From: Acidobacteriota bacterium
GTDB lineage: Bacteria > Acidobacteriota > Vicinamibacteria > Vicinamibacterales > SCN-69-37
NCBI GenBank assembly: GCA_947467605.1
Contig: CANIII010000008.1
Coordinates: forward strand, 62,001-126,000
Direction: 5' to 3'
Length of the DNA: 64,000 bases
In this document: positions 1-64,000 of the stretch, one piece after another
How positions within the stretch are numbered: position 1 is the first letter of the stretch
How the letters are laid out: each line of letters begins with the position of its first letter
The notes under the pieces: model-generated
Seen by the model: the letters and a program-made list of their open reading frames with translations, nothing else
Databases searched by the model: none
Told to the model about the DNA's origin: nothing
Program-made: the position numbers and the translations under genes

Positions 1-449
1 GTGCGCCGTGCCAGACGCGATTGCAGTTCAATTTCTCGCCGCGTCTGATCGATCAGCCGCTGCCGTTCATGCGCGGTGGCTTCGGCGAGGCGGACTTTTT
101 CAGTGGCCAATTCCTCTTCGCCGCGACGTTTCATATCTGCGAGTTCACCCGGGAGCACCGACAGGCGCTGCCGCACTGCGGCGAGCTGCTGCTCAGCCTC
201 GGCGCGAAGCGTCTTCGAGTCCACCAGATCCTTGCGAATCGTCGTTGAGCGGGTGCGAAGGTAGTCGGCAATCGGGCTGCGGCCAAAATAGACGACGACC
301 GACGCGAGAATCGCGAAGTTGATGAACTTGGCAATGGCCGGCGCCCAGCCCGGGTCGGCCGCGGCCTCTTCGGACGCGAGCAAGGGGGTGGCCGCAAGCA
401 GCATCAGCGCGAGGGCGCAGAGGAGGCGGGTTCGGTGCGTCAGGACCAT
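1..449 (-). CDS. atpF: ATP synthase F0 subunit b (3' end outside window)
   Basis: The frame is open from an ATG at 449 to the window edge, so about 149 residues are visible and the C-terminus is missing. The peripheral-stalk b subunit links the F0 membrane sector to F1. The first ~25 residues are hydrophobic and end LLAATPLLAS, like a cleavable signal peptide. A membrane helix (FINFAILASVVVYF) follows, then a long charged helix rich in Arg, Glu and Ala (for example AEAEQQLAAVRQRL), as expected for the stalk dimer. It follows a second b-type gene, giving a b'/b pair as in several non-enteric bacteria. No clear ribosome-binding site precedes the ATG, so the start is uncertain. Confidence 0.8.
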   Translation of the reverse strand, partial: MVLTHRTRLLCALALMLLAATPLLASEEAAADPGWAPAIAKFINFAILASVVVYFGRSPIADYLRTRSTTIRKDLVDSKTLRAEAEQQLAAVRQRLSVLPGELADMKRRGEEELATEKVRLAEATAHERQRLIDQTRREIELQSRLARR

Positions 450-475
450 AGTCACAGTGTGATCAGCGGGCCGCG

Positions 476-901
476 TTACGAGACGCGACGTCCAAGAATT
501 TGTGAAGCGGCCTCAGCCGCCAGAGCGTCAGCGTCCTTGTCGAGACGAGCTCGAGCCTCGGCGACATCGGCGGCTAGATCAGCACGCGCCTTGGCGAGTG
601 TCGCCTCGGCTTCCTTGCGCGTGGCATCGACGAGTGCAGCGCGATCCTCAAGAGCGGCACGACGCATCTCGTCCATCTGTCGATAGACATCTGCACGCGC
701 CGTCGCCGTCTGGCGATCAAACTCGTCCGTGGCGCGACGCGCTTCGGCCGCGGCCTGATCAGCGAGAGCCTTGGCAGAACCGACTGCATCCTCGCGCTGC
801 TTGATGATGGCCAGCAGCGGCCGGAAGAACAGGCGGTCGAGGATCAGCGTCAGGAGCAGAACAAAGAAAACGACCCAAAAGACCGAGAGATCCGGTAGCA
901 A
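476..901 (-). CDS. ATP synthase F0 subunit b' (second b-type stalk subunit)
   Basis: This 141-residue protein has one N-terminal membrane helix (FWVVFFVLLLTLILDRLFF) followed by a continuous Ala/Arg/Glu/Asp-rich helix to the end (QREDAVGSAKALADQAAAEA and onward). It is the b' partner that would heterodimerise with the b subunit encoded 26 bp downstream. The start is a TTG at 901, supported by a GGAGG nine bases upstream. The ATPase stalk genes lie directly behind parAB, an arrangement also known in some delta-proteobacteria. The remaining atp genes are presumably beyond the left edge. Confidence 0.85.
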   Translation of the reverse strand: MLPDLSVFWVVFFVLLLTLILDRLFFRPLLAIIKQREDAVGSAKALADQAAAEARRATDEFDRQTATARADVYRQMDEMRRAALEDRAALVDATRKEAEATLAKARADLAADVAEARARLDKDADALAAEAASQILGRRVS

Positions 902-961
902 GAGAACGCGCCTCCGCGCACGAGAGAAACATTAATTTATACCATGTGAAGCGACTAAAAA

Positions 962-1855
962 TCAGCCATCGGTCAGCTGTTCGTAGATCCGCTGCAGTTC
1001 GTCCTCGTTGACGAAGTCGATTTCAATCCGCCCCCCCTTGCCTTTTCGGTTGATTCGAACGCGGGTGCCAAGGGTCAAGCGCAGTTTTTCCTCGGCCGCA
1101 CGGGTGTTCGCATCGGGTCTTGGCACCTCCGCTGGGACCTTGGGCTCGTTTTCGCTGCGGACCAGCGCCTCGGTTTCCCGCACTGACAGACCGCGGGACA
1201 CGGTTTCACGCGACACTCGGCGCTGCGCGGCTTCGTCGGTCAGACCCAACAAGGCCCTGGCGTGACCCATCGCCAGGCTGCCGGCCGCAACGTCGTTACG
1301 AACTTCGACAGGTAACTTCAACAACCTCATATAGTTAGAGATGGTTGCCCGGTCCTTGCCCACGGCGATCGCCATCTGATCCTGAGACAAATGATGCTCA
1401 TCGGCGAGCCGCCGGTATGCCTGAGCTTCCTCAATTGGATTCAGGTTCTCGCGCTGGATGTTCTCGATCAGCGCAACTTCCAGGAGTTTTTCGTCGGGGA
1501 CGTCCCGGACGACGACTGGGACCTTGAGAAGTCCGGCGCGCTGGGCCGCCCGCCAGCGGCGTTCGCCGGCAATGATTTCGTATTGCTCAGCCCCGATACC
1601 TCCCGTCGTCTGCGCCGACCTTCGGATGACGATGGGCTGGATGACGCCGTTGGCGCGAATCGACTGCGCGAGTTCATCCAGTTTCAGTTCATCCATCGCC
1701 GTCCGGGGCTGGCGGGGATTGGGAATGATCCGGTCGATATCGAGTTCAACCGGAGACCGGTTGGGCTCGGCTGCTGCTTGGCGCTGGGGCGCCGGTGAAT
1801 TATCCGGAATGAGCGCGCTCAGTCCGCGGCCAAGCGCTGGTCGTTTTTCTGCCAT
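962..1855 (-). CDS. parB: Chromosome-partitioning protein ParB
   Basis: A 297-residue ParB/Spo0J-family CTPase that loads at parS, slides along DNA and recruits SMC. The N-terminus LGRGLSALIP is the typical ParA-activating segment. The CTP-binding GERRWRAAQ motif is at about residue 97 and the helix-turn-helix at about 155-180 (LSQDQMAIAVGKDRATISNY). A C-terminal dimerisation tail follows. The frame is open further upstream into parA, but the ATG at 1855 begins the conserved N-terminus and lies 10 bp after the parA stop. The matching parS site lies upstream of parA at 2741-2756. Confidence 0.96.
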   Translation of the reverse strand: MAEKRPALGRGLSALIPDNSPAPQRQAAAEPNRSPVELDIDRIIPNPRQPRTAMDELKLDELAQSIRANGVIQPIVIRRSAQTTGGIGAEQYEIIAGERRWRAAQRAGLLKVPVVVRDVPDEKLLEVALIENIQRENLNPIEEAQAYRRLADEHHLSQDQMAIAVGKDRATISNYMRLLKLPVEVRNDVAAGSLAMGHARALLGLTDEAAQRRVSRETVSRGLSVRETEALVRSENEPKVPAEVPRPDANTRAAEEKLRLTLGTRVRINRKGKGGRIEIDFVNEDELQRIYEQLTDG

Positions 1856-1865
1856 GCGTTCTCTC

Positions 1866-2648
1866 TTATCCGCGCGTCGCGTGGTCACGCGCCAGAAATT
1901 CATTCGCCAGAGAAATGTAGGCTTCCGCGCCACGCGATCGCGCGTCGTACAGGATGACCGGGACGCCATGACTGGGCGCTTCGCCAAGGCGGATATTTCG
2001 GGGAATAACGGTCGTGTAGACCTTCTCGCCGAAGAACTCTCGAATGTTGCTGCTGACTTGCTGACCAAGATTGGTGCGCTCGTCATACATCGTCAGCAAC
2101 ACACCTTCGAGCGCCAGCTCAGGGTTGTAGGCCGCACGAACGCGGTCCATGGTCGCCACCAATTCCGCGATGCCCTCGAGCGCGAAATACTCACAATTGA
2201 GCGGCACGAGCACCGTGTCGGCAGCGACAAGTGAATTGAGCGTGAGAAGACCGAGGGACGGTGGCGTATCAATGAACACGTAGTCGAAACGGTTGCGCAA
2301 CACGTTCGTGATCGTACGAAGGCGCTTCTCGCGTTCCTGCATCGGCACGAGCTCAATTTCTGCACCTGTGAGATTGCGATCAGCCGGAATGATCGAGAGA
2401 TAGTCGATACCGGTCGCGAGCACAAAATCTTCAGCGTTCGGGCTGTTGGTGGTCAACGCGTCATAGATCGTTCCACCAGACGCCGCTTGACCTTTTTGCC
2501 CCACGCCGCTTGTGAGATTGGCCTGCGGATCCATGTCGATCAGCAGTACGCGTTGTTTTGCCAGGGCGAGCGACGCAGCGAGGTTAATCGCTGTGGTGGT
2601 CTTGGCGACGCCGCCTTTTTGATTGGCGATGCTAATGACTTTTGACAT
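1866..2648 (-). CDS. parA: Chromosome-partitioning ATPase ParA (Soj)
   Basis: A 260-residue ParA/MinD-type ATPase that forms a DNA-bound gradient and pulls ParB-parS complexes. The deviant Walker A motif KGGVAKTT is at residues 11-18. DMDPQANLT (the Walker A' region) and FIDTPPSLG (Walker B) follow. It is the first gene of a parA-parB pair separated by 10 bp. It lies downstream of rsmG across 126 bp that contain parS. Length and motifs are normal. Confidence 0.97.
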   Translation of the reverse strand: MSKVISIANQKGGVAKTTTAINLAASLALAKQRVLLIDMDPQANLTSGVGQKGQAASGGTIYDALTTNSPNAEDFVLATGIDYLSIIPADRNLTGAEIELVPMQEREKRLRTITNVLRNRFDYVFIDTPPSLGLLTLNSLVAADTVLVPLNCEYFALEGIAELVATMDRVRAAYNPELALEGVLLTMYDERTNLGQQVSSNIREFFGEKVYTTVIPRNIRLGEAPSHGVPVILYDARSRGAEAYISLANEFLARDHATRG

Positions 2649-2740
2649 TATTGGTCATGAAGCCAATTAAAATATTGGCTATTCCTTGCTGGGCACATTC
2701 TCCCCCGCTCATGACGATCCGTCAAGGAATGAGAGGCACT

Positions 2741-2756
2741 TGTTCCACGTGGAACA
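2741..2756. promoter_or_regulatory. parS centromere site
   Basis: The 16-bp perfect palindrome TGTTCCACGTGGAACA fits the bacterial parS consensus TGTTNCACGTGNAACA. It lies in the rsmG-parA intergenic space, immediately upstream of parA, where the ParB encoded next door would load. I found no second full-length copy in the window. Confidence 0.93.
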
Positions 2757-2774
2757 AAACTTCAACCACCAGAA

Positions 2775-3416
2775 CTAGTCGGCGATGCGAATCGTTTGAA
2801 AGATGCTTGAGAGAGACAGAACGAGCGGAACCGATGAATCAACCACCAGCGACTCTGGAACCACCGACTCTGTATGACTGGCAAACCTGTAGATGCGACC
2901 ACCTGGTTTGATGAGAAATCGAATCAATTCCACCAACTCGCTATCGATTCTGACCGCTCGTATGGTGATGACATCGGCTGCCTGCTTAAGTTCATGGCGG
3001 CCAGACAGCAGTTCGAAGCGCGACTCCTCAACACTCGTGCTGGCCAGGCCAACCATCCGTATCGCTTCGCGGATGAACGCGCACTTCATCGACCGAGACT
3101 CCACCATGCGCATCTTGAGCGTCGGAACCTGGATTCGAAGTGGGATTCCTGGAGAACCGCCCCCGGAACCCAGATCAACAGCCACCAAATCACGGTCCGA
3201 GAAGTGTGTGCTTGCGAGAACCGGCTCGACAATAAGACGATCGATGGCCTCATCGCTGAGCGGATCAAGTTTCAAGGCCGTCAGATTCGTCTTCCTGTTC
3301 CACTTGATCAGCAGGTCCATGTAAATAGACAGCTGATCGATATTTGCTCCGCCTGAAAAAAAAGCAGCATCAAGCCGATCTGCGATCCTTTTGTGTGTCA
3401 AATTATTGACCACCAA
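2775..3416 (-). CDS. rsmG: 16S rRNA (guanine-527-N7)-methyltransferase RsmG (GidB)
   Basis: A 213-residue SAM-dependent methyltransferase for G527 of 16S rRNA. The SAM-binding motif [15 protein letters not shown] is at about residues 78-92, preceded by the family segment [11 protein letters not shown]. The start overlaps the 3' end of mnmG by 14 bp, consistent with translational coupling in the mnmE-mnmG-rsmG-parAB run. Codon use is noticeably less GC-rich than in the neighbouring genes. Confidence 0.95.
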
Positions 3417-5256
3417 ACAAGGCCGCCTTATGTCTAGATACCCTCAGCGCCACAATCGCCAAAGCCGCCGGAGTCACACCAGGGACGCGACCAGCCTGGC
3501 CAATCGTGGCCGGCTTCACGGCGCTGAGCCGCTCGATCACTTCGTGCGACAACCCAGGCACCCCGACGTACGAAAATTCCGCCGGGATGACACGATCGCC
3601 CTGCGATCGCACTTTGGCCAGTTGCGCGTCATGTCGTTTCAAATAACCCTGATACCGAAACTCCGCTTCGATCGTCCCAAGATCAATTGGCGCCCGATCC
3701 GGGTCAACAACGAACGACGCGCCGGCGGCCACGACGTCCGCAAACGGCATGTCAGGTCGAGCCAGCGCCTGCGCCACCGTCACCGTCGCGCCGTGAGCCT
3801 TGATTTTCTGTGCTTGCGCGCACCGCCGGTTTTCTTCAAGACGCGAAGCGCGCGCCTCAAACACCTGCCACCGCGCATCATCGACCAACCCAATCGTGCG
3901 GCCCTGTGGTGTCAGTCGAATGTCCGCGTTGTCGATTCGAAGCACAAGACGATGCTCGGCCCGAGATGTAAACATCCGATAGGGCTCCAGGCAGCCCTGG
4001 GTCACAAGGTCGTCGATCAAGATGCCAATGTAGCCTTCGTCTCTGCCAATCACCACCGGCGACTCATCCGACATGCGTCGCGCCGCATTGATACCCGCCA
4101 TCAAACCCTGCGCGGCGGCCTCCTCATACCCGGATGTGCCATTGATCTGACCTGCCAGAAACAGACCTGGTAACCGCTTGGCCTCGAGCGCGGTTGTGAG
4201 TTCCGTGGGTTGTACGAAGTCATATTCGACCGCGTACGCATGTCGCAACACGACGGCGTTCTCAAGACCAGGCAATGCATGCACGATCGTGTCCTGCACG
4301 GACTTCGGCAAACTCATCGACAAGCCGTTGACGTAGATCTCGTCAACACCAATGCCCTCGGGCTCAAGAAAGATCTGATGACGCGTCTTGTCTGGAAACC
4401 GCATCACCTTGTCTTCAAATGAGGGGCAGTATCGCGGGCCGATCCCTTGAATCTGTCCGTTGTACAGCGGAGACCGGTCGATGTGCTGACGCACCAGTCC
4501 GTGCGTTTCTTCAGTGGTGTGCAGCACGTGACACGCAATCTGCTCGCGCGCCGACACATCAGACGCTCGCGTGGTGAAGGAAAACGGGACTATCGGATCG
4601 TCGCCGCGCTCCTCAGCAAATTTCGAAAAGTCGATGCTCTGTGCTGAAAGCCGAGGCGGTGTGCCAGTCTTCAACCGGCCCATCTCGAAACCCAGTCCAA
4701 GAAGTGAGTCCGCGAGAGCGTGCGTCGGCGGCTCACCGGCCCTTCCGGCAGGATGCTGTTCGTCGCCGATATGCAACAGCCCGTTCAAGAACGTCCCCGT
4801 CGTCACTACGATCGATCGGCAGTTGACGGCATCCCCCTCTTCAAAGGCTAGCCCTTGGACCTCACCACCCTGGACTTGGATCGCACCGGCACGACGGAAC
4901 AGCCACGTGATGTTCGGTTCGGCCGACAGGCGGGCACGAATCCAGGCGCCGTAGCGGCGCTTGTCGGCCTGTGCTCGAGGCGACCACACCGCTGGACCCC
5001 GGCTCCGATTGAGCAGTTTGAATTGAATGCCGGTCGCATCGATCGCCAGACCCATCAAGCCGCCGAGCGCATCGATCTCGCGCACGAGATGCCCTTTCGC
5101 GGTACCGCCAATCGCCGGATTACACGGCATCAGCGCCACGGTCTCGGCCGACAAGGTGCACAGGCCAACGCGGGCTCCCATGCGAGCTGCAGCCCAAGCG
5201 GCTTCACACCCCGCATGGCCCGCACCGATCACGACAACATCAAAATCAGTCGTCAT
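3403..5256 (-). CDS. mnmG: tRNA uridine-34 5-carboxymethylaminomethyl-modification enzyme MnmG (GidA)
   Basis: A FAD-dependent tRNA-modifying enzyme of about 617 residues that works with MnmE on wobble U34. The N-terminal dinucleotide fold [13 protein letters not shown] and the downstream family motifs ([23 protein letters not shown]) are intact. The ATG at 5256 follows a GGGAAG ribosome-binding site. An in-frame GTG three bases earlier (5259) overlaps the mnmE stop codon, so the pair is translationally coupled with either start. Full length for the family. Confidence 0.96.
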
Positions 5257-5258
5257 CA

Positions 5259-6629
5259 CTACTTCCCTATGCAGAACGTTGAGAAGATGTGCCGCAACAC
5301 GTCGTCGACGTCACGCCGTCCGGTCACTTCTTCAAGTCTGTGACGGGCCTCATGCAGATCAATCAGCAACATCTCTTCTGTGGCCTGTTGCTGCAGCGCG
5401 CGTTGCGCGCAGACGACCGAGTGTTGAGCGGCCTCTATCAACGTGATGTGCCGGATATTGGTGATTGTCGGCATGTCGTGTGAAACCACGCCCATAGACA
5501 ACTCATGAACGATCTTTGTTCGCAGTGACTCGATGCCTTCTCCGGTCGCCGCTGACGTCGACACGACATCGACGGCCCACGGCTCGTCGCTGGGGTCCCA
5601 CGCGCGAGGCTGATCGCACTTATTAACGGCGATGACTCGCGCCGTCGAGGCGGTCTCGCTCAATAACTGCCGATCAATTTCCCCAAGGGGCACTGATCCG
5701 TCCAGCACGAGCAGGGCGATCTCCGCTGCGGATCTAGCTTCTTCGGCACGTCTGACCCCTTCGCGCTCAATCGCGTCAAGTGCCACGCGAATGCCCGCCG
5801 TGTCGATTAACGTGATTGGGACGCCATGCACATCGACGCGTTCTGACAACACATCGCGGGTGGTGCCGGCGACATCTGTCACGATCGCGCGGTCACGGCC
5901 GAGCAGGGCATTAAAGAGGCTGGATTTGCCCGTATTGGGACGACCCGCAAGCACGACGACGCGGCCTTCACGGATCAACCGTCCGCGCCCCGACGTGCCG
6001 AGGAGCAATTCCAACTCCAGACCGATCGCTTCGAGCGACGTGGCAATTTCTCGGGGATCGGCAAAGTGAAATCCCTCGTCCGGAAAATCAAGTGACGCTT
6101 CGCATTTCGCGATCAATGAGAACAACACGGCATGCACGCGGCTGATCGCGGTGGTGAGTGTGCCATCGAGTTGATCCATGGCCACCCGCGCCTGGACCGG
6201 TGTCACGGCGTCGATCAAATCGCGCACTGCTTCTGCCTGAACCAAATCGAGGCGGCCGTTGAGGTACGCACGGAACGTGAATTCCCCAGGCTCCGCCAAT
6301 CGCGCGCCGGCGTGAATGGCCAGCGTGACGATCCGTTCAAGCAACACCGGGCTTCCGTGCCCGCTGATCTCAACCACGTCCTCGCCGGTGTAGGAGTGCG
6401 GTCTCGAGAAGGACGTCACCACCACTTCATCAACAGTGCGCAGCACGCCATCATTCACGGACTCCACGACATGGGCGAGCGTCGCGTGGCGTGGCACAAA
6501 CGACGACGTGCGGCCGGTCAATCGTCCGGCGACGGCGACCGCGTCAGCTCCAGACAGACGCACCACTCCGACGCCGCCACGCCCTGACGGGGTGGCTACG
6601 GCGACGATGGTGTCGTCGGTGGCAAACAT
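5259..6629 (-). CDS. mnmE: tRNA modification GTPase MnmE (TrmE)
   Basis: A 456-residue GTPase partner of MnmG. The N-terminal folate-binding domain ([20 protein letters not shown]) is followed by an inserted G domain with P-loop GRPNTGKSS near residue 228, the DVAGTTRD switch I and the DTAGIR switch II. The protein ends CIGK, the conserved C-terminal Cys motif. Its stop overlaps the mnmG start region. A 59-bp gap separates it from khpB upstream. Confidence 0.97.
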
Positions 6630-6688
6630 GTGGGGTGTGAACTTCAGCGCCGGAGGGCCGACGCCACGCGCCGCACCCCGGGGCGAAT

Positions 6689-7141
6689 CTACCGTTTAAT
6701 CGAGATGACGACGACCTTCATGAAGTCCTCGCCAAGGCTCTCGGTGCTGACCGCCGGATTTTCCGATACCGCCATGTGCACGATTCGGCGCGCGTACGGG
6801 TTCAGTGGACCCAATTCCTCCGGGTTGCCGGATGCCTGAACCTGCTCGGCCAGTGCGCGGGCCTTCTTGCGGAGCGCCTCGTCCTGATCCTTGCGGAATC
6901 CAACAGCGTCCACCACGTAATGTCGATCGCCACGCTCGTCGCGACGAAACGCCGTATTGACGATGACCTGCAGCGCGTCGAGGGGCTCGCCATTTCGACG
7001 CAGGAACACGTCCGCATCGTCGCCGGTGAGATTCAATCGGACATGATCCGGAGTTTCCTCCGTCGCCACATCCAGGGTCAGCCCCATGGCGCCCGTCACG
7101 TCCTGGAGGAATGTGATGACTTTTTCGTCGAGTTCGCTCAT
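6689..7141 (-). CDS. khpB: KH/R3H-domain RNA-binding protein KhpB (Jag)
   Basis: A 150-residue RNA-binding protein. A KH-like region occupies about residues 15-85 and an R3H domain lies near the C-terminus (NPYARRIVHMAVSE, then TESLGEDFMKVVVI). The N-terminal Jag_N domain found in Firmicute Jag proteins is absent, as in many Gram-negative homologues. It overlaps the yidC stop by 4 bp, the usual yidC-jag pairing. Its target RNAs cannot be told from sequence. Confidence 0.9.
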   Translation of the reverse strand: MSELDEKVITFLQDVTGAMGLTLDVATEETPDHVRLNLTGDDADVFLRRNGEPLDALQVIVNTAFRRDERGDRHYVVDAVGFRKDQDEALRKKARALAEQVQASGNPEELGPLNPYARRIVHMAVSENPAVSTESLGEDFMKVVVISIKR

Positions 7142-8790
7142 CGCTTGGCTCCGATCATTTGATTCGTCACGTACTGCTGGCCGATGGCCATCAAGTTACT
7201 CGACAGCCAGTACAACACGAGGCCGGCTGGCGCCCAGATGAAGCTGAACGTAAAGATCACCGGCATGAACAGAAACATTTTCTGCTGCACGGGATCCGCC
7301 GTCGACGGCATCATCCGCTGCTGCCAGAACATGGTCGCCCCCATGAGCAGCGGTGTGATCCAGAATTTGTCAGGCATCGACAGGTCCTGAATGTAGCCAA
7401 AGAAGGGCGCGTGGCGAAGCTCAATCGACATAGCCAGGAGCGAGTAGAACGCGAAGAGAATCGGCAGGGTCAGCAGCATCGGAACACAGCCGCTGGCGGG
7501 ATTCACGCCGTTGTCCTTGTAGAGCGCCATCATTTCCTGATTCATCTTCTGGCGCTCTGGGTCCGTGACCTTGTATTTCGCGTACCGATCCTGGATCGTC
7601 TTGATCTTTGGCTGCAACGATTGCATCTTCTTCATCGACACCATGCTGCGGTGGCGAAGCGGGAACAGCACGATGTTGATCAGAATGGTCAACACCACAA
7701 TCGACCACCCCCAGTTGCCGATAAATCCGTGCACCCACTTGAGGGCTTGGAGGAGCGGCACCACCAGGAAGGCAAACATGCCAAAGTCGATCGTTCTCAC
7801 GAGCTCGACGTCGACGGACTTCAGTGTGTCGAAGGCTTTAGGACCAAAGAAGAACGGCACCGAAATCGCGCCGGGAGCCGCCACGCTGTAGCTGATGAAC
7901 TCACGCTTGCGATTCTGCGGATCGTTCCACGGCACCGGCAATTCCACCGGAGCGTACGAGGCCGTTACACTGGTCTCGCCTGGCAGCGCCGCGCTTAAGA
8001 AGTAGTGATCGCCGACACCCACAAAACGAAACGGACCCGCGTACGTCGGGGTCGTCGCAAAGTCCGTGGTCTTTGGCCGCTCCACTTTGCCTGCGTGCGA
8101 CAGTACGGCCTGGTTGGGATATCCGTAGCGAGATCCCTGTTCGTTGTAGCCAACGCCGACTGATGGACCGAGATCAATCGTGACTGGCTTGGCCGCGCCG
8201 GCCACATCAATCGTTGCCTCAACGTTGATCACAAACGGCTGAGCCTTGGGTTGAAATTGAAAACTCTTGTGGACGTTCAATCCACTGGCCGGGTCGCGGT
8301 AGTCAAAGCTCAATACGCCGGGATTCGAACCAAGTGACAGGTCACCAGCGCTCGCCTGATAAACGGCGGCAGCCATCGAGGCCGTGAGGGCAGCGTCGCT
8401 CGTCGATAAGGAGAACGGTCGCGCGAATGCGGCTGGGACTTGAACGGGAATCAAATCCAGTGGCTGCCCCATGTTGTCGTTGTAGTGCTTCAACCGCCAG
8501 TGCTTCAGCACGGCGCCTTGTGTTGAAAACACCGCTTGGATGCTGTCGGTGTCGACGACGATATCGCGCGCCGCAGGGTTGATCGCTGGGGCTGGCGCCA
8601 TGGTGGCGGGTGCTGCGCCGAAGGCGGTTGGTGCGCCTGAAGCCGGCGTGGTTGATGTGGTCGCAGACGCCGACGCACCTGGAGCGGCCACGGATGCCGG
8701 AGCAGGAGTCGGCACTGGGGGCACCAGATATTGATAGCCAGTCAACACCAAGAGGGACAGAGCGATCGCGAGAAAGACGCGCTTTTCCAT
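7138..8790 (-). CDS. yidC: Membrane protein insertase YidC
   Basis: A 550-residue Oxa1/YidC insertase of the Gram-negative type. An N-terminal membrane helix (FLAIALSLLVLTGYQYLV) is followed by an Ala/Pro/Thr-rich linker and a large periplasmic beta-domain to about residue 340. The five-helix insertase core then contains NWGWSIVVLTILINIVLFPL and GCVPMLLTLPILFAFY. It inserts proteins into the inner membrane alone or with SecYEG. It lies between yidD and khpB in the standard rpmH-rnpA-yidD-yidC-khpB order. Confidence 0.97.
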   Translation of the reverse strand: MEKRVFLAIALSLLVLTGYQYLVPPVPTPAPASVAAPGASASATTSTTPASGAPTAFGAAPATMAPAPAINPAARDIVVDTDSIQAVFSTQGAVLKHWRLKHYNDNMGQPLDLIPVQVPAAFARPFSLSTSDAALTASMAAAVYQASAGDLSLGSNPGVLSFDYRDPASGLNVHKSFQFQPKAQPFVINVEATIDVAGAAKPVTIDLGPSVGVGYNEQGSRYGYPNQAVLSHAGKVERPKTTDFATTPTYAGPFRFVGVGDHYFLSAALPGETSVTASYAPVELPVPWNDPQNRKREFISYSVAAPGAISVPFFFGPKAFDTLKSVDVELVRTIDFGMFAFLVVPLLQALKWVHGFIGNWGWSIVVLTILINIVLFPLRHRSMVSMKKMQSLQPKIKTIQDRYAKYKVTDPERQKMNQEMMALYKDNGVNPASGCVPMLLTLPILFAFYSLLAMSIELRHAPFFGYIQDLSMPDKFWITPLLMGATMFWQQRMMPSTADPVQQKMFLFMPVIFTFSFIWAPAGLVLYWLSSNLMAIGQQYVTNQMIGAKR

Positions 8791-8808
8791 AATTTGAATA
8801 GGACTCAG

Positions 8809-9093
8809 CTAACCAACATCAGATGAGGGCGGAACTGGATCCACGCCCGACGAACCAAACGGGTGGCATCGCGCCACACGGCGCAACGCCATTTGACCAC
8901 CGCGCCACACGCCGTGTTTCGTCAGCGCCTCGATGGCGTATGCCGAACACGACGGAGAAAATCGGCACGCACCGCCCGCAAATGGAGCCAGCAGCAATTG
9001 GTATCCATGCACGAAAGCCACGGCCAGCCGAACGGCTGGCGACAGCGGCGCTGCGTGGAGATCAACGTGGACGTAGTTTGCGGAGAGCGGCAT
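8809..9093 (-). CDS. yidD: Membrane protein insertion efficiency factor YidD
   Basis: A 94-residue protein with the YidD signature: GYQLLLAPFAGGACRFSPSC followed by SAYAIEALTKHG and WRGGQMALRRVARCHPF. The conserved cysteines are present. It is thought to assist YidC-dependent insertion at the inner membrane. The ATG at 9093 is preferred, giving a 32-bp overlap with the 3' end of rnpA. The frame extends to 9138, but the extra residues are not family-like. Confidence 0.93.
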   Translation of the reverse strand: MPLSANYVHVDLHAAPLSPAVRLAVAFVHGYQLLLAPFAGGACRFSPSCSAYAIEALTKHGVWRGGQMALRRVARCHPFGSSGVDPVPPSSDVG

Positions 9094-9415
9094 TGAATTC
9101 AGTCGTGAGGTCAGCAAACACCGTGGTGATGACTTCACGACGAGGAATCACGACTATGTCAAAGGATGACGAGGTTTGCCTGGTGCTTGGTTCGCCAGCG
9201 CGAAATATTTCGCGAATACGCCTCTTGGCAGCATTCCTCTGCACGGCGCCTCCGAGGCGTCGTGACGCAATCACGCCGAGGCGATCAACGCCGTGCGTGT
9301 TGGGGAGAGCCAACAGCGTCATGTTGCGGCTGGCGACACGTCGTCCACGCTCCTGCACGGCGACAAACTCTGCGCGTGAGCGCAGCCGCACATGCCGGCC
9401 GAATGACTGAGACAT
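9062..9415 (-). CDS. rnpA: Ribonuclease P protein component
   Basis: The basic protein subunit of RNase P, about 117 residues, which helps the catalytic RNA mature tRNA 5' ends. The signature RNAAKRRIREIFR is near residue 68, and the N-terminal RLRSRAEF motif is present. The ATG at 9415 is chosen; a GTG two codons upstream (9421) is equally open and neither has a strong ribosome-binding site. It follows rpmH by about 20 bp and overlaps yidD. Confidence 0.95.
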   Translation of the reverse strand: MSQSFGRHVRLRSRAEFVAVQERGRRVASRNMTLLALPNTHGVDRLGVIASRRLGGAVQRNAAKRRIREIFRAGEPSTRQTSSSFDIVVIPRREVITTVFADLTTEFNAALRKLRPR

Positions 9416-9436
9416 GAACACCGCGCGGGATGCGCG

Positions 9437-9577
9437 CTACGTGGAAACCGTCAGACGCTTGCGACCCTTGGCGCGACGGCGCGCCAGGACGATCCGGCCA
9501 TTCTTCGTGCTCATACGCACGCGAAAGCCATGAGTCTTGCTACGTCGACGACGATTGGGTTGGTAGGTGCGCTTCAT
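9437..9577 (-). CDS. rpmH: 50S ribosomal protein L34
   Basis: A 46-residue, highly basic protein starting [20 protein letters not shown] and ending GRKRLTVS plus Thr, which is full-length L34. It is the first gene of the rpmH-rnpA-yidD-yidC run and is divergent from dnaA. No Shine-Dalgarno sequence precedes the ATG, and the best promoter places the transcript start only a few bases upstream. The mRNA may therefore be almost leaderless. Confidence 0.97.
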
Positions 9578-9589
9578 AGGAAACAACTG

Positions 9590-9618
9590 AGCATAACGAA
9601 GGACTGGTGAGTCGTCAA
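9590..9618 (-). promoter_or_regulatory. Predicted sigma-70-type promoter of rpmH
   Basis: On the minus strand TTGACG (9618-9613) is followed by a 17-bp spacer and TATGCT (9595-9590), a good match to -35/-10 consensus. The predicted start is near 9583, about six bases before the rpmH ATG. Confidence 0.6.
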
Positions 9619-9696
9619 CGACCGTCTTTGATTCAGTCGACTTGGAATCTGTGGTAGATTCGCCTGCCTTCCGCTCGGCCGGCCCCCATTTGGGAG

Positions 9697-9728
9697 TTTT
9701 CCACACCTGTGGAAAAAACTGTGGAAAC
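9697..9728. promoter_or_regulatory. DnaA-box palindrome and third box upstream of dnaA
   Basis: TTTTCCACA (9697-9705, plus) and its exact inverse (9708-9716, minus) form a palindrome with a 2-bp centre. A third box, GTTTCCACA (minus), covers 9720-9728 and includes the GGAAA that would serve as the dnaA ribosome-binding site. Each box differs from TTATCCACA by one or two bases. The placement suggests DnaA autoregulation of its own gene. Confidence 0.7.
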
Positions 9729-9733
9729 TTTAA

Positions 9734-11095
9734 GTGGCTTTATTTTCAACGATTTGGGATGAAGTTCTTCATCGGGTAGAGACCAAGGTCAATGCCCACA
9801 CCTACCATTCATGGTTCAAGAGCACCTCGCTCTTGAGTGATGAGGGGGTTGCTGGCCTGCGGGTCCAAGTCCCTAGCCAAACGGTCGTTGAGTGGGTCAC
9901 GCGGCACTACGCGGACTTGATCGCGGAAGCCCTTGTTGAAGTCGGCCGTCCTGGCGCCGCCGTGGTATTTGTGCCTGGGGATAGCGCGACCCACCAGGCG
10001 CTGACACCCATTGAATACATGGAGCCGGCGCCGGAACCGCGCGCCATCGGCGACGATGATGCCTCGGCACCATCGGACACCGTAGGCCTGAGCCCTCGCT
10101 ATTCGTTTGACACCTTCATCGTTGGAGCGTCCAACCAGTTTGCCCACGCCGCCTGTCGCGCAGTGGCTGAGGCGCCGTCGCGGTCCTACAGCCCGCTGTA
10201 CATCTATGGGGGTGTGGGACTCGGCAAGACACATCTGATGCACGCGATTGCTGACTACGTGCTCAAACACAACCCGCAGATGAAGTTGACGTATGTCTCG
10301 GGTGAGCGCTTCATGAACGAGGTGGTGAATGCGCTGCGATACGACCGCATCCTGGAATTTCGTGAGCGTTACCGATCGGTCGATGTGCTGCTTGTGGATG
10401 ATGTGCAATTCATCGCGGGCAAAGAACGGACACAGACGGAGTTTTTTCACACGTTCAATGCTCTACATGATGCGCAGAAGCAGATCGTCTTGAGCAGTGA
10501 TGTGTCGCCTCACCAGATAGCGGAGCTCGAAGAACGCATGCGGAGCCGGTTTGAATGGGGGTTGATCGCCGACATTCAAACGCCTGATCTTGAGACTAAA
10601 GTCGCGATTCTCAAGCGGAAAGCCGATTCGGAAGGCGTGCCGCTCGCCGACAACGTCGCGTTGTTTATCGCGGGTCGCATCAAGTCGAACATCCGCGAGC
10701 TTGAAGGCGCGTTGATTCGGTTGCTGGCGTACGCCTCACTGACAGGTCGCGACCTCACCTTGGCGTTTGCCCAAGAAGTGCTTCGCGATGTTTTGAGCCA
10801 CGATGACCGCGCGGTCACCATCGACATGATTCAAAAATTTGTGGCTGACTACTACCAAATGAAGCTGGTTGAATTGAAGTCGAAGAACAACGCCAAGTCG
10901 GTTGCGGTGCCGCGCCAAGTCGCGATGTACTTGTGCAAACAACTGACAAACGCCTCACTGCCAGAGATCGGCCGAAGTTTTGGCGGCAAACATCATTCGA
11001 CCGTCATTCACTCTGTCAGAAAGGTCGAAGATCTCCGAAAGAGCGATTCGGCGTTCAACACACTTATCCACACATTGCTCGAGTCGTTCCGATAG
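9734..11095 (+). CDS. dnaA: Chromosomal replication initiator DnaA
   Basis: A 453-residue AAA+ initiator. Domain I is at the N-terminus ([20 protein letters not shown]). The Walker A motif [10 protein letters not shown] is near residue 157 and Walker B is VLLVDDVQF. The C-terminal domain IV DNA-binding signature is [16 protein letters not shown]. The GTG start at 9734 follows GGAAA, which sits inside a DnaA box. It is divergent from rpmH and followed by dnaN after 269 bp. A perfect DnaA box (TTATCCACA, 11064-11072) lies within its last codons. Confidence 0.98.
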
Positions 11096-11330
11096 CGAAT
11101 GACGCGGTTTTCCACACTGCTCACGCGGTCGAGGCTGTGGATGAATTGTGCGAGACTTTCGCCTCATGGTTTTGCACGTTTTAGACACCGAAAACCCGCG
11201 ACGATACCCACAGGCGCGTCCACAGCCTAACTCGCTGAAAATAAACAAGAAAACTCGTTGGATTCCGTTACTAACAGCTCCTTACTTTTGTTATAATTAT
11301 TTGGTTCTCTGTTCCTCTAGATATTCGATC
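11064..11330. other. Candidate replication origin (oriC) between dnaA and dnaN
   Basis: The segment holds DnaA boxes TTATCCACA (11064-11072), TTTTCCACA (11108-11116) and TCATCCACA on the minus strand (11136-11144). Weaker ATACCCACA (11204-11212) and GCGTCCACA (11216-11224) follow. An AT-rich stretch at about 11229-11330 contrasts with the GC-rich surroundings and could be the unwinding element. Clustered boxes next to an AT-rich tract, beside dnaA and near parS, match origin architecture in many bacteria. The rpmH-dnaA gap has further boxes, so the origin could be bipartite. Confidence 0.6.
11268..11297 (+). promoter_or_regulatory. Predicted dnaN promoter
   Basis: TTACTA (11268-11273), an 18-bp spacer and a perfect TATAAT (11292-11297) lie about 70 bp before the dnaN start. 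The -10 is a full consensus match inside the AT-rich tract; the -35 is weaker. Confidence 0.55.
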
Positions 11331-11364
11331 AATTACATGGCTCGAGAGTGAGGTCGCCCTGCCC

Positions 11365-15055
<3,691 letters not shown>

Positions 15056-15080
15056 GTCGTACCCTGGGCCAAGACATCTG

Positions 15081-17606
15081 ATGGATCAAATTCAGTCGCG
15101 CATTCCGGTCAACATCGAAGACGAAATGAAGCGTTCGTACATGGATTACGCCATGAGCGTGATCATTGGACGCGCGCTGCCTGACGTCCGCGATGGACTG
15201 AAGCCCGCCAACCGGCGTGTGCTGTACGCCATGCGCCAAATGGGCCTCGTCTCCAACCGGGCTCACCGCAAATGCGCAAAGATCGTCGGCGAAGTCATCG
15301 GCAACTATCACCCCCACGGTGACGCGCCCGCGTACGACACCCTTGTGCGCCTCGCGCAGGATTTCTCCATGCGGTACACCCTGGTCGATGGTCAGGGTAA
15401 CTTCGGCTCCGTCGACGGTGATCCGCCGGCCGCCTACCGCTACACCGAAGCCCGGCTGAAGTCTCTCGCAGAAGCAATGATGGCTGACCTCGACAAGGAC
15501 ACGGTCGACTTCAGGCCGAACTTTGACGAGACCACCGAAGAACCCACGGTTCTCCCGACCCCGTTTCCAACACTGCTCGTTAATGGCTCGACCGGCATCG
15601 CCGTCGGCATGGCCACCAGCATTCCGCCGCACAACATGCGCGAGGTCCTGGACGGCGTCATTGCGGTGATCGAACAGCGCGACGCTCCCAAGGAAGATCG
15701 CTTCCGCACGTTGCTCCAGCACATCAAGGCGCCCGATTTCCCCACCGGCGGCCTCATGGTCGGCCGCGCCGGGGTGTTCAAGGCGTACCGCGACGGTCGT
15801 GGCAGCGTGGTGGTGCGGGGCCGCGCCGCATTCGAAGAGAACAAAAAAGGTGATCGCACGTCGATTGTGATCACCGAGATTCCCTACCAGGTCAACAAAG
15901 CCAACCTGGTGTCGGACATCGCCGGCTTGGTGCGCGACAAGCTCATTGAAGGCATTTCTGATCTGCGGGACGAGTCGTCTCGCGACGGCATGCGGATCGT
16001 CATTGAGTTGAAACGCGGCGAGCTGCCGGACGTGGTGCTGAACAATCTCTACAAGCACACGAAGCTGCAGATGAGCTACGGCATCACGTTGCTCGCGATT
16101 GTCGGCAACCGCCCGCACGTGCTGAATCTGCTGCAGATCGTCGAGTACTTCATCGAGTTCCGACGCGAAGTGGTGCGTCGCCGCACAGAATTCGAACTGC
16201 GCAAAGCGGAAGCGCGTGCGCACATCCTTGAAGGTTTAAAGATTGCGCTCGACCACCTGGACGAGGTGATTAAGCTCATTCGGGGATCAAAGACCACGCC
16301 TGAGGCCCGCGAAGGGCTGATGACGCAGTTCGGTCTGTCGCAGCTCCAGTCGCAGGCCATCCTCGACATGCAGCTCCAGCGACTTACGGGACTCGAGCGC
16401 CAGAAGATCATCGACGAGTTGATGGAGCTGCTCAAGGTCATTGAGCGCCTCCGTGCGATTCTCTCCAACGACGAACTGGTCATGGCGATCGTCAAGGATG
16501 AGTTGATCGCGCTTCGTGACAAATACGGCGACGACCGCCGCACCGAACTTATTGAAGACAGCGGCGAGCTTCGGGTCGAAGACCTCATCGCCGACGAAGA
16601 CGTCGTCATCACGGCGACGAACACCGGCTATGTCAAGCGCACCGCCCTGACCGAGTATCGCAAGCAGCGTCGCGGCGGCAAGGGGTTGATCGGCATGCAG
16701 ACCCGCGAAGAAGATGTTGTCAAACATCTCTTCATCGCGAACACGCATGCCTACGTGCTGATCTTCACCGACCGCGGCAAGTGCTACTGGTTGCGCGCGT
16801 ACGACATCCCCGAAGTGAATCGCAGCAGCAAGGGCAAGGCGATCGCGAATCTCGTCCAGATGGCCGAGGGCGAGAAGATGTCCGCGATGATTCGCGTGCA
16901 GCAGTTCCCTGAGAACGAGGACCAGCGGTTCATCGTGATGGGGACTCGTAACGGCACCATCAAGAAGACCGATCTCAAGGCGTTCTCAAATCCGCGCGCG
17001 GCCGGCATCATCGCCATCCAGGTTGAAGACAACGACTCACTGATTTCTGTTGCGGAGACCGACGGCACGAAAGATCTGGTCATCGGGACACGGAACGGCA
17101 TGGCGATCCGCTTCTCAGAAGAGGACGCGCGCCCCATGGGCCGTACCGCTTTTGGTGTTCGTGGCATCCAGCTCCGCGAAGGCGATCACGTCGTGGCCAT
17201 GGAAGTCGTCACCGAGCAACAAACCCTCCTCACTGTCTGTGAGAATGGTTTCGGCAAACGAACGGTAGTCACCGAGTACCGTCGTCAGACGCGTGGTGGC
17301 ATCGGCCTCAAGAACATCCAGGCCACCGACCGCAATGGCATGGTGGTCGGCATTGCCTGCGTCAGCGACACAGATCAACTGCTGATGGTCACCTCTGGTG
17401 GCCAGGTCATTCGGATGACGACGGATATGCGCCCGATTGGGCGAGACACCCAGGGCGTCCGGCTGATCGATCTTGCTGATGGCGACCTTGTGGTGTCAAT
17501 TGCGACGCTCAGTGAGCCTGAGGGTGAGAGCACGGATGAGCCCGACGCCGAGGGCGGTCCAGAGACTCCGGACACGCCAGGCGCCCCCGAGACGCCAGAG
17601 AACTAG
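15081..17606 (+). CDS. gyrA: DNA gyrase subunit A
   Basis: The 841-residue breakage-reunion subunit. The catalytic Tyr lies in [10 protein letters not shown]. The GyrA box QRRGGKG that separates gyrase from topoisomerase IV is present near residue 530. A C-terminal beta-pinwheel and a short acidic tail follow. The quinolone-resistance region reads [10 protein letters not shown], so the positions equivalent to E. coli Ser83-Ala84 are Ala-Pro. The stop codon shares the bases CTAG with the pcrA stop on the other strand. Confidence 0.97.
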
Positions 17607-19876
17607 GCGGGTTCGAGGTTCGCAAACTTCGCAATCAGCTTCTTGGTACCAACCGACGCGAAGCGCACGGTGATTTTGTGGTCATCATCACCGTGTTCTT
17701 CGATCCCCACGACCGTCCCCACACCGAATTGCTTATGCCGGACCTTCTGCCCCAGTTTCACTGCGGCGGCTGACTGGTCCTCATCCTCGTAGGCGTACGT
17801 CTTTGTGGGCTGCTCGCGCGCGGACGGCGCCGGCGACCGACGACCGTACGGATTCCTCAGCTCATATCGGGGTGTTGCCCATGACGGGGCGTGGGTCACC
17901 GCTTCAAGCTTTCGCACCAACTCGGCGGGAATCTCGTCCAGGAAGCGAGAGGGCTCTGTCGACTGGTATTCGCCAAACACGCGCCGCCGTGCCGCGCTGG
18001 TGAGGATCAGCCGCTCTCGCGCCCGCGTCAGGCAGACGTAGCAGATCCGGCGCTCTTCCTCGATGTCCTCGTCGCTCTGCAGCGACCGCGCATGCGGAAA
18101 CAGACCTTCTTCCATGCCGGCCACGATCACGATCGGAAATTCGAGACCTTTGGCCGCGTGCATCGACATCATCCACACGCGCGCTTCCTTGGCCCCGTCT
18201 TCCTCGTCAGCTTCCGAGAGCAGCGAGAGGCGGTCCACGAACCCACCCAGTGAGGCTTCGTCATCGCGCCCTTCGTATTCGCGCGCCGCAGAGACGAGTT
18301 CCATTAAGTTTTCGATGCGTGCCTCGGCGTCCTCGCTGCGTTCCTCCCGCAGATCCTTCAGATAGCCGCTGTCATCCAGCGCTCGCGCAATCACCGCTGC
18401 GACACCGATATGTGACGCGTCGTTGGCCAGCGAGACGATCACGTCACGGAATGTCTTTAAGGACTGAATGGCGCGCGGCTGGGACAGCTTCTTTTCGATC
18501 AGCACATGCATGCGCGCCCACATCGACTGCCGCGACACCACCGGATCCAACCCAACCGCCAGGAGCGGCGGCACATCTGAATCCGCATCCGCCAGGTCAA
18601 CCGCGTCGAGCGCTTCCATGACCGTCTTGCCAATTCCCCGCGTCGGGACGTTCACCACTCGACGAAAACTCACATCGTCATGTGGGTTGATCACCAGTCG
18701 CAGATAGGCGAGGACGTCCTTGATTTCCTTCCGTTCGTAGAACCGAACGCCGCCGATGGTCCGGTACGGCACACCTTCGCGCATCAGCGCGTCTTCAATC
18801 GCGCGTGACTGCGAGTTGGTGCGATACAGCACCGCGACCATCGTATTGGCGTCCTTCTGACGCGCTTCCCTGACGGCTCGTGTGATGAAATCGGCTTCCT
18901 CGATTTCATCCGCGGCGCGCATGTAGAGAATGGGTTCGCCGCCCTTCTTTTCGGTCCAGAGTTTCTTCTCTTTGCGGCCGCGGTTTTGACTGATGACCGC
19001 TGAGGCGGCGTCGAGAATGACCTGCGTCGATCGGTAGTTCTGCTCAAGTCGAACGATGACCGCCTCGGGAAAGTCCGTCTCGAAGTCGAGGATGTTCTTG
19101 AGGTCGGCCCCTCGCCACTTGTAGATGGACTGGTCCGGGTCGCCGACAACGCACAAATTGCGGTGCAACTCTGCCAGTCGCTTGATCAACATGTACTGCG
19201 GACGATTTGTGTCCTGATACTCGTCAATCATGATGTATTTGAATTTGCGGGCGTAGCGCTCACGCACCTGCTCATTCCCCTCAAACAGATCGACGGTCTT
19301 CAGCAACAAGTCATCAAAGTCGAGCGCGCCGGCATCGTCCAATACGCGCCTGTAGACCTCGTAGACTTTCGCAATCTGCTGATCTCGCAGGCCCCAGCCA
19401 GATGACTTCATCTGGTCCGGGGTTTCCATCTTGTTCTTGGCCTGACTGATGCGCGACAGTGCCGCCCTTGGCTGGATGAGCTTGTCGTCGATGTCGAGCG
19501 ACTTCAGCGCCTGTTTGACGACCGAAATCTGGTCGGACGAGTCGTAGATGACAAAGTCTCGCGTGAGGCCAATGGCGGGGCCTTCCCGACGGAGCAGTCG
19601 CGCGCAGAGCGAGTGGAATGTGGACATCCACACTGGGCGCCGGGCATCGCCCAGCAATTGCTCCACGCGCGTCCGCATCTCTTCGGCGGCCTTGTTCGTG
19701 AATGTGACGGCCAGCACCTCATCCGGGGCGGCATGACCCTCGCCAATCAGATGCGCAATGCGAAAGGTAATGACGCGGGTCTTGCCGGATCCGGCGCCGG
19801 CCAGGATCAGCAACGGGCCATTAGTGTGAAGGACGGCCTCGCGTTGTTCGGGATTTAGCGAATCAAGGAACTGCAT
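17603..19876 (-). CDS. pcrA: ATP-dependent DNA helicase UvrD/PcrA
   Basis: A superfamily 1A 3'-5' helicase of about 757 residues, acting in repair and in clearing recombinase filaments. Motifs are intact: [12 protein letters not shown] (Walker A), [24 protein letters not shown] (motif II), [13 protein letters not shown] and [12 protein letters not shown]-terminal Tudor-like domain ([20 protein letters not shown]) identifies the PcrA/UvrD type. The ATG at 19876 ([11 protein letters not shown]) is preferred; a GTG at 19888 is also possible. It is convergent with gyrA, overlapping by 4 bp. Confidence 0.95.
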
Positions 19877-19969
19877 CAGGGCGGACACTCAGAATACCAG
19901 ACGATCTTGATAAGCAAGGAGAATGCCGGAACCAAAGATCCATCGAGACTGCTACGATCAGCACACGCG

Positions 19970-21355
19970 ATGCCGCAGACACTGTTTGAAAAAGTGTGGA
20001 GCCAGCACGCCGTTCGGCAATTGCCGACCGGACAGACACAGCTCTACATCGGCCTCCACCTTGTTCATGAAGTGACGAGTCCGCAAGCGTTCGACATGCT
20101 CCGCCTCCGGGGCTGGCGGGTGCGCGCGCCGCATCGCACCTTCGCCACAGTGGACCACATTGTTCCGACTGCGTCGCAAGCGCGTCCATTCGCCGACCTG
20201 ATGGCCGAGCAGATGGCCCAGTCGCTCGAACGCAATTGCCGTGACCACAACATTCCCCTGTTTGATCTCGCCTCGGGACGTCAGGGAATCGTGCACGTCA
20301 TCGGACCGGAACTGGGGTTGACACAGCCCGGCATGACGATCGCCTGCGGCGACAGCCACACGTCAACTCATGGAGCGTTCGGCGCCCTCGCTTTCGGCAT
20401 CGGCACCTCACAGGTTCGGGACGTCCTGGCGTCGCAATGTATGGCAATGACGCCAGTTAAGGTTCGACGCATCGAAGTGCGCGGGCTGTTGGCTCCAGGT
20501 GTTTACGCCAAAGACGTCGTTTTGACGATCATTCAGCGACTGGGCATCGAGGGTGGCGTCGGTTATGCCTACGAATATGCCGGCGACACGATCTCGCGGA
20601 TGTCGATGGACGAGCGGATGACCATCTGCAATATGTCCATTGAGGGCGGGGCTCGCTTCGGCTACGTGAATCCAGACGATGTGACGGCTGACTACCTTGA
20701 AGGTCGGCCGTATGCGCCCACAGCGGCCGAGTTTCCTGCCGCCCGTGCACGGTGGAAAGCGCTCGCGTCAGACGCGGGTGCCGTCTACGACGATGTCTTC
20801 AGCCTGGATGCATCGACGATCTCTCCGACCGTTACGTGGGGCACCAACCCCGGCCAGTCTGTTGGGGTCGCAGATCGTCTTCCCGGTTCGGCAGACGTCG
20901 ACTCGCTTGCATTCATGGGGTTGTCGCCGAACCAGCCGATCGCCGGGACGAAGATTGATGTCGCGTTCATCGGCTCCTGCACGAATGGCCGCCTCTCTGA
21001 CCTTCGTGAGGCCGCTCGAGTCATCGCCGGTCGAAAAGTCGCGCCTGGCGTGCGCGCGCTCGTGGTTCCAGGGTCGCAGGCCGTCAGGGCCGCGGCCGAG
21101 AGTGAGGGTCTCCATGAGATTTTCCGCTCGGCGGGTTTTGACTGGCGTGATGCCGGTTGCTCGATGTGCCTGGCGATGAATCCTGATCGCCTCCACGGTC
21201 GAGAAATCTGTGCTTCGTCATCGAACCGCAATTTCAAAGGTCGGCAGGGTAGTCCGACGGGTCGCACATTGTTGATGAGTCCAGCGATGGTCGCCGCTGC
21301 GGCGATTCAGGGCGCGGTGGTCGACGTGCGGACGATGCTGGGAGTGATGGCATGA
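19970..21355 (+). CDS. leuC: 3-isopropylmalate dehydratase large subunit
   Basis: A 461-residue aconitase-family large subunit that isomerises 2- to 3-isopropylmalate with LeuD. Iron-sulfur ligands are seen in IGSCTNGRL and [11 protein letters not shown]. The substrate-site segments [13 protein letters not shown] and [11 protein letters not shown] are present. The ATG at 19970 ([10 protein letters not shown]) begins the conserved N-terminus; the frame opens 63 bp earlier without family residues. The stop overlaps the leuD start (ATGA). Confidence 0.97.
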
Positions 21356-21945
21356 CTGACTCCCGCATCATCACCGTCGTGGGGCGAGGCGTCGTGCTCC
21401 GCGGACCTGACATCGACACCGATCGCATCATTCCAGCTCGATTCCTGAAGACCGTGACTTTTAACGGTCTCGAGCAGAATGTCTTTGCCGATGATCGTCA
21501 GGCGCTGAAGGCTGCCGGCGAACGGCATCCGTTCGACCGCCCAGAATTTTCTGGCGCGTCTGTGCTGCTCGTGAACAAGAACTTCGGCTGTGGATCGTCG
21601 CGTGAGCATGCTCCGCAGGCCTTGTGGCGTTGGGGTATTCGTGCCGTCATCGCTGAGTCGTTCGCGGAAATCTTTGCGTCGAACTCTCTCATGCTGGGCC
21701 TGCCGTGTCTCAGCGTGACCGAGCACGACATGCAGGACATGATGAAACTCGTCGATGCCGACCCGGCCGTCGGCATCAGCGTCGATATCGCCCAAGACGG
21801 CATCACGATCGGCGCGCACTCATGGCCGACGACGATTCCAGCGCACACGAAAGACGCGCTGACATCAGGCCACTGGGACGGCGCCGCGCTCCTCCTCGAT
21901 CGATACGATGAGGTGGAAGCGACGGCGTCCCGGCTACCCTACTAA
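21352..21945 (+). CDS. leuD: 3-isopropylmalate dehydratase small subunit
   Basis: The 197-residue swivel subunit partner of LeuC. Characteristic segments are [28 protein letters not shown] and the LALWRWG-like region [10 protein letters not shown]. The ATG overlaps the leuC stop by 4 bp, so the subunits are translationally coupled. The stop overlaps that of the convergent lysR gene (shared CTAA). Confidence 0.97.
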
Positions 21946-22859
21946 CCCGCTTTGACCGACCGCAGCTTGACGGCTGCGTCGGGCAATGATTTCCGAACCG
22001 TTTCCAGAAACGCGCGTGCAGCGTGCGAGAGCTCGACGTCCTTGCGATAGATCAATCGCACCTGACGCGGCGATCGCAGTTCCGGCACAAGGACCGCCGC
22101 GAGCTGCCCGCGCGCAATCTCTGACAGTGCACATCGGCGCGGCAGGAGCGCCACACCAAGACCCATCTCCACCGCGCGTTTGATGCTGTCAAGGCTCGGC
22201 AGCGAGAGCCGAATGTTCAGGGCCGCGTGACGCTGCTCGTAGAGACGCAACACGCGGTCGCGCGTTGGCGACGGATCGTTATGGGCGATGATCGTCTGCC
22301 GGCCCATCTCTTCCATCGTGATCTGCTTGCGTTGCGCCAGAGGATCATTGGGCCTGACGAGGAGCACCAGTTCGTCGGTCCACAAGGGAATCGACTGTAG
22401 TTCCTTCTCGGGCGGCAGAAACGTCAGCACCCCGAAGTCGGCTGAGCGCAGCAGCACTTCCTGAGCAATTTGGCGCGAGTGCACACGGCGCACATCAACC
22501 AGCACGCCCGGGTGATGCCGACGGAATGTCTCGAGCAACGGCAGTAGAGCGTGGACGCCCGCTTCATTGGCGCCGATGACCACCCGGCCCTTCTGAATAT
22601 CGCGAAGCTCGCCCACACCGACAGCCGCTTCATCAAGCAGGCGAATGATGCGCTGGGCATACGACAGCAGCAGGTCGCCGGCGTCGGTCAGGGTGCCGTC
22701 TCGTGACGAGCGGTCGATCAGGCGTTCCCCCGTCGTGTCTTCCAATCGTCGAATGGCCTGGCTGATGGCCGGCTGTGTCCGGCGAAGCTTCTTGGCGGCC
22801 CGGGAGAAACTACGCTCGGCCGCGACGGCCACAAGCACTCGGAGGTCCTCAACAGTCAT
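21942..22859 (-). CDS. LysR-family transcriptional regulator
   Basis: A 305-residue LysR regulator. The N-terminal winged helix-turn-helix covers about residues 3-62 (ERSFSRAAKKLRRTQPAISQ), followed by a linker and a periplasmic-binding-like effector domain. It sits between leuCD and leuAB and is divergent from leuA, so regulation of the leucine genes, perhaps with a pathway intermediate as effector, is the simplest hypothesis. The effector is unknown. It is not recognisable as LeuO specifically. Confidence 0.88.
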   Translation of the reverse strand: MTVEDLRVLVAVAAERSFSRAAKKLRRTQPAISQAIRRLEDTTGERLIDRSSRDGTLTDAGDLLLSYAQRIIRLLDEAAVGVGELRDIQKGRVVIGANEAGVHALLPLLETFRRHHPGVLVDVRRVHSRQIAQEVLLRSADFGVLTFLPPEKELQSIPLWTDELVLLVRPNDPLAQRKQITMEEMGRQTIIAHNDPSPTRDRVLRLYEQRHAALNIRLSLPSLDSIKRAVEMGLGVALLPRRCALSEIARGQLAAVLVPELRSPRQVRLIYRKDVELSHAARAFLETVRKSLPDAAVKLRSVKAG

Positions 22860-22939
22860 AGTGATGTATAAGATATCCTAAACGAAAGCTAAGAATTATA
22901 ACTTTGACAGATCATAAGCGATCCCGCGACACTGGCAGC
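22860..22939. promoter_or_regulatory. Divergent lysR-leuA control region
   Basis: This 80-bp AT-rich gap separates the lysR and leuA starts. On the minus strand a TATAAT lies at 22900-22895, about 36 bp before lysR. The segments ATAAGATAT and GATCATAAG may hold LysR half-sites, but no clean T-N11-A dyad stands out. A TTG at 22904 could extend leuA into the gap. Confidence 0.4.
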
Positions 22940-24160
22940 ATGGCGACTTGCGGTTTGGTCGTGTTCGACACCACCCTGCGCGACGGCGAACAGGCACCCG
23001 GATTCTCCTTGCGCCTCGAAGAGAAGTTGCGGATGGCCCGGCAACTCGAAGCGCTGGGTGTCGACATCGTGGAAGCTGGATTTCCGATCGCGTCGGAGGA
23101 TGACGCTGAGGCCGTGCGCCGAGTGGCGCAGTCGCTCCAGCGACCAATCGTCGCGGCCCTCGCTCGATGCGCCCCGAACGACATTGATCGCGCCGCCTGG
23201 GCGCTTGAGCCCGCCCGCCGCTCACGCATTCACACGTTCATCGCCACATCAGATCTCCACCTTGAGCGGAAGCTGCGCATGACGCGCGAATCAGCGCTGG
23301 ATGCCGCGGTTGCTGCGGTTCGTCGCGCGCGCAGTTTCACCGACGACGTGCAATTCTCGGCGGAAGACGCGACTCGCAGCGACCGAGATTTTCTGTGTCG
23401 CGTGATCGAGTCGGTCATCGCCGCCGGCGCGACGACGATCAATCTCCCCGACACCGTTGGCTACTCCACTCCGGACGAAGTCGCAGAGTTCTTCACCTCA
23501 ATCATCGGCCGCGTGCCCAACGCGGACCGCGCGATCTTCAGCACGCATTGCCACGACGATCTCGGTCTGGCTGTGGCGAATTCTCTGGCCGCCATTGGCG
23601 CCGGTGCGCGCCAGGTCGAGTGCACGATCAACGGCATCGGCGAACGTGCCGGGAATGCATCGCTTGAAGAAGTGATCATGGCGACGCGCGTGCGGGCCGA
23701 TCGACTGCCCTACGACACCCAGATCAACACGTGTGAACTCTACGCGTCGAGCCAACTGCTCTCAACGTTGACTGGCGAGGCGGTGCAGTCCAACAAAGCG
23801 ATCGTCGGCCGCAATGCCTTTGCGCACGAGGCTGGTATTCACCAGGACGGCATGCTGAAGGATCGCCGCACCTACGAGATCATGCGGCCTGAAGATGTGG
23901 GTGTGCTGCAGACTACGCTGGTGCTCGGCAAACACTCCGGTCGGCATGCGGTGCAGAAACGCTGCGAGCAACTGGGCTATGAGTTGTCGCGGCAGGAATT
24001 GGATGGCGTCTATCGGCAGATGACGACGCTCGCCGACACTCAGAAGAACATCGCCGACACCGATCTGGACGCTATCATTGCCGACGTGTGCGGTACACCA
24101 CAGCGCATTGCCGCGGAAGTCACCGGCACTGATTCGGCAGGATACGGATTTGGCGTATAG
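22940..24160 (+). CDS. leuA: 2-isopropylmalate synthase-like enzyme lacking the C-terminal regulatory domain
   Basis: A 406-residue Claisen-condensing HMGL-like enzyme, expected to join acetyl-CoA to 2-oxoisovalerate. [13 protein letters not shown] is at residues 8-20, [12 protein letters not shown] near 203 and the [10 protein letters not shown] motif near 231. The linker segment [11 protein letters not shown] and LGKHSGRHA are present. The protein ends YGFGV, about 110 or more residues before the normal end, with no LeuA_dimer (leucine-sensing) domain. The ATG at 22940 is chosen; a TTG at 22904 is in frame. Citramalate synthase is a possible alternative, but the leuC, leuD and leuB neighbours favour LeuA. 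Confidence 0.88.
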
Positions 24161-25217
24161 CATCGCCGTACTTCCAGGCGACGGCATTGGTCCGGAGGTC
24201 ATCCGCGAAGCACGACGGGTGCTGGATCACGTCGCTGAGATTTCACACTTAGAGCTGCGATTCACCAGTCACTTAGTTGGTGGTTCTGCGATCGCGGCAG
24301 GCCTGCCACCACTCCCACCGGAGACCATCGCCGCCGCGATCGCTGCCGACGCGGTGTTGCTTGGCGCCGTCGGCGATCCATCCTTCGACCATCTACCGCC
24401 CGGATCTCGCCCTGAGTCTGGTTTGCTGGCGCTACGCCGCGACCTTGGTGTCTTTGCCAACCTTCGCCCCGCGAAGGCGTGGTCTGGCCTCGAAGACTCC
24501 GGGCCACTGAAACCCGCAGTGCTCGCCGGTACCGACATGGTCGTCGTCCGCGAACTGCTCGGCGGTCTGTACTACGGGGAGCCTCGTGAGTGGAATCGCG
24601 CTACCGACCAATCCATCAACACGATGCGATACTCGCGCGCGGAAGTGGATCGCGTGGCCCGCGTCGCCTTCCAACTCGCGCGCGGCCGTCGTCGACGCGT
24701 GGTGTCTGTCGACAAAGCCAATGTGCTCGAGACTTCGCAGCTCTGGCGTGCGGTGGTGAATGACGTAGCGAAGGATTTTCCCGACGTGCAGCTCTCGCAC
24801 GAGTACGTCGATGCGTGTGCCATGAAGCTCGCGTGCGCACCAGCGTCGTTTGACGTATTGCTGACAGAAAATCTGTTTGGCGACATCCTGTCCGACGAAG
24901 CCGGCGCGATCTGTGGCTCCCTCGGGTTGCTGCCGTCGGCGAGCCTTGGTGCGGGGCCTGGTCTGTTTGAACCTGTCCACGGCTCAGCGCCGTCGATCGC
25001 GGGAAGAAATCAGGCGAACCCGTCCGGGGCGATCTTGTCAGCGGCGATGATGCTGCGATCCGGGCTCCAGCAGCCGTCGGCCGCCGATGTCATCGAGCGG
25101 GCCGTGGCTGAGACGCTGGCCGATGGTTTCCGCACGGCGGATATCGCGTCACCAGGTGCGCGCGTATCTTCGACGATAGAGTTTGCCGACGCCGTCGTCG
25201 CGCGCCTTCGGGCCTAA
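24150..25217 (+). CDS. leuB: 3-isopropylmalate dehydrogenase
   Basis: A 355-residue NAD-dependent beta-decarboxylating dehydrogenase, completing the leucine branch. The N-terminus reads [14 protein letters not shown]. Catalytic and metal segments include [28 protein letters not shown] and [12 protein letters not shown]. The start is taken as TTG at 24150, preceded by AGGA at 24139-24142, which overlaps the leuA stop by 11 bp. An ATG at 24078 is in frame but lies deep inside leuA and adds non-family residues. Confidence 0.95.
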
Positions 25218-25223
25218 GCGCTT

Positions 25224-27077
25224 CTACTCCACTGTCACGCTTTTCGCGAGGTTTCTCGGCTGATCCACATCGCATCCACGTCGAATGGCGATGTGATACG
25301 CGAGTAGTTGGAGTGGCACCACCAGCAGCACCGGCATCAAAAGTGGATCGGTGTCGGGGACGGCGAGCAGCGTATCGGTGTCGTGAAGGATCTCGCTGAA
25401 CGATTCAGCCTTCGATTCACTCGTGATCACAATCAGTGATCCTCCACGTGCCTTGGCCTCTTGAATATTGCCGATCATCTTTTCAAAGACGAGGTCGTTG
25501 GGCGCCAGCGCCACGACCGGCAGATTCTCATCGATCAGCGCGATGGGACCGTGCTTCATCTCGCCAGCGGGATAGCCTTCGGCGTGGATATACGAGATCT
25601 CTTTCAGCTTCAGCGCGCCTTCCAGTGCGATCGGATAGTTGATCCCGCGACCGAGGTAGAGAAAGTCGCTGCACTGATAGAACCGTTTGGCGACGGCTTG
25701 AATCGCCGGATCCATTTTGAGTGTCTGCTCGATCAGCAACGGCAATTGATCGAGTGCCTTGAGCAGCGCATTCGCGCGGGCCGGGTCGAGCGATTGCCGT
25801 GCGTGCGCCAGATGCACAGCAAGCAAGTGGAGCGCGACCAGTTGTGAGGTGAACGCCTTGGTGGAGGCGACGCCAATCTCCGGGCCGGCGTGCGTGTAGA
25901 CCGTCCCCTCGGACTCCCGCGTAGCCATGCTGCCGACCACGTTGCAGATGGCAATGCTGCGCGCACCCTTGCGCTTGGCTTCGCGTAATGCGGCCAGCGT
26001 GTCTGCGGTTTCACCCGACTGGGTGATCACCACCGCGAGCGTCCGCTCGCTGGCGATCGGATCGCGATAGCGATACTCCGAACCGTAGTCCACCTCCACG
26101 GGGACGCGGGCAAGTTCTTCGATCAGGAACTTTCCGACTAACGCTGAGTGCCAGGACGTACCGCAGGCCAGAATGATGATGCGATCGATGTCTCGGAGCG
26201 CTTGATCATCCAGCGCCATCTCCGAGAGGAACACTTTTCCTGATTCAACCGACGCGCGTCCCAGCACCGTCTCTCGCACGGCCCATGGCTGCTCGTAGAT
26301 TTCCTTCAGCATGAAGTGCTTGTAGCCGGCCTTCTCGGCCATCACCGGATCCCAGGTGATGCGCTGGCTCGTCCGCGTGTGCGTCGCCCCGGCGAAATCC
26401 GTAAACGTCACTCCATCGCGGCGCACAATCGCCATCTCCTGATCGTCCAGGAACACGACATCGCGGGTGTGCGCCAGAATCGCAGGAATATCCGACGCCA
26501 CAAAAAATTCGTCGGTGCCGAGCCCAACCACTACGGGCGGGCCGTTGCGAACGGCGACAATTGTTTCTGGATCATCCACCGACAACAGCACCAGGGCGAA
26601 GAGACCGCGGATCTGCTGCAGCGCCCGTCGAGTGGCCGCGACCAAACCGTCGCCGCGGCTCTCCTTCTCGATCAGGTGTGCCACAACTTCGGTGTCCGTC
26701 TCGGTTACGAACGTGTGCCCCGCGGCGATCAGTTCGCGCTTGAGCTCGAGGTAGTTCTCAATGATGCCGTTGTGGACGACGACGATGCGACCGTGGCAGT
26801 CCTGATGCGGATGCGCATTTTCTTCGGTCGGCCGTCCATGTGTCGCCCAACGGGTGTGGCCCACGCCATACTGCCCCGCAACGCTCTTCAGGGGTTCGAG
26901 CGCGAGACGATCTTCGAGTTGTGAGAGCTTGCCCGCGCTGCGCCTCAGGTCTAACGTGCCGTCAGCGACGAGGGCCACACCGGCAGAGTCGTAGCCGCGG
27001 TACTCGAGGCGTCGAAGTCCTTCAATCAGGATCGGGAGAACAGGTCGCGGGCCAACGTAGCCGATGATGCCGCACAT
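25224..27077 (-). CDS. glmS: Glutamine-fructose-6-phosphate aminotransferase (isomerizing)
   Basis: A 617-residue enzyme making glucosamine-6-phosphate for peptidoglycan and lipopolysaccharide. The class II amidotransferase domain begins MCGIIGYVG, with Cys as the N-terminal nucleophile after Met removal. Two SIS sugar-isomerase domains follow ([18 protein letters not shown], then [20 protein letters not shown]). The C-terminus NLAKSVTVE is standard. It follows glmU by 3 bp, so two steps of UDP-GlcNAc synthesis are co-transcribed. No upstream glmS ribozyme is possible in that gap. Confidence 0.97.
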
Positions 27078-27080
27078 GCG

Positions 27081-28487
27081 CTATTGAGCCTCTGGAGGTT
27101 TCGCCCCGGTGGTGGTCTTCCGTGTGGACGTCCAATCTTCCTTGTTGTGTTGATGCCCGCGCGCGACACCTAACGCGCCCGCCGGCACATCGCGAGTGAT
27201 GGTCGAGCCCGCGCCGACGTAGGCGCCCGCACCAATTGTGACCGGGGCCACGAGCGCCGAGTTGCTGCCGATAAACGCGCCGTCTTCAATCACCGTGCGG
27301 TTCTTGTGTGTGCCGTCGTAGTTACAGGTGATCGTGCCGGCGCCGACATTGACGCCATCACCGATGACCGCGTCGCCGAGATAGGCCAGATGATTCGCCT
27401 TGGACCCCGTGCCGAGTGTGGTCTTCTTCAGCTCCACAAAATTGCCGACATGCGCGGATCGCCCCACGACTGACTGTGGTCGGATATGCGCAAACGGCCC
27501 GAGCCGTGCACCGTCACCGACCGCGGCGTCCGTCAGCACACAGTGATCCAGAATTGTCACATCGTCGCCCACTGAGACGTTCCTGAGCCGGCAGCCGGCG
27601 AGAATCGTGCAACGCGCACCGATCGTCGTCGAGCCCTGAAGTTGCACGCCAGGTCCGACGGTTGTGTCGATGCCGATGGTGACGTCCGCGTCGATATATG
27701 TGGTGTCGGGGTCTTGCAGGGTGACGCCGCTCAGCATGATCGTCGCGTTTCGGCGATCGCGGACGATGCGCGCCATGTCCGCGAGTTCGACACGACTGTT
27801 GATGCCTCGTAGCTCATCGGGCGTGTCGACGCAGAGCGCCTCCACCTTGCGATGCTCCTGGCGATACAGCGCGACAAGATCGGTCAGGTAGTACTCGCCC
27901 TGCGCGTTGTCGGTGGCGAGTCGATGCAGTGTTTCGAACAGGTGGCTCACGCTCAGCGCATAGATCCCGCTGTTGATCTCACGAATTTCGCGCTGTTCAG
28001 CCGAAGCGTCCCGTTCCTCGACAATACGTTCGAGGTGCCCCGCTGCGTCTCTCACAATACGACCGTACCCGTACGGGTCGGCCAGTTCTGTTGTCAGCAC
28101 CGTGGCTGCGGCGTGTGACGTGTGGTGCGCTTCAAGCAGACGTTGCAGCGTCCCCGTCGAGAGTAGCGGCACATCACCGTAGAGCAGAAGTACGGTGCCC
28201 TTCTTCGCCGAGAGTAACGACTCTGTCTGCAACAACGCGTGACCGGTACCGAGTTGCGGAGACTGCTCAACAAACTGCAGGGTGGTCCAGCCAGCGAGCG
28301 CAGCTTTGACATCCTCGGCGGCATGGCCGACGACCAGCGTCGTTGATGTGGCGGTCAGCGCACGCGCGGTGTGGAGCACATGCTCGATCAACATCCGCCC
28401 CGCCAGGTCGTGCAGCACTTTCGGGCGCGCAGACTTCATCCGCGTGCTCTTGCCCGCAGCGAGAATGACGACGTGCAGGTCGTGCAT
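27081..28487 (-). CDS. glmU: Bifunctional GlcNAc-1-P uridyltransferase / GlcN-1-P acetyltransferase
   Basis: A 468-residue two-domain enzyme. The N-terminal pyrophosphorylase domain has LAAGKSTRMKSARPKVLH near residue 10 and LLYGDVPLL. The C-terminal left-handed beta-helix (hexapeptide repeats, about residues 255-455) performs acetylation, with FVELKKTTLGTGSKANHLAY and NYDGTHKNRT motifs. It is followed at once by glmS and preceded by a TPR protein with a 2-bp gap. Confidence 0.97.
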   Translation of the reverse strand: MHDLHVVILAAGKSTRMKSARPKVLHDLAGRMLIEHVLHTARALTATSTTLVVGHAAEDVKAALAGWTTLQFVEQSPQLGTGHALLQTESLLSAKKGTVLLLYGDVPLLSTGTLQRLLEAHHTSHAAATVLTTELADPYGYGRIVRDAAGHLERIVEERDASAEQREIREINSGIYALSVSHLFETLHRLATDNAQGEYYLTDLVALYRQEHRKVEALCVDTPDELRGINSRVELADMARIVRDRRNATIMLSGVTLQDPDTTYIDADVTIGIDTTVGPGVQLQGSTTIGARCTILAGCRLRNVSVGDDVTILDHCVLTDAAVGDGARLGPFAHIRPQSVVGRSAHVGNFVELKKTTLGTGSKANHLAYLGDAVIGDGVNVGAGTITCNYDGTHKNRTVIEDGAFIGSNSALVAPVTIGAGAYVGAGSTITRDVPAGALGVARGHQHNKEDWTSTRKTTTGAKPPEAQ

Positions 28488-28489
28488 AA

Positions 28490-29260
28490 CTAACGTCCTG
28501 TCTTGCGAACCGGCTTCTTGATGGATGGCATGGCCGCGGCCGGTGTGGCCGCCGCGGTCGGTGGTTCGATCAGTGCGTGAAAATCGTCGCTATCCATCAG
28601 CGGGTCGAACTCTTCATCTTGCCGTGCCTGCAGGCGGCATTCGGGATTCAGGCTGATCGCGCTGCGCAGATGCGCCAGTGCCGTTTCGACGTCGCCACCG
28701 CGAGATGCCACGACCGCGAGGAGATACTCCGCGAGATCCTGCGAGGCATCTTCATTCAACACGTCGGCCGCCAGGCGAGCGGCTTCGACGTCGTTGTGGT
28801 TGTTGAGCGCCAGGGTTGCGGCGGTGAGCCGTTCCTCAATATTGCCGCCGCCGGCCGGGCGTCGGCGCAGCTCGCGGGTCGCAAGTTCCAGATAGACGCG
28901 TGCACGGTCGGCGAGAAATCCTTCATTCGGAAACTGGCTCAGGATCGTTTCGAACGTTGTGGACGCGGTCTTGTAGTCGTGGCGCTGGAGGGCGCTCATG
29001 GCTTGCTCAAAGGCCTTGATCGCCTCAGCTGAGGGGGACCTGACAGCGGAAATCGGCGCGAGTGGAGGCGTCGGATAAGCCACTTGCCGAGGGACGAACG
29101 GAGCCGGCTTGACAGGTTTCTCCGGCACTTTGGCTGGCTTCGCCTTCGGCGCAGTGACCTTGACTGCTGGTGCTTTGGTCTTCACCGCAGTTTTGGTTGT
29201 CGTCCTCGCGACGGGCTTTGCCGGCTTCTTCGCGACTTTCTTTTCGGGCCTCTTGGCCAT
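28490..29260 (-). CDS. TPR-like protein with Lys/Ala/Pro-rich N-terminus
   Basis: A 256-residue protein of unknown function. Residues 1-60 are a histone-H1-like Lys/Ala/Pro-rich tail (for example KPAKPVARTTTKTAVKTKAP), which might bind nucleic acid or polyanions. Residues of about 75-220 look like tetratricopeptide repeats (AFEQAMSALQRHDYKTASTT, LAHLRSAISLNPECRL). A second basic tail ends VRKTGR. It lies between rsmI and glmU with short gaps and is probably co-transcribed. No signal peptide is seen, so it is likely cytoplasmic. Confidence 0.7.
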   Translation of the reverse strand: MAKRPEKKVAKKPAKPVARTTTKTAVKTKAPAVKVTAPKAKPAKVPEKPVKPAPFVPRQVAYPTPPLAPISAVRSPSAEAIKAFEQAMSALQRHDYKTASTTFETILSQFPNEGFLADRARVYLELATRELRRRPAGGGNIEERLTAATLALNNHNDVEAARLAADVLNEDASQDLAEYLLAVVASRGGDVETALAHLRSAISLNPECRLQARQDEEFDPLMDSDDFHALIEPPTAAATPAAAMPSIKKPVRKTGR

Positions 29261-29274
29261 GGATCCTCTCGAAT

Positions 29275-30135
29275 CTACCTGTTTTGCTGTTTGACCAATA
29301 TCTTGGCTTTCTTTACAGCCTTCCTAGCATCGGTCAGTGTCAGATCCAGCTTTAGTGCGGTCAATTCTATGGCCAAATCCTCAGAAATATCTGGAGCGCC
29401 AGAGAGCTGCGTGAAAAGTTTCAGGGCAGCTTCCTGTAGCTCGGTGGTTTGAGCCTGTCTGGCCACGTCATCAATTAGTGGAATAACCGCAACAACAAAC
29501 TCTCCCAATGGGTTTACAGTCCCAATAGACGCAATATTTGGCGATACGACCAATGTTTCGTTTAACTTAGTTAGCTCTCTTGCTACTATAATTTGCTGAT
29601 TAACCAAATATTTAGAGCACTCAATAAGTGTCCTCTCGATCCTATGTGGTGCTTCGAAGAACACAACCGGGTGATCAGTCCTCGCCAGGCGCACGAACCA
29701 GACATCGCGGTCCGTTCCTTTTGGAGGAGGAAAGCCGAAAAAGCTGAATTCCGGTGCCTCAGCTCCCGAAACGCTCATGAGCGTCGTGACGGCGCTTGCA
29801 CCTGGTATGGGAACGATCGTGACGCCCCCGGATCTCGCTGCCTGCACGAGCCTGGCTCCAGGGTCGGCAATGCCCGGAGTGCCGGCGTCAGACACCAGCG
29901 CGATCGACTCCCCCGCCAGCATTCGGGCGACCAGCCTCGGACTCTCACGGGTCTCGTTGTGCTCCCGCAGGCTCACCATGGGCTTGCGGATCTCGTAGTG
30001 CGCCAGCAGCTTGCTGGTCCTTCGGGTGTCTTCCGCTGCGATCAGGTCCACCTCGCCCAAAATCCGTCTCGCCCGAAACGTCAGGTCCTCCAGATTCCCG
30101 ATTGGGGTGGCGACAACGAAGAGCGTGCCGGGCAT
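29275..30135 (-). CDS. rsmI: 16S rRNA (cytidine-1402-2'-O)-methyltransferase RsmI
   Basis: A 286-residue tetrapyrrole-methylase-fold enzyme. Family motifs are LFVVATPIGNLEDLTFRARR, AAEDTRRTSKLL, LVSDAGTPGIADPG and FFEAPHRIERTL. The ATG at 30135 gives the conserved N-terminus; the frame opens 42 bp earlier. The 3' 365 bp (29275 to about 29640) are much more AT-rich than the 5' half and use unusual codons (many AAT, ATA, TTA). The reading frame is unbroken. It starts the rsmI-TPR-glmU-glmS run. Confidence 0.94.
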   Translation of the reverse strand: MPGTLFVVATPIGNLEDLTFRARRILGEVDLIAAEDTRRTSKLLAHYEIRKPMVSLREHNETRESPRLVARMLAGESIALVSDAGTPGIADPGARLVQAARSGGVTIVPIPGASAVTTLMSVSGAEAPEFSFFGFPPPKGTDRDVWFVRLARTDHPVVFFEAPHRIERTLIECSKYLVNQQIIVARELTKLNETLVVSPNIASIGTVNPLGEFVVAVIPLIDDVARQAQTTELQEAALKLFTQLSGAPDISEDLAIELTALKLDLTLTDARKAVKKAKILVKQQNR

Positions 30136-30144
30136 GTGTGAAGG

Positions 30145-30156
30145 ATTATCTATAAT
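30145..30156. promoter_or_regulatory. Back-to-back -10 elements between rsmI and the FmdB-serS operon
   Basis: TATAAT (30151-30156, plus) lies 25 bp before the FmdB-like gene. GATAAT on the minus strand (30150-30145) faces rsmI. The 46-bp divergent gap must hold both promoters. Neither -35 element is convincing. Confidence 0.4.
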
Positions 30157-30181
30157 GAAGAGCTGTTCCTGAGCCACAACA

Positions 30182-30517
30182 ATGCCACTTTACGAATATC
30201 AGTGCGATTCCTGCGGACACCGCTTCGAGAAGATCCGCCAATTCTCCGATCCGCCCCTTGACGTGTGTCCGTCGTGCGGCAAAGGACCGGTGACGAAGCT
30301 GATCTCGTCGCCGGCCATCCAGTTCAAGGGGTCGGGGTTTTACATCACCGACTACGCGAAGAAGAACTCGCCGTCTGAGACTGAGAAGAAGAAGGCCGAC
30401 GCGCCCTCGTCAACGACATCTGAGTCGAAGTCTGAATCCAAGACGGAGACCAAGACGGAAACCAAGACCGAGTCGAAGCCTGAGTCCAAGGCGCCCTCGA
30501 CATCGGAGTCGAAGTAG
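30182..30517 (+). CDS. FmdB-family zinc-ribbon protein with repetitive C-terminal tail
   Basis: A 111-residue protein. Residues 1-50 form an FmdB-type zinc ribbon with CxxC knuckles (MPLYEYQCDSCGHRFEK, then CPSCGKGPVTKLIS) and the family segment IQFKGSGFYITDY. From about residue 60 the sequence is low-complexity Ser/Glu/Lys/Thr, with tandem SESK and TETK units to the end. It may be a small regulatory or metal-binding protein; no specific role is known. It precedes serS by 9 bp and is probably co-transcribed with it. Confidence 0.85.
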   Translation: MPLYEYQCDSCGHRFEKIRQFSDPPLDVCPSCGKGPVTKLISSPAIQFKGSGFYITDYAKKNSPSETEKKKADAPSSTTSESKSESKTETKTETKTESKPESKAPSTSESK

Positions 30518-31813
<1,296 letters not shown>

Positions 31814-31823
31814 CACTCCGCGC

Positions 31824-31913
<90 letters not shown>

Positions 31914-32005
31914 TCCTTCGCCAGCGCTCGCGGCTTCGGTTGGCAAGCCCTGTCTGTGCACAACCGTACAGCGAGCGTCAGCCCTGATCGCACAAGCTGC
32001 TGTCA

Positions 32006-35000
32006 GTGCTATCCCTATTTCGCCGGCTCTGGTCATCAGGTCCGGTTCTCCCCGACAAACCATTTCGCGATGAACTGCTGAGCATCGAGCGGCTCGAAGA
32101 GCGTGCACTGGCACTCGCCGCGAGCTTCACGGTCGATCCGCGCCGGCGCGCCCGGAACATCTTCCCGCGATTCGAAGACAACGCCCGGGTGTTGCGCGAA
32201 AGCTACCGCGCGCTTGCCCATGACGTGCGTTCCGGTCTCTTCATCACCCCGGCGGCCGAGTGGCTCCTCGACAACTTCCACCTCATGGCCTCGGAAATCC
32301 GAGACGTCCGTGAGAATCTGCCGCGCAACTACTATCGCCAACTGCCGCGGCTCGCCTCGCGCGACTATCCCGGACAAGCCCGCATCTACGCGATGGCCGT
32401 TGAGTTGCTGCGCCACAGCGACAGCCGGCTGACCCGCCAGCAGCTCACGGTCTTCGTCAACAGTTACCAGCGCGTCGCGCCCCTCACGATCGGCGAACTG
32501 TGGGCGTGGCCGAGCATGCTCAAGCTCGCGCTGATCGAGAATCTTCGTCGGCTGGCCGACGTCATCACCTCCGCGCGACAACAGCGCATCGCCGCCGATG
32601 ACCATGTTTCCCAAATGGCGCTCACCGAAAGCGAGATGGCGCTTCAGCTACCAGCCATCCTTGAACAGGCCTATGTCGTGCAGTTGCTGCATCGCCTGCG
32701 CGAATTCGGGCCCCGACTCTCGTCCGTTCGCGCCGCGATCGATGCGCACCTGACCGCAGAGCACACCACGGCCGAAGATGCGATTCGCAGCGAGCATCAA
32801 CGTCAAGCCGCCACGCAAGCCTCAGTATCGAACGCCGTGAACAGTCTGCGACTGTGCTCGTCGCTCAACTGGCAGGACTACTTCGAATCGGTCAGCCTCG
32901 TTGAGCAGGTGCTCCAACGCGACCCCGCCGGTGCGTACGGACGGATGGACTTTCTCAGCCGCGATCGCCAGCGCCAGGCCGTCGAAGAACTGGCAGTACC
33001 CACCGGTGAAGCGCAGGTGCGCGTCGCCCTCCGCGCCGTCGAAAGCGCACGACAGGCCGCGCAGGTTCCGCCCGGCGCACAGCCGCCGATCTTCGACCGT
33101 GCCACGCACGTCGGTTACCACCTCCTTGATCGAGGCCGCCCCGGTCTCGAAGCCGACGTGGCGTACCAACCCAGCCTGCGCAGCCGGGCGCGACGCTTCG
33201 TGTTTGCGCACCCGACGCCGATCTATCTCGGCACCATCGCGGCGCTCACCGCGTTCCTCCTGTCGCTGACCCTCGCCTATGCGCGTCGCGCCGGCGTTTC
33301 GTTACCGGCGACCGTCACGATTCTTCTGCTGCTCCTGATCCCGGCCGTCGACATCGCGATCGCGCTGACGCAGCGCTTCGCGGCCTCGCGGCTTCCGCCG
33401 CGCCGACTTTCGCGTCTGAGCTTCAAAGCCGGCGTGCCCGACGACGCGAGGACGATGGTCGTCGTGCCGACATTCCTCACGAGTGTCGAGGGCGTATCAC
33501 GCTTGCTCGAGCACATCGAAGTGCTGGCGCTCGGCAATCTCGATCCACGAATCCACTTCGCGCTGCTCAGCGATTTCACCGACGCCACCACACCGCAGTT
33601 GCCGAGAGACGATGAGATTCTTGCCGCCGCCCGCAACGGCATCGACGAGCTCAATCAACGATTCGGTGAGGGACACGCAGACCGCTTCTTCCTCTTTCAT
33701 CGCGAGCGACGTTGGAACGCGCGCGAGCAGGCGTGGATCGGTTGGGAGCGCAAGCGCGGCAAGATCGAGGAGTTCAATCGGCTGCTGCGCGGCGCCACGG
33801 ACACCAGCTTCACGACCGTGATCGGCGCGCTCCATCTGTTACCGCACGTGAAGTACTGCATCACGCTGGATTCCGATACCAAGCTGCCGCGCGACGCAGC
33901 CAAGGAATTGATCGGCATCATCGCGCATCCGCTGAATCGCCCGTTCTTCGACCCGGCCCTGGGTCGTGTCACTGAGGGCTACGCCGTGCTGCAACCGCGT
34001 GTCAGCGTGACGATGGCCAGCGCGGCCGGTTCGCTCTTCGCGCGCACCTACGCCGGCCACACCGGCGTGGATCCGTACACCACGGCCGTCTCGGATCTCT
34101 ATCAGGATCTCTTCAGCGAAGGCATCTACACGGGCAAGGGTCTCTACGATGTCGATGCCTTCGTCGCTGCCCTCGACGACCGTGTGCCGGAGAATGCGCT
34201 GCTGTCGCACGACTTGTTCGAAGGCCTCTACGCGCGCACGGCGCTTGTCACTGACGTCGAAGTGGTTGACGACTATCCCGCCAGCGTTCTGACGCATGCG
34301 CGTCGACAACACCGATGGGTGAGAGGCGACTGGCAAATTGTCTGGTGGCTCTTCCCCTGGGTGCCCACACGGACCGGCGTCGAGCGCAACACGCTGCCGC
34401 TGATTGCGCGATGGAAGATCTTCGACAACCTGCGCCGCAGCCTGATGGCGCCCGTGACGATTGCCGCGCTGCTCTTCAGTTGGATCATGCTGCCGGGTCA
34501 TCCCGCCGTCTGGACCGCGATGGCACTCGCGCCGATCGCACAGCCACTGCTGCCTTGGCTGCTCGAGACATTGCGGGGGCCCGCGCCACGTGAGACCTGG
34601 CGCGCGTTTGCGCCGAGTGCGGCTGAAGAATTCAACACGGCCGTTGCGCGCGCATCACTCCAGCTCACATTCCTCGCGACGCAGGCGGCCGACATGCTGC
34701 ACGCCATTGTCGTCACCGTCACCCGCCTCATCTTCACCCATCGTCGCCTGCTCGAATGGGAGACGGCCGCAGCCAGCGCCGGCCGGATGGGGGCACCTCG
34801 GGTGCTCACGTTTGTGAAGCTAATGGCGGCAAGCCCGGCCATCGCGACCTCGACCGTGTTGCTGTTGTGGTTGACACATCCTCCTGCCATCAGAGCGGCG
34901 TGGCCGGTGCTCCTGGCCTGGGCTGCCGCGCCATTCATCGCATTTGTGCTCAGTCGTCCCGTGGCGACCCGCACGACCGAGCTCGTCGATGCTGACCGCG

Positions 35001-38000
35001 AGCTCCTGCGTGATGTCGCGCTCAGAACGTGGCACTACGTTTCGTCGCTCGTCGGCCCAGGCGACCACCATCTGCCGCCCGACAACATTCAACTAGTTCC
35101 ACAGGTCACCATCGCCCATCGCACGTCGCCGACCAACATCGGGATGTCGCTGCTCGCCACCCTCGCCGCGCACGACTTTGGCTTCATCACGACGGATGAA
35201 CTGCTGGAGCGCACAGACGCCACCGTGACCACCGTGGAGCGTCTCGAGCACCACAACGGCCATCTGCTCAACTGGTACGACACGCAGACGCTGACGCCGA
35301 TGTTTCCGCAATATGTATCGACGGTGGATAGCGGCAATTTCGCCGGCGCACTACTGACGCTGGCGTCTGCGCTGGGTGCCATGGGCGTCGATACGCCTCG
35401 GGCGGCGCTGTTGTCGTCACGCGCGGCGGCACTGCTCGACGCGATGGACTTCCGGTTTCTCTTTGACACCCAGCGTCAGCTCTTCACGATTGGCTATCGG
35501 CTGGCGGACGCCGAGAATCCAGGTCGAGCAGATGTTTCGTGCTACGACCTCCTCGCGTCCGAAGCGCGGCTGGCCAGTTTCATCGCGATCGCCAAGGGCG
35601 ATGTGCCGCAAACGCACTGGTTTCATCTGGGCCGCTCGGTGACCACTGTGCATGGCGCCCCTGTGCTCTTGTCGTGGAGCGCCACGATGTTCGAGTACTT
35701 GATGCCGAATCTGCTGATGCGCAGCTTCCCCGACACCCTGCTCGACGCGTCTTCGCGCATGGTGGTGCGTCGGCAGATGGACTATGCCCAGTCACGCGAC
35801 GTGCCGTGGGGCATCTCCGAATCGGCCTACAACGTGGTGGATCGTCACGAAACCTACCAGTACAAAGCATTTGGTGTGCCCGGTCTCGGACTGAAGCGCG
35901 GTCTGGGAGACGACCTGGTGGTGGCGCCGTACGCGACGGCATTGGCCACATCGATTGCGCCGGCAGAGAGCGCCGCCAATCTTCGTCGCCTCTCTGCGGC
36001 CGGACTCGCGGGCGACTACGGTCTCTTTGAATCCATCGACTACACCAAGCGCGAAGCCGACACCAACGACGGCGCCCCGCCAAGTGACGCGCTGACCGGC
36101 GTCATCATCCAGACCTACTTCGCGCACCACGCCGGGATGACGCTTGTGGCCCTGTCGAATGCCCTGAACGGCAACTGCATGGTCAATCGCTTCCACGCCG
36201 ATCCGCGCGTGCAGGCCACCGAGCTGCTGCTGCAGGAACGAGTGCCGCGGCACACGGCCACCATCGAGCCGCGACCCATCGATGAAATGCGCGTGATTGC
36301 GCCACTACCCGCGCTGCCCGTGCGCCGCTTCCGCTCGCCACACACCGAAGTGCCGCACGCGCAATTCCTCTCCAACGGCAACTTCGTCTCTGTCATCTCC
36401 AACGCCGGCGGCGGCAGCAGCTTCTGTCGCGGCCTGGCGGTCACGCGATCCCGCCACGACGCGACATGTGATCCTGGCAGCTCCTTTGTTTATCTGCGAG
36501 ATGTGCGCAGTGGCAGCGTCTGGTCGGCCACCTATCACCCGACCGCCACCGAGCCCGACGACTACGTTGTCGCCTTCAGCGCCGAGAAAGCCACCTTCCG
36601 TCGCCGTGATGACGATATCTCCACGCAGCTGGAGATCGTGGTGTCCACGGAAGACGACGTGGAGGTGCGGCGCGTGCGTGTGACCAATCAGGGTTCGCGG
36701 ATTCGCGAGATTGATGTCACCAGCTATGCAGAGATTGTGCTGGGTGCCGAGGCCGCCGATCTGGCACACCCGGCGTTCGGCAAGCTCTTCCTGCACACGG
36801 AGTACTTGCCTGACAGCCGGGCGCTCCTGTGTCAGCGGCGCCTGCGCCATGCCCATGAACAACCCACATGGGCCGTGCACGTCTTGAGCCTCGAGGGGCG
36901 TCCGCAGAGTCCCGTCGAGTGGGAAACGGACCGTGCGAAGTTTCTCGGCCGAGGTCGCGACACGCGCTCGCCGATAGCGCTTGATGGGCGTGCCCTCTCC
37001 GGTACCACGGGCAATGTGCTCGATCCGATCGTCAGTCTGCGTCAACGTATTCGTCTCGTACCGGGGGCCTCTGCGCGACTGTCGTTCGCGACAGGCATCG
37101 CGCATGACCGTGACACCGCCGAAGCGCTCGCGCGCAAGTACCACGATCCGAGCGCCGCATCGCGCGCGTTCTCCCTCGCGTTTACGCACGCGCAGAGTGG
37201 GCTGCGCCATCTTGAGATCACCAGCGACGAAGCGCTCCTGTTCGAGCGCTTGGCCTCGCGTGTGCTGTACGCCGACGGTTCGCTCCGCGCGGACCCGAGC
37301 GTGCTCGCCGCGAACACACTCGGCCAACCCGGCCTGTGGCCACACGGCATCTCCGGCGACTTGCCGATCCTCCTTGTTCGTGTGGTTGAAAACGACGACC
37401 TGTCGCTGGTGCGACAGGTGCTGCAGGCGCAGGAGTACTGGCGGCTGAAGGGGCTGGTCGCCGACGTCGTGATCCTGAACGAACAGCCCGTTGGCTACCT
37501 CGACGAGGTCCACGCGCAACTGACCGAGTTGCTCGATAACGGCCCATGGCGCACCGCCAAGCATCGTCCGGGCGGGGCGTATCTGCTGCGTGCTGACCGC
37601 GTGACACCCGCTGAGCGCATCGCGCTGCAGGCGGTCGCCAGCGCCGTGCTTGCTGGTGATCGCGGCGCACTCCGCGCACAACTGGACCGGCCGCACCCGA
37701 TATTGGCGCCCGAGTCGCCCAAGGTACATGCCCACAGCGACGTTCCGCCGCCGATTGATCCATTCGACAGCGAGGGACGCGGCGACGTGCCGGTTATGAC
37801 GCTCGAGAACGGCCGTGGCGGTTTCACCGACGGAGGAAAGGCGTACGCCATCGTGCTCAACGGCGCCGATGAAACACCGCTGCCCTGGGTCAACGTCATC
37901 GCGACGCCGCATTTTGGAACCGTCGTGACGTCATCAGGCGCTGCGCACACCTGGGCGCATAACAGCCGCGAGAATCGGCTGACGCCGTTCGAGAACGACC

Positions 38001-40222
38001 CGGTCACCGATCGCACCGCAGAAGCCATCTTCATTCGCGACGAGCAGACGGCAGAGGTCTGGTGCCCGACGCCGGGTCCCCTCCGGCGCGATGCCGGCGG
38101 CGGACCGATCGTGATCAAACACTCGGCGGGCGTGACTCGATTCACGCGTACGACTCGTGATATTCGCCACGAACTCAGCGTGTTTGTGGATGCTGCAGAC
38201 CCGGTGAAGTACTCGATGTTGACGCTCACGAACAACAGTGTCGCGCCACGGATGCTGAGCGTGTTCGCCTACAACGACTGGTCCCTCGGTCCGCCGCGCG
38301 ACGGTCAGCAACGTCACGTGAAGACATCGCGATGCGCCGAGACGGGTGCCGTGCTGGCCGAAACAGCCTACAGCGACGACTTCGCCAGCTATGCGGCGTT
38401 TACGCACACGAGCATGCCTGCGGAGTCTGCCACTGCCGATCGCCGGTCATTCATTGGCCGGAACGGCACTGTGTCGTCGCCGGCAGCGCTCGGCCGCCTC
38501 CGTCTGTCGAATCGATTCGGTGCCGGTCTCGATCCCTGTTCAGCCACACGCGTGGTGGTGACGATCGCACCAGGCCAGAGCGAGACGCTCGTGTTCCTGC
38601 TCGGCGAAGGCACCAGCGCGGACGACGCACGGCAATTGATCCACCGCCATGGCAGCGTTGATCAGGCGCGCGCGGCACTGCGCGATGTCGAAGCATTGTG
38701 GGACCACGCGCTCGGCGCCGTCGAAGTGCACACCCCTGATGACTCGTTCGATGTGCTCATGAACCGCTGGCTGTTGTATCAGAACATCAGCTGCCGCGTG
38801 TGGGCTCGCACCGGGTTCTTCCAGCCTGGCGGTGCCTTTGGCTTCCGCGATCAGCTGCAGGACGTGTTGTCACTGCTGTACACGAGACCAGACCTCGCAC
38901 GCGAACACCTGCTGCGTGCCGCCGGCCGGCAATTCGTCGAAGGCGATGTGCAGCACTGGTGGCACGAGCCGAGTGGCCGTGGCCTGCGCTCGCGCTGTTC
39001 AGACGACCTGCTGTGGCTGCCCTATGCCGTGGCGGAATACGTCCGCACGACCGGCGATGATGCGATCTTCAACGAGCGGATCGCGTTTCTGGAGGCGCCG
39101 CCGCTGGCGCCAGAGGCGTATGAATCCTACGGGCACCCAACCACGTCAGCCCAGACAGGCACGCTGCTCGAGCACTGCGTGCGCGCCATCGAGAAGGGCA
39201 TCACGAGCGGAGCGCACGGACTGCCTCTGTTTGGCGGTGGCGATTGGAATGACGGCATGAACCTCGTGGGCGCCGCCGGGCGTGGGGAGAGCACATGGCT
39301 CGGCTTCTTCCTGCATCACGTGCTGCGCACGTTCGCGCCCATTTGCCAGGCGCGCGGTGACGTGGATCGCGCAGATCGTTACCGTCGCGAAGTCCGCCGT
39401 CTCTCTGACGCACTCGCGCGTTCATGGGATGGCGAATGGTATCGACGCGGCTACTACGACGACGGCTCTCCACTGGGATCCGCGCAGAACGACGAGTGTC
39501 AGATCGACTCGATCTCGCAATCGTGGGCTGTGCTCACCGGCGCCGTGCCGGTGCGATTCGCCGAGCGCGCGATGGATGCGGTTCGTGCATCACTCGTCGT
39601 CCGCGCATCGCAGATGATCCTGCTACTCTCACCGCCCTTTGATCACTCCACGCAGCAGCCGGGCTACATCAAAGGCTATCCACCCGGTGTGCGCGAAAAC
39701 GGTGGGCAGTACACCCATGCGGCTGTGTGGTTTGTGATGGCGGTGGCCAAACTTGGTCGCGGTGATGAAGCCGTGGAGCTCTTTCACTCGCTCAATCCCG
39801 TGAATCACACGCGCACGCCAGCTGACATCGAACGTTACAAGATTGAACCGTACGTCATGGCCGGTGATGTCTACGCGCGCGCACCGCACGACGGTCGTGG
39901 CGGGTGGAGCTGGTATACCGGATCTGCCGGATGGATGTATCGCGCCGGCCTCGAGAGCATCCTCGGTCTCCAGCGCCGCGGTGACACGTTTGTCGTGGCA
40001 CCCTGCATTCCGTCCACGTGGCCAGAGTATCGGATCGTGTGGACGCACCGCAGTACACGCTACGAGATCACAGTGTTGAATCCAGAACGCCGATGTCGCG
40101 GGGTGGGCGCCGCCACGATGGACGGCGCACGCGTTGATCCGTCCGCATTGTTGCTGGTGGACGACGGCGCCACGCACGTCGTGACGATTGTGCTGGGCGA
40201 TCGGCCGGGCGAGGGCTGCTGA
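32006..40222 (+). CDS. ndvB: Cyclic beta-1,2-glucan synthase-like protein (GT84-GH94)
   Basis: A 2738-residue membrane enzyme similar in length and domain order to Brucella Cgs and rhizobial NdvB. After a helical region, membrane helices start near residue 395 ([18 protein letters not shown]). The GT84 domain has DSD at 622-624 and QHRW at 768-771, followed by more membrane helices to about 985. A glycoamylase-like domain (about 1000-1410; [20 protein letters not shown]) comes next. The GH94 phosphorylase-type module is C-terminal, with FRDQLQD near 2279-2285 and GGDWNDGMN. It likely makes cyclic or linear beta-1,2-glucan for the periplasm. The start is a GTG with no strong ribosome-binding site. 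Confidence 0.92.
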
Positions 40223-40225
40223 TGG

Positions 40226-40417
40226 TTAGGTCGGTTCGACCGAGATGATGTGCCCGGGAGTTTTGGCGACATTGTCCTTGCGGCAATGTGGGCAATCAAA
40301 GTGACTGAAGATCGGATAGCCGGCCACACCGGCGATGCCCTCGCACTTCAGCACCACCGCCGCACCACAACTCGCGCAGGGGACGGTCACGGGAACCAAT
40401 TGAGCCAGCTCAGTCAC
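40226..40417 (-). CDS. Small zinc-ribbon protein
   Basis: A 63-residue protein with two CxxC pairs (PCASCGAA and DCPHCRKD) about 20 residues apart, forming one likely zinc ribbon. The GTG at 40417 is preferred because the longer ATG start at 40513 would run into ctaA. Function is unknown. It is convergent with the glucan synthase gene, with a 3-bp gap, and divergent from ctaA. Confidence 0.6.
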   Translation of the reverse strand: MTELAQLVPVTVPCASCGAAVVLKCEGIAGVAGYPIFSHFDCPHCRKDNVAKTPGHIISVEPT

Positions 40418-40463
40418 ACAGCCATTAGACCTGATTTCGAGCCCATCTTGTAAGCTTGAACTC

Positions 40464-41387
40464 GTGTTCCGATCTGCACGCGCGTTCGAACGGCTGGCGT
40501 GGGCCGTGCTCATTTACGGCATCTTTGTCATCATCTGGGGCGCCGTGGTCCGCGCCACCGGCTCAGGCGCAGGCTGTGGCGCGCATTGGCCGCTATGTAA
40601 CGGCGATGTCGTTCCGCTCGCGCCGCGGCTCGCCACCATCATCGAGTTTGTTCACCGCTCCACGAGCGGCATCATCCTGATGATGACCGCGCTCCTCGTG
40701 TGGTCGGCGTTCCGCAGCTTTCCCTCGGGCCATGCCGCGCGCCGCGCGTCCGTGTGGTCGATGATCTTCGTGTTGATCGAAGCCGCGGTTGGCGCGGGCA
40801 TCGTCTTGCTGCGCCTCGTCGAAAACGACACATCCGCGCTGCGTGCCGGCTACATCGCCGTGCACTTGATGAATACGCTGTTGCTGGTCGGTGTCTACAC
40901 GTGGGCGGTGTTTGCATCGCGGCCACGACCCGTGACGTGGTCGCCGGCCGCTGCCGCCACGCGAGAGTCCTGGATCCGTATCGGGCTCTTCGGGATGTTG
41001 ATCGTCAGCGCACTCGGTGCCGTCGTCGCACTTGGCGACACGTTGTTTCCGCAGACGTCACTGGCCGCGGGATTCGCCGCGGACTTCGACCAGACGTCGC
41101 ACTTTCTGGTGCGGCTGCGGATGTGGCACCCGCTGTTGGCTGTGGGGCTGAGTTTCTATTTGATGACGCTGATCACGCAGACCGAATCGCTCGACGAGCC
41201 AGCGATTCGGAAACCGGCGCGCCTGGCCCTGTGGCTGATCCTGGGCCAGGTCGCGCTCGGCATCGTGAACATCCTTGCACTCGCGCCGTTGCCGCTGCAG
41301 ATGGCGCACTTGTTCGTGTCCAACATCCTCTGGGTGTCGCTCGTGTGGATGTGGTTGCTCGTCCGTTCCGCTGCTACCAGATCCTGA
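40464..41387 (+). CDS. ctaA: Heme A synthase (CtaA/COX15)
   Basis: A 307-residue polytopic membrane protein that oxidises heme O to heme A for cytochrome oxidase. It begins FERLAWAVLIYGIFVIIWGA and has GAGCGAHWPLCNG with the redox Cys pair. Heme-ligand histidines lie in EFVHRSTSG, AVHLMN, RMWHPLL and MAHLF. About eight membrane helices are visible. The GTG at 40464 is the only good start. The 3' end overlaps the convergent M13 peptidase gene by 14 bp. Confidence 0.93.
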   Translation: MFRSARAFERLAWAVLIYGIFVIIWGAVVRATGSGAGCGAHWPLCNGDVVPLAPRLATIIEFVHRSTSGIILMMTALLVWSAFRSFPSGHAARRASVWSMIFVLIEAAVGAGIVLLRLVENDTSALRAGYIAVHLMNTLLLVGVYTWAVFASRPRPVTWSPAAAATRESWIRIGLFGMLIVSALGAVVALGDTLFPQTSLAAGFAADFDQTSHFLVRLRMWHPLLAVGLSFYLMTLITQTESLDEPAIRKPARLALWLILGQVALGIVNILALAPLPLQMAHLFVSNILWVSLVWMWLLVRSAATRS

Positions 41388-43422
41388 CGCGTTCTTCCGG
41401 CTTCCGGAACATCTTGTCGCCTGGTTTCACGTTGAAGGCCTCATAGAACGCGTCAATGTTCGTGAGCGGATTGCTGCCGCGGTACATGCTCGGCGCATGT
41501 TCGTTTGACGTCACGATCACGCGCAGAAACTCTTCACGATCCTTCTCGCGCCAGGCCTGCGTCCAGCCGATGAACACGCGCTGTTCGCCGGTCAGCCCAT
41601 CCAGGGTCGTTGAGGGCTTGCCAGCGAGCGAGAGCTTGTACGCCTTGTAGGCGATTGACAGCCCGCCCAGATCGCCAATGTTCTCGCCCAGCGTGAGTTC
41701 GCCGTTCACATGAAGGCCGGGGAGTGGTTCAAAGGCATTGAACTGCCCGATGAGCATCTTGGCGCGCTTCGAAAATTCCGTGTCGTCGGCCTTGGTCCAC
41801 CAATCGCGCAACTTGCCGTCGCCGTCGTAGTGCCGACCCTGGTCATCGAAGCCGTGGCCGATCTCGTGACCAATCACCGCGCCAATTCCACCGTAGTTCA
41901 CCGCGTCATCGGCCTTGAAGTTGAAGAACGGCGGCTGGAGGATCGCGGCGGGAAAGACGATCTCGTTCTGCACGGGGTTGTAGTAGGCGTTCACTTCCTG
42001 CGGCGTCATCAGCCACAGGCCGCGGTCGACCGGTTTGCCGAGTTTCGCTGTCTGAAAGTCACTCTCGAATCGATTGGCGCGCTCGGCGTTGCCGACCAGA
42101 TCGCCGGCTTTGATCTCGAGCCCGGCGTAGCTGCGGAACTTGTCGGGGTAGCCAATCTTGGTCGAGAACTTCGCCAGTTTCGCGAGCGCTTCTTTCTTGG
42201 TCTCCGGCGTCATCCAGTCGAGTGACGTGATCGACTGCTTGTAGGCCTCGAGCAGGTTCGCAATCATCTTCTCCATCCGGGCTTTCGCTTCAGGTGGGAA
42301 GTATTTGTCGACGTAGAGCTTGCCGACTGCTTCGCCCAGCGAGCCGTTGACGAGCGTGACGCCGCGCTTCCACCGCGGGCGCTGCGCCTGCTGGCCGTTC
42401 AGCGTCTTGGCAAAGAACTCGAAGTTGGCATCCACGAACGCTTTGCTCAGCAACCGGCCTTCGCCAATCACCACCTGTGCATTGAGCCAGGCCTTCAGTG
42501 TGTCGACCGGCGTCTTCGCCGCCAGCGCGCTGAAGCCTTTGAAGAATGATGGCTGCGACACGACGGCATCCGCCGCCTTGTCGAGGCCCTGGACCCTTAT
42601 CCAGGTCGCCCAGTCAAAGCCGGGATACTCGGCGTTGAACTTCGCGACGGCAAGTTTGTTGTAGGTCTTGAGCGCATCGCGGCTCTGTGCGGGCGTCCAC
42701 TGCACGCGCGCGATCTCGGTCTCGAACGCCAGAATGGCCTTCGCGTCAGCGGCGGCCTTCGGCTGACCGATCAGGCCGAGCACGTTCGTGAGGTACTCGA
42801 CGTACTTGGCGCGAATCTCCACATACTTCGCGTCTTTGCTCAGGTAGTACTCGCGCTCCGGTAGCGAGGTGCCGGCCTGAATGAACGTCACGATGTTGGC
42901 CGACGGATCCTTGGCATCCGGCTCGATGTATTCGTTGGCCGGGCTGCCGACGCCAATCGCGGAGAGCTCGCCGGACACGCGCGCGAAATCTGCGACGGTC
43001 TTGATGGCCGCAATCTGATCGAGATGCCCTTTGATCGGCGTCATGCCGAGCGACTCGGCCTTCGCCTCGTCCATGAAGCTCGCGAACAGATCGCCCACTT
43101 GCTGTGACACGGAACCCGCAGCGTGTGTCGGCTCTTTGGCAGCAACTTCGATCAGGTCGTGGATGTTCTTCTCCGCGCCGTCAGCAAGTTCCGTAAACGC
43201 GCCATAGGCCGACTTCTCCGCAGGGATCTCGGTCTTGGTCAACCACACGCCATTGACGTGCTTGTACGCGTCGTCTTCGATGCGCACGGTCTTGTCCATG
43301 TTGGCGGCGTCAATGCCGGAGCCCAGCGGCGCGGGCGGGGGTGTTGGCAGCGTGGACTGACCGCACGCCGCGAATGTGGCGGCACACACAACTGCGCAGG
43401 AGAGCAATACGACCTTCTTCAT
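41374..43422 (-). CDS. M13-family zinc metallopeptidase, lipoprotein
   Basis: A 682-residue neprilysin/PepO-like peptidase. The signal peptide ends TFAACG, a lipobox, so the protein is probably anchored to a membrane outside the cytoplasm. The zinc site is HEIGHGFDDQGRHYDG near residue 512, with the third ligand Glu in GENIGDLGG near 575. The substrate motif NAYYNPVQNEIVFPA and the invariant C-terminal RVRIW are present. Such peptidases cut short peptides. Full length for the family. Confidence 0.95.
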   Translation of the reverse strand: MKKVVLLSCAVVCAATFAACGQSTLPTPPPAPLGSGIDAANMDKTVRIEDDAYKHVNGVWLTKTEIPAEKSAYGAFTELADGAEKNIHDLIEVAAKEPTHAAGSVSQQVGDLFASFMDEAKAESLGMTPIKGHLDQIAAIKTVADFARVSGELSAIGVGSPANEYIEPDAKDPSANIVTFIQAGTSLPEREYYLSKDAKYVEIRAKYVEYLTNVLGLIGQPKAAADAKAILAFETEIARVQWTPAQSRDALKTYNKLAVAKFNAEYPGFDWATWIRVQGLDKAADAVVSQPSFFKGFSALAAKTPVDTLKAWLNAQVVIGEGRLLSKAFVDANFEFFAKTLNGQQAQRPRWKRGVTLVNGSLGEAVGKLYVDKYFPPEAKARMEKMIANLLEAYKQSITSLDWMTPETKKEALAKLAKFSTKIGYPDKFRSYAGLEIKAGDLVGNAERANRFESDFQTAKLGKPVDRGLWLMTPQEVNAYYNPVQNEIVFPAAILQPPFFNFKADDAVNYGGIGAVIGHEIGHGFDDQGRHYDGDGKLRDWWTKADDTEFSKRAKMLIGQFNAFEPLPGLHVNGELTLGENIGDLGGLSIAYKAYKLSLAGKPSTTLDGLTGEQRVFIGWTQAWREKDREEFLRVIVTSNEHAPSMYRGSNPLTNIDAFYEAFNVKPGDKMFRKPEERVRIW

Positions 43423-43434
43423 CGGGACCCTTCC

Positions 43435-44760
43435 TTATTCAGGTTGTGCAGGATGAGATATCACGGATACACGTGCTTCGCGCACCCCTCGCCCTGCGAG
43501 CGCGATCACTTCAAACCGAACCAGTCCGAATTCGACCACGTCGCCGACGACCGGTGGACGGCCGAGATGTGCGAGCACCAGTCCGCTCACACTCTCTACG
43601 TCGTCGTGCTCGAGGTCGAGGTCGAAACGCTGACCCACTTCGTCGAGCCGTGCGGTCCCGGCGACGCGCCACACGCCAGGTGTCTCCAGCACGAATGACG
43701 GAATGTCACTTGCGTCTTCACTGATCTCGCCGACGACTTCCTCCGACAGATCTTCGATGCTGATGGTGCCGGCTGTGCCGCCGTGCTCGTCGATGACCAC
43801 CGCGAGATGCGCATTCGCGCGCTGCATCACCGCCAACACGTCGTCCAGCGCCGCGGTCTCTGGCACGACCGGAATGGCGCGCACGTCGGCGCCGCTGATG
43901 GTCTCGTTCATGATGATGCGCCGGAGCAGATCCTTGACGTGCAACATACCCACGATGTGGTCGAGGTCACCGGCGTAGATCGGATAGCGCGAGTGCAGTC
44001 GCGAGAGCAGGATGGCTCGCACATCGGCCGGAGTCGCCCCGACGGGAATGCCGACGACGCGGACGCGCGGCACCATGACCTGACTCGCGGTGAGATCGCC
44101 AAACTCGAACAACTCCTGCAGCAGTCGTCCAGACTCTTCGCGCAGCGCGCCGCCTTCTTCACTTTCCTCGACGATCAATCGCAGCTCTTCCGGCGTGTGC
44201 AGTTGTTCGTCCGTGTGGGCGCTGCGGCGGACGCCGATCACGCGGAGACACGCGTCGGCGATCGTGTTGAACGCCAACACAAACGGGTACATCACCATCC
44301 ACGATAGGCGCATCGGCCAATACAGCCATCGCGCTGCGCGTTCGGTGTGTTGCAGCGCGAGCGATTTGGGCAGCATCTCGCCAATCACGATGTGCCCGCA
44401 GGTGAGGACGATGACGGCGAGGACGCTCGCCACCGAGTGCGCAGTGATGAAGCGGTATTCGCCCGTGATGCCGACTTGCGTCAGGCGCGGCACCAGCCAA
44501 TCGGCCAGCCCGTGTTCGCCGAACATGCCGAGGCCGAGGCTCGCGACCGTAATGCCGATCTGCGCGGTAGCGATGTAGCGATCCTGCTCTTGCGATGAGT
44601 CCATCAGGCGCGTGAGTCGCTGCGACATGCGGTCGCCCTGACCCGCACGATGTTCGATGGCGGCTTTGGGCGCGCCGACGAGCGCGAACTCCGCACCAAC
44701 GTAGAGTGCGTTGATCACGAGGAAGACGCCGATCGTCAGCAGGATGATGGCGAGCGTCAT
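43435..44760 (-). CDS. CNNM/CBS-domain membrane protein (HlyC/CorC family) with C-terminal CorC domain
   Basis: A 441-residue protein. The N-terminal CNNM (DUF21) membrane domain spans about residues 1-180 (GQTIVIGEMLPK-like segment CGHIVIGEMLPKSLALQ). Two CBS domains follow (about 205-330) and a CorC_HlyC transporter-associated domain ends the protein (VAGTARLDEVGQRFDLDLEH). Members are linked to magnesium or cobalt efflux. Its ATG overlaps the stop of the upstream paralogue by 4 bp. Confidence 0.9.
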   Translation of the reverse strand: MTLAIILLTIGVFLVINALYVGAEFALVGAPKAAIEHRAGQGDRMSQRLTRLMDSSQEQDRYIATAQIGITVASLGLGMFGEHGLADWLVPRLTQVGITGEYRFITAHSVASVLAVIVLTCGHIVIGEMLPKSLALQHTERAARWLYWPMRLSWMVMYPFVLAFNTIADACLRVIGVRRSAHTDEQLHTPEELRLIVEESEEGGALREESGRLLQELFEFGDLTASQVMVPRVRVVGIPVGATPADVRAILLSRLHSRYPIYAGDLDHIVGMLHVKDLLRRIIMNETISGADVRAIPVVPETAALDDVLAVMQRANAHLAVVIDEHGGTAGTISIEDLSEEVVGEISEDASDIPSFVLETPGVWRVAGTARLDEVGQRFDLDLEHDDVESVSGLVLAHLGRPPVVGDVVEFGLVRFEVIALAGRGVREARVSVISHPAQPE

Positions 44761-45836
44761 CGTGCCTCCTTGGATGTCGCCGATGTCGCCATGCTGCTGA
44801 TGCTGCTCGGCGCGCTTTGGCCAAGGAGTTCGCGCAGCACATCGTGAATCGTCACGAGCCCCACGACGCGCGCGTCGCTGTTGACGACGAGCGCGAGGTG
44901 CGCGCGCTTGCTGCGAAATTCACTGATGATCCGATCGGCTGGCAGGTCAACAGGGATGCGTGGCACGGGGCGCGCGAGTCGCGCGAGGGCGATCGGGCCG
45001 TCGCTGACGAAGCGCTGCACGAGATCTTTCACGCGAATCGCACCGAGGATGTTGTCGGGTGACCCCTGGTAGACCGGCAGGCGACTGAACGGGCTCGCGG
45101 CCACGACGCGTACCACATCGCCCCACGGCGTGTCGGCGTTGAGCATTGAGAGTCGCGCGTGGGGCACCATCAGATCGCCGGCCGTGCGGCGGCTGAGCTG
45201 TAGAGCTTTCTGGAGCCGCTGTTGTTCATCGGCTTCGAGCAGGCCGCCGTCGCGGCTTTCGGTGATGAGCAACGCGATTTCCTGCGGCGAATGGAGATGG
45301 CGGTGTGTGGTCGGGCCGCCGCCGAAGATGCGCAGGAGGAGTGACGCCATGCCGTTCAGCATCGTGATGAACGGGCGATACGCGCGCAGCGACCACTGCA
45401 TGGGCAGCACGGTGGCCAGCGCGACCTGGGTGGGGAACTGCAGGGCGAGCGATTTTGGAATGAGCTCGCCGAGCACCACCTGAATGGCGGTCAGTGCCAG
45501 GAGCACCGAGATGATGGCGGCCGAGTGCGCCCGTTCGGGTGTCAGTTCGAGTGTGCGCTCGGCCCACGGCGCGAGGGCCACGGCGGCCGTGGCCTGCGCG
45601 TAGGCGCCGAGGATGAGGCTGGAGAGCGTGATGCCGATCTGCGAAGCTGCGACGTAGCGGTCGAGCTGGACCGCGTCCTCGACGAAGGGGAGGAGGCGGG
45701 AGGCCAAAGGGTGGCCATCTTCGCTCAGTCGCCGCACGCGGCTGCGCCGGACGCCCACGGCACCGAACTCAGCGGCGACGTAGAACGCGTTGGCGAGGAG
45801 CAGGAGGCTGACGATCAGCCAGACGGACGGGGACAC
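44757..45836 (-). CDS. CNNM/CBS-domain membrane protein without CorC domain
   Basis: A 359-residue paralogue of the downstream gene. It has the CNNM membrane domain (ALTAIQVVLGELIPKSLALQ) and a CBS pair ending VVGLVTIHDVLRELLGQS. The CorC_HlyC domain is missing and a Ser-rich tail ends the protein. The two are translationally coupled (ATGA), suggesting a hetero-oligomeric divalent-cation transporter; that partnership is inference. Confidence 0.88.
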   Translation of the reverse strand: MSPSVWLIVSLLLLANAFYVAAEFGAVGVRRSRVRRLSEDGHPLASRLLPFVEDAVQLDRYVAASQIGITLSSLILGAYAQATAAVALAPWAERTLELTPERAHSAAIISVLLALTAIQVVLGELIPKSLALQFPTQVALATVLPMQWSLRAYRPFITMLNGMASLLLRIFGGGPTTHRHLHSPQEIALLITESRDGGLLEADEQQRLQKALQLSRRTAGDLMVPHARLSMLNADTPWGDVVRVVAASPFSRLPVYQGSPDNILGAIRVKDLVQRFVSDGPIALARLARPVPRIPVDLPADRIISEFRSKRAHLALVVNSDARVVGLVTIHDVLRELLGQSAPSSISSMATSATSKEAR

Positions 45837-45946
45837 CGGTTACAGCGTAAGGCAAAACCCTAAACTGGGATACCCAAACGGGTCTTGCCGTCTACAAGAA
45901 GGGGACTCTAAAGGGGACCGTTCTCACAGGAATATCGCCCGGGCCA

Positions 45947-46180
45947 GTGGAGATCGAAGGCCGCGAAGTGAGCTTCACGACCATTGACCCCAATCAACCT
46001 GAATCGAATTACGATCCCAAGCAGGTCGCAGCCGACTACCGGGCCGCCCTATGGAAGACCTTGCTACGCCACCGTGCCTCGGCACTAACTTCGATGCTCG
46101 GAGCATGGCTCTTACCGTTGATTGCTCTTTACGCACTTGGGTGGAGCGTCGGCTGGATCCGGCGCGGATTCGCTCGTTGA
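45947..46180 (+). CDS. Small membrane protein, unknown function
   Basis: A 77-residue frame starting at GTG. A polar N-terminus (EIEGREVSFTTIDPNQPESN) precedes one membrane helix (LTSMLGAWLLPLIALYALGW) and the ending GWIRRGFAR, a pattern common in small bacterial inner-membrane proteins. The frame stays open upstream to 45851 with no start codon and sensible residues (LAVYKKGTLKGTVLTGISPG). The gene may be a truncated remnant of a longer one. The next gene's GTG directly follows the stop. Confidence 0.5.
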   Translation: MEIEGREVSFTTIDPNQPESNYDPKQVAADYRAALWKTLLRHRASALTSMLGAWLLPLIALYALGWSVGWIRRGFAR

Positions 46181-46468
46181 GTGGAGCGCGTGGCTGACGA
46201 CTTCACGGTGCAGGTGATCAACAAGTTCGTCGCTCTCACCGGGCGGATGGCAGCCGCGCCGGAGGACTACAAGCAAGCGATGGAATGGGAAGCGACCGGG
46301 ATGCCGGTGGTGATTGTCCTGAAGACGCTGGAGACGTGGACCGACAAGAACAAGACGCAGCCGTGGCTGCGAGATGCCCCGCTCGAGTGGGTGAAACCGT
46401 GGGTCCTAGAAGCGTTTTATAACTGGCGCCGAGCGATCGGGCCGCAATACGAGAAGCGGTTGATGTGA
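46181..46468 (+). CDS. Hypothetical helical protein
   Basis: A 95-residue, mainly helical soluble protein (INKFVALTGRMAAAPEDYKQ, AMEWEATGMPVVIVLKTLET). I do not recognise the family with certainty. The GTG start abuts the preceding stop codon, and the stop overlaps the ATG of the following zinc-ribbon gene (TGATG), so the three are coupled. Confidence 0.5.
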   Translation: MERVADDFTVQVINKFVALTGRMAAAPEDYKQAMEWEATGMPVVIVLKTLETWTDKNKTQPWLRDAPLEWVKPWVLEAFYNWRRAIGPQYEKRLM

Positions 46469-46581
46469 TGCAGAAGCAGAAATGTGAGGCGTGTGGGCAG
46501 CGGATTGTGAATCCGGCCATCAAGGCGCGGTGTCGTGGCTGTAAGGCGATCCTGTCGGTCGTCGTTGCTCAGACCGGTTGA
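46468..46581 (+). CDS. 37-residue zinc-ribbon microprotein
   Basis: ATG at 46468 to TGA at 46581 encodes a protein with two CxxC knuckles (KCEACGQRI, then RCRGCKAI) 12 residues apart. It is long enough for one zinc ribbon and little else. It overlaps the upstream stop by one base. Function is unknown; the coupling to two other small genes suggests a small complex. Confidence 0.5.
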   Translation: MQKQKCEACGQRIVNPAIKARCRGCKAILSVVVAQTG

Positions 46582-46850
46582 TGAACCGCACGATGGCGCG
46601 CCCGTAACGCGAGGCTGACTGGCAACCGGAGCCGGTGGCGGAGATGCTGCGGTTCCGGCGACGGCGCGAAGGAGAGCTCGCGCTCGATACGCCGAGCGAA
46701 GGCTGTTTCTTTCGACAGGTGAATTGACCAAATAGCCCCGGCCATGCGTTCGGCCTCGGCTTTACTGCGACTGGTGATCCGAAGACCCAACCGCCGTGGC
46801 GTCGATCGAGCGGGCCGCCCGTGCGACCCGCTCAATCCTCCGATGATCAG
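46582..46850. other. Gap without a convincing gene
   Basis: A basic 88-residue minus-strand frame (46569-46835) crosses this space but shows no recognisable domain, no good start and overlaps the zinc-ribbon gene. I see no RNA gene or repeat here. Confidence 0.4.
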
Positions 46851-47300
46851 CTATTTCAGGATCAGTTCCCGAGCGTACTTCCTGCCAACCACTGTGCGGT
46901 ACTTGCTGCGGTCTTCATAGCCCTTCATCTGCTCGTCAGCAGTGCTATCCGACAGCAAAGACAGCGCATCAGCCTTCTCGGTGTTGGCTTCCATTGCAGC
47001 GAGGCTGGCGTATTCCCGGAGGATCAGCAGGTTCCAGGTCCCAGTCCCACCGTTGTCCAGTGTCCGAAGAATCTTGTACGATTTCAGAAAGCCTGCCTTG
47101 ACCTGTGCGTCCTCCGACTTTTTGAACGAGGTGTCGAGGTGCTGCAAGTACTTCTGGTCCATGCCCGACGAGATCTCGATCATGCTGACCTCCCAGATGG
47201 TTCCCGGGTTGAAGTACTTGTGGACCTGGGCGATCACTGGGACCGAGCCGACCGCGGCAAGCCCGCCGATCATCAGCAGCACATTCCTGAGGATTTTCAT
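46851..47300 (-). CDS. Secreted protein, unknown function (possibly ferredoxin-like fold)
   Basis: A 149-residue protein with a signal peptide (MKILRNVLLMIGGLAAVGSV, cleaved near VIAQ). The mature part (WEVSMIEISSGMDQKYLQHL, LRTLDNGGTGTWNLLILREY) resembles the alternating strands and helices of NIPSNAP/EthD-like dimeric barrels, but this is a weak structural impression. It is probably periplasmic. No operon partner is visible. Confidence 0.6.
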   Translation of the reverse strand: MKILRNVLLMIGGLAAVGSVPVIAQVHKYFNPGTIWEVSMIEISSGMDQKYLQHLDTSFKKSEDAQVKAGFLKSYKILRTLDNGGTGTWNLLILREYASLAAMEANTEKADALSLLSDSTADEQMKGYEDRSKYRTVVGRKYARELILK

Positions 47301-47469
47301 CAGCTGTTCTCGCGTTTCTGTGTCGAGACTTCTGGGTAAACCGGCCGGGGGCGGAGTCTCGCTACGTCCCGGCCTTCCGACGAAAACAATTTCGTTGCGG
47401 AATCTTGATGTCTTGCACCGCCAACGGCGAGCTTCGGCAGGCAGGAGGCGGGGCAGCGTATCATCATCA

Positions 47470-47728
47470 GTGGCGAAACCAGGGCGAACTCACGAAGATA
47501 TCCCCAGCCCGCGTCTATTTCTTCACTGCAAAAGGTGCGGCCGGCAGATGCCGTTCCGACCGCCTCATGGACGGCACGATGGAGCGGCTGCAGCGGGAGG
47601 CTGAAGGGCGACCGTTCCAGTGGCGCAACAAGTGGAAGACGGTCTGGGATGAGGTCACGTACTGCTCGGAGCGGTGTCGGGGACAGCGGCATCTGCCGAC
47701 TCTGACCGTCTCGAAGGGTAAGGGGTAA
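47470..47728 (+). pseudogene. DUF2256-like zinc-ribbon gene interrupted by a 61-bp insertion
   Basis: From a GTG at 47470 the frame reads AKPGRTHEDIPSPRLF and then HCKRCGRQMPF. A second frame downstream reads FQWRNKWKTVWDEVTYCSER followed by CRGQR. The two halves of this DUF2256-type motif (CxxCGR, then W-K-W and YCSERCR) are separated by 61 bp bracketed by two copies of CCGTTCC (47551-47557 and 47612-47618). Removing one repeat unit joins them exactly in frame into a normal protein of about 65 residues. As it stands the gene is broken, although an ATG at 47567 could still express the C-terminal half. Confidence 0.6.
47551..47618. repeat. 7-bp direct repeats flanking a 61-bp insertion
   Basis: CCGTTCC occurs at 47551-47557 and 47612-47618. 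The 61 bp from 47558 to 47618 is the segment whose loss would restore the zinc-ribbon frame. This looks like a small duplication or slippage-type insertion rather than a transposon, since no terminal inverted repeats are seen. Confidence 0.6.
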
Positions 47729-47736
47729 GAGTTCGC

Positions 47737-48202
47737 CTACCGCGCAATCTGGCAGCCACTGAAATCGACAATCCGTGCGTATTGCGTCGGTGGCACGCCT
47801 TGGCTACACCCGCTCGTCGTAACGGTCTTGCGCGTGCCTGCGGGTACTTGTCCACCGCTACACGTCAGCGTCGTCCATTGGGTGTAGCTGAAACTCTCCT
47901 GACCGCACTCCAAACCGACTGGCGGAGTTCTCGCCGCTCCGTCCTGCCCACACGAAGCACATTCCATCACCGTAATCGATGGGAAACCTACTGGTATTGC
48001 CAGTTTCACCTGCGCACGCTGAGTCCTGCCAGAAGCCCACCGTGACGTAGCGCGTGGAGACGACGGGATTACTCGGAATAGACGCAGTGTTTGTGACGCT
48101 CGGCGCGCTTGGCGTCTGACTCTGCCCACCACACGCTATGCTGCCCAGCGTGACCGCGACGCCTACGCACCAGCGACTCTTCTGCCACAGACGCGAACTC
48201 AT
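47737..48202 (-). pseudogene. Frameshifted lipoprotein gene
   Basis: The ATG at 48202 opens a lipoprotein signal peptide (VAVTLGSIACGGQSQ) and a Cys-containing domain (VGFWQDSACAGETGNTSRFP) that runs to about 47911 (GENSASRF). The sensible continuation (ECGQESFSYTQWTTLTCSGG, ending VDFSGCQIAR) lies in the next frame. One extra base near 47910, within a TTTGG run, explains the switch. The intact protein would have about 154 residues and several paired cysteines. A sequencing error is possible. Confidence 0.65.
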
Positions 48203-48233
48203 AGAGCATGACTATAGTGCTGCTGCTCACCGC

Positions 48234-48710
48234 TTACTGCTTGTCGAAAACCGACGTGGAGGATATCGGCTTGCCGTCGGCGTCGGTTCCCTTGGCCGTC
48301 TGCGTCATCGTCTTGCCGTCAGCGGAAATGACGGTTTGACCCGTCACGTGGTACTTCCCGCCCGTCTTCTTGACCTCAAAGGTCGTCGTACTCGGATCGG
48401 TTCGCTTGACGGAAACAACGTCGAACGCCAACCCGGTGGCCGGATACTCCTTGCCGTCGTATTTGTAGGAAAAAGACCCACTGACCGCAGTACCATCCCC
48501 GAGTACTGCCGTCCTCGTCACCTTGACTCCACCCTCGGGAGTGGCCTCCCGCACATCGGTCTGGCTCTTCAGTGCGTACGAGCCGCTGAATTTGGACTTG
48601 GCGGCATTGAGCTTCCAGGTTCCCACCGTGCTGTCGGCGGCGAACGTGACCCCGGCCGTGAGGGCCAGGCCCATCAACAGCATCGACAACTTTGCAGCGA
48701 TCTTCTTCAT
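48234..48710 (-). CDS. Secreted protein of a GTWKLN repeat-type family, unknown function
   Basis: A 158-residue protein with a signal peptide (KLSMLLMGLALTAGVTFA). The mature part starts DSTVGTWKLNAAKSKFSG and ends SSTSVFDKQ, and is rich in beta-strand patterns (SGSFSYKYDGKEYPATG). The ATG at 48710 follows a good AGGGA ribosome-binding site; the frame opens further upstream without sense. A truncated paralogue lies at 49299-49679. Probably periplasmic; function unknown. Confidence 0.75.
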   Translation of the reverse strand: MKKIAAKLSMLLMGLALTAGVTFAADSTVGTWKLNAAKSKFSGSYALKSQTDVREATPEGGVKVTRTAVLGDGTAVSGSFSYKYDGKEYPATGLAFDVVSVKRTDPSTTTFEVKKTGGKYHVTGQTVISADGKTMTQTAKGTDADGKPISSTSVFDKQ

Positions 48711-48809
48711 TTTTCTTCCCTTCAGAGGAACTTCGGCGAAGTAGTTCCCATAATATGCGAGACTCGCGAGAGAGTGCGATGTTTTCGTCATCGACAGTAA
48801 TCTAGCGCG

Positions 48810-48887
48810 GTGCGGATCGCCACCTGGAACGTGAACTCGCTGAAGGCGCGGCTGGACGGCGGGTTCAGCGGGGATTCCGGACAATGA
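48810..48887 (+). pseudogene. 5' fragment of an exonuclease III (xthA-like) gene
   Basis: A GTG start is followed by MRIATWNVNSLKARL, the hallmark N-terminus of XthA-type exonuclease III. Homology stops after about 15 codons, and ten unrelated residues lead to a TGA. The rest of the enzyme (about 240 residues) is absent nearby. The TGA overlaps the ATG of the next fragment. Confidence 0.6.
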
Positions 48888-48961
48888 CAACTGACTTCAC
48901 TGGGCGCGTTGCCATCATCACCGGTGCCGCACTCGGACTCGGCCATGCCGTCGCGGCGCGC
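48884..48961 (+). pseudogene. 5' fragment of a short-chain dehydrogenase gene
   Basis: The ATG at 48884 opens DFTGRVAIITGAALGLGHAV, the N-terminal Rossmann motif (TGxxxGxG) of short-chain dehydrogenases. After 26 residues (ending AVAAR) family likeness ends, although the frame stays open to 49348 with non-family sequence. The catalytic YxxxK part is not found. This is a remnant lying directly behind the exonuclease III scrap. Confidence 0.6.
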
Positions 48962-49298
48962 CAGCGTCTGATAGGGACCGTTATGTTCGGGAAAGACCCA
49001 CTTCATACGGACTATCGGCATCAGAAGAGCCTTGCGGCGGCTGGTCAGGTCTTTCTCAGAAAGGACGCGGATGTGCTTGATCCGATCTCGTGGACATGTG
49101 GTCTACCGTCGCGACGACTCGAAACACGATTCGGACCTGGCCCTGAGCCGCCCCTCCTCGCACCGCCAGTCCGCGCCCACTGCAGCAACGGCACCACGCG
49201 ACCGAGGGATCCCGTCCCAATAAGGGCATCGAGATGCCGTCCCCAGGTATCGAGGGGAGAGGCCGGACGAATCGGCCCCTCGCCACGACACGTGCTAC
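48962..49298. other. Unassigned sequence between gene remnants
   Basis: Open frames exist on both strands, but none shows a recognisable domain, signal peptide or good start. The segment probably represents decayed sequence between the dehydrogenase scrap and the truncated secreted-protein copy. Confidence 0.4.
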
Positions 49299-49679
49299 TT
49301 ACTGCTTGTCGTAGACCAGAAAGTTGCTCTGGGGAAGACCGGCGTTAGTAGTGCCGCCCTGCCAACGCGTCATCGTCTTCCCGTCCTTCGACACGGTGTG
49401 CCGTGCTGTGTTTGTCACTTTGCCACCCTTCTTGCCAGTGAAGTCCATGGTTGGCGCGCCGACCACGGTGATCGTGACCATGTCAATATTGGTATTCCCG
49501 ACCATCGGGTAATCCTTGCCATCGAAGTGTGCGGCCCAGCTTGTGGTGGTCTGGGCGCTGCCGTCTGCGTTCACGACCTCGTTCACGGCCTTCAGCCCGT
49601 CACCATTCTGCGTGTAGATGCGCGTTGAACTCCTGGGCGGCGGACCCGGCGAATATGTCGACTTCGCGAGCCTGAGAGA
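49299..49679 (-). pseudogene. 5'-truncated paralogue of the secreted protein at 48234-48710
   Basis: The frame reads LAKSTYSPGPPPRSSTRIYT, then HFDGKDYPMVG and VSKDGKTMTRWQGG, ending LVYDKQ. It parallels LNAAKSKFSG, YKYDGKEYPATG, ISADGKTMTQTA and VFDKQ of the neighbouring gene. An in-frame TGA at 49682-49680 blocks extension, and the signal peptide and GTWKLN start are missing. A GTG at 49586 could start a 95-residue piece without export signal. Best read as a decayed duplicate. Confidence 0.65.
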
Positions 49680-49795
49680 TCAACATGCCCGTAGACAAGA
49701 CATCGATCCTGCACGCCAATGTGGGAGCGAGTGAGGTAATTACTGCTCAGCTTCACAGCTAAGTGCCTTTTTTACAGCACTTTATGTCAATTAAA

Positions 49796-49889
49796 TGGCG
49801 GTGAGGCAGGGATTCGAACCCTGGGTACAGGTATAAGCCCGTACAGCGGTTTAGCAAACCGCCGCTTTCGGCCACTCAGCCACCTCACC
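49796..49889 (-). tRNA. tRNA-Ser(GCU)
   Basis: On the minus strand GGTGAGG (49889-49883) pairs with CCTCACC (49806-49800). The anticodon arm GCGGT-TTGCTAA-ACCGC gives anticodon GCT. A long variable arm and GGTTCGAATCC T-arm are present, and CCA is encoded (49798-49796). The 3' end faces the remnant-rich strip at 45840-49680. Confidence 0.95.
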
Positions 49890-49917
49890 GCGGAAAGCAA
49901 GGATATCAGTACGCGGG

Positions 49918-50283
49918 TCAGCAGCAGCGTTTTGCTGACTTTTCCAGGGCTTTGACGGGGATCTGGATCAATTTGCTGAGTTTCTTGCGATCCTGATCGG
50001 TGCCCAAGGTCGAATGCAGTGCCGACAGGGTCGACCTGAGGACGCCCGCGACGGCCGGGTCCTCGAACTCGGCCAGGCGGTAGTGCACCCAGAGGCCGTC
50101 GCGGCGAGTCGCGACCAGCCCGGCTTTGCGGAGGTGCGCGAGATGGCGCGACGCCGTCGATTGCGGCACATCGAGCGCTTCATGCATGTGGCACACACAG
50201 ATTTCCCCGGACGCGAGCAGTCCCAGGATCCGTCGGCGCGTCTCATCCGCCAGTGCCGCAAACACATCATCGAGCTGAACCAT
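49918..50283 (-). CDS. arsR: ArsR-family arsenic-responsive repressor
   Basis: A 121-residue ArsR/SmtB winged-helix repressor. The DNA-binding helix region (LDVPQSTASRHLAHLRKAGL) follows GEICVCHM, whose Cys29 and Cys31 match the As(III)-sensing CxC of classical ArsR. A further CysCys pair ends the protein (KRCC) and may supply a third ligand. It is divergent from arsM-arsD, and its own start codon lies in one of two identical operators, so autorepression is expected. Confidence 0.93.
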   Translation of the reverse strand: MVQLDDVFAALADETRRRILGLLASGEICVCHMHEALDVPQSTASRHLAHLRKAGLVATRRDGLWVHYRLAEFEDPAVAGVLRSTLSALHSTLGTDQDRKKLSKLIQIPVKALEKSAKRCC

Positions 50284-50335
50284 ATTCGCCTTGACGAATA
50301 TATCAGACAGCCACTATATTCGTTTTAGCGAATAT
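50282..50335. promoter_or_regulatory. Twin ArsR operators over the arsM-arsD promoter
   Basis: Two inverted repeats share identical arms ATATTCG and CGAATAT around 6-bp spacers: 50282-50301 (spacer CCTTGA) and 50316-50335 (spacer TTTTAG), 34 bp centre to centre. A promoter TTGACG (50291-50296), 18 bp, TATATT (50315-50320) sits with its -35 in the first and its -10 at the second. The second ends directly at the GGAGG of arsM, and the first covers the arsR start codon. ArsR binding would block both directions. Confidence 0.85.
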
Positions 50336-50344
50336 GGAGGCTCT

Positions 50345-51586
50345 ATGAGTGATGCCGTCAACGTGACCTTGACCGAGACCGTGAAAGACAAGTACGGCGC
50401 GATCGCGCGCCGCGTCACCGACAATTCCGGCGAAGCCGTTTCGTGCTGCGGCCCGTCATGCTGCGGCGGCGGCGACAAGGACGCGATCTCCGCAAACTTG
50501 TACTCCGAGAGCGAAGCCTCCGCCGTGCCGGCCGATGCCATGACGGCATCCCTCGGTTGCGGCAACCCGACCGCGCTGGCGGAACTCACGCCCGGCGACA
50601 CTGTCCTCGACCTCGGCTCGGGCGGCGGCATTGACGTGCTGCTCTCCGCGAAGCGCGTCGGGCCGACGGGAAAGGCCTACGGCCTCGACATGACCGACGA
50701 CATGCTCGCGCTCGCCCTGGCGAACAAGCAGAAAGCCGGCGCAACCAACGTCGAGTTCCTCAAAGGCCACATCGAGAACATCCCACTGCCGGCCAACACG
50801 ATCGACGTGATCATTTCAAACTGCGTGATCAATCTCTCCGGCAATAAAGACCTCGTCATGGCAGAGGCCTTCCGCGTGCTGAAGCCCGGCGGCCGCTTCG
50901 CCGTTTCAGACGTCGTCAGTCGCCGTGAGGTACCAGCGGAAGTGCGACGCAACATGGAGCTCTGGATCGGCTGCGTCGCTGGTGCCCTCAGTGAAACCGA
51001 GTACGTGTTGAAGCTGAAGGCCGCGGGCTTCGTGGACATCACGCTCGAGGTCACGCGCGAATACCGCGCAGCCGAAGCGAAGACGTTCCTCGAGTCATCA
51101 GGGCTCGATGTGGAGAAGGTGGCCGATGCCATCGACGGCGCATTCGTCAGCGCGTTCATCCGGGCCCGGAAGCCGGACGGCGTCGCACAGACCTCGACCG
51201 CACCGGCTGTGACGTTCGAGGTGTTCGATCCGGCCATGTGCTGCTCGACTGGCGTCTGCGGGCCGACCGTCGATCCGCGGCTCGCGGCGTTCTCTGCGGA
51301 CGCCGACTGGTTGACCTCACAGGGCGTCACCGTCACCCGCCACAATCTGGCCCAGGAGCCGCAAGCCTTCATCGCGCAGCCCCTGGTGACAGACCTGTTG
51401 AAGCGTGACGGCGTGGAGTGCCTGCCAATCGTGTTACTCAATGGCGCCGTGGTGAGTCACGGCAGCTATCCACGTCGCGACGAACTGGCACGATTGACGG
51501 GACTCACGCCGTCCGCGTCTACATCGAAGAAGAAGGTCGCGCTGGCCGCCACAAGTTGTTGCGAGCCCAACTCCGGGTGTTGCTAG
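50345..51586 (+). CDS. arsM: Fusion of arsenite methyltransferase ArsM and metallochaperone ArsD
   Basis: A 413-residue fusion. Residues 1-280 are ArsM: SAM motif [20 protein letters not shown] (88-107) and the As-binding cysteines Cys72 (LGCGNP), Cys160 (SNCVINL) and Cys210 (IGCVAGA). A Cys-rich segment [10 protein letters not shown] lies at 33-42. Residues 288-413 are Ars[16 protein letters not shown] carries Cys299, 300 and 305, the As(III) site, and the tail [10 protein letters not shown] has the two vicinal Cys pairs of classical ArsD. ArsM methylates As(III); ArsD passes As(III) to ArsA. The start follows GGAGG; the arsA GTG overlaps the stop. Confidence 0.93.
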
Positions 51587-53367
51587 TGACTCCGCGCTTG
51601 CCGTTTGAACCAACGCGCATCCTGTTCTTCACGGGCAAGGGGGGCGTCGGCAAGACGTCTCTGGCCTGCGCGATCGCGGTGGCGCTTGCCGACACAGGGC
51701 GACGTGTGTTGTTGGTCTCCACCGACCCGGCGTCTAATCTCGATGAGGTGCTGGATGTGGCGCTCTCATCCACACCCACCGCCGTGCCGTCGATCCCTGG
51801 TTTGTTTGCATTGAACATCGATCCGACTGCGGCGGCCGCCGCCTATCGTGAGCGCGTGGTCGGTCCGTATCGTGCGCTGTTGCCCGCAGCTGCGGTGAAG
51901 AACATTGAAGAGCAGCTCTCAGGCGCATGCACGACAGAAATCGCTGCGTTCGATCAGTTCACCGCGCTGCTGGCGAACCCTGCCACGACTGCGGGCTTCG
52001 ACCACGTGATCTTCGACACCGCGCCGACCGGTCACACCTTGCGACTGCTCACACTGCCGGCGGCCTGGACGACATTCATCGACACCAACACGACGGGAAC
52101 ATCCTGCCTGGGCCCGTTGTCCGGGTTGCAAAGCCAGCGTGACCTGTATCGCGCGAGCCTTGCCGCGTTGGCCGATGCCTCCGTGACGACCGTGATCCTC
52201 GTGACACGACCCGAACCCTCCGCGCTCACCGAAGCCGCTCGTACCGCCGCGGAATTGGCAGCGCTCGGCATCAGACACCAGCGACTGATGATCAACGGGA
52301 TCTTTGTTGCCGCGGATCCAACCGATCCCATCGCGCGATCGCTCGAAACGCGAGGCCGCGACGCGTTGGCGACGCTGCCTGAGGCACTTACCTCACTGCC
52401 TCGAACCGACGTGAAACTACTCGCTCGGGCACCCATGGGTGTAAGCGGGCTTCGACAGATCTTCAACAGCGAGGTTGCGCCCGCTGCGGGCGACGCCACG
52501 CCGTCGTCCGTGATGACCGTGCCGGGATCGCTTGTGGCCATGGTTGACGCCATCGAGCGAGATGGGCACGGCGTGGTGATGACGATGGGGAAGGGCGGCG
52601 TGGGCAAGACCACGATAGCCGCGGCCATTGCGTCCGAGTTGGCAGCACGCGGCCACGATGTGCTGCTCAGCACGACCGACCCGGCCGCTCATATTGCCGC
52701 GGCGATCGGTGCCGGACAGTTGCACCTGCGCGTCGCGCGCATCGATCCAGTGGCAGAGGTCCGCGCCTACACCGCCGAGGTCATGGCGTCGTCTGGCTCG
52801 ACGCTCGACGCGCGCGGTCGCGAGTTGCTCGAAGAGGATCTGCGCTCGCCTTGCACTGAGGAAGTCGCGGTGTTTCGCGCCTTTGCCCAGACGGTCGCGG
52901 AAGGTGCGCACCAGTTCGTCGTTCTCGATACGGCACCCACGGGACACACACTCCTGCTACTCGACGCCGCAGAGGCATACCAACGCGATGTTGAGCGCGC
53001 CACGTCGGCCGTCCCCGAGGCGGTCGCGCATCTATTGCCGAGATTGCGCGATCCACGATTCACCAAAATCCTGTTGGTGACACTTCCCGAAGCGACGCCG
53101 GTACATGAAGCGGCACACTTGCAGGACGATCTGCGCCGCGCCGGCATCGAACCGTTTGGCTGGGTGATCAACCAGAGCTTCGCCGGCGCCGCAGTTCGCG
53201 ACTCCGTGCTGCGTGAGCGTGGACAACACGAGCGTCGCTACCTCGACGAGGTACGCGATCGTTTGGCCACACGAGTCGCGTGGGTGCCGTGGTATCCGGT
53301 GCCACCTGTTGGACATGATCGGTTACTGGCGCTCGTGCGCGCCACTGAAGGAGCGATGGCCCTATGA
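51586..53367 (+). CDS. arsA: Arsenite-stimulated ATPase ArsA (two-domain)
   Basis: A 593-residue tandem ATPase. P-loops GKGGVGKT occur at about residues 17-24 and 335-342, each half followed by the signal segment DTAPTGHTL. All three As(III)-binding cysteines of classical ArsA are in place: SGACTTEI (about 115), GTSCLGPL (about 174) and RSPCTEEV (about 422). Normally it energises the ArsB or Acr3 pump after receiving As(III) from ArsD. No pump gene is in the window. The GTG at 51586 overlaps the upstream TAG; GTG at 51577 is an alternative. The stop overlaps arsC (ATGA). Confidence 0.93.
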
Positions 53368-53771
53368 AGATTCTCTTTCTCTGTGTCGCCAACTCCGCGC
53401 GCAGCCAGATGGCCGAAGGCCTGGCCCGTGCGCTGTTTGGTGCGGCGGCCGAGGTCTCGAGCGCCGGCAGCGTCCCCACGCGAGTGAACCCGAACGCCAT
53501 CACTGCCATGGCCGAAGTCGGCATCGACATCACTGGTCACACATCGAAGTCTGTGAGCGACGTGAACGCCGGCTCGATGGACCTGATCATCACCCTCTGC
53601 GCCGACGAGGTCTGCCCGATCGTGCCCGGCCGCGTTGAACGGCTCCATTGGCCGCTGCCCGATCCGGCAGGCGCACCGCCAGATCAGGCACTGCAGAAAT
53701 TCAGAGAGGTGCGCGACGAGATTCGGCGGCGACTGAGCGTGCTCGGCAGAGAACGCGGCCTGATTCAGTAG
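53364..53771 (+). CDS. arsC: Arsenate reductase, thioredoxin-coupled LMW-phosphatase type
   Basis: A 135-residue protein with the P-loop CVANSARS (Cys7, Arg13) and the LPDPAG segment of low-molecular-weight phosphatases. Two more cysteines, Cys79 and Cys84 (LCADEVCP), match the redox relay of S. aureus-type ArsC, so thioredoxin is the likely reductant. It reduces arsenate to arsenite, feeding ArsM and ArsA. It overlaps arsA by 4 bp, and gltX starts 9 bp after its stop. Confidence 0.93.
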
Positions 53772-53780
53772 AATTGTCGG

Positions 53781-55223
53781 ATGCCACCGCGTGTCCGCTT
53801 TGCTCCGTCACCCACCGGCTATCTGCACGTCGGTGGCGCGCGCACGGCGCTGTTCAACTGGCTCTACGCGCGGCGACACGGTGGCACGTTCATCCTTCGT
53901 ATCGAAGATACCGACATGGAACGCTCGTCAACCGACATGGTGACGGCGATCTTCGACAGCATGACGTGGCTCGGTCTCGACTGGGACGAAGGCCCGCGCG
54001 TCGGCGGTCCGCATGGGCCGTACTTCCAGACTGAACGACTCGACAAGTATCGCGCCGCCGCAGACGCGCTTGTGGCATCGGCGCACGCGTATCGCTGCTT
54101 TTGCAAGCCCGATGACCTGAAAGCCGAGCGCGCCGCCGCCGAAGCCGCCGGCCAGACGTGGAACTACGATCGCCGCTGCACGCGACTGGCACCCGATGAC
54201 ATCGCTCGCCGAGTCGCCGCGAGAGAATCGCATGCGGTTCGCTTCCTCGTCCCCGCCGGCATCACAGCCTTCGACGATCTGGTGCACGGCCGCATCGAAT
54301 TCGACAACGCCAACATCGAAGACTTCGTCATCATTCGTTCAGACACGTACCCGACCTACCACCTCTCCGTCGTGGTGGACGATGTGGAGATGCAGATCAC
54401 AGAGGTGGTGCGCGGCGACGACCACATCTCCAACACGCCCAAACAGGTGCTGCTCTATGTGGCGATGGGCGCCGCGGTGCCGAAGTTCGCGCACGTGCCG
54501 CTGATCATGGGTCCAGACAAGAAACGCCTGAGCAAACGCCACGGCGCCACGTCCGTCGGTGAGTACGAAACGCAGGGCTACCTCCCGGAAGCGATGGTCA
54601 ACTTTCTCGCGCTCCTCGGCTGGAATCCCGGCGGCGATCAGGAAGTGTTTTCACGGCAGGAACTAATCGACCGGTTCACGCTCGAAGGCATCAGCGGTGG
54701 CAACGCCGTCTTCAACCCGGACAAACTCGACTGGTTCAATCAGCAGCACATCATGCGGCTGCCGGCCGATGACGTGCTCCGTCGCATTCGCCCGGATCTC
54801 GAAGCGCTCGGCTGGTGGTCGGACGATCTGTTGTCCACGCGCGCCGACTGGATCGCGCGCGTCCTCGCGCTCATCAAACCGCGCGCCAAAAACCTGTCAG
54901 AGATCGCGCCGCAGATGCGTGCGTTCCTGAGCGACAACCTCGTCTTCGATGACGCCGCTGTGAAGAAACATCTCAGCGACCCGTCCGTGCCGGCGCACCT
55001 GCAGGCATGGATCGCCGTGCTTGAAACCACTCCGTCGTTCGACGCGGCGTCACTGGAAGCCGCGCTACGCGCACTCGCCGAGGCACGCGGGATCAAGCCG
55101 GGCGTGTTGATTCACGCGACCCGTGTCGCTGTGACAGGGCAGGGCAATAGTCCGGGATTGTTTGAAGTCTTGGAGTTGGTCGGGCGTGATCGCGTGATCG
55201 CGCGGATGCATCTACCAGCGTAA
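53781..55223 (+). CDS. gltX: Glutamyl-tRNA synthetase
   Basis: A 480-residue class I synthetase. The HIGH-type motif is FAPSPTGYLHVGGARTALFN and the KMSKS-type motif is DKKRLSKRHGA. The anticodon-binding region is C-terminal (EARGIKPGVLIHATRVAVTG). Full length for GluRS; discrimination against tRNA-Gln cannot be read from sequence. It lies 9 bp behind arsC with no strong ribosome-binding site, so part of its expression may depend on the ars transcript. Its stop overlaps the convergent gene by 12 bp. Confidence 0.96.
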   Translation: MPPRVRFAPSPTGYLHVGGARTALFNWLYARRHGGTFILRIEDTDMERSSTDMVTAIFDSMTWLGLDWDEGPRVGGPHGPYFQTERLDKYRAAADALVASAHAYRCFCKPDDLKAERAAAEAAGQTWNYDRRCTRLAPDDIARRVAARESHAVRFLVPAGITAFDDLVHGRIEFDNANIEDFVIIRSDTYPTYHLSVVVDDVEMQITEVVRGDDHISNTPKQVLLYVAMGAAVPKFAHVPLIMGPDKKRLSKRHGATSVGEYETQGYLPEAMVNFLALLGWNPGGDQEVFSRQELIDRFTLEGISGGNAVFNPDKLDWFNQQHIMRLPADDVLRRIRPDLEALGWWSDDLLSTRADWIARVLALIKPRAKNLSEIAPQMRAFLSDNLVFDDAAVKKHLSDPSVPAHLQAWIAVLETTPSFDAASLEAALRALAEARGIKPGVLIHATRVAVTGQGNSPGLFEVLELVGRDRVIARMHLPA

Positions 55224-55985
55224 GACTCTGCGCCCGCGCCACATCGGGCCCTCTTCCACAAATCGCCATTCAGGATTGCGCTCCACATCGCGCATGGCCG
55301 TCAGCGTCGCGTCGAACAACGGCAGGTCCTCGTCCTGGCACTCGAAGTAGGTAATGAAGTCCCACTCGCCAGACCGACCGGGCCCATGCGGGTTGTGGTA
55401 CAGCCGACGATAAATATGTTGCGCCGCTCCTCGACCGAGTGCCGCGTGACCCGCGACGTGGTGACCAGTCTTCGCATCATGATGCGGATAAAAGTACTGA
55501 TGCCGCTCAAGATCCGGCATCGCCCACCAGTCAGCGCTCTTGCGCATCGGCAAAATAATCGCGTTCGCCATCGCGCGGCCGTTGCCATGGGCGCGCGCCT
55601 GTTCGTACGCAAACGTCGCCACATTCGCGCTCGTGTATTGCGGCGCACGCAGGCAGCCGTCGAGTGTGTCGACGTCACCAACATCGCCGACGCGACGTCG
55701 GAGTTCCTTCTCGAGCTCATCCAGTCGTGGACGGTACCGGGAATTGGCCTGCACGGCGTACCGCGCCGGATGTGTCGGCGCCGCGTCCACGCCGACGCCA
55801 TTCAGCGACAGAAACTGCACCGTTTCCAGCGAGGGGGCATCAGAGTTTGCCCCCTCACGCTCAAAGGCGTTGAGAAACCCACGTGCCACGCCGTCGCCGG
55901 CGGCCTTCAACTTCACTCGCGTCGCGTCATCGTCGCGACAGCCGCGAACAAAGAGAAAGCGCGTATAGCCGAGATTGGGTGTCAT
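55212..55985 (-). CDS. Possible chlorite-dismutase-fold protein, function unknown
   Basis: A 257-residue protein. The C-terminal half (HHDAKTGHHVAGHAALGRGA, then GEWDFITYFECQDEDLPLFD) resembles the heme-binding barrel of the chlorite dismutase/HemQ superfamily, but no ligand His can be assigned with confidence. The N-terminus LGYTRFLFVRGCRDDD could be a barrel strand. The ATG at 55985 is chosen; the frame runs on to 56198 into the divergent glycosylase gene with non-family residues. There is no signal peptide. Confidence 0.5.
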   Translation of the reverse strand: MTPNLGYTRFLFVRGCRDDDATRVKLKAAGDGVARGFLNAFEREGANSDAPSLETVQFLSLNGVGVDAAPTHPARYAVQANSRYRPRLDELEKELRRRVGDVGDVDTLDGCLRAPQYTSANVATFAYEQARAHGNGRAMANAIILPMRKSADWWAMPDLERHQYFYPHHDAKTGHHVAGHAALGRGAAQHIYRRLYHNPHGPGRSGEWDFITYFECQDEDLPLFDATLTAMRDVERNPEWRFVEEGPMWRGRRVLRW

Positions 55986-56035
55986 CAGTACTTTTGGCGC
56001 CCCTGCGCGTCCTCCGGTTAAGCTGCTATCGGTCA

Positions 56036-56713
56036 ATGACTCGGACTCCTGCAAAGAAGCGCCCGGCGCCTGTGCAATCGCGTGCAACCACGCGCAGCAG
56101 CAGTCCAGCCGAGACATTTGAGACCGCCCGGCGCGCTCTGATGCGTCGCGATCCCCGTCTGGGCGCACATATAAAGAAGATGGGGTCCCGTCGGCCAAGT
56201 TTTGCTCCCAGAGACCCGTTTCACGCCCTCGTCAGGGCCGTGCTGTCTCAGCAGCTGTCCACCAAAGCCGCCGATACGATCGAGCGCAGGGTCGTCGAAC
56301 TGCTCGGCGGTCTCGAAGCCGTCTCACCCGCCGCCATGGTGGCCGTGGATCCGGTCGCGCTCCGCGCGGCAGGTGTCAGTGGGCCAAAAATCTCCTACCT
56401 GCGTGATCTTGCGGCGCACGTGATGGACGGAAGACTCGATTTGCACGGTCTCACGCACAAGACCGATGACGAGATCGTGACCGAGATCACTGCCATCAAG
56501 GGATTTGGCCGCTGGTCCGCCGAGATGTTCCTGATGTTCTGCTTGCACAGACCCGACGTGTTTCCGGTAGGCGACCTCGGCATCGTCAAGGGCGTGCAGA
56601 TCCTGACGGGCATGAAGCGACGACCGAAGCCGCGAACGATGACGCGGGCCGCGGAGTTGTGGCGACCGCATCGCTCGGTGGCCAGTTGGTATCTCTGGAG
56701 GCTGCTCGAGTGA
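56036..56713 (+). CDS. DNA-3-methyladenine glycosylase (AlkA-like, HhH-GPD)
   Basis: A 225-residue base-excision repair glycosylase. The helix-hairpin-helix reads ITAIKGFGRWSAEMFLMF and the catalytic Asp lies in FPVGDLGIVKG. The family segment FHALVRAVLSQQLSTKAADT is present. The N-terminal AlkA TBP-like domain is absent, which is common in short homologues. The first ~30 residues are basic and disordered. The stop TGA overlaps the GTG start of the kinase gene. Confidence 0.88.
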   Translation: MTRTPAKKRPAPVQSRATTRSSSPAETFETARRALMRRDPRLGAHIKKMGSRRPSFAPRDPFHALVRAVLSQQLSTKAADTIERRVVELLGGLEAVSPAAMVAVDPVALRAAGVSGPKISYLRDLAAHVMDGRLDLHGLTHKTDDEIVTEITAIKGFGRWSAEMFLMFCLHRPDVFPVGDLGIVKGVQILTGMKRRPKPRTMTRAAELWRPHRSVASWYLWRLLE

Positions 56714-59364
56714 ATAGCGACGAGACACGCATGGCGCCGTCATCGACGCCGTCGGGCCACAGCGGTTGGCTGAATTCGTCGGGCTCGGTCGATCACGGTC
56801 GATTCGCTCCGGGGACGATGCTCGACAATCGCTATCGCGTGCTTGGCTTGCTGGGCCGCGGCGGGATGGGCGAGGTCTATCGCGCCGACGACCTGCGACT
56901 CGGTCAGCAAGTCGCGTTGAAGTTTCTGCCGGAGGCACTGGCGGTTGATGCGCGTCGCCTCGCGCAGTTTCACAACGAAGTCCGCACCGCGCGTCAGGTC
57001 TCGCATCCGAATGTCTGCCGCGTGTATGACATCGGCGAAATCAACGGGCTGCTGTTTCTCACGATGGAGTACGTCGACGGCGAAGATCTGGCGATCTTGC
57101 TGCGCCGCATTGGCCGTTTGCCGGAAGAGCGTGCGATCGAAATCGCGCGACAGATTTGCGCCGGTCTCGCCGCCGCACACGAGCGCGGCATCCTGCATCG
57201 CGATCTGAAGCCCGCCAATATCATGCTTGATGGTGCGGGCAAGGTCCGCATCATGGACTTCAGTCTTGCGGCGATCGGACATGTGGAGGACGTGCGCGCC
57301 GGCACGCCGGCCTACATGGCGCCCGAGCAGTTGTCTGGGCTCGAAGTCACCGTGCGCAGCGACATCTACGCGCTCGGCCTCGTGCTGTATGAAGTGTTTA
57401 CGGGTCGGCGCGCATTCGAGGCGAAGACGATCGCGGATCTCGTCGCCCAGCATCAATCCGGCTCGATCACACCGCCAGCGCGTCTGGTGTCGACCATTGA
57501 CGATGTCGTAGATCGCGCGATCATGCGGTGTCTTGATCCTGAGCCGTCGCGCAGGCCATCGTCAGCGCTCGCGGTCGCCGCGTCGTTGCCTGGAGGCGAC
57601 CCACTAGCCGCTGCGTTGGCCGCTGGCGAGACGCCGTCGCCCGAGATGGTGGCGGCTGCTGGTGGACAAGCCGCCACGCTCAGCCTCGCCGCCGGCGTCG
57701 CCTGGCTTTCGGTCATCATCATCCTGCTCGTGGTGTGCGTCCGGATCTCTGAACGGTCATCGCTCTTCGCGCGCGTGCCTCTTGAGAAGAGCATCGATGT
57801 TCTCGCCGACCGTGCTGATGAATTGCGGAAATCACTTGGCTATACCGACCCGGTGGTGGATCACTATCAGGGATTCAGCGCAAACGCGGACTACCTGAAC
57901 TGGTCTGAGAAGAACGTAGCGGCCGCCGACCGAGACAAATACCTGGCCGCTGGCCGTCCGGCCGCGTTGCAGTTCTGGCGGCGCACCAGCCCCATGGTGC
58001 TCGTGCCCAAGAGCCCGCTGTCGTCGATTTCGCCCACCGACCCGCCGGCCAATATCAATGGCATGACCACGGTTGTGCTCGACACGACGGGTCGGCTCCT
58101 GCGATTTGAGGCCGCGCCGCCTCAGCAGGAATCGCCCGCGCCTTTGTCCCCACTGGCCACCGATTGGAACCCGCTCTTTGTGGCTGCGGGGATCGACAAG
58201 GCGACGTTTGCCGACGCGACATCGTCACGCACACCCGCGGTGTACGCCGACGAGCGTCGCGCCTGGCAGGGGACTTTTGACGGCACATCCATTGCGGTGC
58301 ACATTGAGGCGGCGTCGTATCGCGGCCGGCCCATCCTCTTTGAAATTGTCGGACCGTGGACGTCGGCCTCGCGTGATGCGAAGGCGGTTCCACGCTCCAA
58401 CAACGGCAATCCTTTCTTTATCGCGGCGCTGCTGATTGGCGCGGCGGTGGCCGGGCGCGCCAACTTGCGATCGGGGCGCGCCGATCGACGAGGCGCGTTT
58501 CGGATCGCCGTCTTCATTTTCGGCGTCATCCTCGCTGCCTGGTTCGTCGAGTTGCACGTGGGTGATCCGTCGAGCGAGCAACAGCGTTTCTTCGCGTCCA
58601 CGGGCATCGCACTCTTTCTCGGCGTCGTGCTCTATCTGATCTACCTCGGGTTGGAGCCGTTCGTGCGACGCAGTTCGCCCATGGTGCTGGTCGGTTGGTC
58701 GCGCGTGCTGACTGGCCGCGTGCGCGACGCGCTCGTCGGCCGCGACCTCCTGGTGGGCGCGGCGTGCGGCTTGCTGGTTGCGCTGTTCAATTTGTTGCCG
58801 TTCGTGTTGCCGCGATGGGTCGGTCTTCCGGAACCGTCGCCGATCTTGACGCACACGGGTGCGCTCGAAGGCGTCCGCCCGTTCCTTTCTGACTTCATTC
58901 TGGGTTTCAACAACGCGCTGCAGGGCGCGCTCATCACAGTGTTTGAATGGGTCACGTTTCGCGTCGGATTTGAACTCTTCTGGGCACGCGGTGTTCGGCG
59001 ATGGCTGCCCTCCATCCCAGCGGCATCCGAAACCGGTGTGGTGGTGCTGGCGGTGTTGTTGGTCACGGTCACCTCCGGCTTCGGTGACGGCCCGCCAAAG
59101 GCACAGGCGCTGCATGCGCTCTACGCGCTCCTGTCGACGTCATTGATCCTGATGGTCGTGCTCCGTGTGGGTCTGTTCGGCGCTGTCGTCAGTCTGCTGG
59201 TCGGGACCTACGTCAGCGACATGGCACTCACATTCGATAGTTCGCGTCTCTACGCGCCGGCGTCCCTGACCGTGATGACCTTCATCCTTGGCCTCGGCCT
59301 CGTGGGATATGCGATGGCCAGGTCCGGCGATCCGCTGACGAACCGTATTGAGAGGACGCGATGA
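56710..59364 (+). CDS. Membrane Ser/Thr protein kinase with multi-helix C-terminus
   Basis: An 884-residue Hanks-type kinase. The glycine loop GRGGMGEVY is at about 49-57, the catalytic Lys in VALKFL near 71 and HRDLKPAN at 163-170. The magnesium motif reads DFS (183-185) instead of DFG. APEQ and the SDIYALGLVLYE segment are intact. A membrane helix (about 327-350) leads to an extracytoplasmic domain, then about seven further helices to the end. The GTG at 56710 follows TGGAGG and overlaps the upstream stop. Substrates are unknown; it heads a signalling pair with the next gene. Confidence 0.9.
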   Translation: MNSDETRMAPSSTPSGHSGWLNSSGSVDHGRFAPGTMLDNRYRVLGLLGRGGMGEVYRADDLRLGQQVALKFLPEALAVDARRLAQFHNEVRTARQVSHPNVCRVYDIGEINGLLFLTMEYVDGEDLAILLRRIGRLPEERAIEIARQICAGLAAAHERGILHRDLKPANIMLDGAGKVRIMDFSLAAIGHVEDVRAGTPAYMAPEQLSGLEVTVRSDIYALGLVLYEVFTGRRAFEAKTIADLVAQHQSGSITPPARLVSTIDDVVDRAIMRCLDPEPSRRPSSALAVAASLPGGDPLAAALAAGETPSPEMVAAAGGQAATLSLAAGVAWLSVIIILLVVCVRISERSSLFARVPLEKSIDVLADRADELRKSLGYTDPVVDHYQGFSANADYLNWSEKNVAAADRDKYLAAGRPAALQFWRRTSPMVLVPKSPLSSISPTDPPANINGMTTVVLDTTGRLLRFEAAPPQQESPAPLSPLATDWNPLFVAAGIDKATFADATSSRTPAVYADERRAWQGTFDGTSIAVHIEAASYRGRPILFEIVGPWTSASRDAKAVPRSNNGNPFFIAALLIGAAVAGRANLRSGRADRRGAFRIAVFIFGVILAAWFVELHVGDPSSEQQRFFASTGIALFLGVVLYLIYLGLEPFVRRSSPMVLVGWSRVLTGRVRDALVGRDLLVGAACGLLVALFNLLPFVLPRWVGLPEPSPILTHTGALEGVRPFLSDFILGFNNALQGALITVFEWVTFRVGFELFWARGVRRWLPSIPAASETGVVVLAVLLVTVTSGFGDGPPKAQALHALYALLSTSLILMVVLRVGLFGAVVSLLVGTYVSDMALTFDSSRLYAPASLTVMTFILGLGLVGYAMARSGDPLTNRIERTR

Positions 59365-59393
59365 CGCGTTTTCACTGGACAATAAGACGATGA
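59361..59393 (+). CDS. Ten-residue bridging ORF between kinase genes
   Basis: ATG at 59361 overlaps the kinase stop (ATGA). The frame encodes MTRFHWTIRR and ends at a TGA (59391-59393) that overlaps the ATG of the sensor-like gene (59390). It could carry ribosomes from one gene to the next. No direct evidence that it is translated. Confidence 0.3.
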   Translation: MTRFHWTIRR

Positions 59394-60808
59394 CGCTGCG
59401 CCGTTCACTGATCATGGGAAGTGTGGCCGCGGCCACCGTCGTGGCAATTGCCGGCACGCTCGCCATTGAGTGGGTGCGCGCGCGTGATCGTGCGATTCAA
59501 TTGGAACGCGCCACCGCGGCAGCCATCGTGCAGCACACCCGCGAGGCGTGTGAGGCGAGCCCGAACTGGTTTCTGGCTGGTCCGCGCGAGGGTCGGCCGA
59601 CGAAGGAACAACTGGCGCAGCCCGACGCGGACGTCTTTACCCCGCGTCCCGATACCGAAGCGCGTCCGTATGAGTTCTTTGCGTATGACGAGGAATTTCG
59701 CGGCGTGAGCACGGCGGCGCCGCGATTCCCGGAAGCCTTTCGCGCGACACTGCGGCAGGGCAACGACGTCGCGACCGAGTCCTGGTCGGGCCCACTCGGC
59801 ACGGGTGTTCAGACGGCGCGATGGACGCATTGGCGCTCGAGCGAATGCGCCATCTTCCTGTTTCGCGCGGCACCGCCGCCTCATCAGGTGTGGCTGCGCG
59901 CCGGCCTGTTCCTCGGACTCTTCACGGTCGTGTTCCTCGTCTGCTTCGGCGTGAGCATGCCGACCGAGCGCCGCGCTGCAAAGATCGCTGCCGCCATGCG
60001 CGCGTCGTCGCAGAGCGAGTATGCCGGCGTGGCGCCGGCTGACGGGCACGACGAGTTGACGGCGATTGCCGCAATCTTCAACGAGGCGGCTTCGAGCATT
60101 CAGCAGCGATCGACGGAGATCAAGGAGCAGCAGGAGGCCCTGCGCCGCATCAGCACTGACACGAGCGATGACCTGGTGAAACCGCTCGCCGCGGTGCCGG
60201 CGCGGATCGGCGATGTGCTGCGCTCGGTCAGCGTCACGCCGGCGGTGCGCGATCAAATGCAGGCGGCGCTGCGCGACGCCAAGACCGTTGAACATCGCGG
60301 CGCCAACCTCGTCACCGCACTGCAACTGCGTGACCGCGAGACCAGCGTTCAGTCAGCGCCCGTTGATCTGACGGCGCTGGTGCAGCGGGTGATCGAGCGA
60401 GAATTCGCGTTTGCCAGCGCGTGTGGCGTGCCGCTTTCCGGCACGGTGCCGGACCAGCCCGTTCAGGTGACGGGTGATCCGCAACTGTTCGAGCAGATGC
60501 TCGTCAACCTGATCGACAACGCTATCCGCTACAACAAGCCGGGCGGCACGGTGGCCGTGGACCTCGACGCGCCCTCGAAGGGACACTTCGTATTGCTCGT
60601 CAGTGATGACGGTGTTGGGGTCAACGAGGCCACGCTGAAATACTTCAACAGCATTCGACGCTTCCGCGGCGATGAACGGCGTAAGCATCGTGTGGATGAA
60701 GTCGGTCTTGGCCTCGCCATCGTGCATGAAGTCACAGGTCGGGCGAAGATCGCGCTCGCGTTCCGGCGCCGCGACAACGGCGGGTTGGAAGTGAGGCTCA
60801 GCCAGTAA
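59390..60808 (+). CDS. Sensor-histidine-kinase-like protein lacking the phosphoacceptor His
   Basis: A 472-residue membrane protein. It has a helix at about residues 5-28, a periplasmic sensor to about 178, a second helix (LRAGLFLGLFTVVFLVCFGV), a HAMP-like and coiled segment, and a GHKL ATPase domain. The N box (NLIDNAIRYN), G1 (DDGVGV) and G2 (VGLGLAIVHE) are intact. Where SHELRTPL is expected it reads SDDLVKPL (259-266), so Asp260 replaces the phosphoacceptor His. No response regulator is adjacent. It may bind ATP and signal allosterically, perhaps with the upstream Ser/Thr kinase. Confidence 0.82.
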   Translation: MTLRRSLIMGSVAAATVVAIAGTLAIEWVRARDRAIQLERATAAAIVQHTREACEASPNWFLAGPREGRPTKEQLAQPDADVFTPRPDTEARPYEFFAYDEEFRGVSTAAPRFPEAFRATLRQGNDVATESWSGPLGTGVQTARWTHWRSSECAIFLFRAAPPPHQVWLRAGLFLGLFTVVFLVCFGVSMPTERRAAKIAAAMRASSQSEYAGVAPADGHDELTAIAAIFNEAASSIQQRSTEIKEQQEALRRISTDTSDDLVKPLAAVPARIGDVLRSVSVTPAVRDQMQAALRDAKTVEHRGANLVTALQLRDRETSVQSAPVDLTALVQRVIEREFAFASACGVPLSGTVPDQPVQVTGDPQLFEQMLVNLIDNAIRYNKPGGTVAVDLDAPSKGHFVLLVSDDGVGVNEATLKYFNSIRRFRGDERRKHRVDEVGLGLAIVHEVTGRAKIALAFRRRDNGGLEVRLSQ

Positions 60809-60837
60809 GGCTGACTTGCACTACAATCCGCGTTGTC

Positions 60838-61455
60838 GTGAAACGGCGAACTATTCTGCGGATGGCCGGCGCACTGGTGGCGTTGCCGCCGGTCGCGCGG
60901 TTGCGGGCCGCCGCGCAAGCGCCTTCGCCGGTCGCACCCTTCACTGACGATCAGAAAGCCGCACTCTCCGCCATCGCCGACGTCGCTCTGCCCGTGTCGA
61001 TTGGCGCTGCCGGACGCACGGCCGCCACCGACCGCTTCATCGCGTGGCACCTCAACTACAAGGCCAGCGCCGACATGGGCCACGGCTATGGCGCGTCGAC
61101 GCTTCGACCGCCATCACCGGCACCAGTCCTGCCGCGTTACGCCGCGCAGTTCACGGCGCTTGATCAGGCCGCGAAGGCGCAAGGCGCCATGTCATTTGCC
61201 TCGGCCTCTGCAGTGATTCGTCGCGCAATCGTCGAGACCGCGCTGAATACACCGCAGCCGGTGAATCGCATGCCCGCGCGCCCAACCGGCGCCAACCTCG
61301 TCGCCGATTTCATGGGCCTGTATTTCAACAGCGCCGCCGCCTTCGACGAGGCGTACAACAGCGCGATTGGTCGAGACCGCTGTCGAGGTCTCGACGGCTC
61401 GGACCAGGCGCCTCCGCCACTGGCCGCCCGGCGCACAAGCGCCACGGAGCGCTGA
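60838..61455 (+). CDS. Gluconate 2-dehydrogenase subunit 3-like protein
   Basis: A 205-residue protein with a twin-Arg-like signal (MKRRTILRMAGALVALPPVA). The mature part (FTDDQKAALSAIADVALPVS) is typical of the small subunit paired with secreted GMC dehydrogenases. It precedes the GMC gene by 3 bp and probably escorts the flavoprotein through the Tat system. The last ~25 residues look atypical and low-complexity. The start is a GTG. Confidence 0.75.
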   Translation: MKRRTILRMAGALVALPPVARLRAAAQAPSPVAPFTDDQKAALSAIADVALPVSIGAAGRTAATDRFIAWHLNYKASADMGHGYGASTLRPPSPAPVLPRYAAQFTALDQAAKAQGAMSFASASAVIRRAIVETALNTPQPVNRMPARPTGANLVADFMGLYFNSAAAFDEAYNSAIGRDRCRGLDGSDQAPPPLAARRTSATER

Positions 61456-61458
61456 CGC

Positions 61459-63057
61459 ATGCAGCGCACACCAAACACTGTCATCAACGCCGACTACGTG
61501 ATCATCGGCGGTGGCATCACCGGCGCGCTCGTCGCCCAAAAACTTTCTGAGAAGAAACCACGCGCCTCAATCATCGTCGTCGAAGCCGGCAACGCGCTGT
61601 TCGACGCGGAGAATCGCTACAAGTACCGCGCGCGCAACCTCGACTACAACGAGAATATGTGGCCGGGCGACTACATCGCCGATCAGGCGCCAGACGGGAT
61701 GATCTCGCGCACGATGGCCGTCGGCGGATCAGCACTCCACTGGGGCGGCGTGTGCAATCGGTTCTCGGAAGAAGACACGCGGTTGAAATCGATGTACGGT
61801 CTCGCCGTTGATTGGCCGATCGAGTGGAAAGAACTCGAGAAGTACTACTGCGAAGCCGAGCGTCGCATCGGTGTATCCGGCGAGCCAAGTCCACTGAAGG
61901 AAGACTGGCGCAGCGAGCCGTGCCCGATGCCCGCGATGACGTCCACGTTCAACCTGAAGCAGCTCAAAAGCTGGGCCGAGCAGAGCGGGATTCCATTCTG
62001 GACGACGCCGCAGGCGAAGAACACGGTGGATGGTTACAACGGACGCAACAAGTGCGTGCGCTGTAACACCTGCGAGATCTGCCCTACCGGCGCGCGTTAC
62101 TCGCCCGACTGGACGTTTAAGCAACTGACCGCGGACAAGAGCCGCAACGTCACGCTGCACTCAAACCGATTGATTCGCAATCTGGTGCTCGGCGACACGA
62201 CCTCGCGCATCGTTGCAGCGGAGGCCGTTGATGAAACATCGGATGCCGGCCACTACACGTATCGCGCACCCACGTTCATCGTAGCGTCCGGGTATACGTG
62301 GGCATCGCACCTGCTCCTGTCGTCCACAAGTGCACGATTCCCCAATGGCCTGGCCAACAAGACGGACCAAGTCGGCCGGTATATCAACGGCCACCTCGCC
62401 TATCAGACGCAGATGGATCTGGACCTGAAGATCTATCCGGGAATGAACGAACAGCACAGCCTGATGTCGCGCCAGTTCTTCCGCTGCGCCACTGACACGC
62501 CGTATGTCCGTCACGATCTGCGTGTCTGGGAAAGCGCGAGCGGCCGCGATCCGCGGCTTCGCGATGCCGCCGGCAAATTGCTGTTGGGCGACGATGTGCT
62601 GAACGACTGGCGCACACGCACCAACCGCGGGTCCGCGCGTGTGCGTGGCTACTTCACCGTCGAGCCAGACAAAGACAGCCGCATCACGCTGGACGCGGCG
62701 ATCACGAACCGCTGGGGCGATCCTATGCCGCGTGTGCGCCACAAGATCGATGCGGCCAGCGAAGCGCGCGCGGGCGCGACCCGCCAGCACTTTGAGCAAC
62801 TGTTTGCTCAGATGGCCAAGGCCAACGACGGCAAGATGGGCGGCGTCAGCGGCCTCAACTATCAGGACCATCCGGCGGGCGGCTGCCGCATGGGGACCGA
62901 CCCGGCGACAAGCGTTGTTGATTCCTACGGCCGCACGCATGATCACGAGAATCTGTTTGTGGTTGGTGCGCCGACGCTGCCGACTGGTGGTTGCACAAAC
63001 GGCACGCTCACGTTTGTGGCTGTGGCCCTTCGTTCTGTCGACGAAATCGCAAAATAG
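61459..63057 (+). CDS. GMC-family flavin dehydrogenase (gluconate dehydrogenase-like)
   Basis: A 532-residue FAD oxidoreductase. The FAD fold begins YVIIGGGITGALVAQKL. The second FAD segment GAPTLPTGGCTNGTLTF and the catalytic-region DHPAGGCRMGTDP are present. A Cys cluster, CVRCNTCEICPTGARYSP (near residue 198), recurs in the gluconate/sugar dehydrogenase branch. It likely oxidises a sugar or polyol in the periplasm with electrons going to a cytochrome; none is encoded nearby. The stop abuts that of the convergent gene. Confidence 0.88.
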   Translation: MQRTPNTVINADYVIIGGGITGALVAQKLSEKKPRASIIVVEAGNALFDAENRYKYRARNLDYNENMWPGDYIADQAPDGMISRTMAVGGSALHWGGVCNRFSEEDTRLKSMYGLAVDWPIEWKELEKYYCEAERRIGVSGEPSPLKEDWRSEPCPMPAMTSTFNLKQLKSWAEQSGIPFWTTPQAKNTVDGYNGRNKCVRCNTCEICPTGARYSPDWTFKQLTADKSRNVTLHSNRLIRNLVLGDTTSRIVAAEAVDETSDAGHYTYRAPTFIVASGYTWASHLLLSSTSARFPNGLANKTDQVGRYINGHLAYQTQMDLDLKIYPGMNEQHSLMSRQFFRCATDTPYVRHDLRVWESASGRDPRLRDAAGKLLLGDDVLNDWRTRTNRGSARVRGYFTVEPDKDSRITLDAAITNRWGDPMPRVRHKIDAASEARAGATRQHFEQLFAQMAKANDGKMGGVSGLNYQDHPAGGCRMGTDPATSVVDSYGRTHDHENLFVVGAPTLPTGGCTNGTLTFVAVALRSVDEIAK

Positions 63058-64000
63058 CTAGCCCAGAAATTCGAGCTTGCGCGCCTGCTCATCGACGCGC
63101 GCCTTGGTCAGCAATTCCACGAAGGTGCTGGCGAGGATCGTGACGCCTGCGGTGCCGGCGATGTTGACCCAGCTGCCAAAGAGCTGCTTCTGAAATATGG
63201 ATAACACCGCGTTGATGATGGCGATGCCGGCAAACAGCGCGAAGATCGTCGCGCTCCGATTCTTGTCCGTCGGCTTGGCAAACGGCAGCTCCGGCTCCAG
63301 CAGAATCGTCAATTGCAACACCAGATGACTGATGAGTCCCATCAGGCCGATGTGCACAACGGCGTCTCCGAGGTTGTGCGTCGCCCAGCCCATCGCCACC
63401 ATGACGAATAGCAGGTAAGGCGTCAGAAACATCGCGACGACAACGTTCTTGGAGGCTCGGATCAGGCTGGCGCGATTTACCGGAGCGGCGAAGAAGATCC
63501 ACGACGCGCGAAACGCGTCGCTGCGTGTGAGCTGCATCTTCAACATCGCCGGAAACATCATGATGGCGAACCCGACGAACACGAATTCTCCGCCCGGGCG
63601 ATTCACCGCGTTGCCGTCTCGGAAGATGCCCTGAAAGATGTAGAGCACGGTCAGCGGCAGAATCGTCAACACGCCCATGCGAAACTTCTGATCGTTGCGG
63701 AACTGGCTGCGGATCAGCAGTGACATCGCGCGGCCCTCGCCATCGCGAAAGAGCCAGCCGGCCTTCACCGGCGTCGCCTTCCCGGCGGTGACTTTCCTCG
63801 GTGCGACGGTGGATTCACCGAGGCGATCGGTGAAGCCCGTCGACAGTTTTCCCGTCAGCGCGACGCTCATCGCACCGAGCGCCACGACAGACGCGACGGA
63901 CGGCAGCAACACGATCGTCGTCAACGTGCCGGCGGCCACGTCGAAATAGCTCGCAAACCACGCCGGCGGAAGCATCAGCAGCCACCACGTCTTTTGCAGC
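63058..64000 (-). CDS. Multi-pass membrane protein, possibly ABC-2-type permease (5' end outside window)
   Basis: The frame is open to the window edge, so the start lies beyond 64000; at least 313 residues are visible. Several membrane helices are clear (LTTIVLLPSVASVVALGAMS, FVFVGFAIMMFPAML, LLFVMVAMGWATHNLGDAVV, LFAGIAIINAVLSIFQKQLF). No ATPase motif is present. Topology and the cytoplasmic segment between helices resemble ABC-2-type export permeases, but I cannot assign a family with confidence. Confidence 0.6.
   Translation of the reverse strand, partial: LQKTWWLLMLPPAWFASYFDVAAGTLTTIVLLPSVASVVALGAMSVALTGKLSTGFTDRLGESTVAPRKVTAGKATPVKAGWLFRDGEGRAMSLLIRSQFRNDQKFRMGVLTILPLTVLYIFQGIFRDGNAVNRPGGEFVFVGFAIMMFPAMLKMQLTRSDAFRASWIFFAAPVNRASLIRASKNVVVAMFLTPYLLFVMVAMGWATHNLGDAVVHIGLMGLISHLVLQLTILLEPELPFAKPTDKNRSATIFALFAGIAIINAVLSIFQKQLFGSWVNIAGTAGVTILASTFVELLTKARVDEQARKLEFLG

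Follow-up and report, generated by a model that had tools for sequence, protein, structure and literature searches.

Sensor kinases that have lost the phosphoacceptor histidine are uncommon but already known. The residue is missing in 722 of 76,471 HisKA domains (0.9%) (PMC12632262), Asp is among the substitutions listed for it (PMC5361649), and few His-less HisKA kinases have been studied so far. In HisKA kinases, an acidic residue (E/D) one position after the His (+1) is required for kinase activity, and a Thr or Asn at +4 is required for phosphatase activity (PMC3510030). DivL carries a Tyr instead of the His, has neither kinase nor phosphatase activity, and binds the phosphorylated regulator DivK~P (PMC4211667). 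In RetS of Pseudomonas aeruginosa, a membrane sensor, the kinase core is catalytically defective yet able to affect another kinase through contact.

Here, we describe a clade of pseudo-histidine kinases that adds to these cases. One member is encoded in the window, as we call the whole stretch of 64,000 nucleotides of Acidobacteriota DNA that was analyzed. Like DivL of Caulobacter crescentus (Tyr550), it combines the HisKA/HATPase fold with a replaced phosphoacceptor His, and kinase or phosphatase activity is not expected of it. Unlike DivL, which has PAS sensors, weak ATP binding, DivK~P as its regulator, and CckA as its target, the pseudo-kinase has an extracytoplasmic sensor, an Asp (variable among orthologs) at the phosphoacceptor site, and intact ATP-binding motifs. 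It resembles RetS in being a membrane sensor with a defective core, although in RetS the G boxes rather than the His were lost and receiver domains are present. The same TM-sensor-TM-HAMP-DHp-HATPase architecture, with two invariant Cys residues in the sensor, is found in a sister group of His-bearing (His+) OmpR-type sensor kinases (G000:C6, G013, G027, and G028), from which the pseudo-kinases differ in having neither the His nor a neighboring OmpR-type regulator.

Gene and domain organization

The frame encoding the pseudo-kinase likely starts with the ATG at 59390 and is organized as follows.

59390..60808, + strand: pseudo-histidine kinase gene, 472 aa plus stop (translation, HATPase_c 3.9e-15, orthologs)
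59405..59467, + strand: transmembrane helix 1, about residues 6 to 26 (hydropathy scan)
59477..59884, + strand: extracytoplasmic sensor domain, about residues 30 to 165, ~135 residues (hydropathy, conservation)
59888..59962, + strand: transmembrane helix 2, about residues 167 to 191 (hydropathy scan)
59960..60124, + strand: HAMP-like linker, residues 191 to 245 (Pfam HAMP, below cut-off)
60125..60343, + strand: degenerate DHp (dimerization/phosphoacceptor) domain, residues 246 to 318 (alignment, not Pfam HisKA)
60167-60169, + strand: Asp260 codon GAT at the phosphoacceptor-His position (alignment; +1 acid is D261, +4 is K264)
60344..60805, + strand: HATPase_c catalytic/ATP-binding (CA) domain (Pfam and motifs)
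60506-60535, + strand: N box NLIDNAIRYN, complete, inside HATPase_c
60605-60622, + strand: G1 box DDGVGV, complete, inside HATPase_c
60656-60676, + strand: F-box-like motif, inside HATPase_c
60704-60730, + strand: G2 box GLGLAIVHE, complete, inside HATPase_c

The HATPase_c domain reached 56.7 bits in Pfam against a cut-off of 26.4 (E value of 3.9e-15), with all motif residues present. HisKA gave no match in the Pfam search, even at an E value of 10, and the DHp was detected only by a profile made from kinases of the same genome and related ones. Single-sequence AlphaFold prediction yielded a pLDDT of 43, too low for a confident structure model of the protein.

Loss of the phosphoacceptor histidine

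Positions 60155-60190 encode TDTSDDLVKPLA within the 472-aa protein. In the phmmer comparison to PDB entries 2c2a, 3dge, and 5uht (E value of 7e-12), which spans residues 255 to 449, Asp260 aligns with the phosphoacceptor His260 of T. maritima HK853. This alignment, together with that to kinases of the same genome, confirmed the first-pass annotation, which had read an Asp at the phosphoacceptor position beside intact N, G1, and G2 boxes. Within this genome, 30 HATPase loci were fetched, and the 27 other HATPase-bearing proteins with a recognizable DHp all keep the His. By contrast, none of the 12 full-length orthologs has it. The column reads D (window), D, N in the window's own genus; D, D, E in three other genera; and A, S, A, T, A, A in the genus designated g2. 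As the His is missing in 12 of 12 orthologs, its absence is beyond chance and is not a sequencing quirk. The Asp itself is not conserved, a point that the first-pass annotation had marked for checking, and for that reason, it is not the working residue. The same annotation had named a conserved His elsewhere in the dimerization helix as an outcome that would refute it; the 12-ortholog alignment has no such column across the DHp helices, and a shifted phosphoacceptor was rejected.

The +1 acidic residue is present (D261), while the +4 phosphatase position is K264 in the window and K, K, V, Q, R, E, E, E, E, E, A, A among the orthologs, with T or N in 0 of 12. Three of the four His+ sister kinases lack the Thr at +4 too, which means that the pseudo-kinases are not alone in having lost it. 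The earlier view that the protein cannot act as a normal histidine kinase is thus supported by a His gone from all 12 orthologs, by the lack of an alternative His column, and by the missing +4 residue.

Phylogeny and origin

The ortholog set was obtained by whole-genome search within one bacterial family and comprises 11 further full-length, stop-free copies (36 to 73% identity) in 11 of the 13 other genomes, covering all five genera. The gene is absent from the complete relative G008, where it must be dispensable. A single-protein scan of an 84,980-species collection, run with strict search patterns, returned only two distant Sphingomonas kinases. Maximum-likelihood analysis placed the 12 His-less proteins in a single clade (support of 95/96), with the four His+ kinases as its sister group (88/93), and both groups together are supported at 100/100. 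The window's genome itself encodes one sister member, the paralog G000:C6. Most simply, the His would have been lost a single time and never regained, with the replacement residue left to drift. Judged by its sequence, the protein is a pseudo-histidine kinase, clearly descended from histidine kinases, with the His replaced and the gene kept by selection (see below).

An OmpR-type response regulator adjoins the His+ sister kinase at all four sister loci, and a cluster of YHYH, MORN-like, and SCO1-like genes lies near each of them. YHYH, MORN-like, and SCO1/SenC-like genes were seen beside the sister kinase and its regulator at L037, L054, L055, and L056, which come from four genomes that belong to three families. 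With two invariant sensor Cys residues and SCO1/SenC-like neighbors, the His+ sister system is possibly a copper- or redox-responsive two-component system. At L113:10041-11093 (G011:C20), a His+ sister kinase beside a SCO1-like gene is reduced to its last ~126 residues, as if the sister system were undergoing loss there.

Selection and domain-wise conservation

Within the genus trio, dN/dS was 0.18 to 0.26 overall, a rough estimate given that synonymous sites are near saturation. To compare domains, a second His+ kinase with orthologs in the same genomes was used as the control, the first candidate having orthologs in the genus only. Sensor identity was 0.37 to 0.50 for the pseudo-kinase versus 0.45 to 0.48 for the control. 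In contrast, DHp identity was 0.16 to 0.30 versus 0.72 to 0.74, and CA identity was 0.34 to 0.39 versus 0.52 to 0.56. Across the 12 orthologs, 58 residues are invariant, 27 of them within residues 30 to 162, and C54 and C153 of the sensor are invariant both in the orthologs and in the His+ sisters. The DHp helices are full length in the window's genus. The genus g2 proteins have a hairpin that is about two dozen residues shorter, along with erosion of the N box and of the second Gly of G1. Outside g2, all four genera retain intact ATP motifs, with the exception of one G1 Gly in G005. On the strength of these comparisons, the pseudo-kinase is under purifying selection, with normal conservation of the sensor and a collapsed phosphotransfer domain.

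Genomic context and the upstream Ser/Thr kinase

The genes that surround the pseudo-kinase in the window are the following.

53781..55223, + strand: gltX (glutamyl-tRNA synthetase), conserved further upstream
55883..56713, + strand: HhH-GPD (AlkA-like) DNA glycosylase gene (alkA), upstream neighbor of the pseudo-kinase at 12 of 12 loci
56710..59364, + strand: membrane Ser/Thr protein kinase (STK) gene, DFS for DFG (Pfam, translation)
60838-61455: Gluconate_2-dh3-like gene, in this genus beside the GMC oxidoreductase gene
61459..63057, + strand: GMC oxidoreductase gene, recurrent downstream neighbor

Both gltX and alkA precede the pseudo-kinase at all 12 loci, with gltX off the contig end in G002; alkA of the window was identified by Pfam and coordinates. 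The GMC oxidoreductase gene is often found downstream among these loci. Using one sister OmpR-type regulator as the query, no homologue was found at the 12 pseudo-kinase loci. The window also has a gene on the - strand (55215-56198) between gltX and alkA, which is likewise present in G010 and G012 and not in most other relatives.

The STK frame (901 codons; Pfam protein kinase, 4.5e-51; membrane helices) likely starts with the GTG at 56710, which overlaps the alkA stop and agrees with the N termini of STK relatives. It ends 25 bp before the ATG of the pseudo-kinase, in the same direction, and a scan for a promoter or terminator between the two genes gave nothing above chance. The DFS motif that had been noted in this kinase is indeed present (MDFSLA, 57253-57270), and HRDLKPAN and the catalytic Lys are retained. 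The motif is private to the window, since DFG is found in three full-length relatives (53, 47, and 43% identical) and in every other STK whose motif could be read; the activity of the window's STK is uncertain.

The first-pass annotation had described the two genes as coupled and suggested that both may form an unusual signaling unit. As stated, this is not supported, because an intact STK adjoins the pseudo-kinase in this genome only and at none of the 11 other loci. In both other genomes of the genus, the pseudo-kinase comes immediately after alkA, and 10 of the 12 loci are without any trace of an STK. G012 has a 64-aa N-terminal remnant of the same STK subfamily ~10 bp downstream of the pseudo-kinase. 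In this ORF, at L049:9007-9537 (- strand; G012:C160), the first ~70 STK residues (up to GRGGMG) run on in frame into the C-terminal end of an amidohydrolase, a fusion that was probably left behind by a rearrangement or stems from the assembly.

Functional interpretation

The protein is probably a membrane receptor with an allosteric output that arose from the duplicated sensor kinase of an OmpR-type pair, became separated from its regulator, and lost the His once. The ordinary sensor kinase of such a pair would have been duplicated, and the duplicate would have parted from its response regulator and lost the phosphoacceptor His at the base of the family. As read from the sequence, it would no longer autophosphorylate or pass phosphate on, nor, given the loss of Thr/Asn at +4, would it dephosphorylate a regulator. 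The extracytoplasmic sensor domain is probably the reason for its retention. Most likely, by analogy with DivL, ligand binding would reshape the pseudo-kinase dimer, and a partner protein would read the change through direct contact. A shape-change output is suggested by the nearly intact ATP-binding domain and the full-length dimerization helices in the window's genus and three others. The sequence evidence for this explanation consists of the clade-wide loss of the His, the +4 loss, a His+ sister that retains its regulator, purifying selection, sensor conservation, and intact ATP motifs; we infer that the pseudo-kinase lacks phosphotransfer and that it would bind ATP, dimerize, and signal allosterically.

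A more specific form of this explanation, and not its opposite, is that the protein, like DivL, senses or sequesters a response regulator in its phosphorylated form or, like RetS, inhibits another sensor kinase, a reading that we hold only tentatively. It shares the fold class and the kind of lesion with DivL (PDB 4q20 is among the sequence matches, with an E value of 3e-6), inhibition of one kinase by the catalytically defective core of another is known from RetS (PMC5992135), and the full-length DHp helices of the window's genus fit either role. However, the pseudo-kinase has neither a receiver domain nor an adjoining regulator, most genomes that carry it lack the His+ sister pair, and its poorly conserved DHp surface (the 0.16 to 0.30 identity given above) is unlike a constrained docking face. 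Less probable still is that the gene is decaying and heading for loss without a present function. The progressive erosion of the DHp and N box in genus g2 and the missing gene in G008 point that way, but full-length, stop-free copies in 12 genomes of five genera, the low dN/dS, and the normal conservation of the sensor make decay quite improbable. As for Asp260 acting as an alternative phosphoacceptor that forms an aspartyl phosphate, the intact ATP-binding boxes and the D or E found in five of the six orthologs outside g2 would suit it. Yet a same-genus ortholog has N and the g2 proteins have A, S, or T while the rest of the protein is maintained, and to our knowledge, no HisKA kinase transfers phosphate from ATP to an Asp. 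The candidate was rejected for lack of conservation and is hardly credible.

It also seems unlikely that the pseudo-kinase and the upstream STK act as one signaling unit in this species, with the pseudo-kinase as regulatory partner or substrate. The genes are codirectional and closely packed behind alkA, and two of the five known members of the STK subfamily abut a pseudo-kinase gene (the window and the G012 remnant). These two contacts, on opposite sides of the pseudo-kinase, are suggestive but fall short of a conserved unit: the G012 copy is truncated, the remaining loci carry no STK, and the three other full-length STK relatives show no kinase partner alongside in the locus listing. Any such unit would be restricted to this species. 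We regard as very unlikely the further proposal that a histidine-kinase-derived receptor, sensing outside the cell, has turned into a regulatory subunit (or substrate) of a eukaryotic-type membrane STK. If true, an STK-regulating pseudo-kinase would unite both of the main kinase systems of bacteria in one hybrid.

Returning to the receptor with an allosteric output, the erosion of the DHp hairpin, the N box, and G1 in genus g2 implies that the molecular output may differ between lineages. The clade combines a single loss of the His, a His+ sister that survives with its regulator in the same genome, a graded erosion of the ATP site, and a constrained sensor, and these features make it a usable series for asking what sensor kinases do without phosphotransfer.
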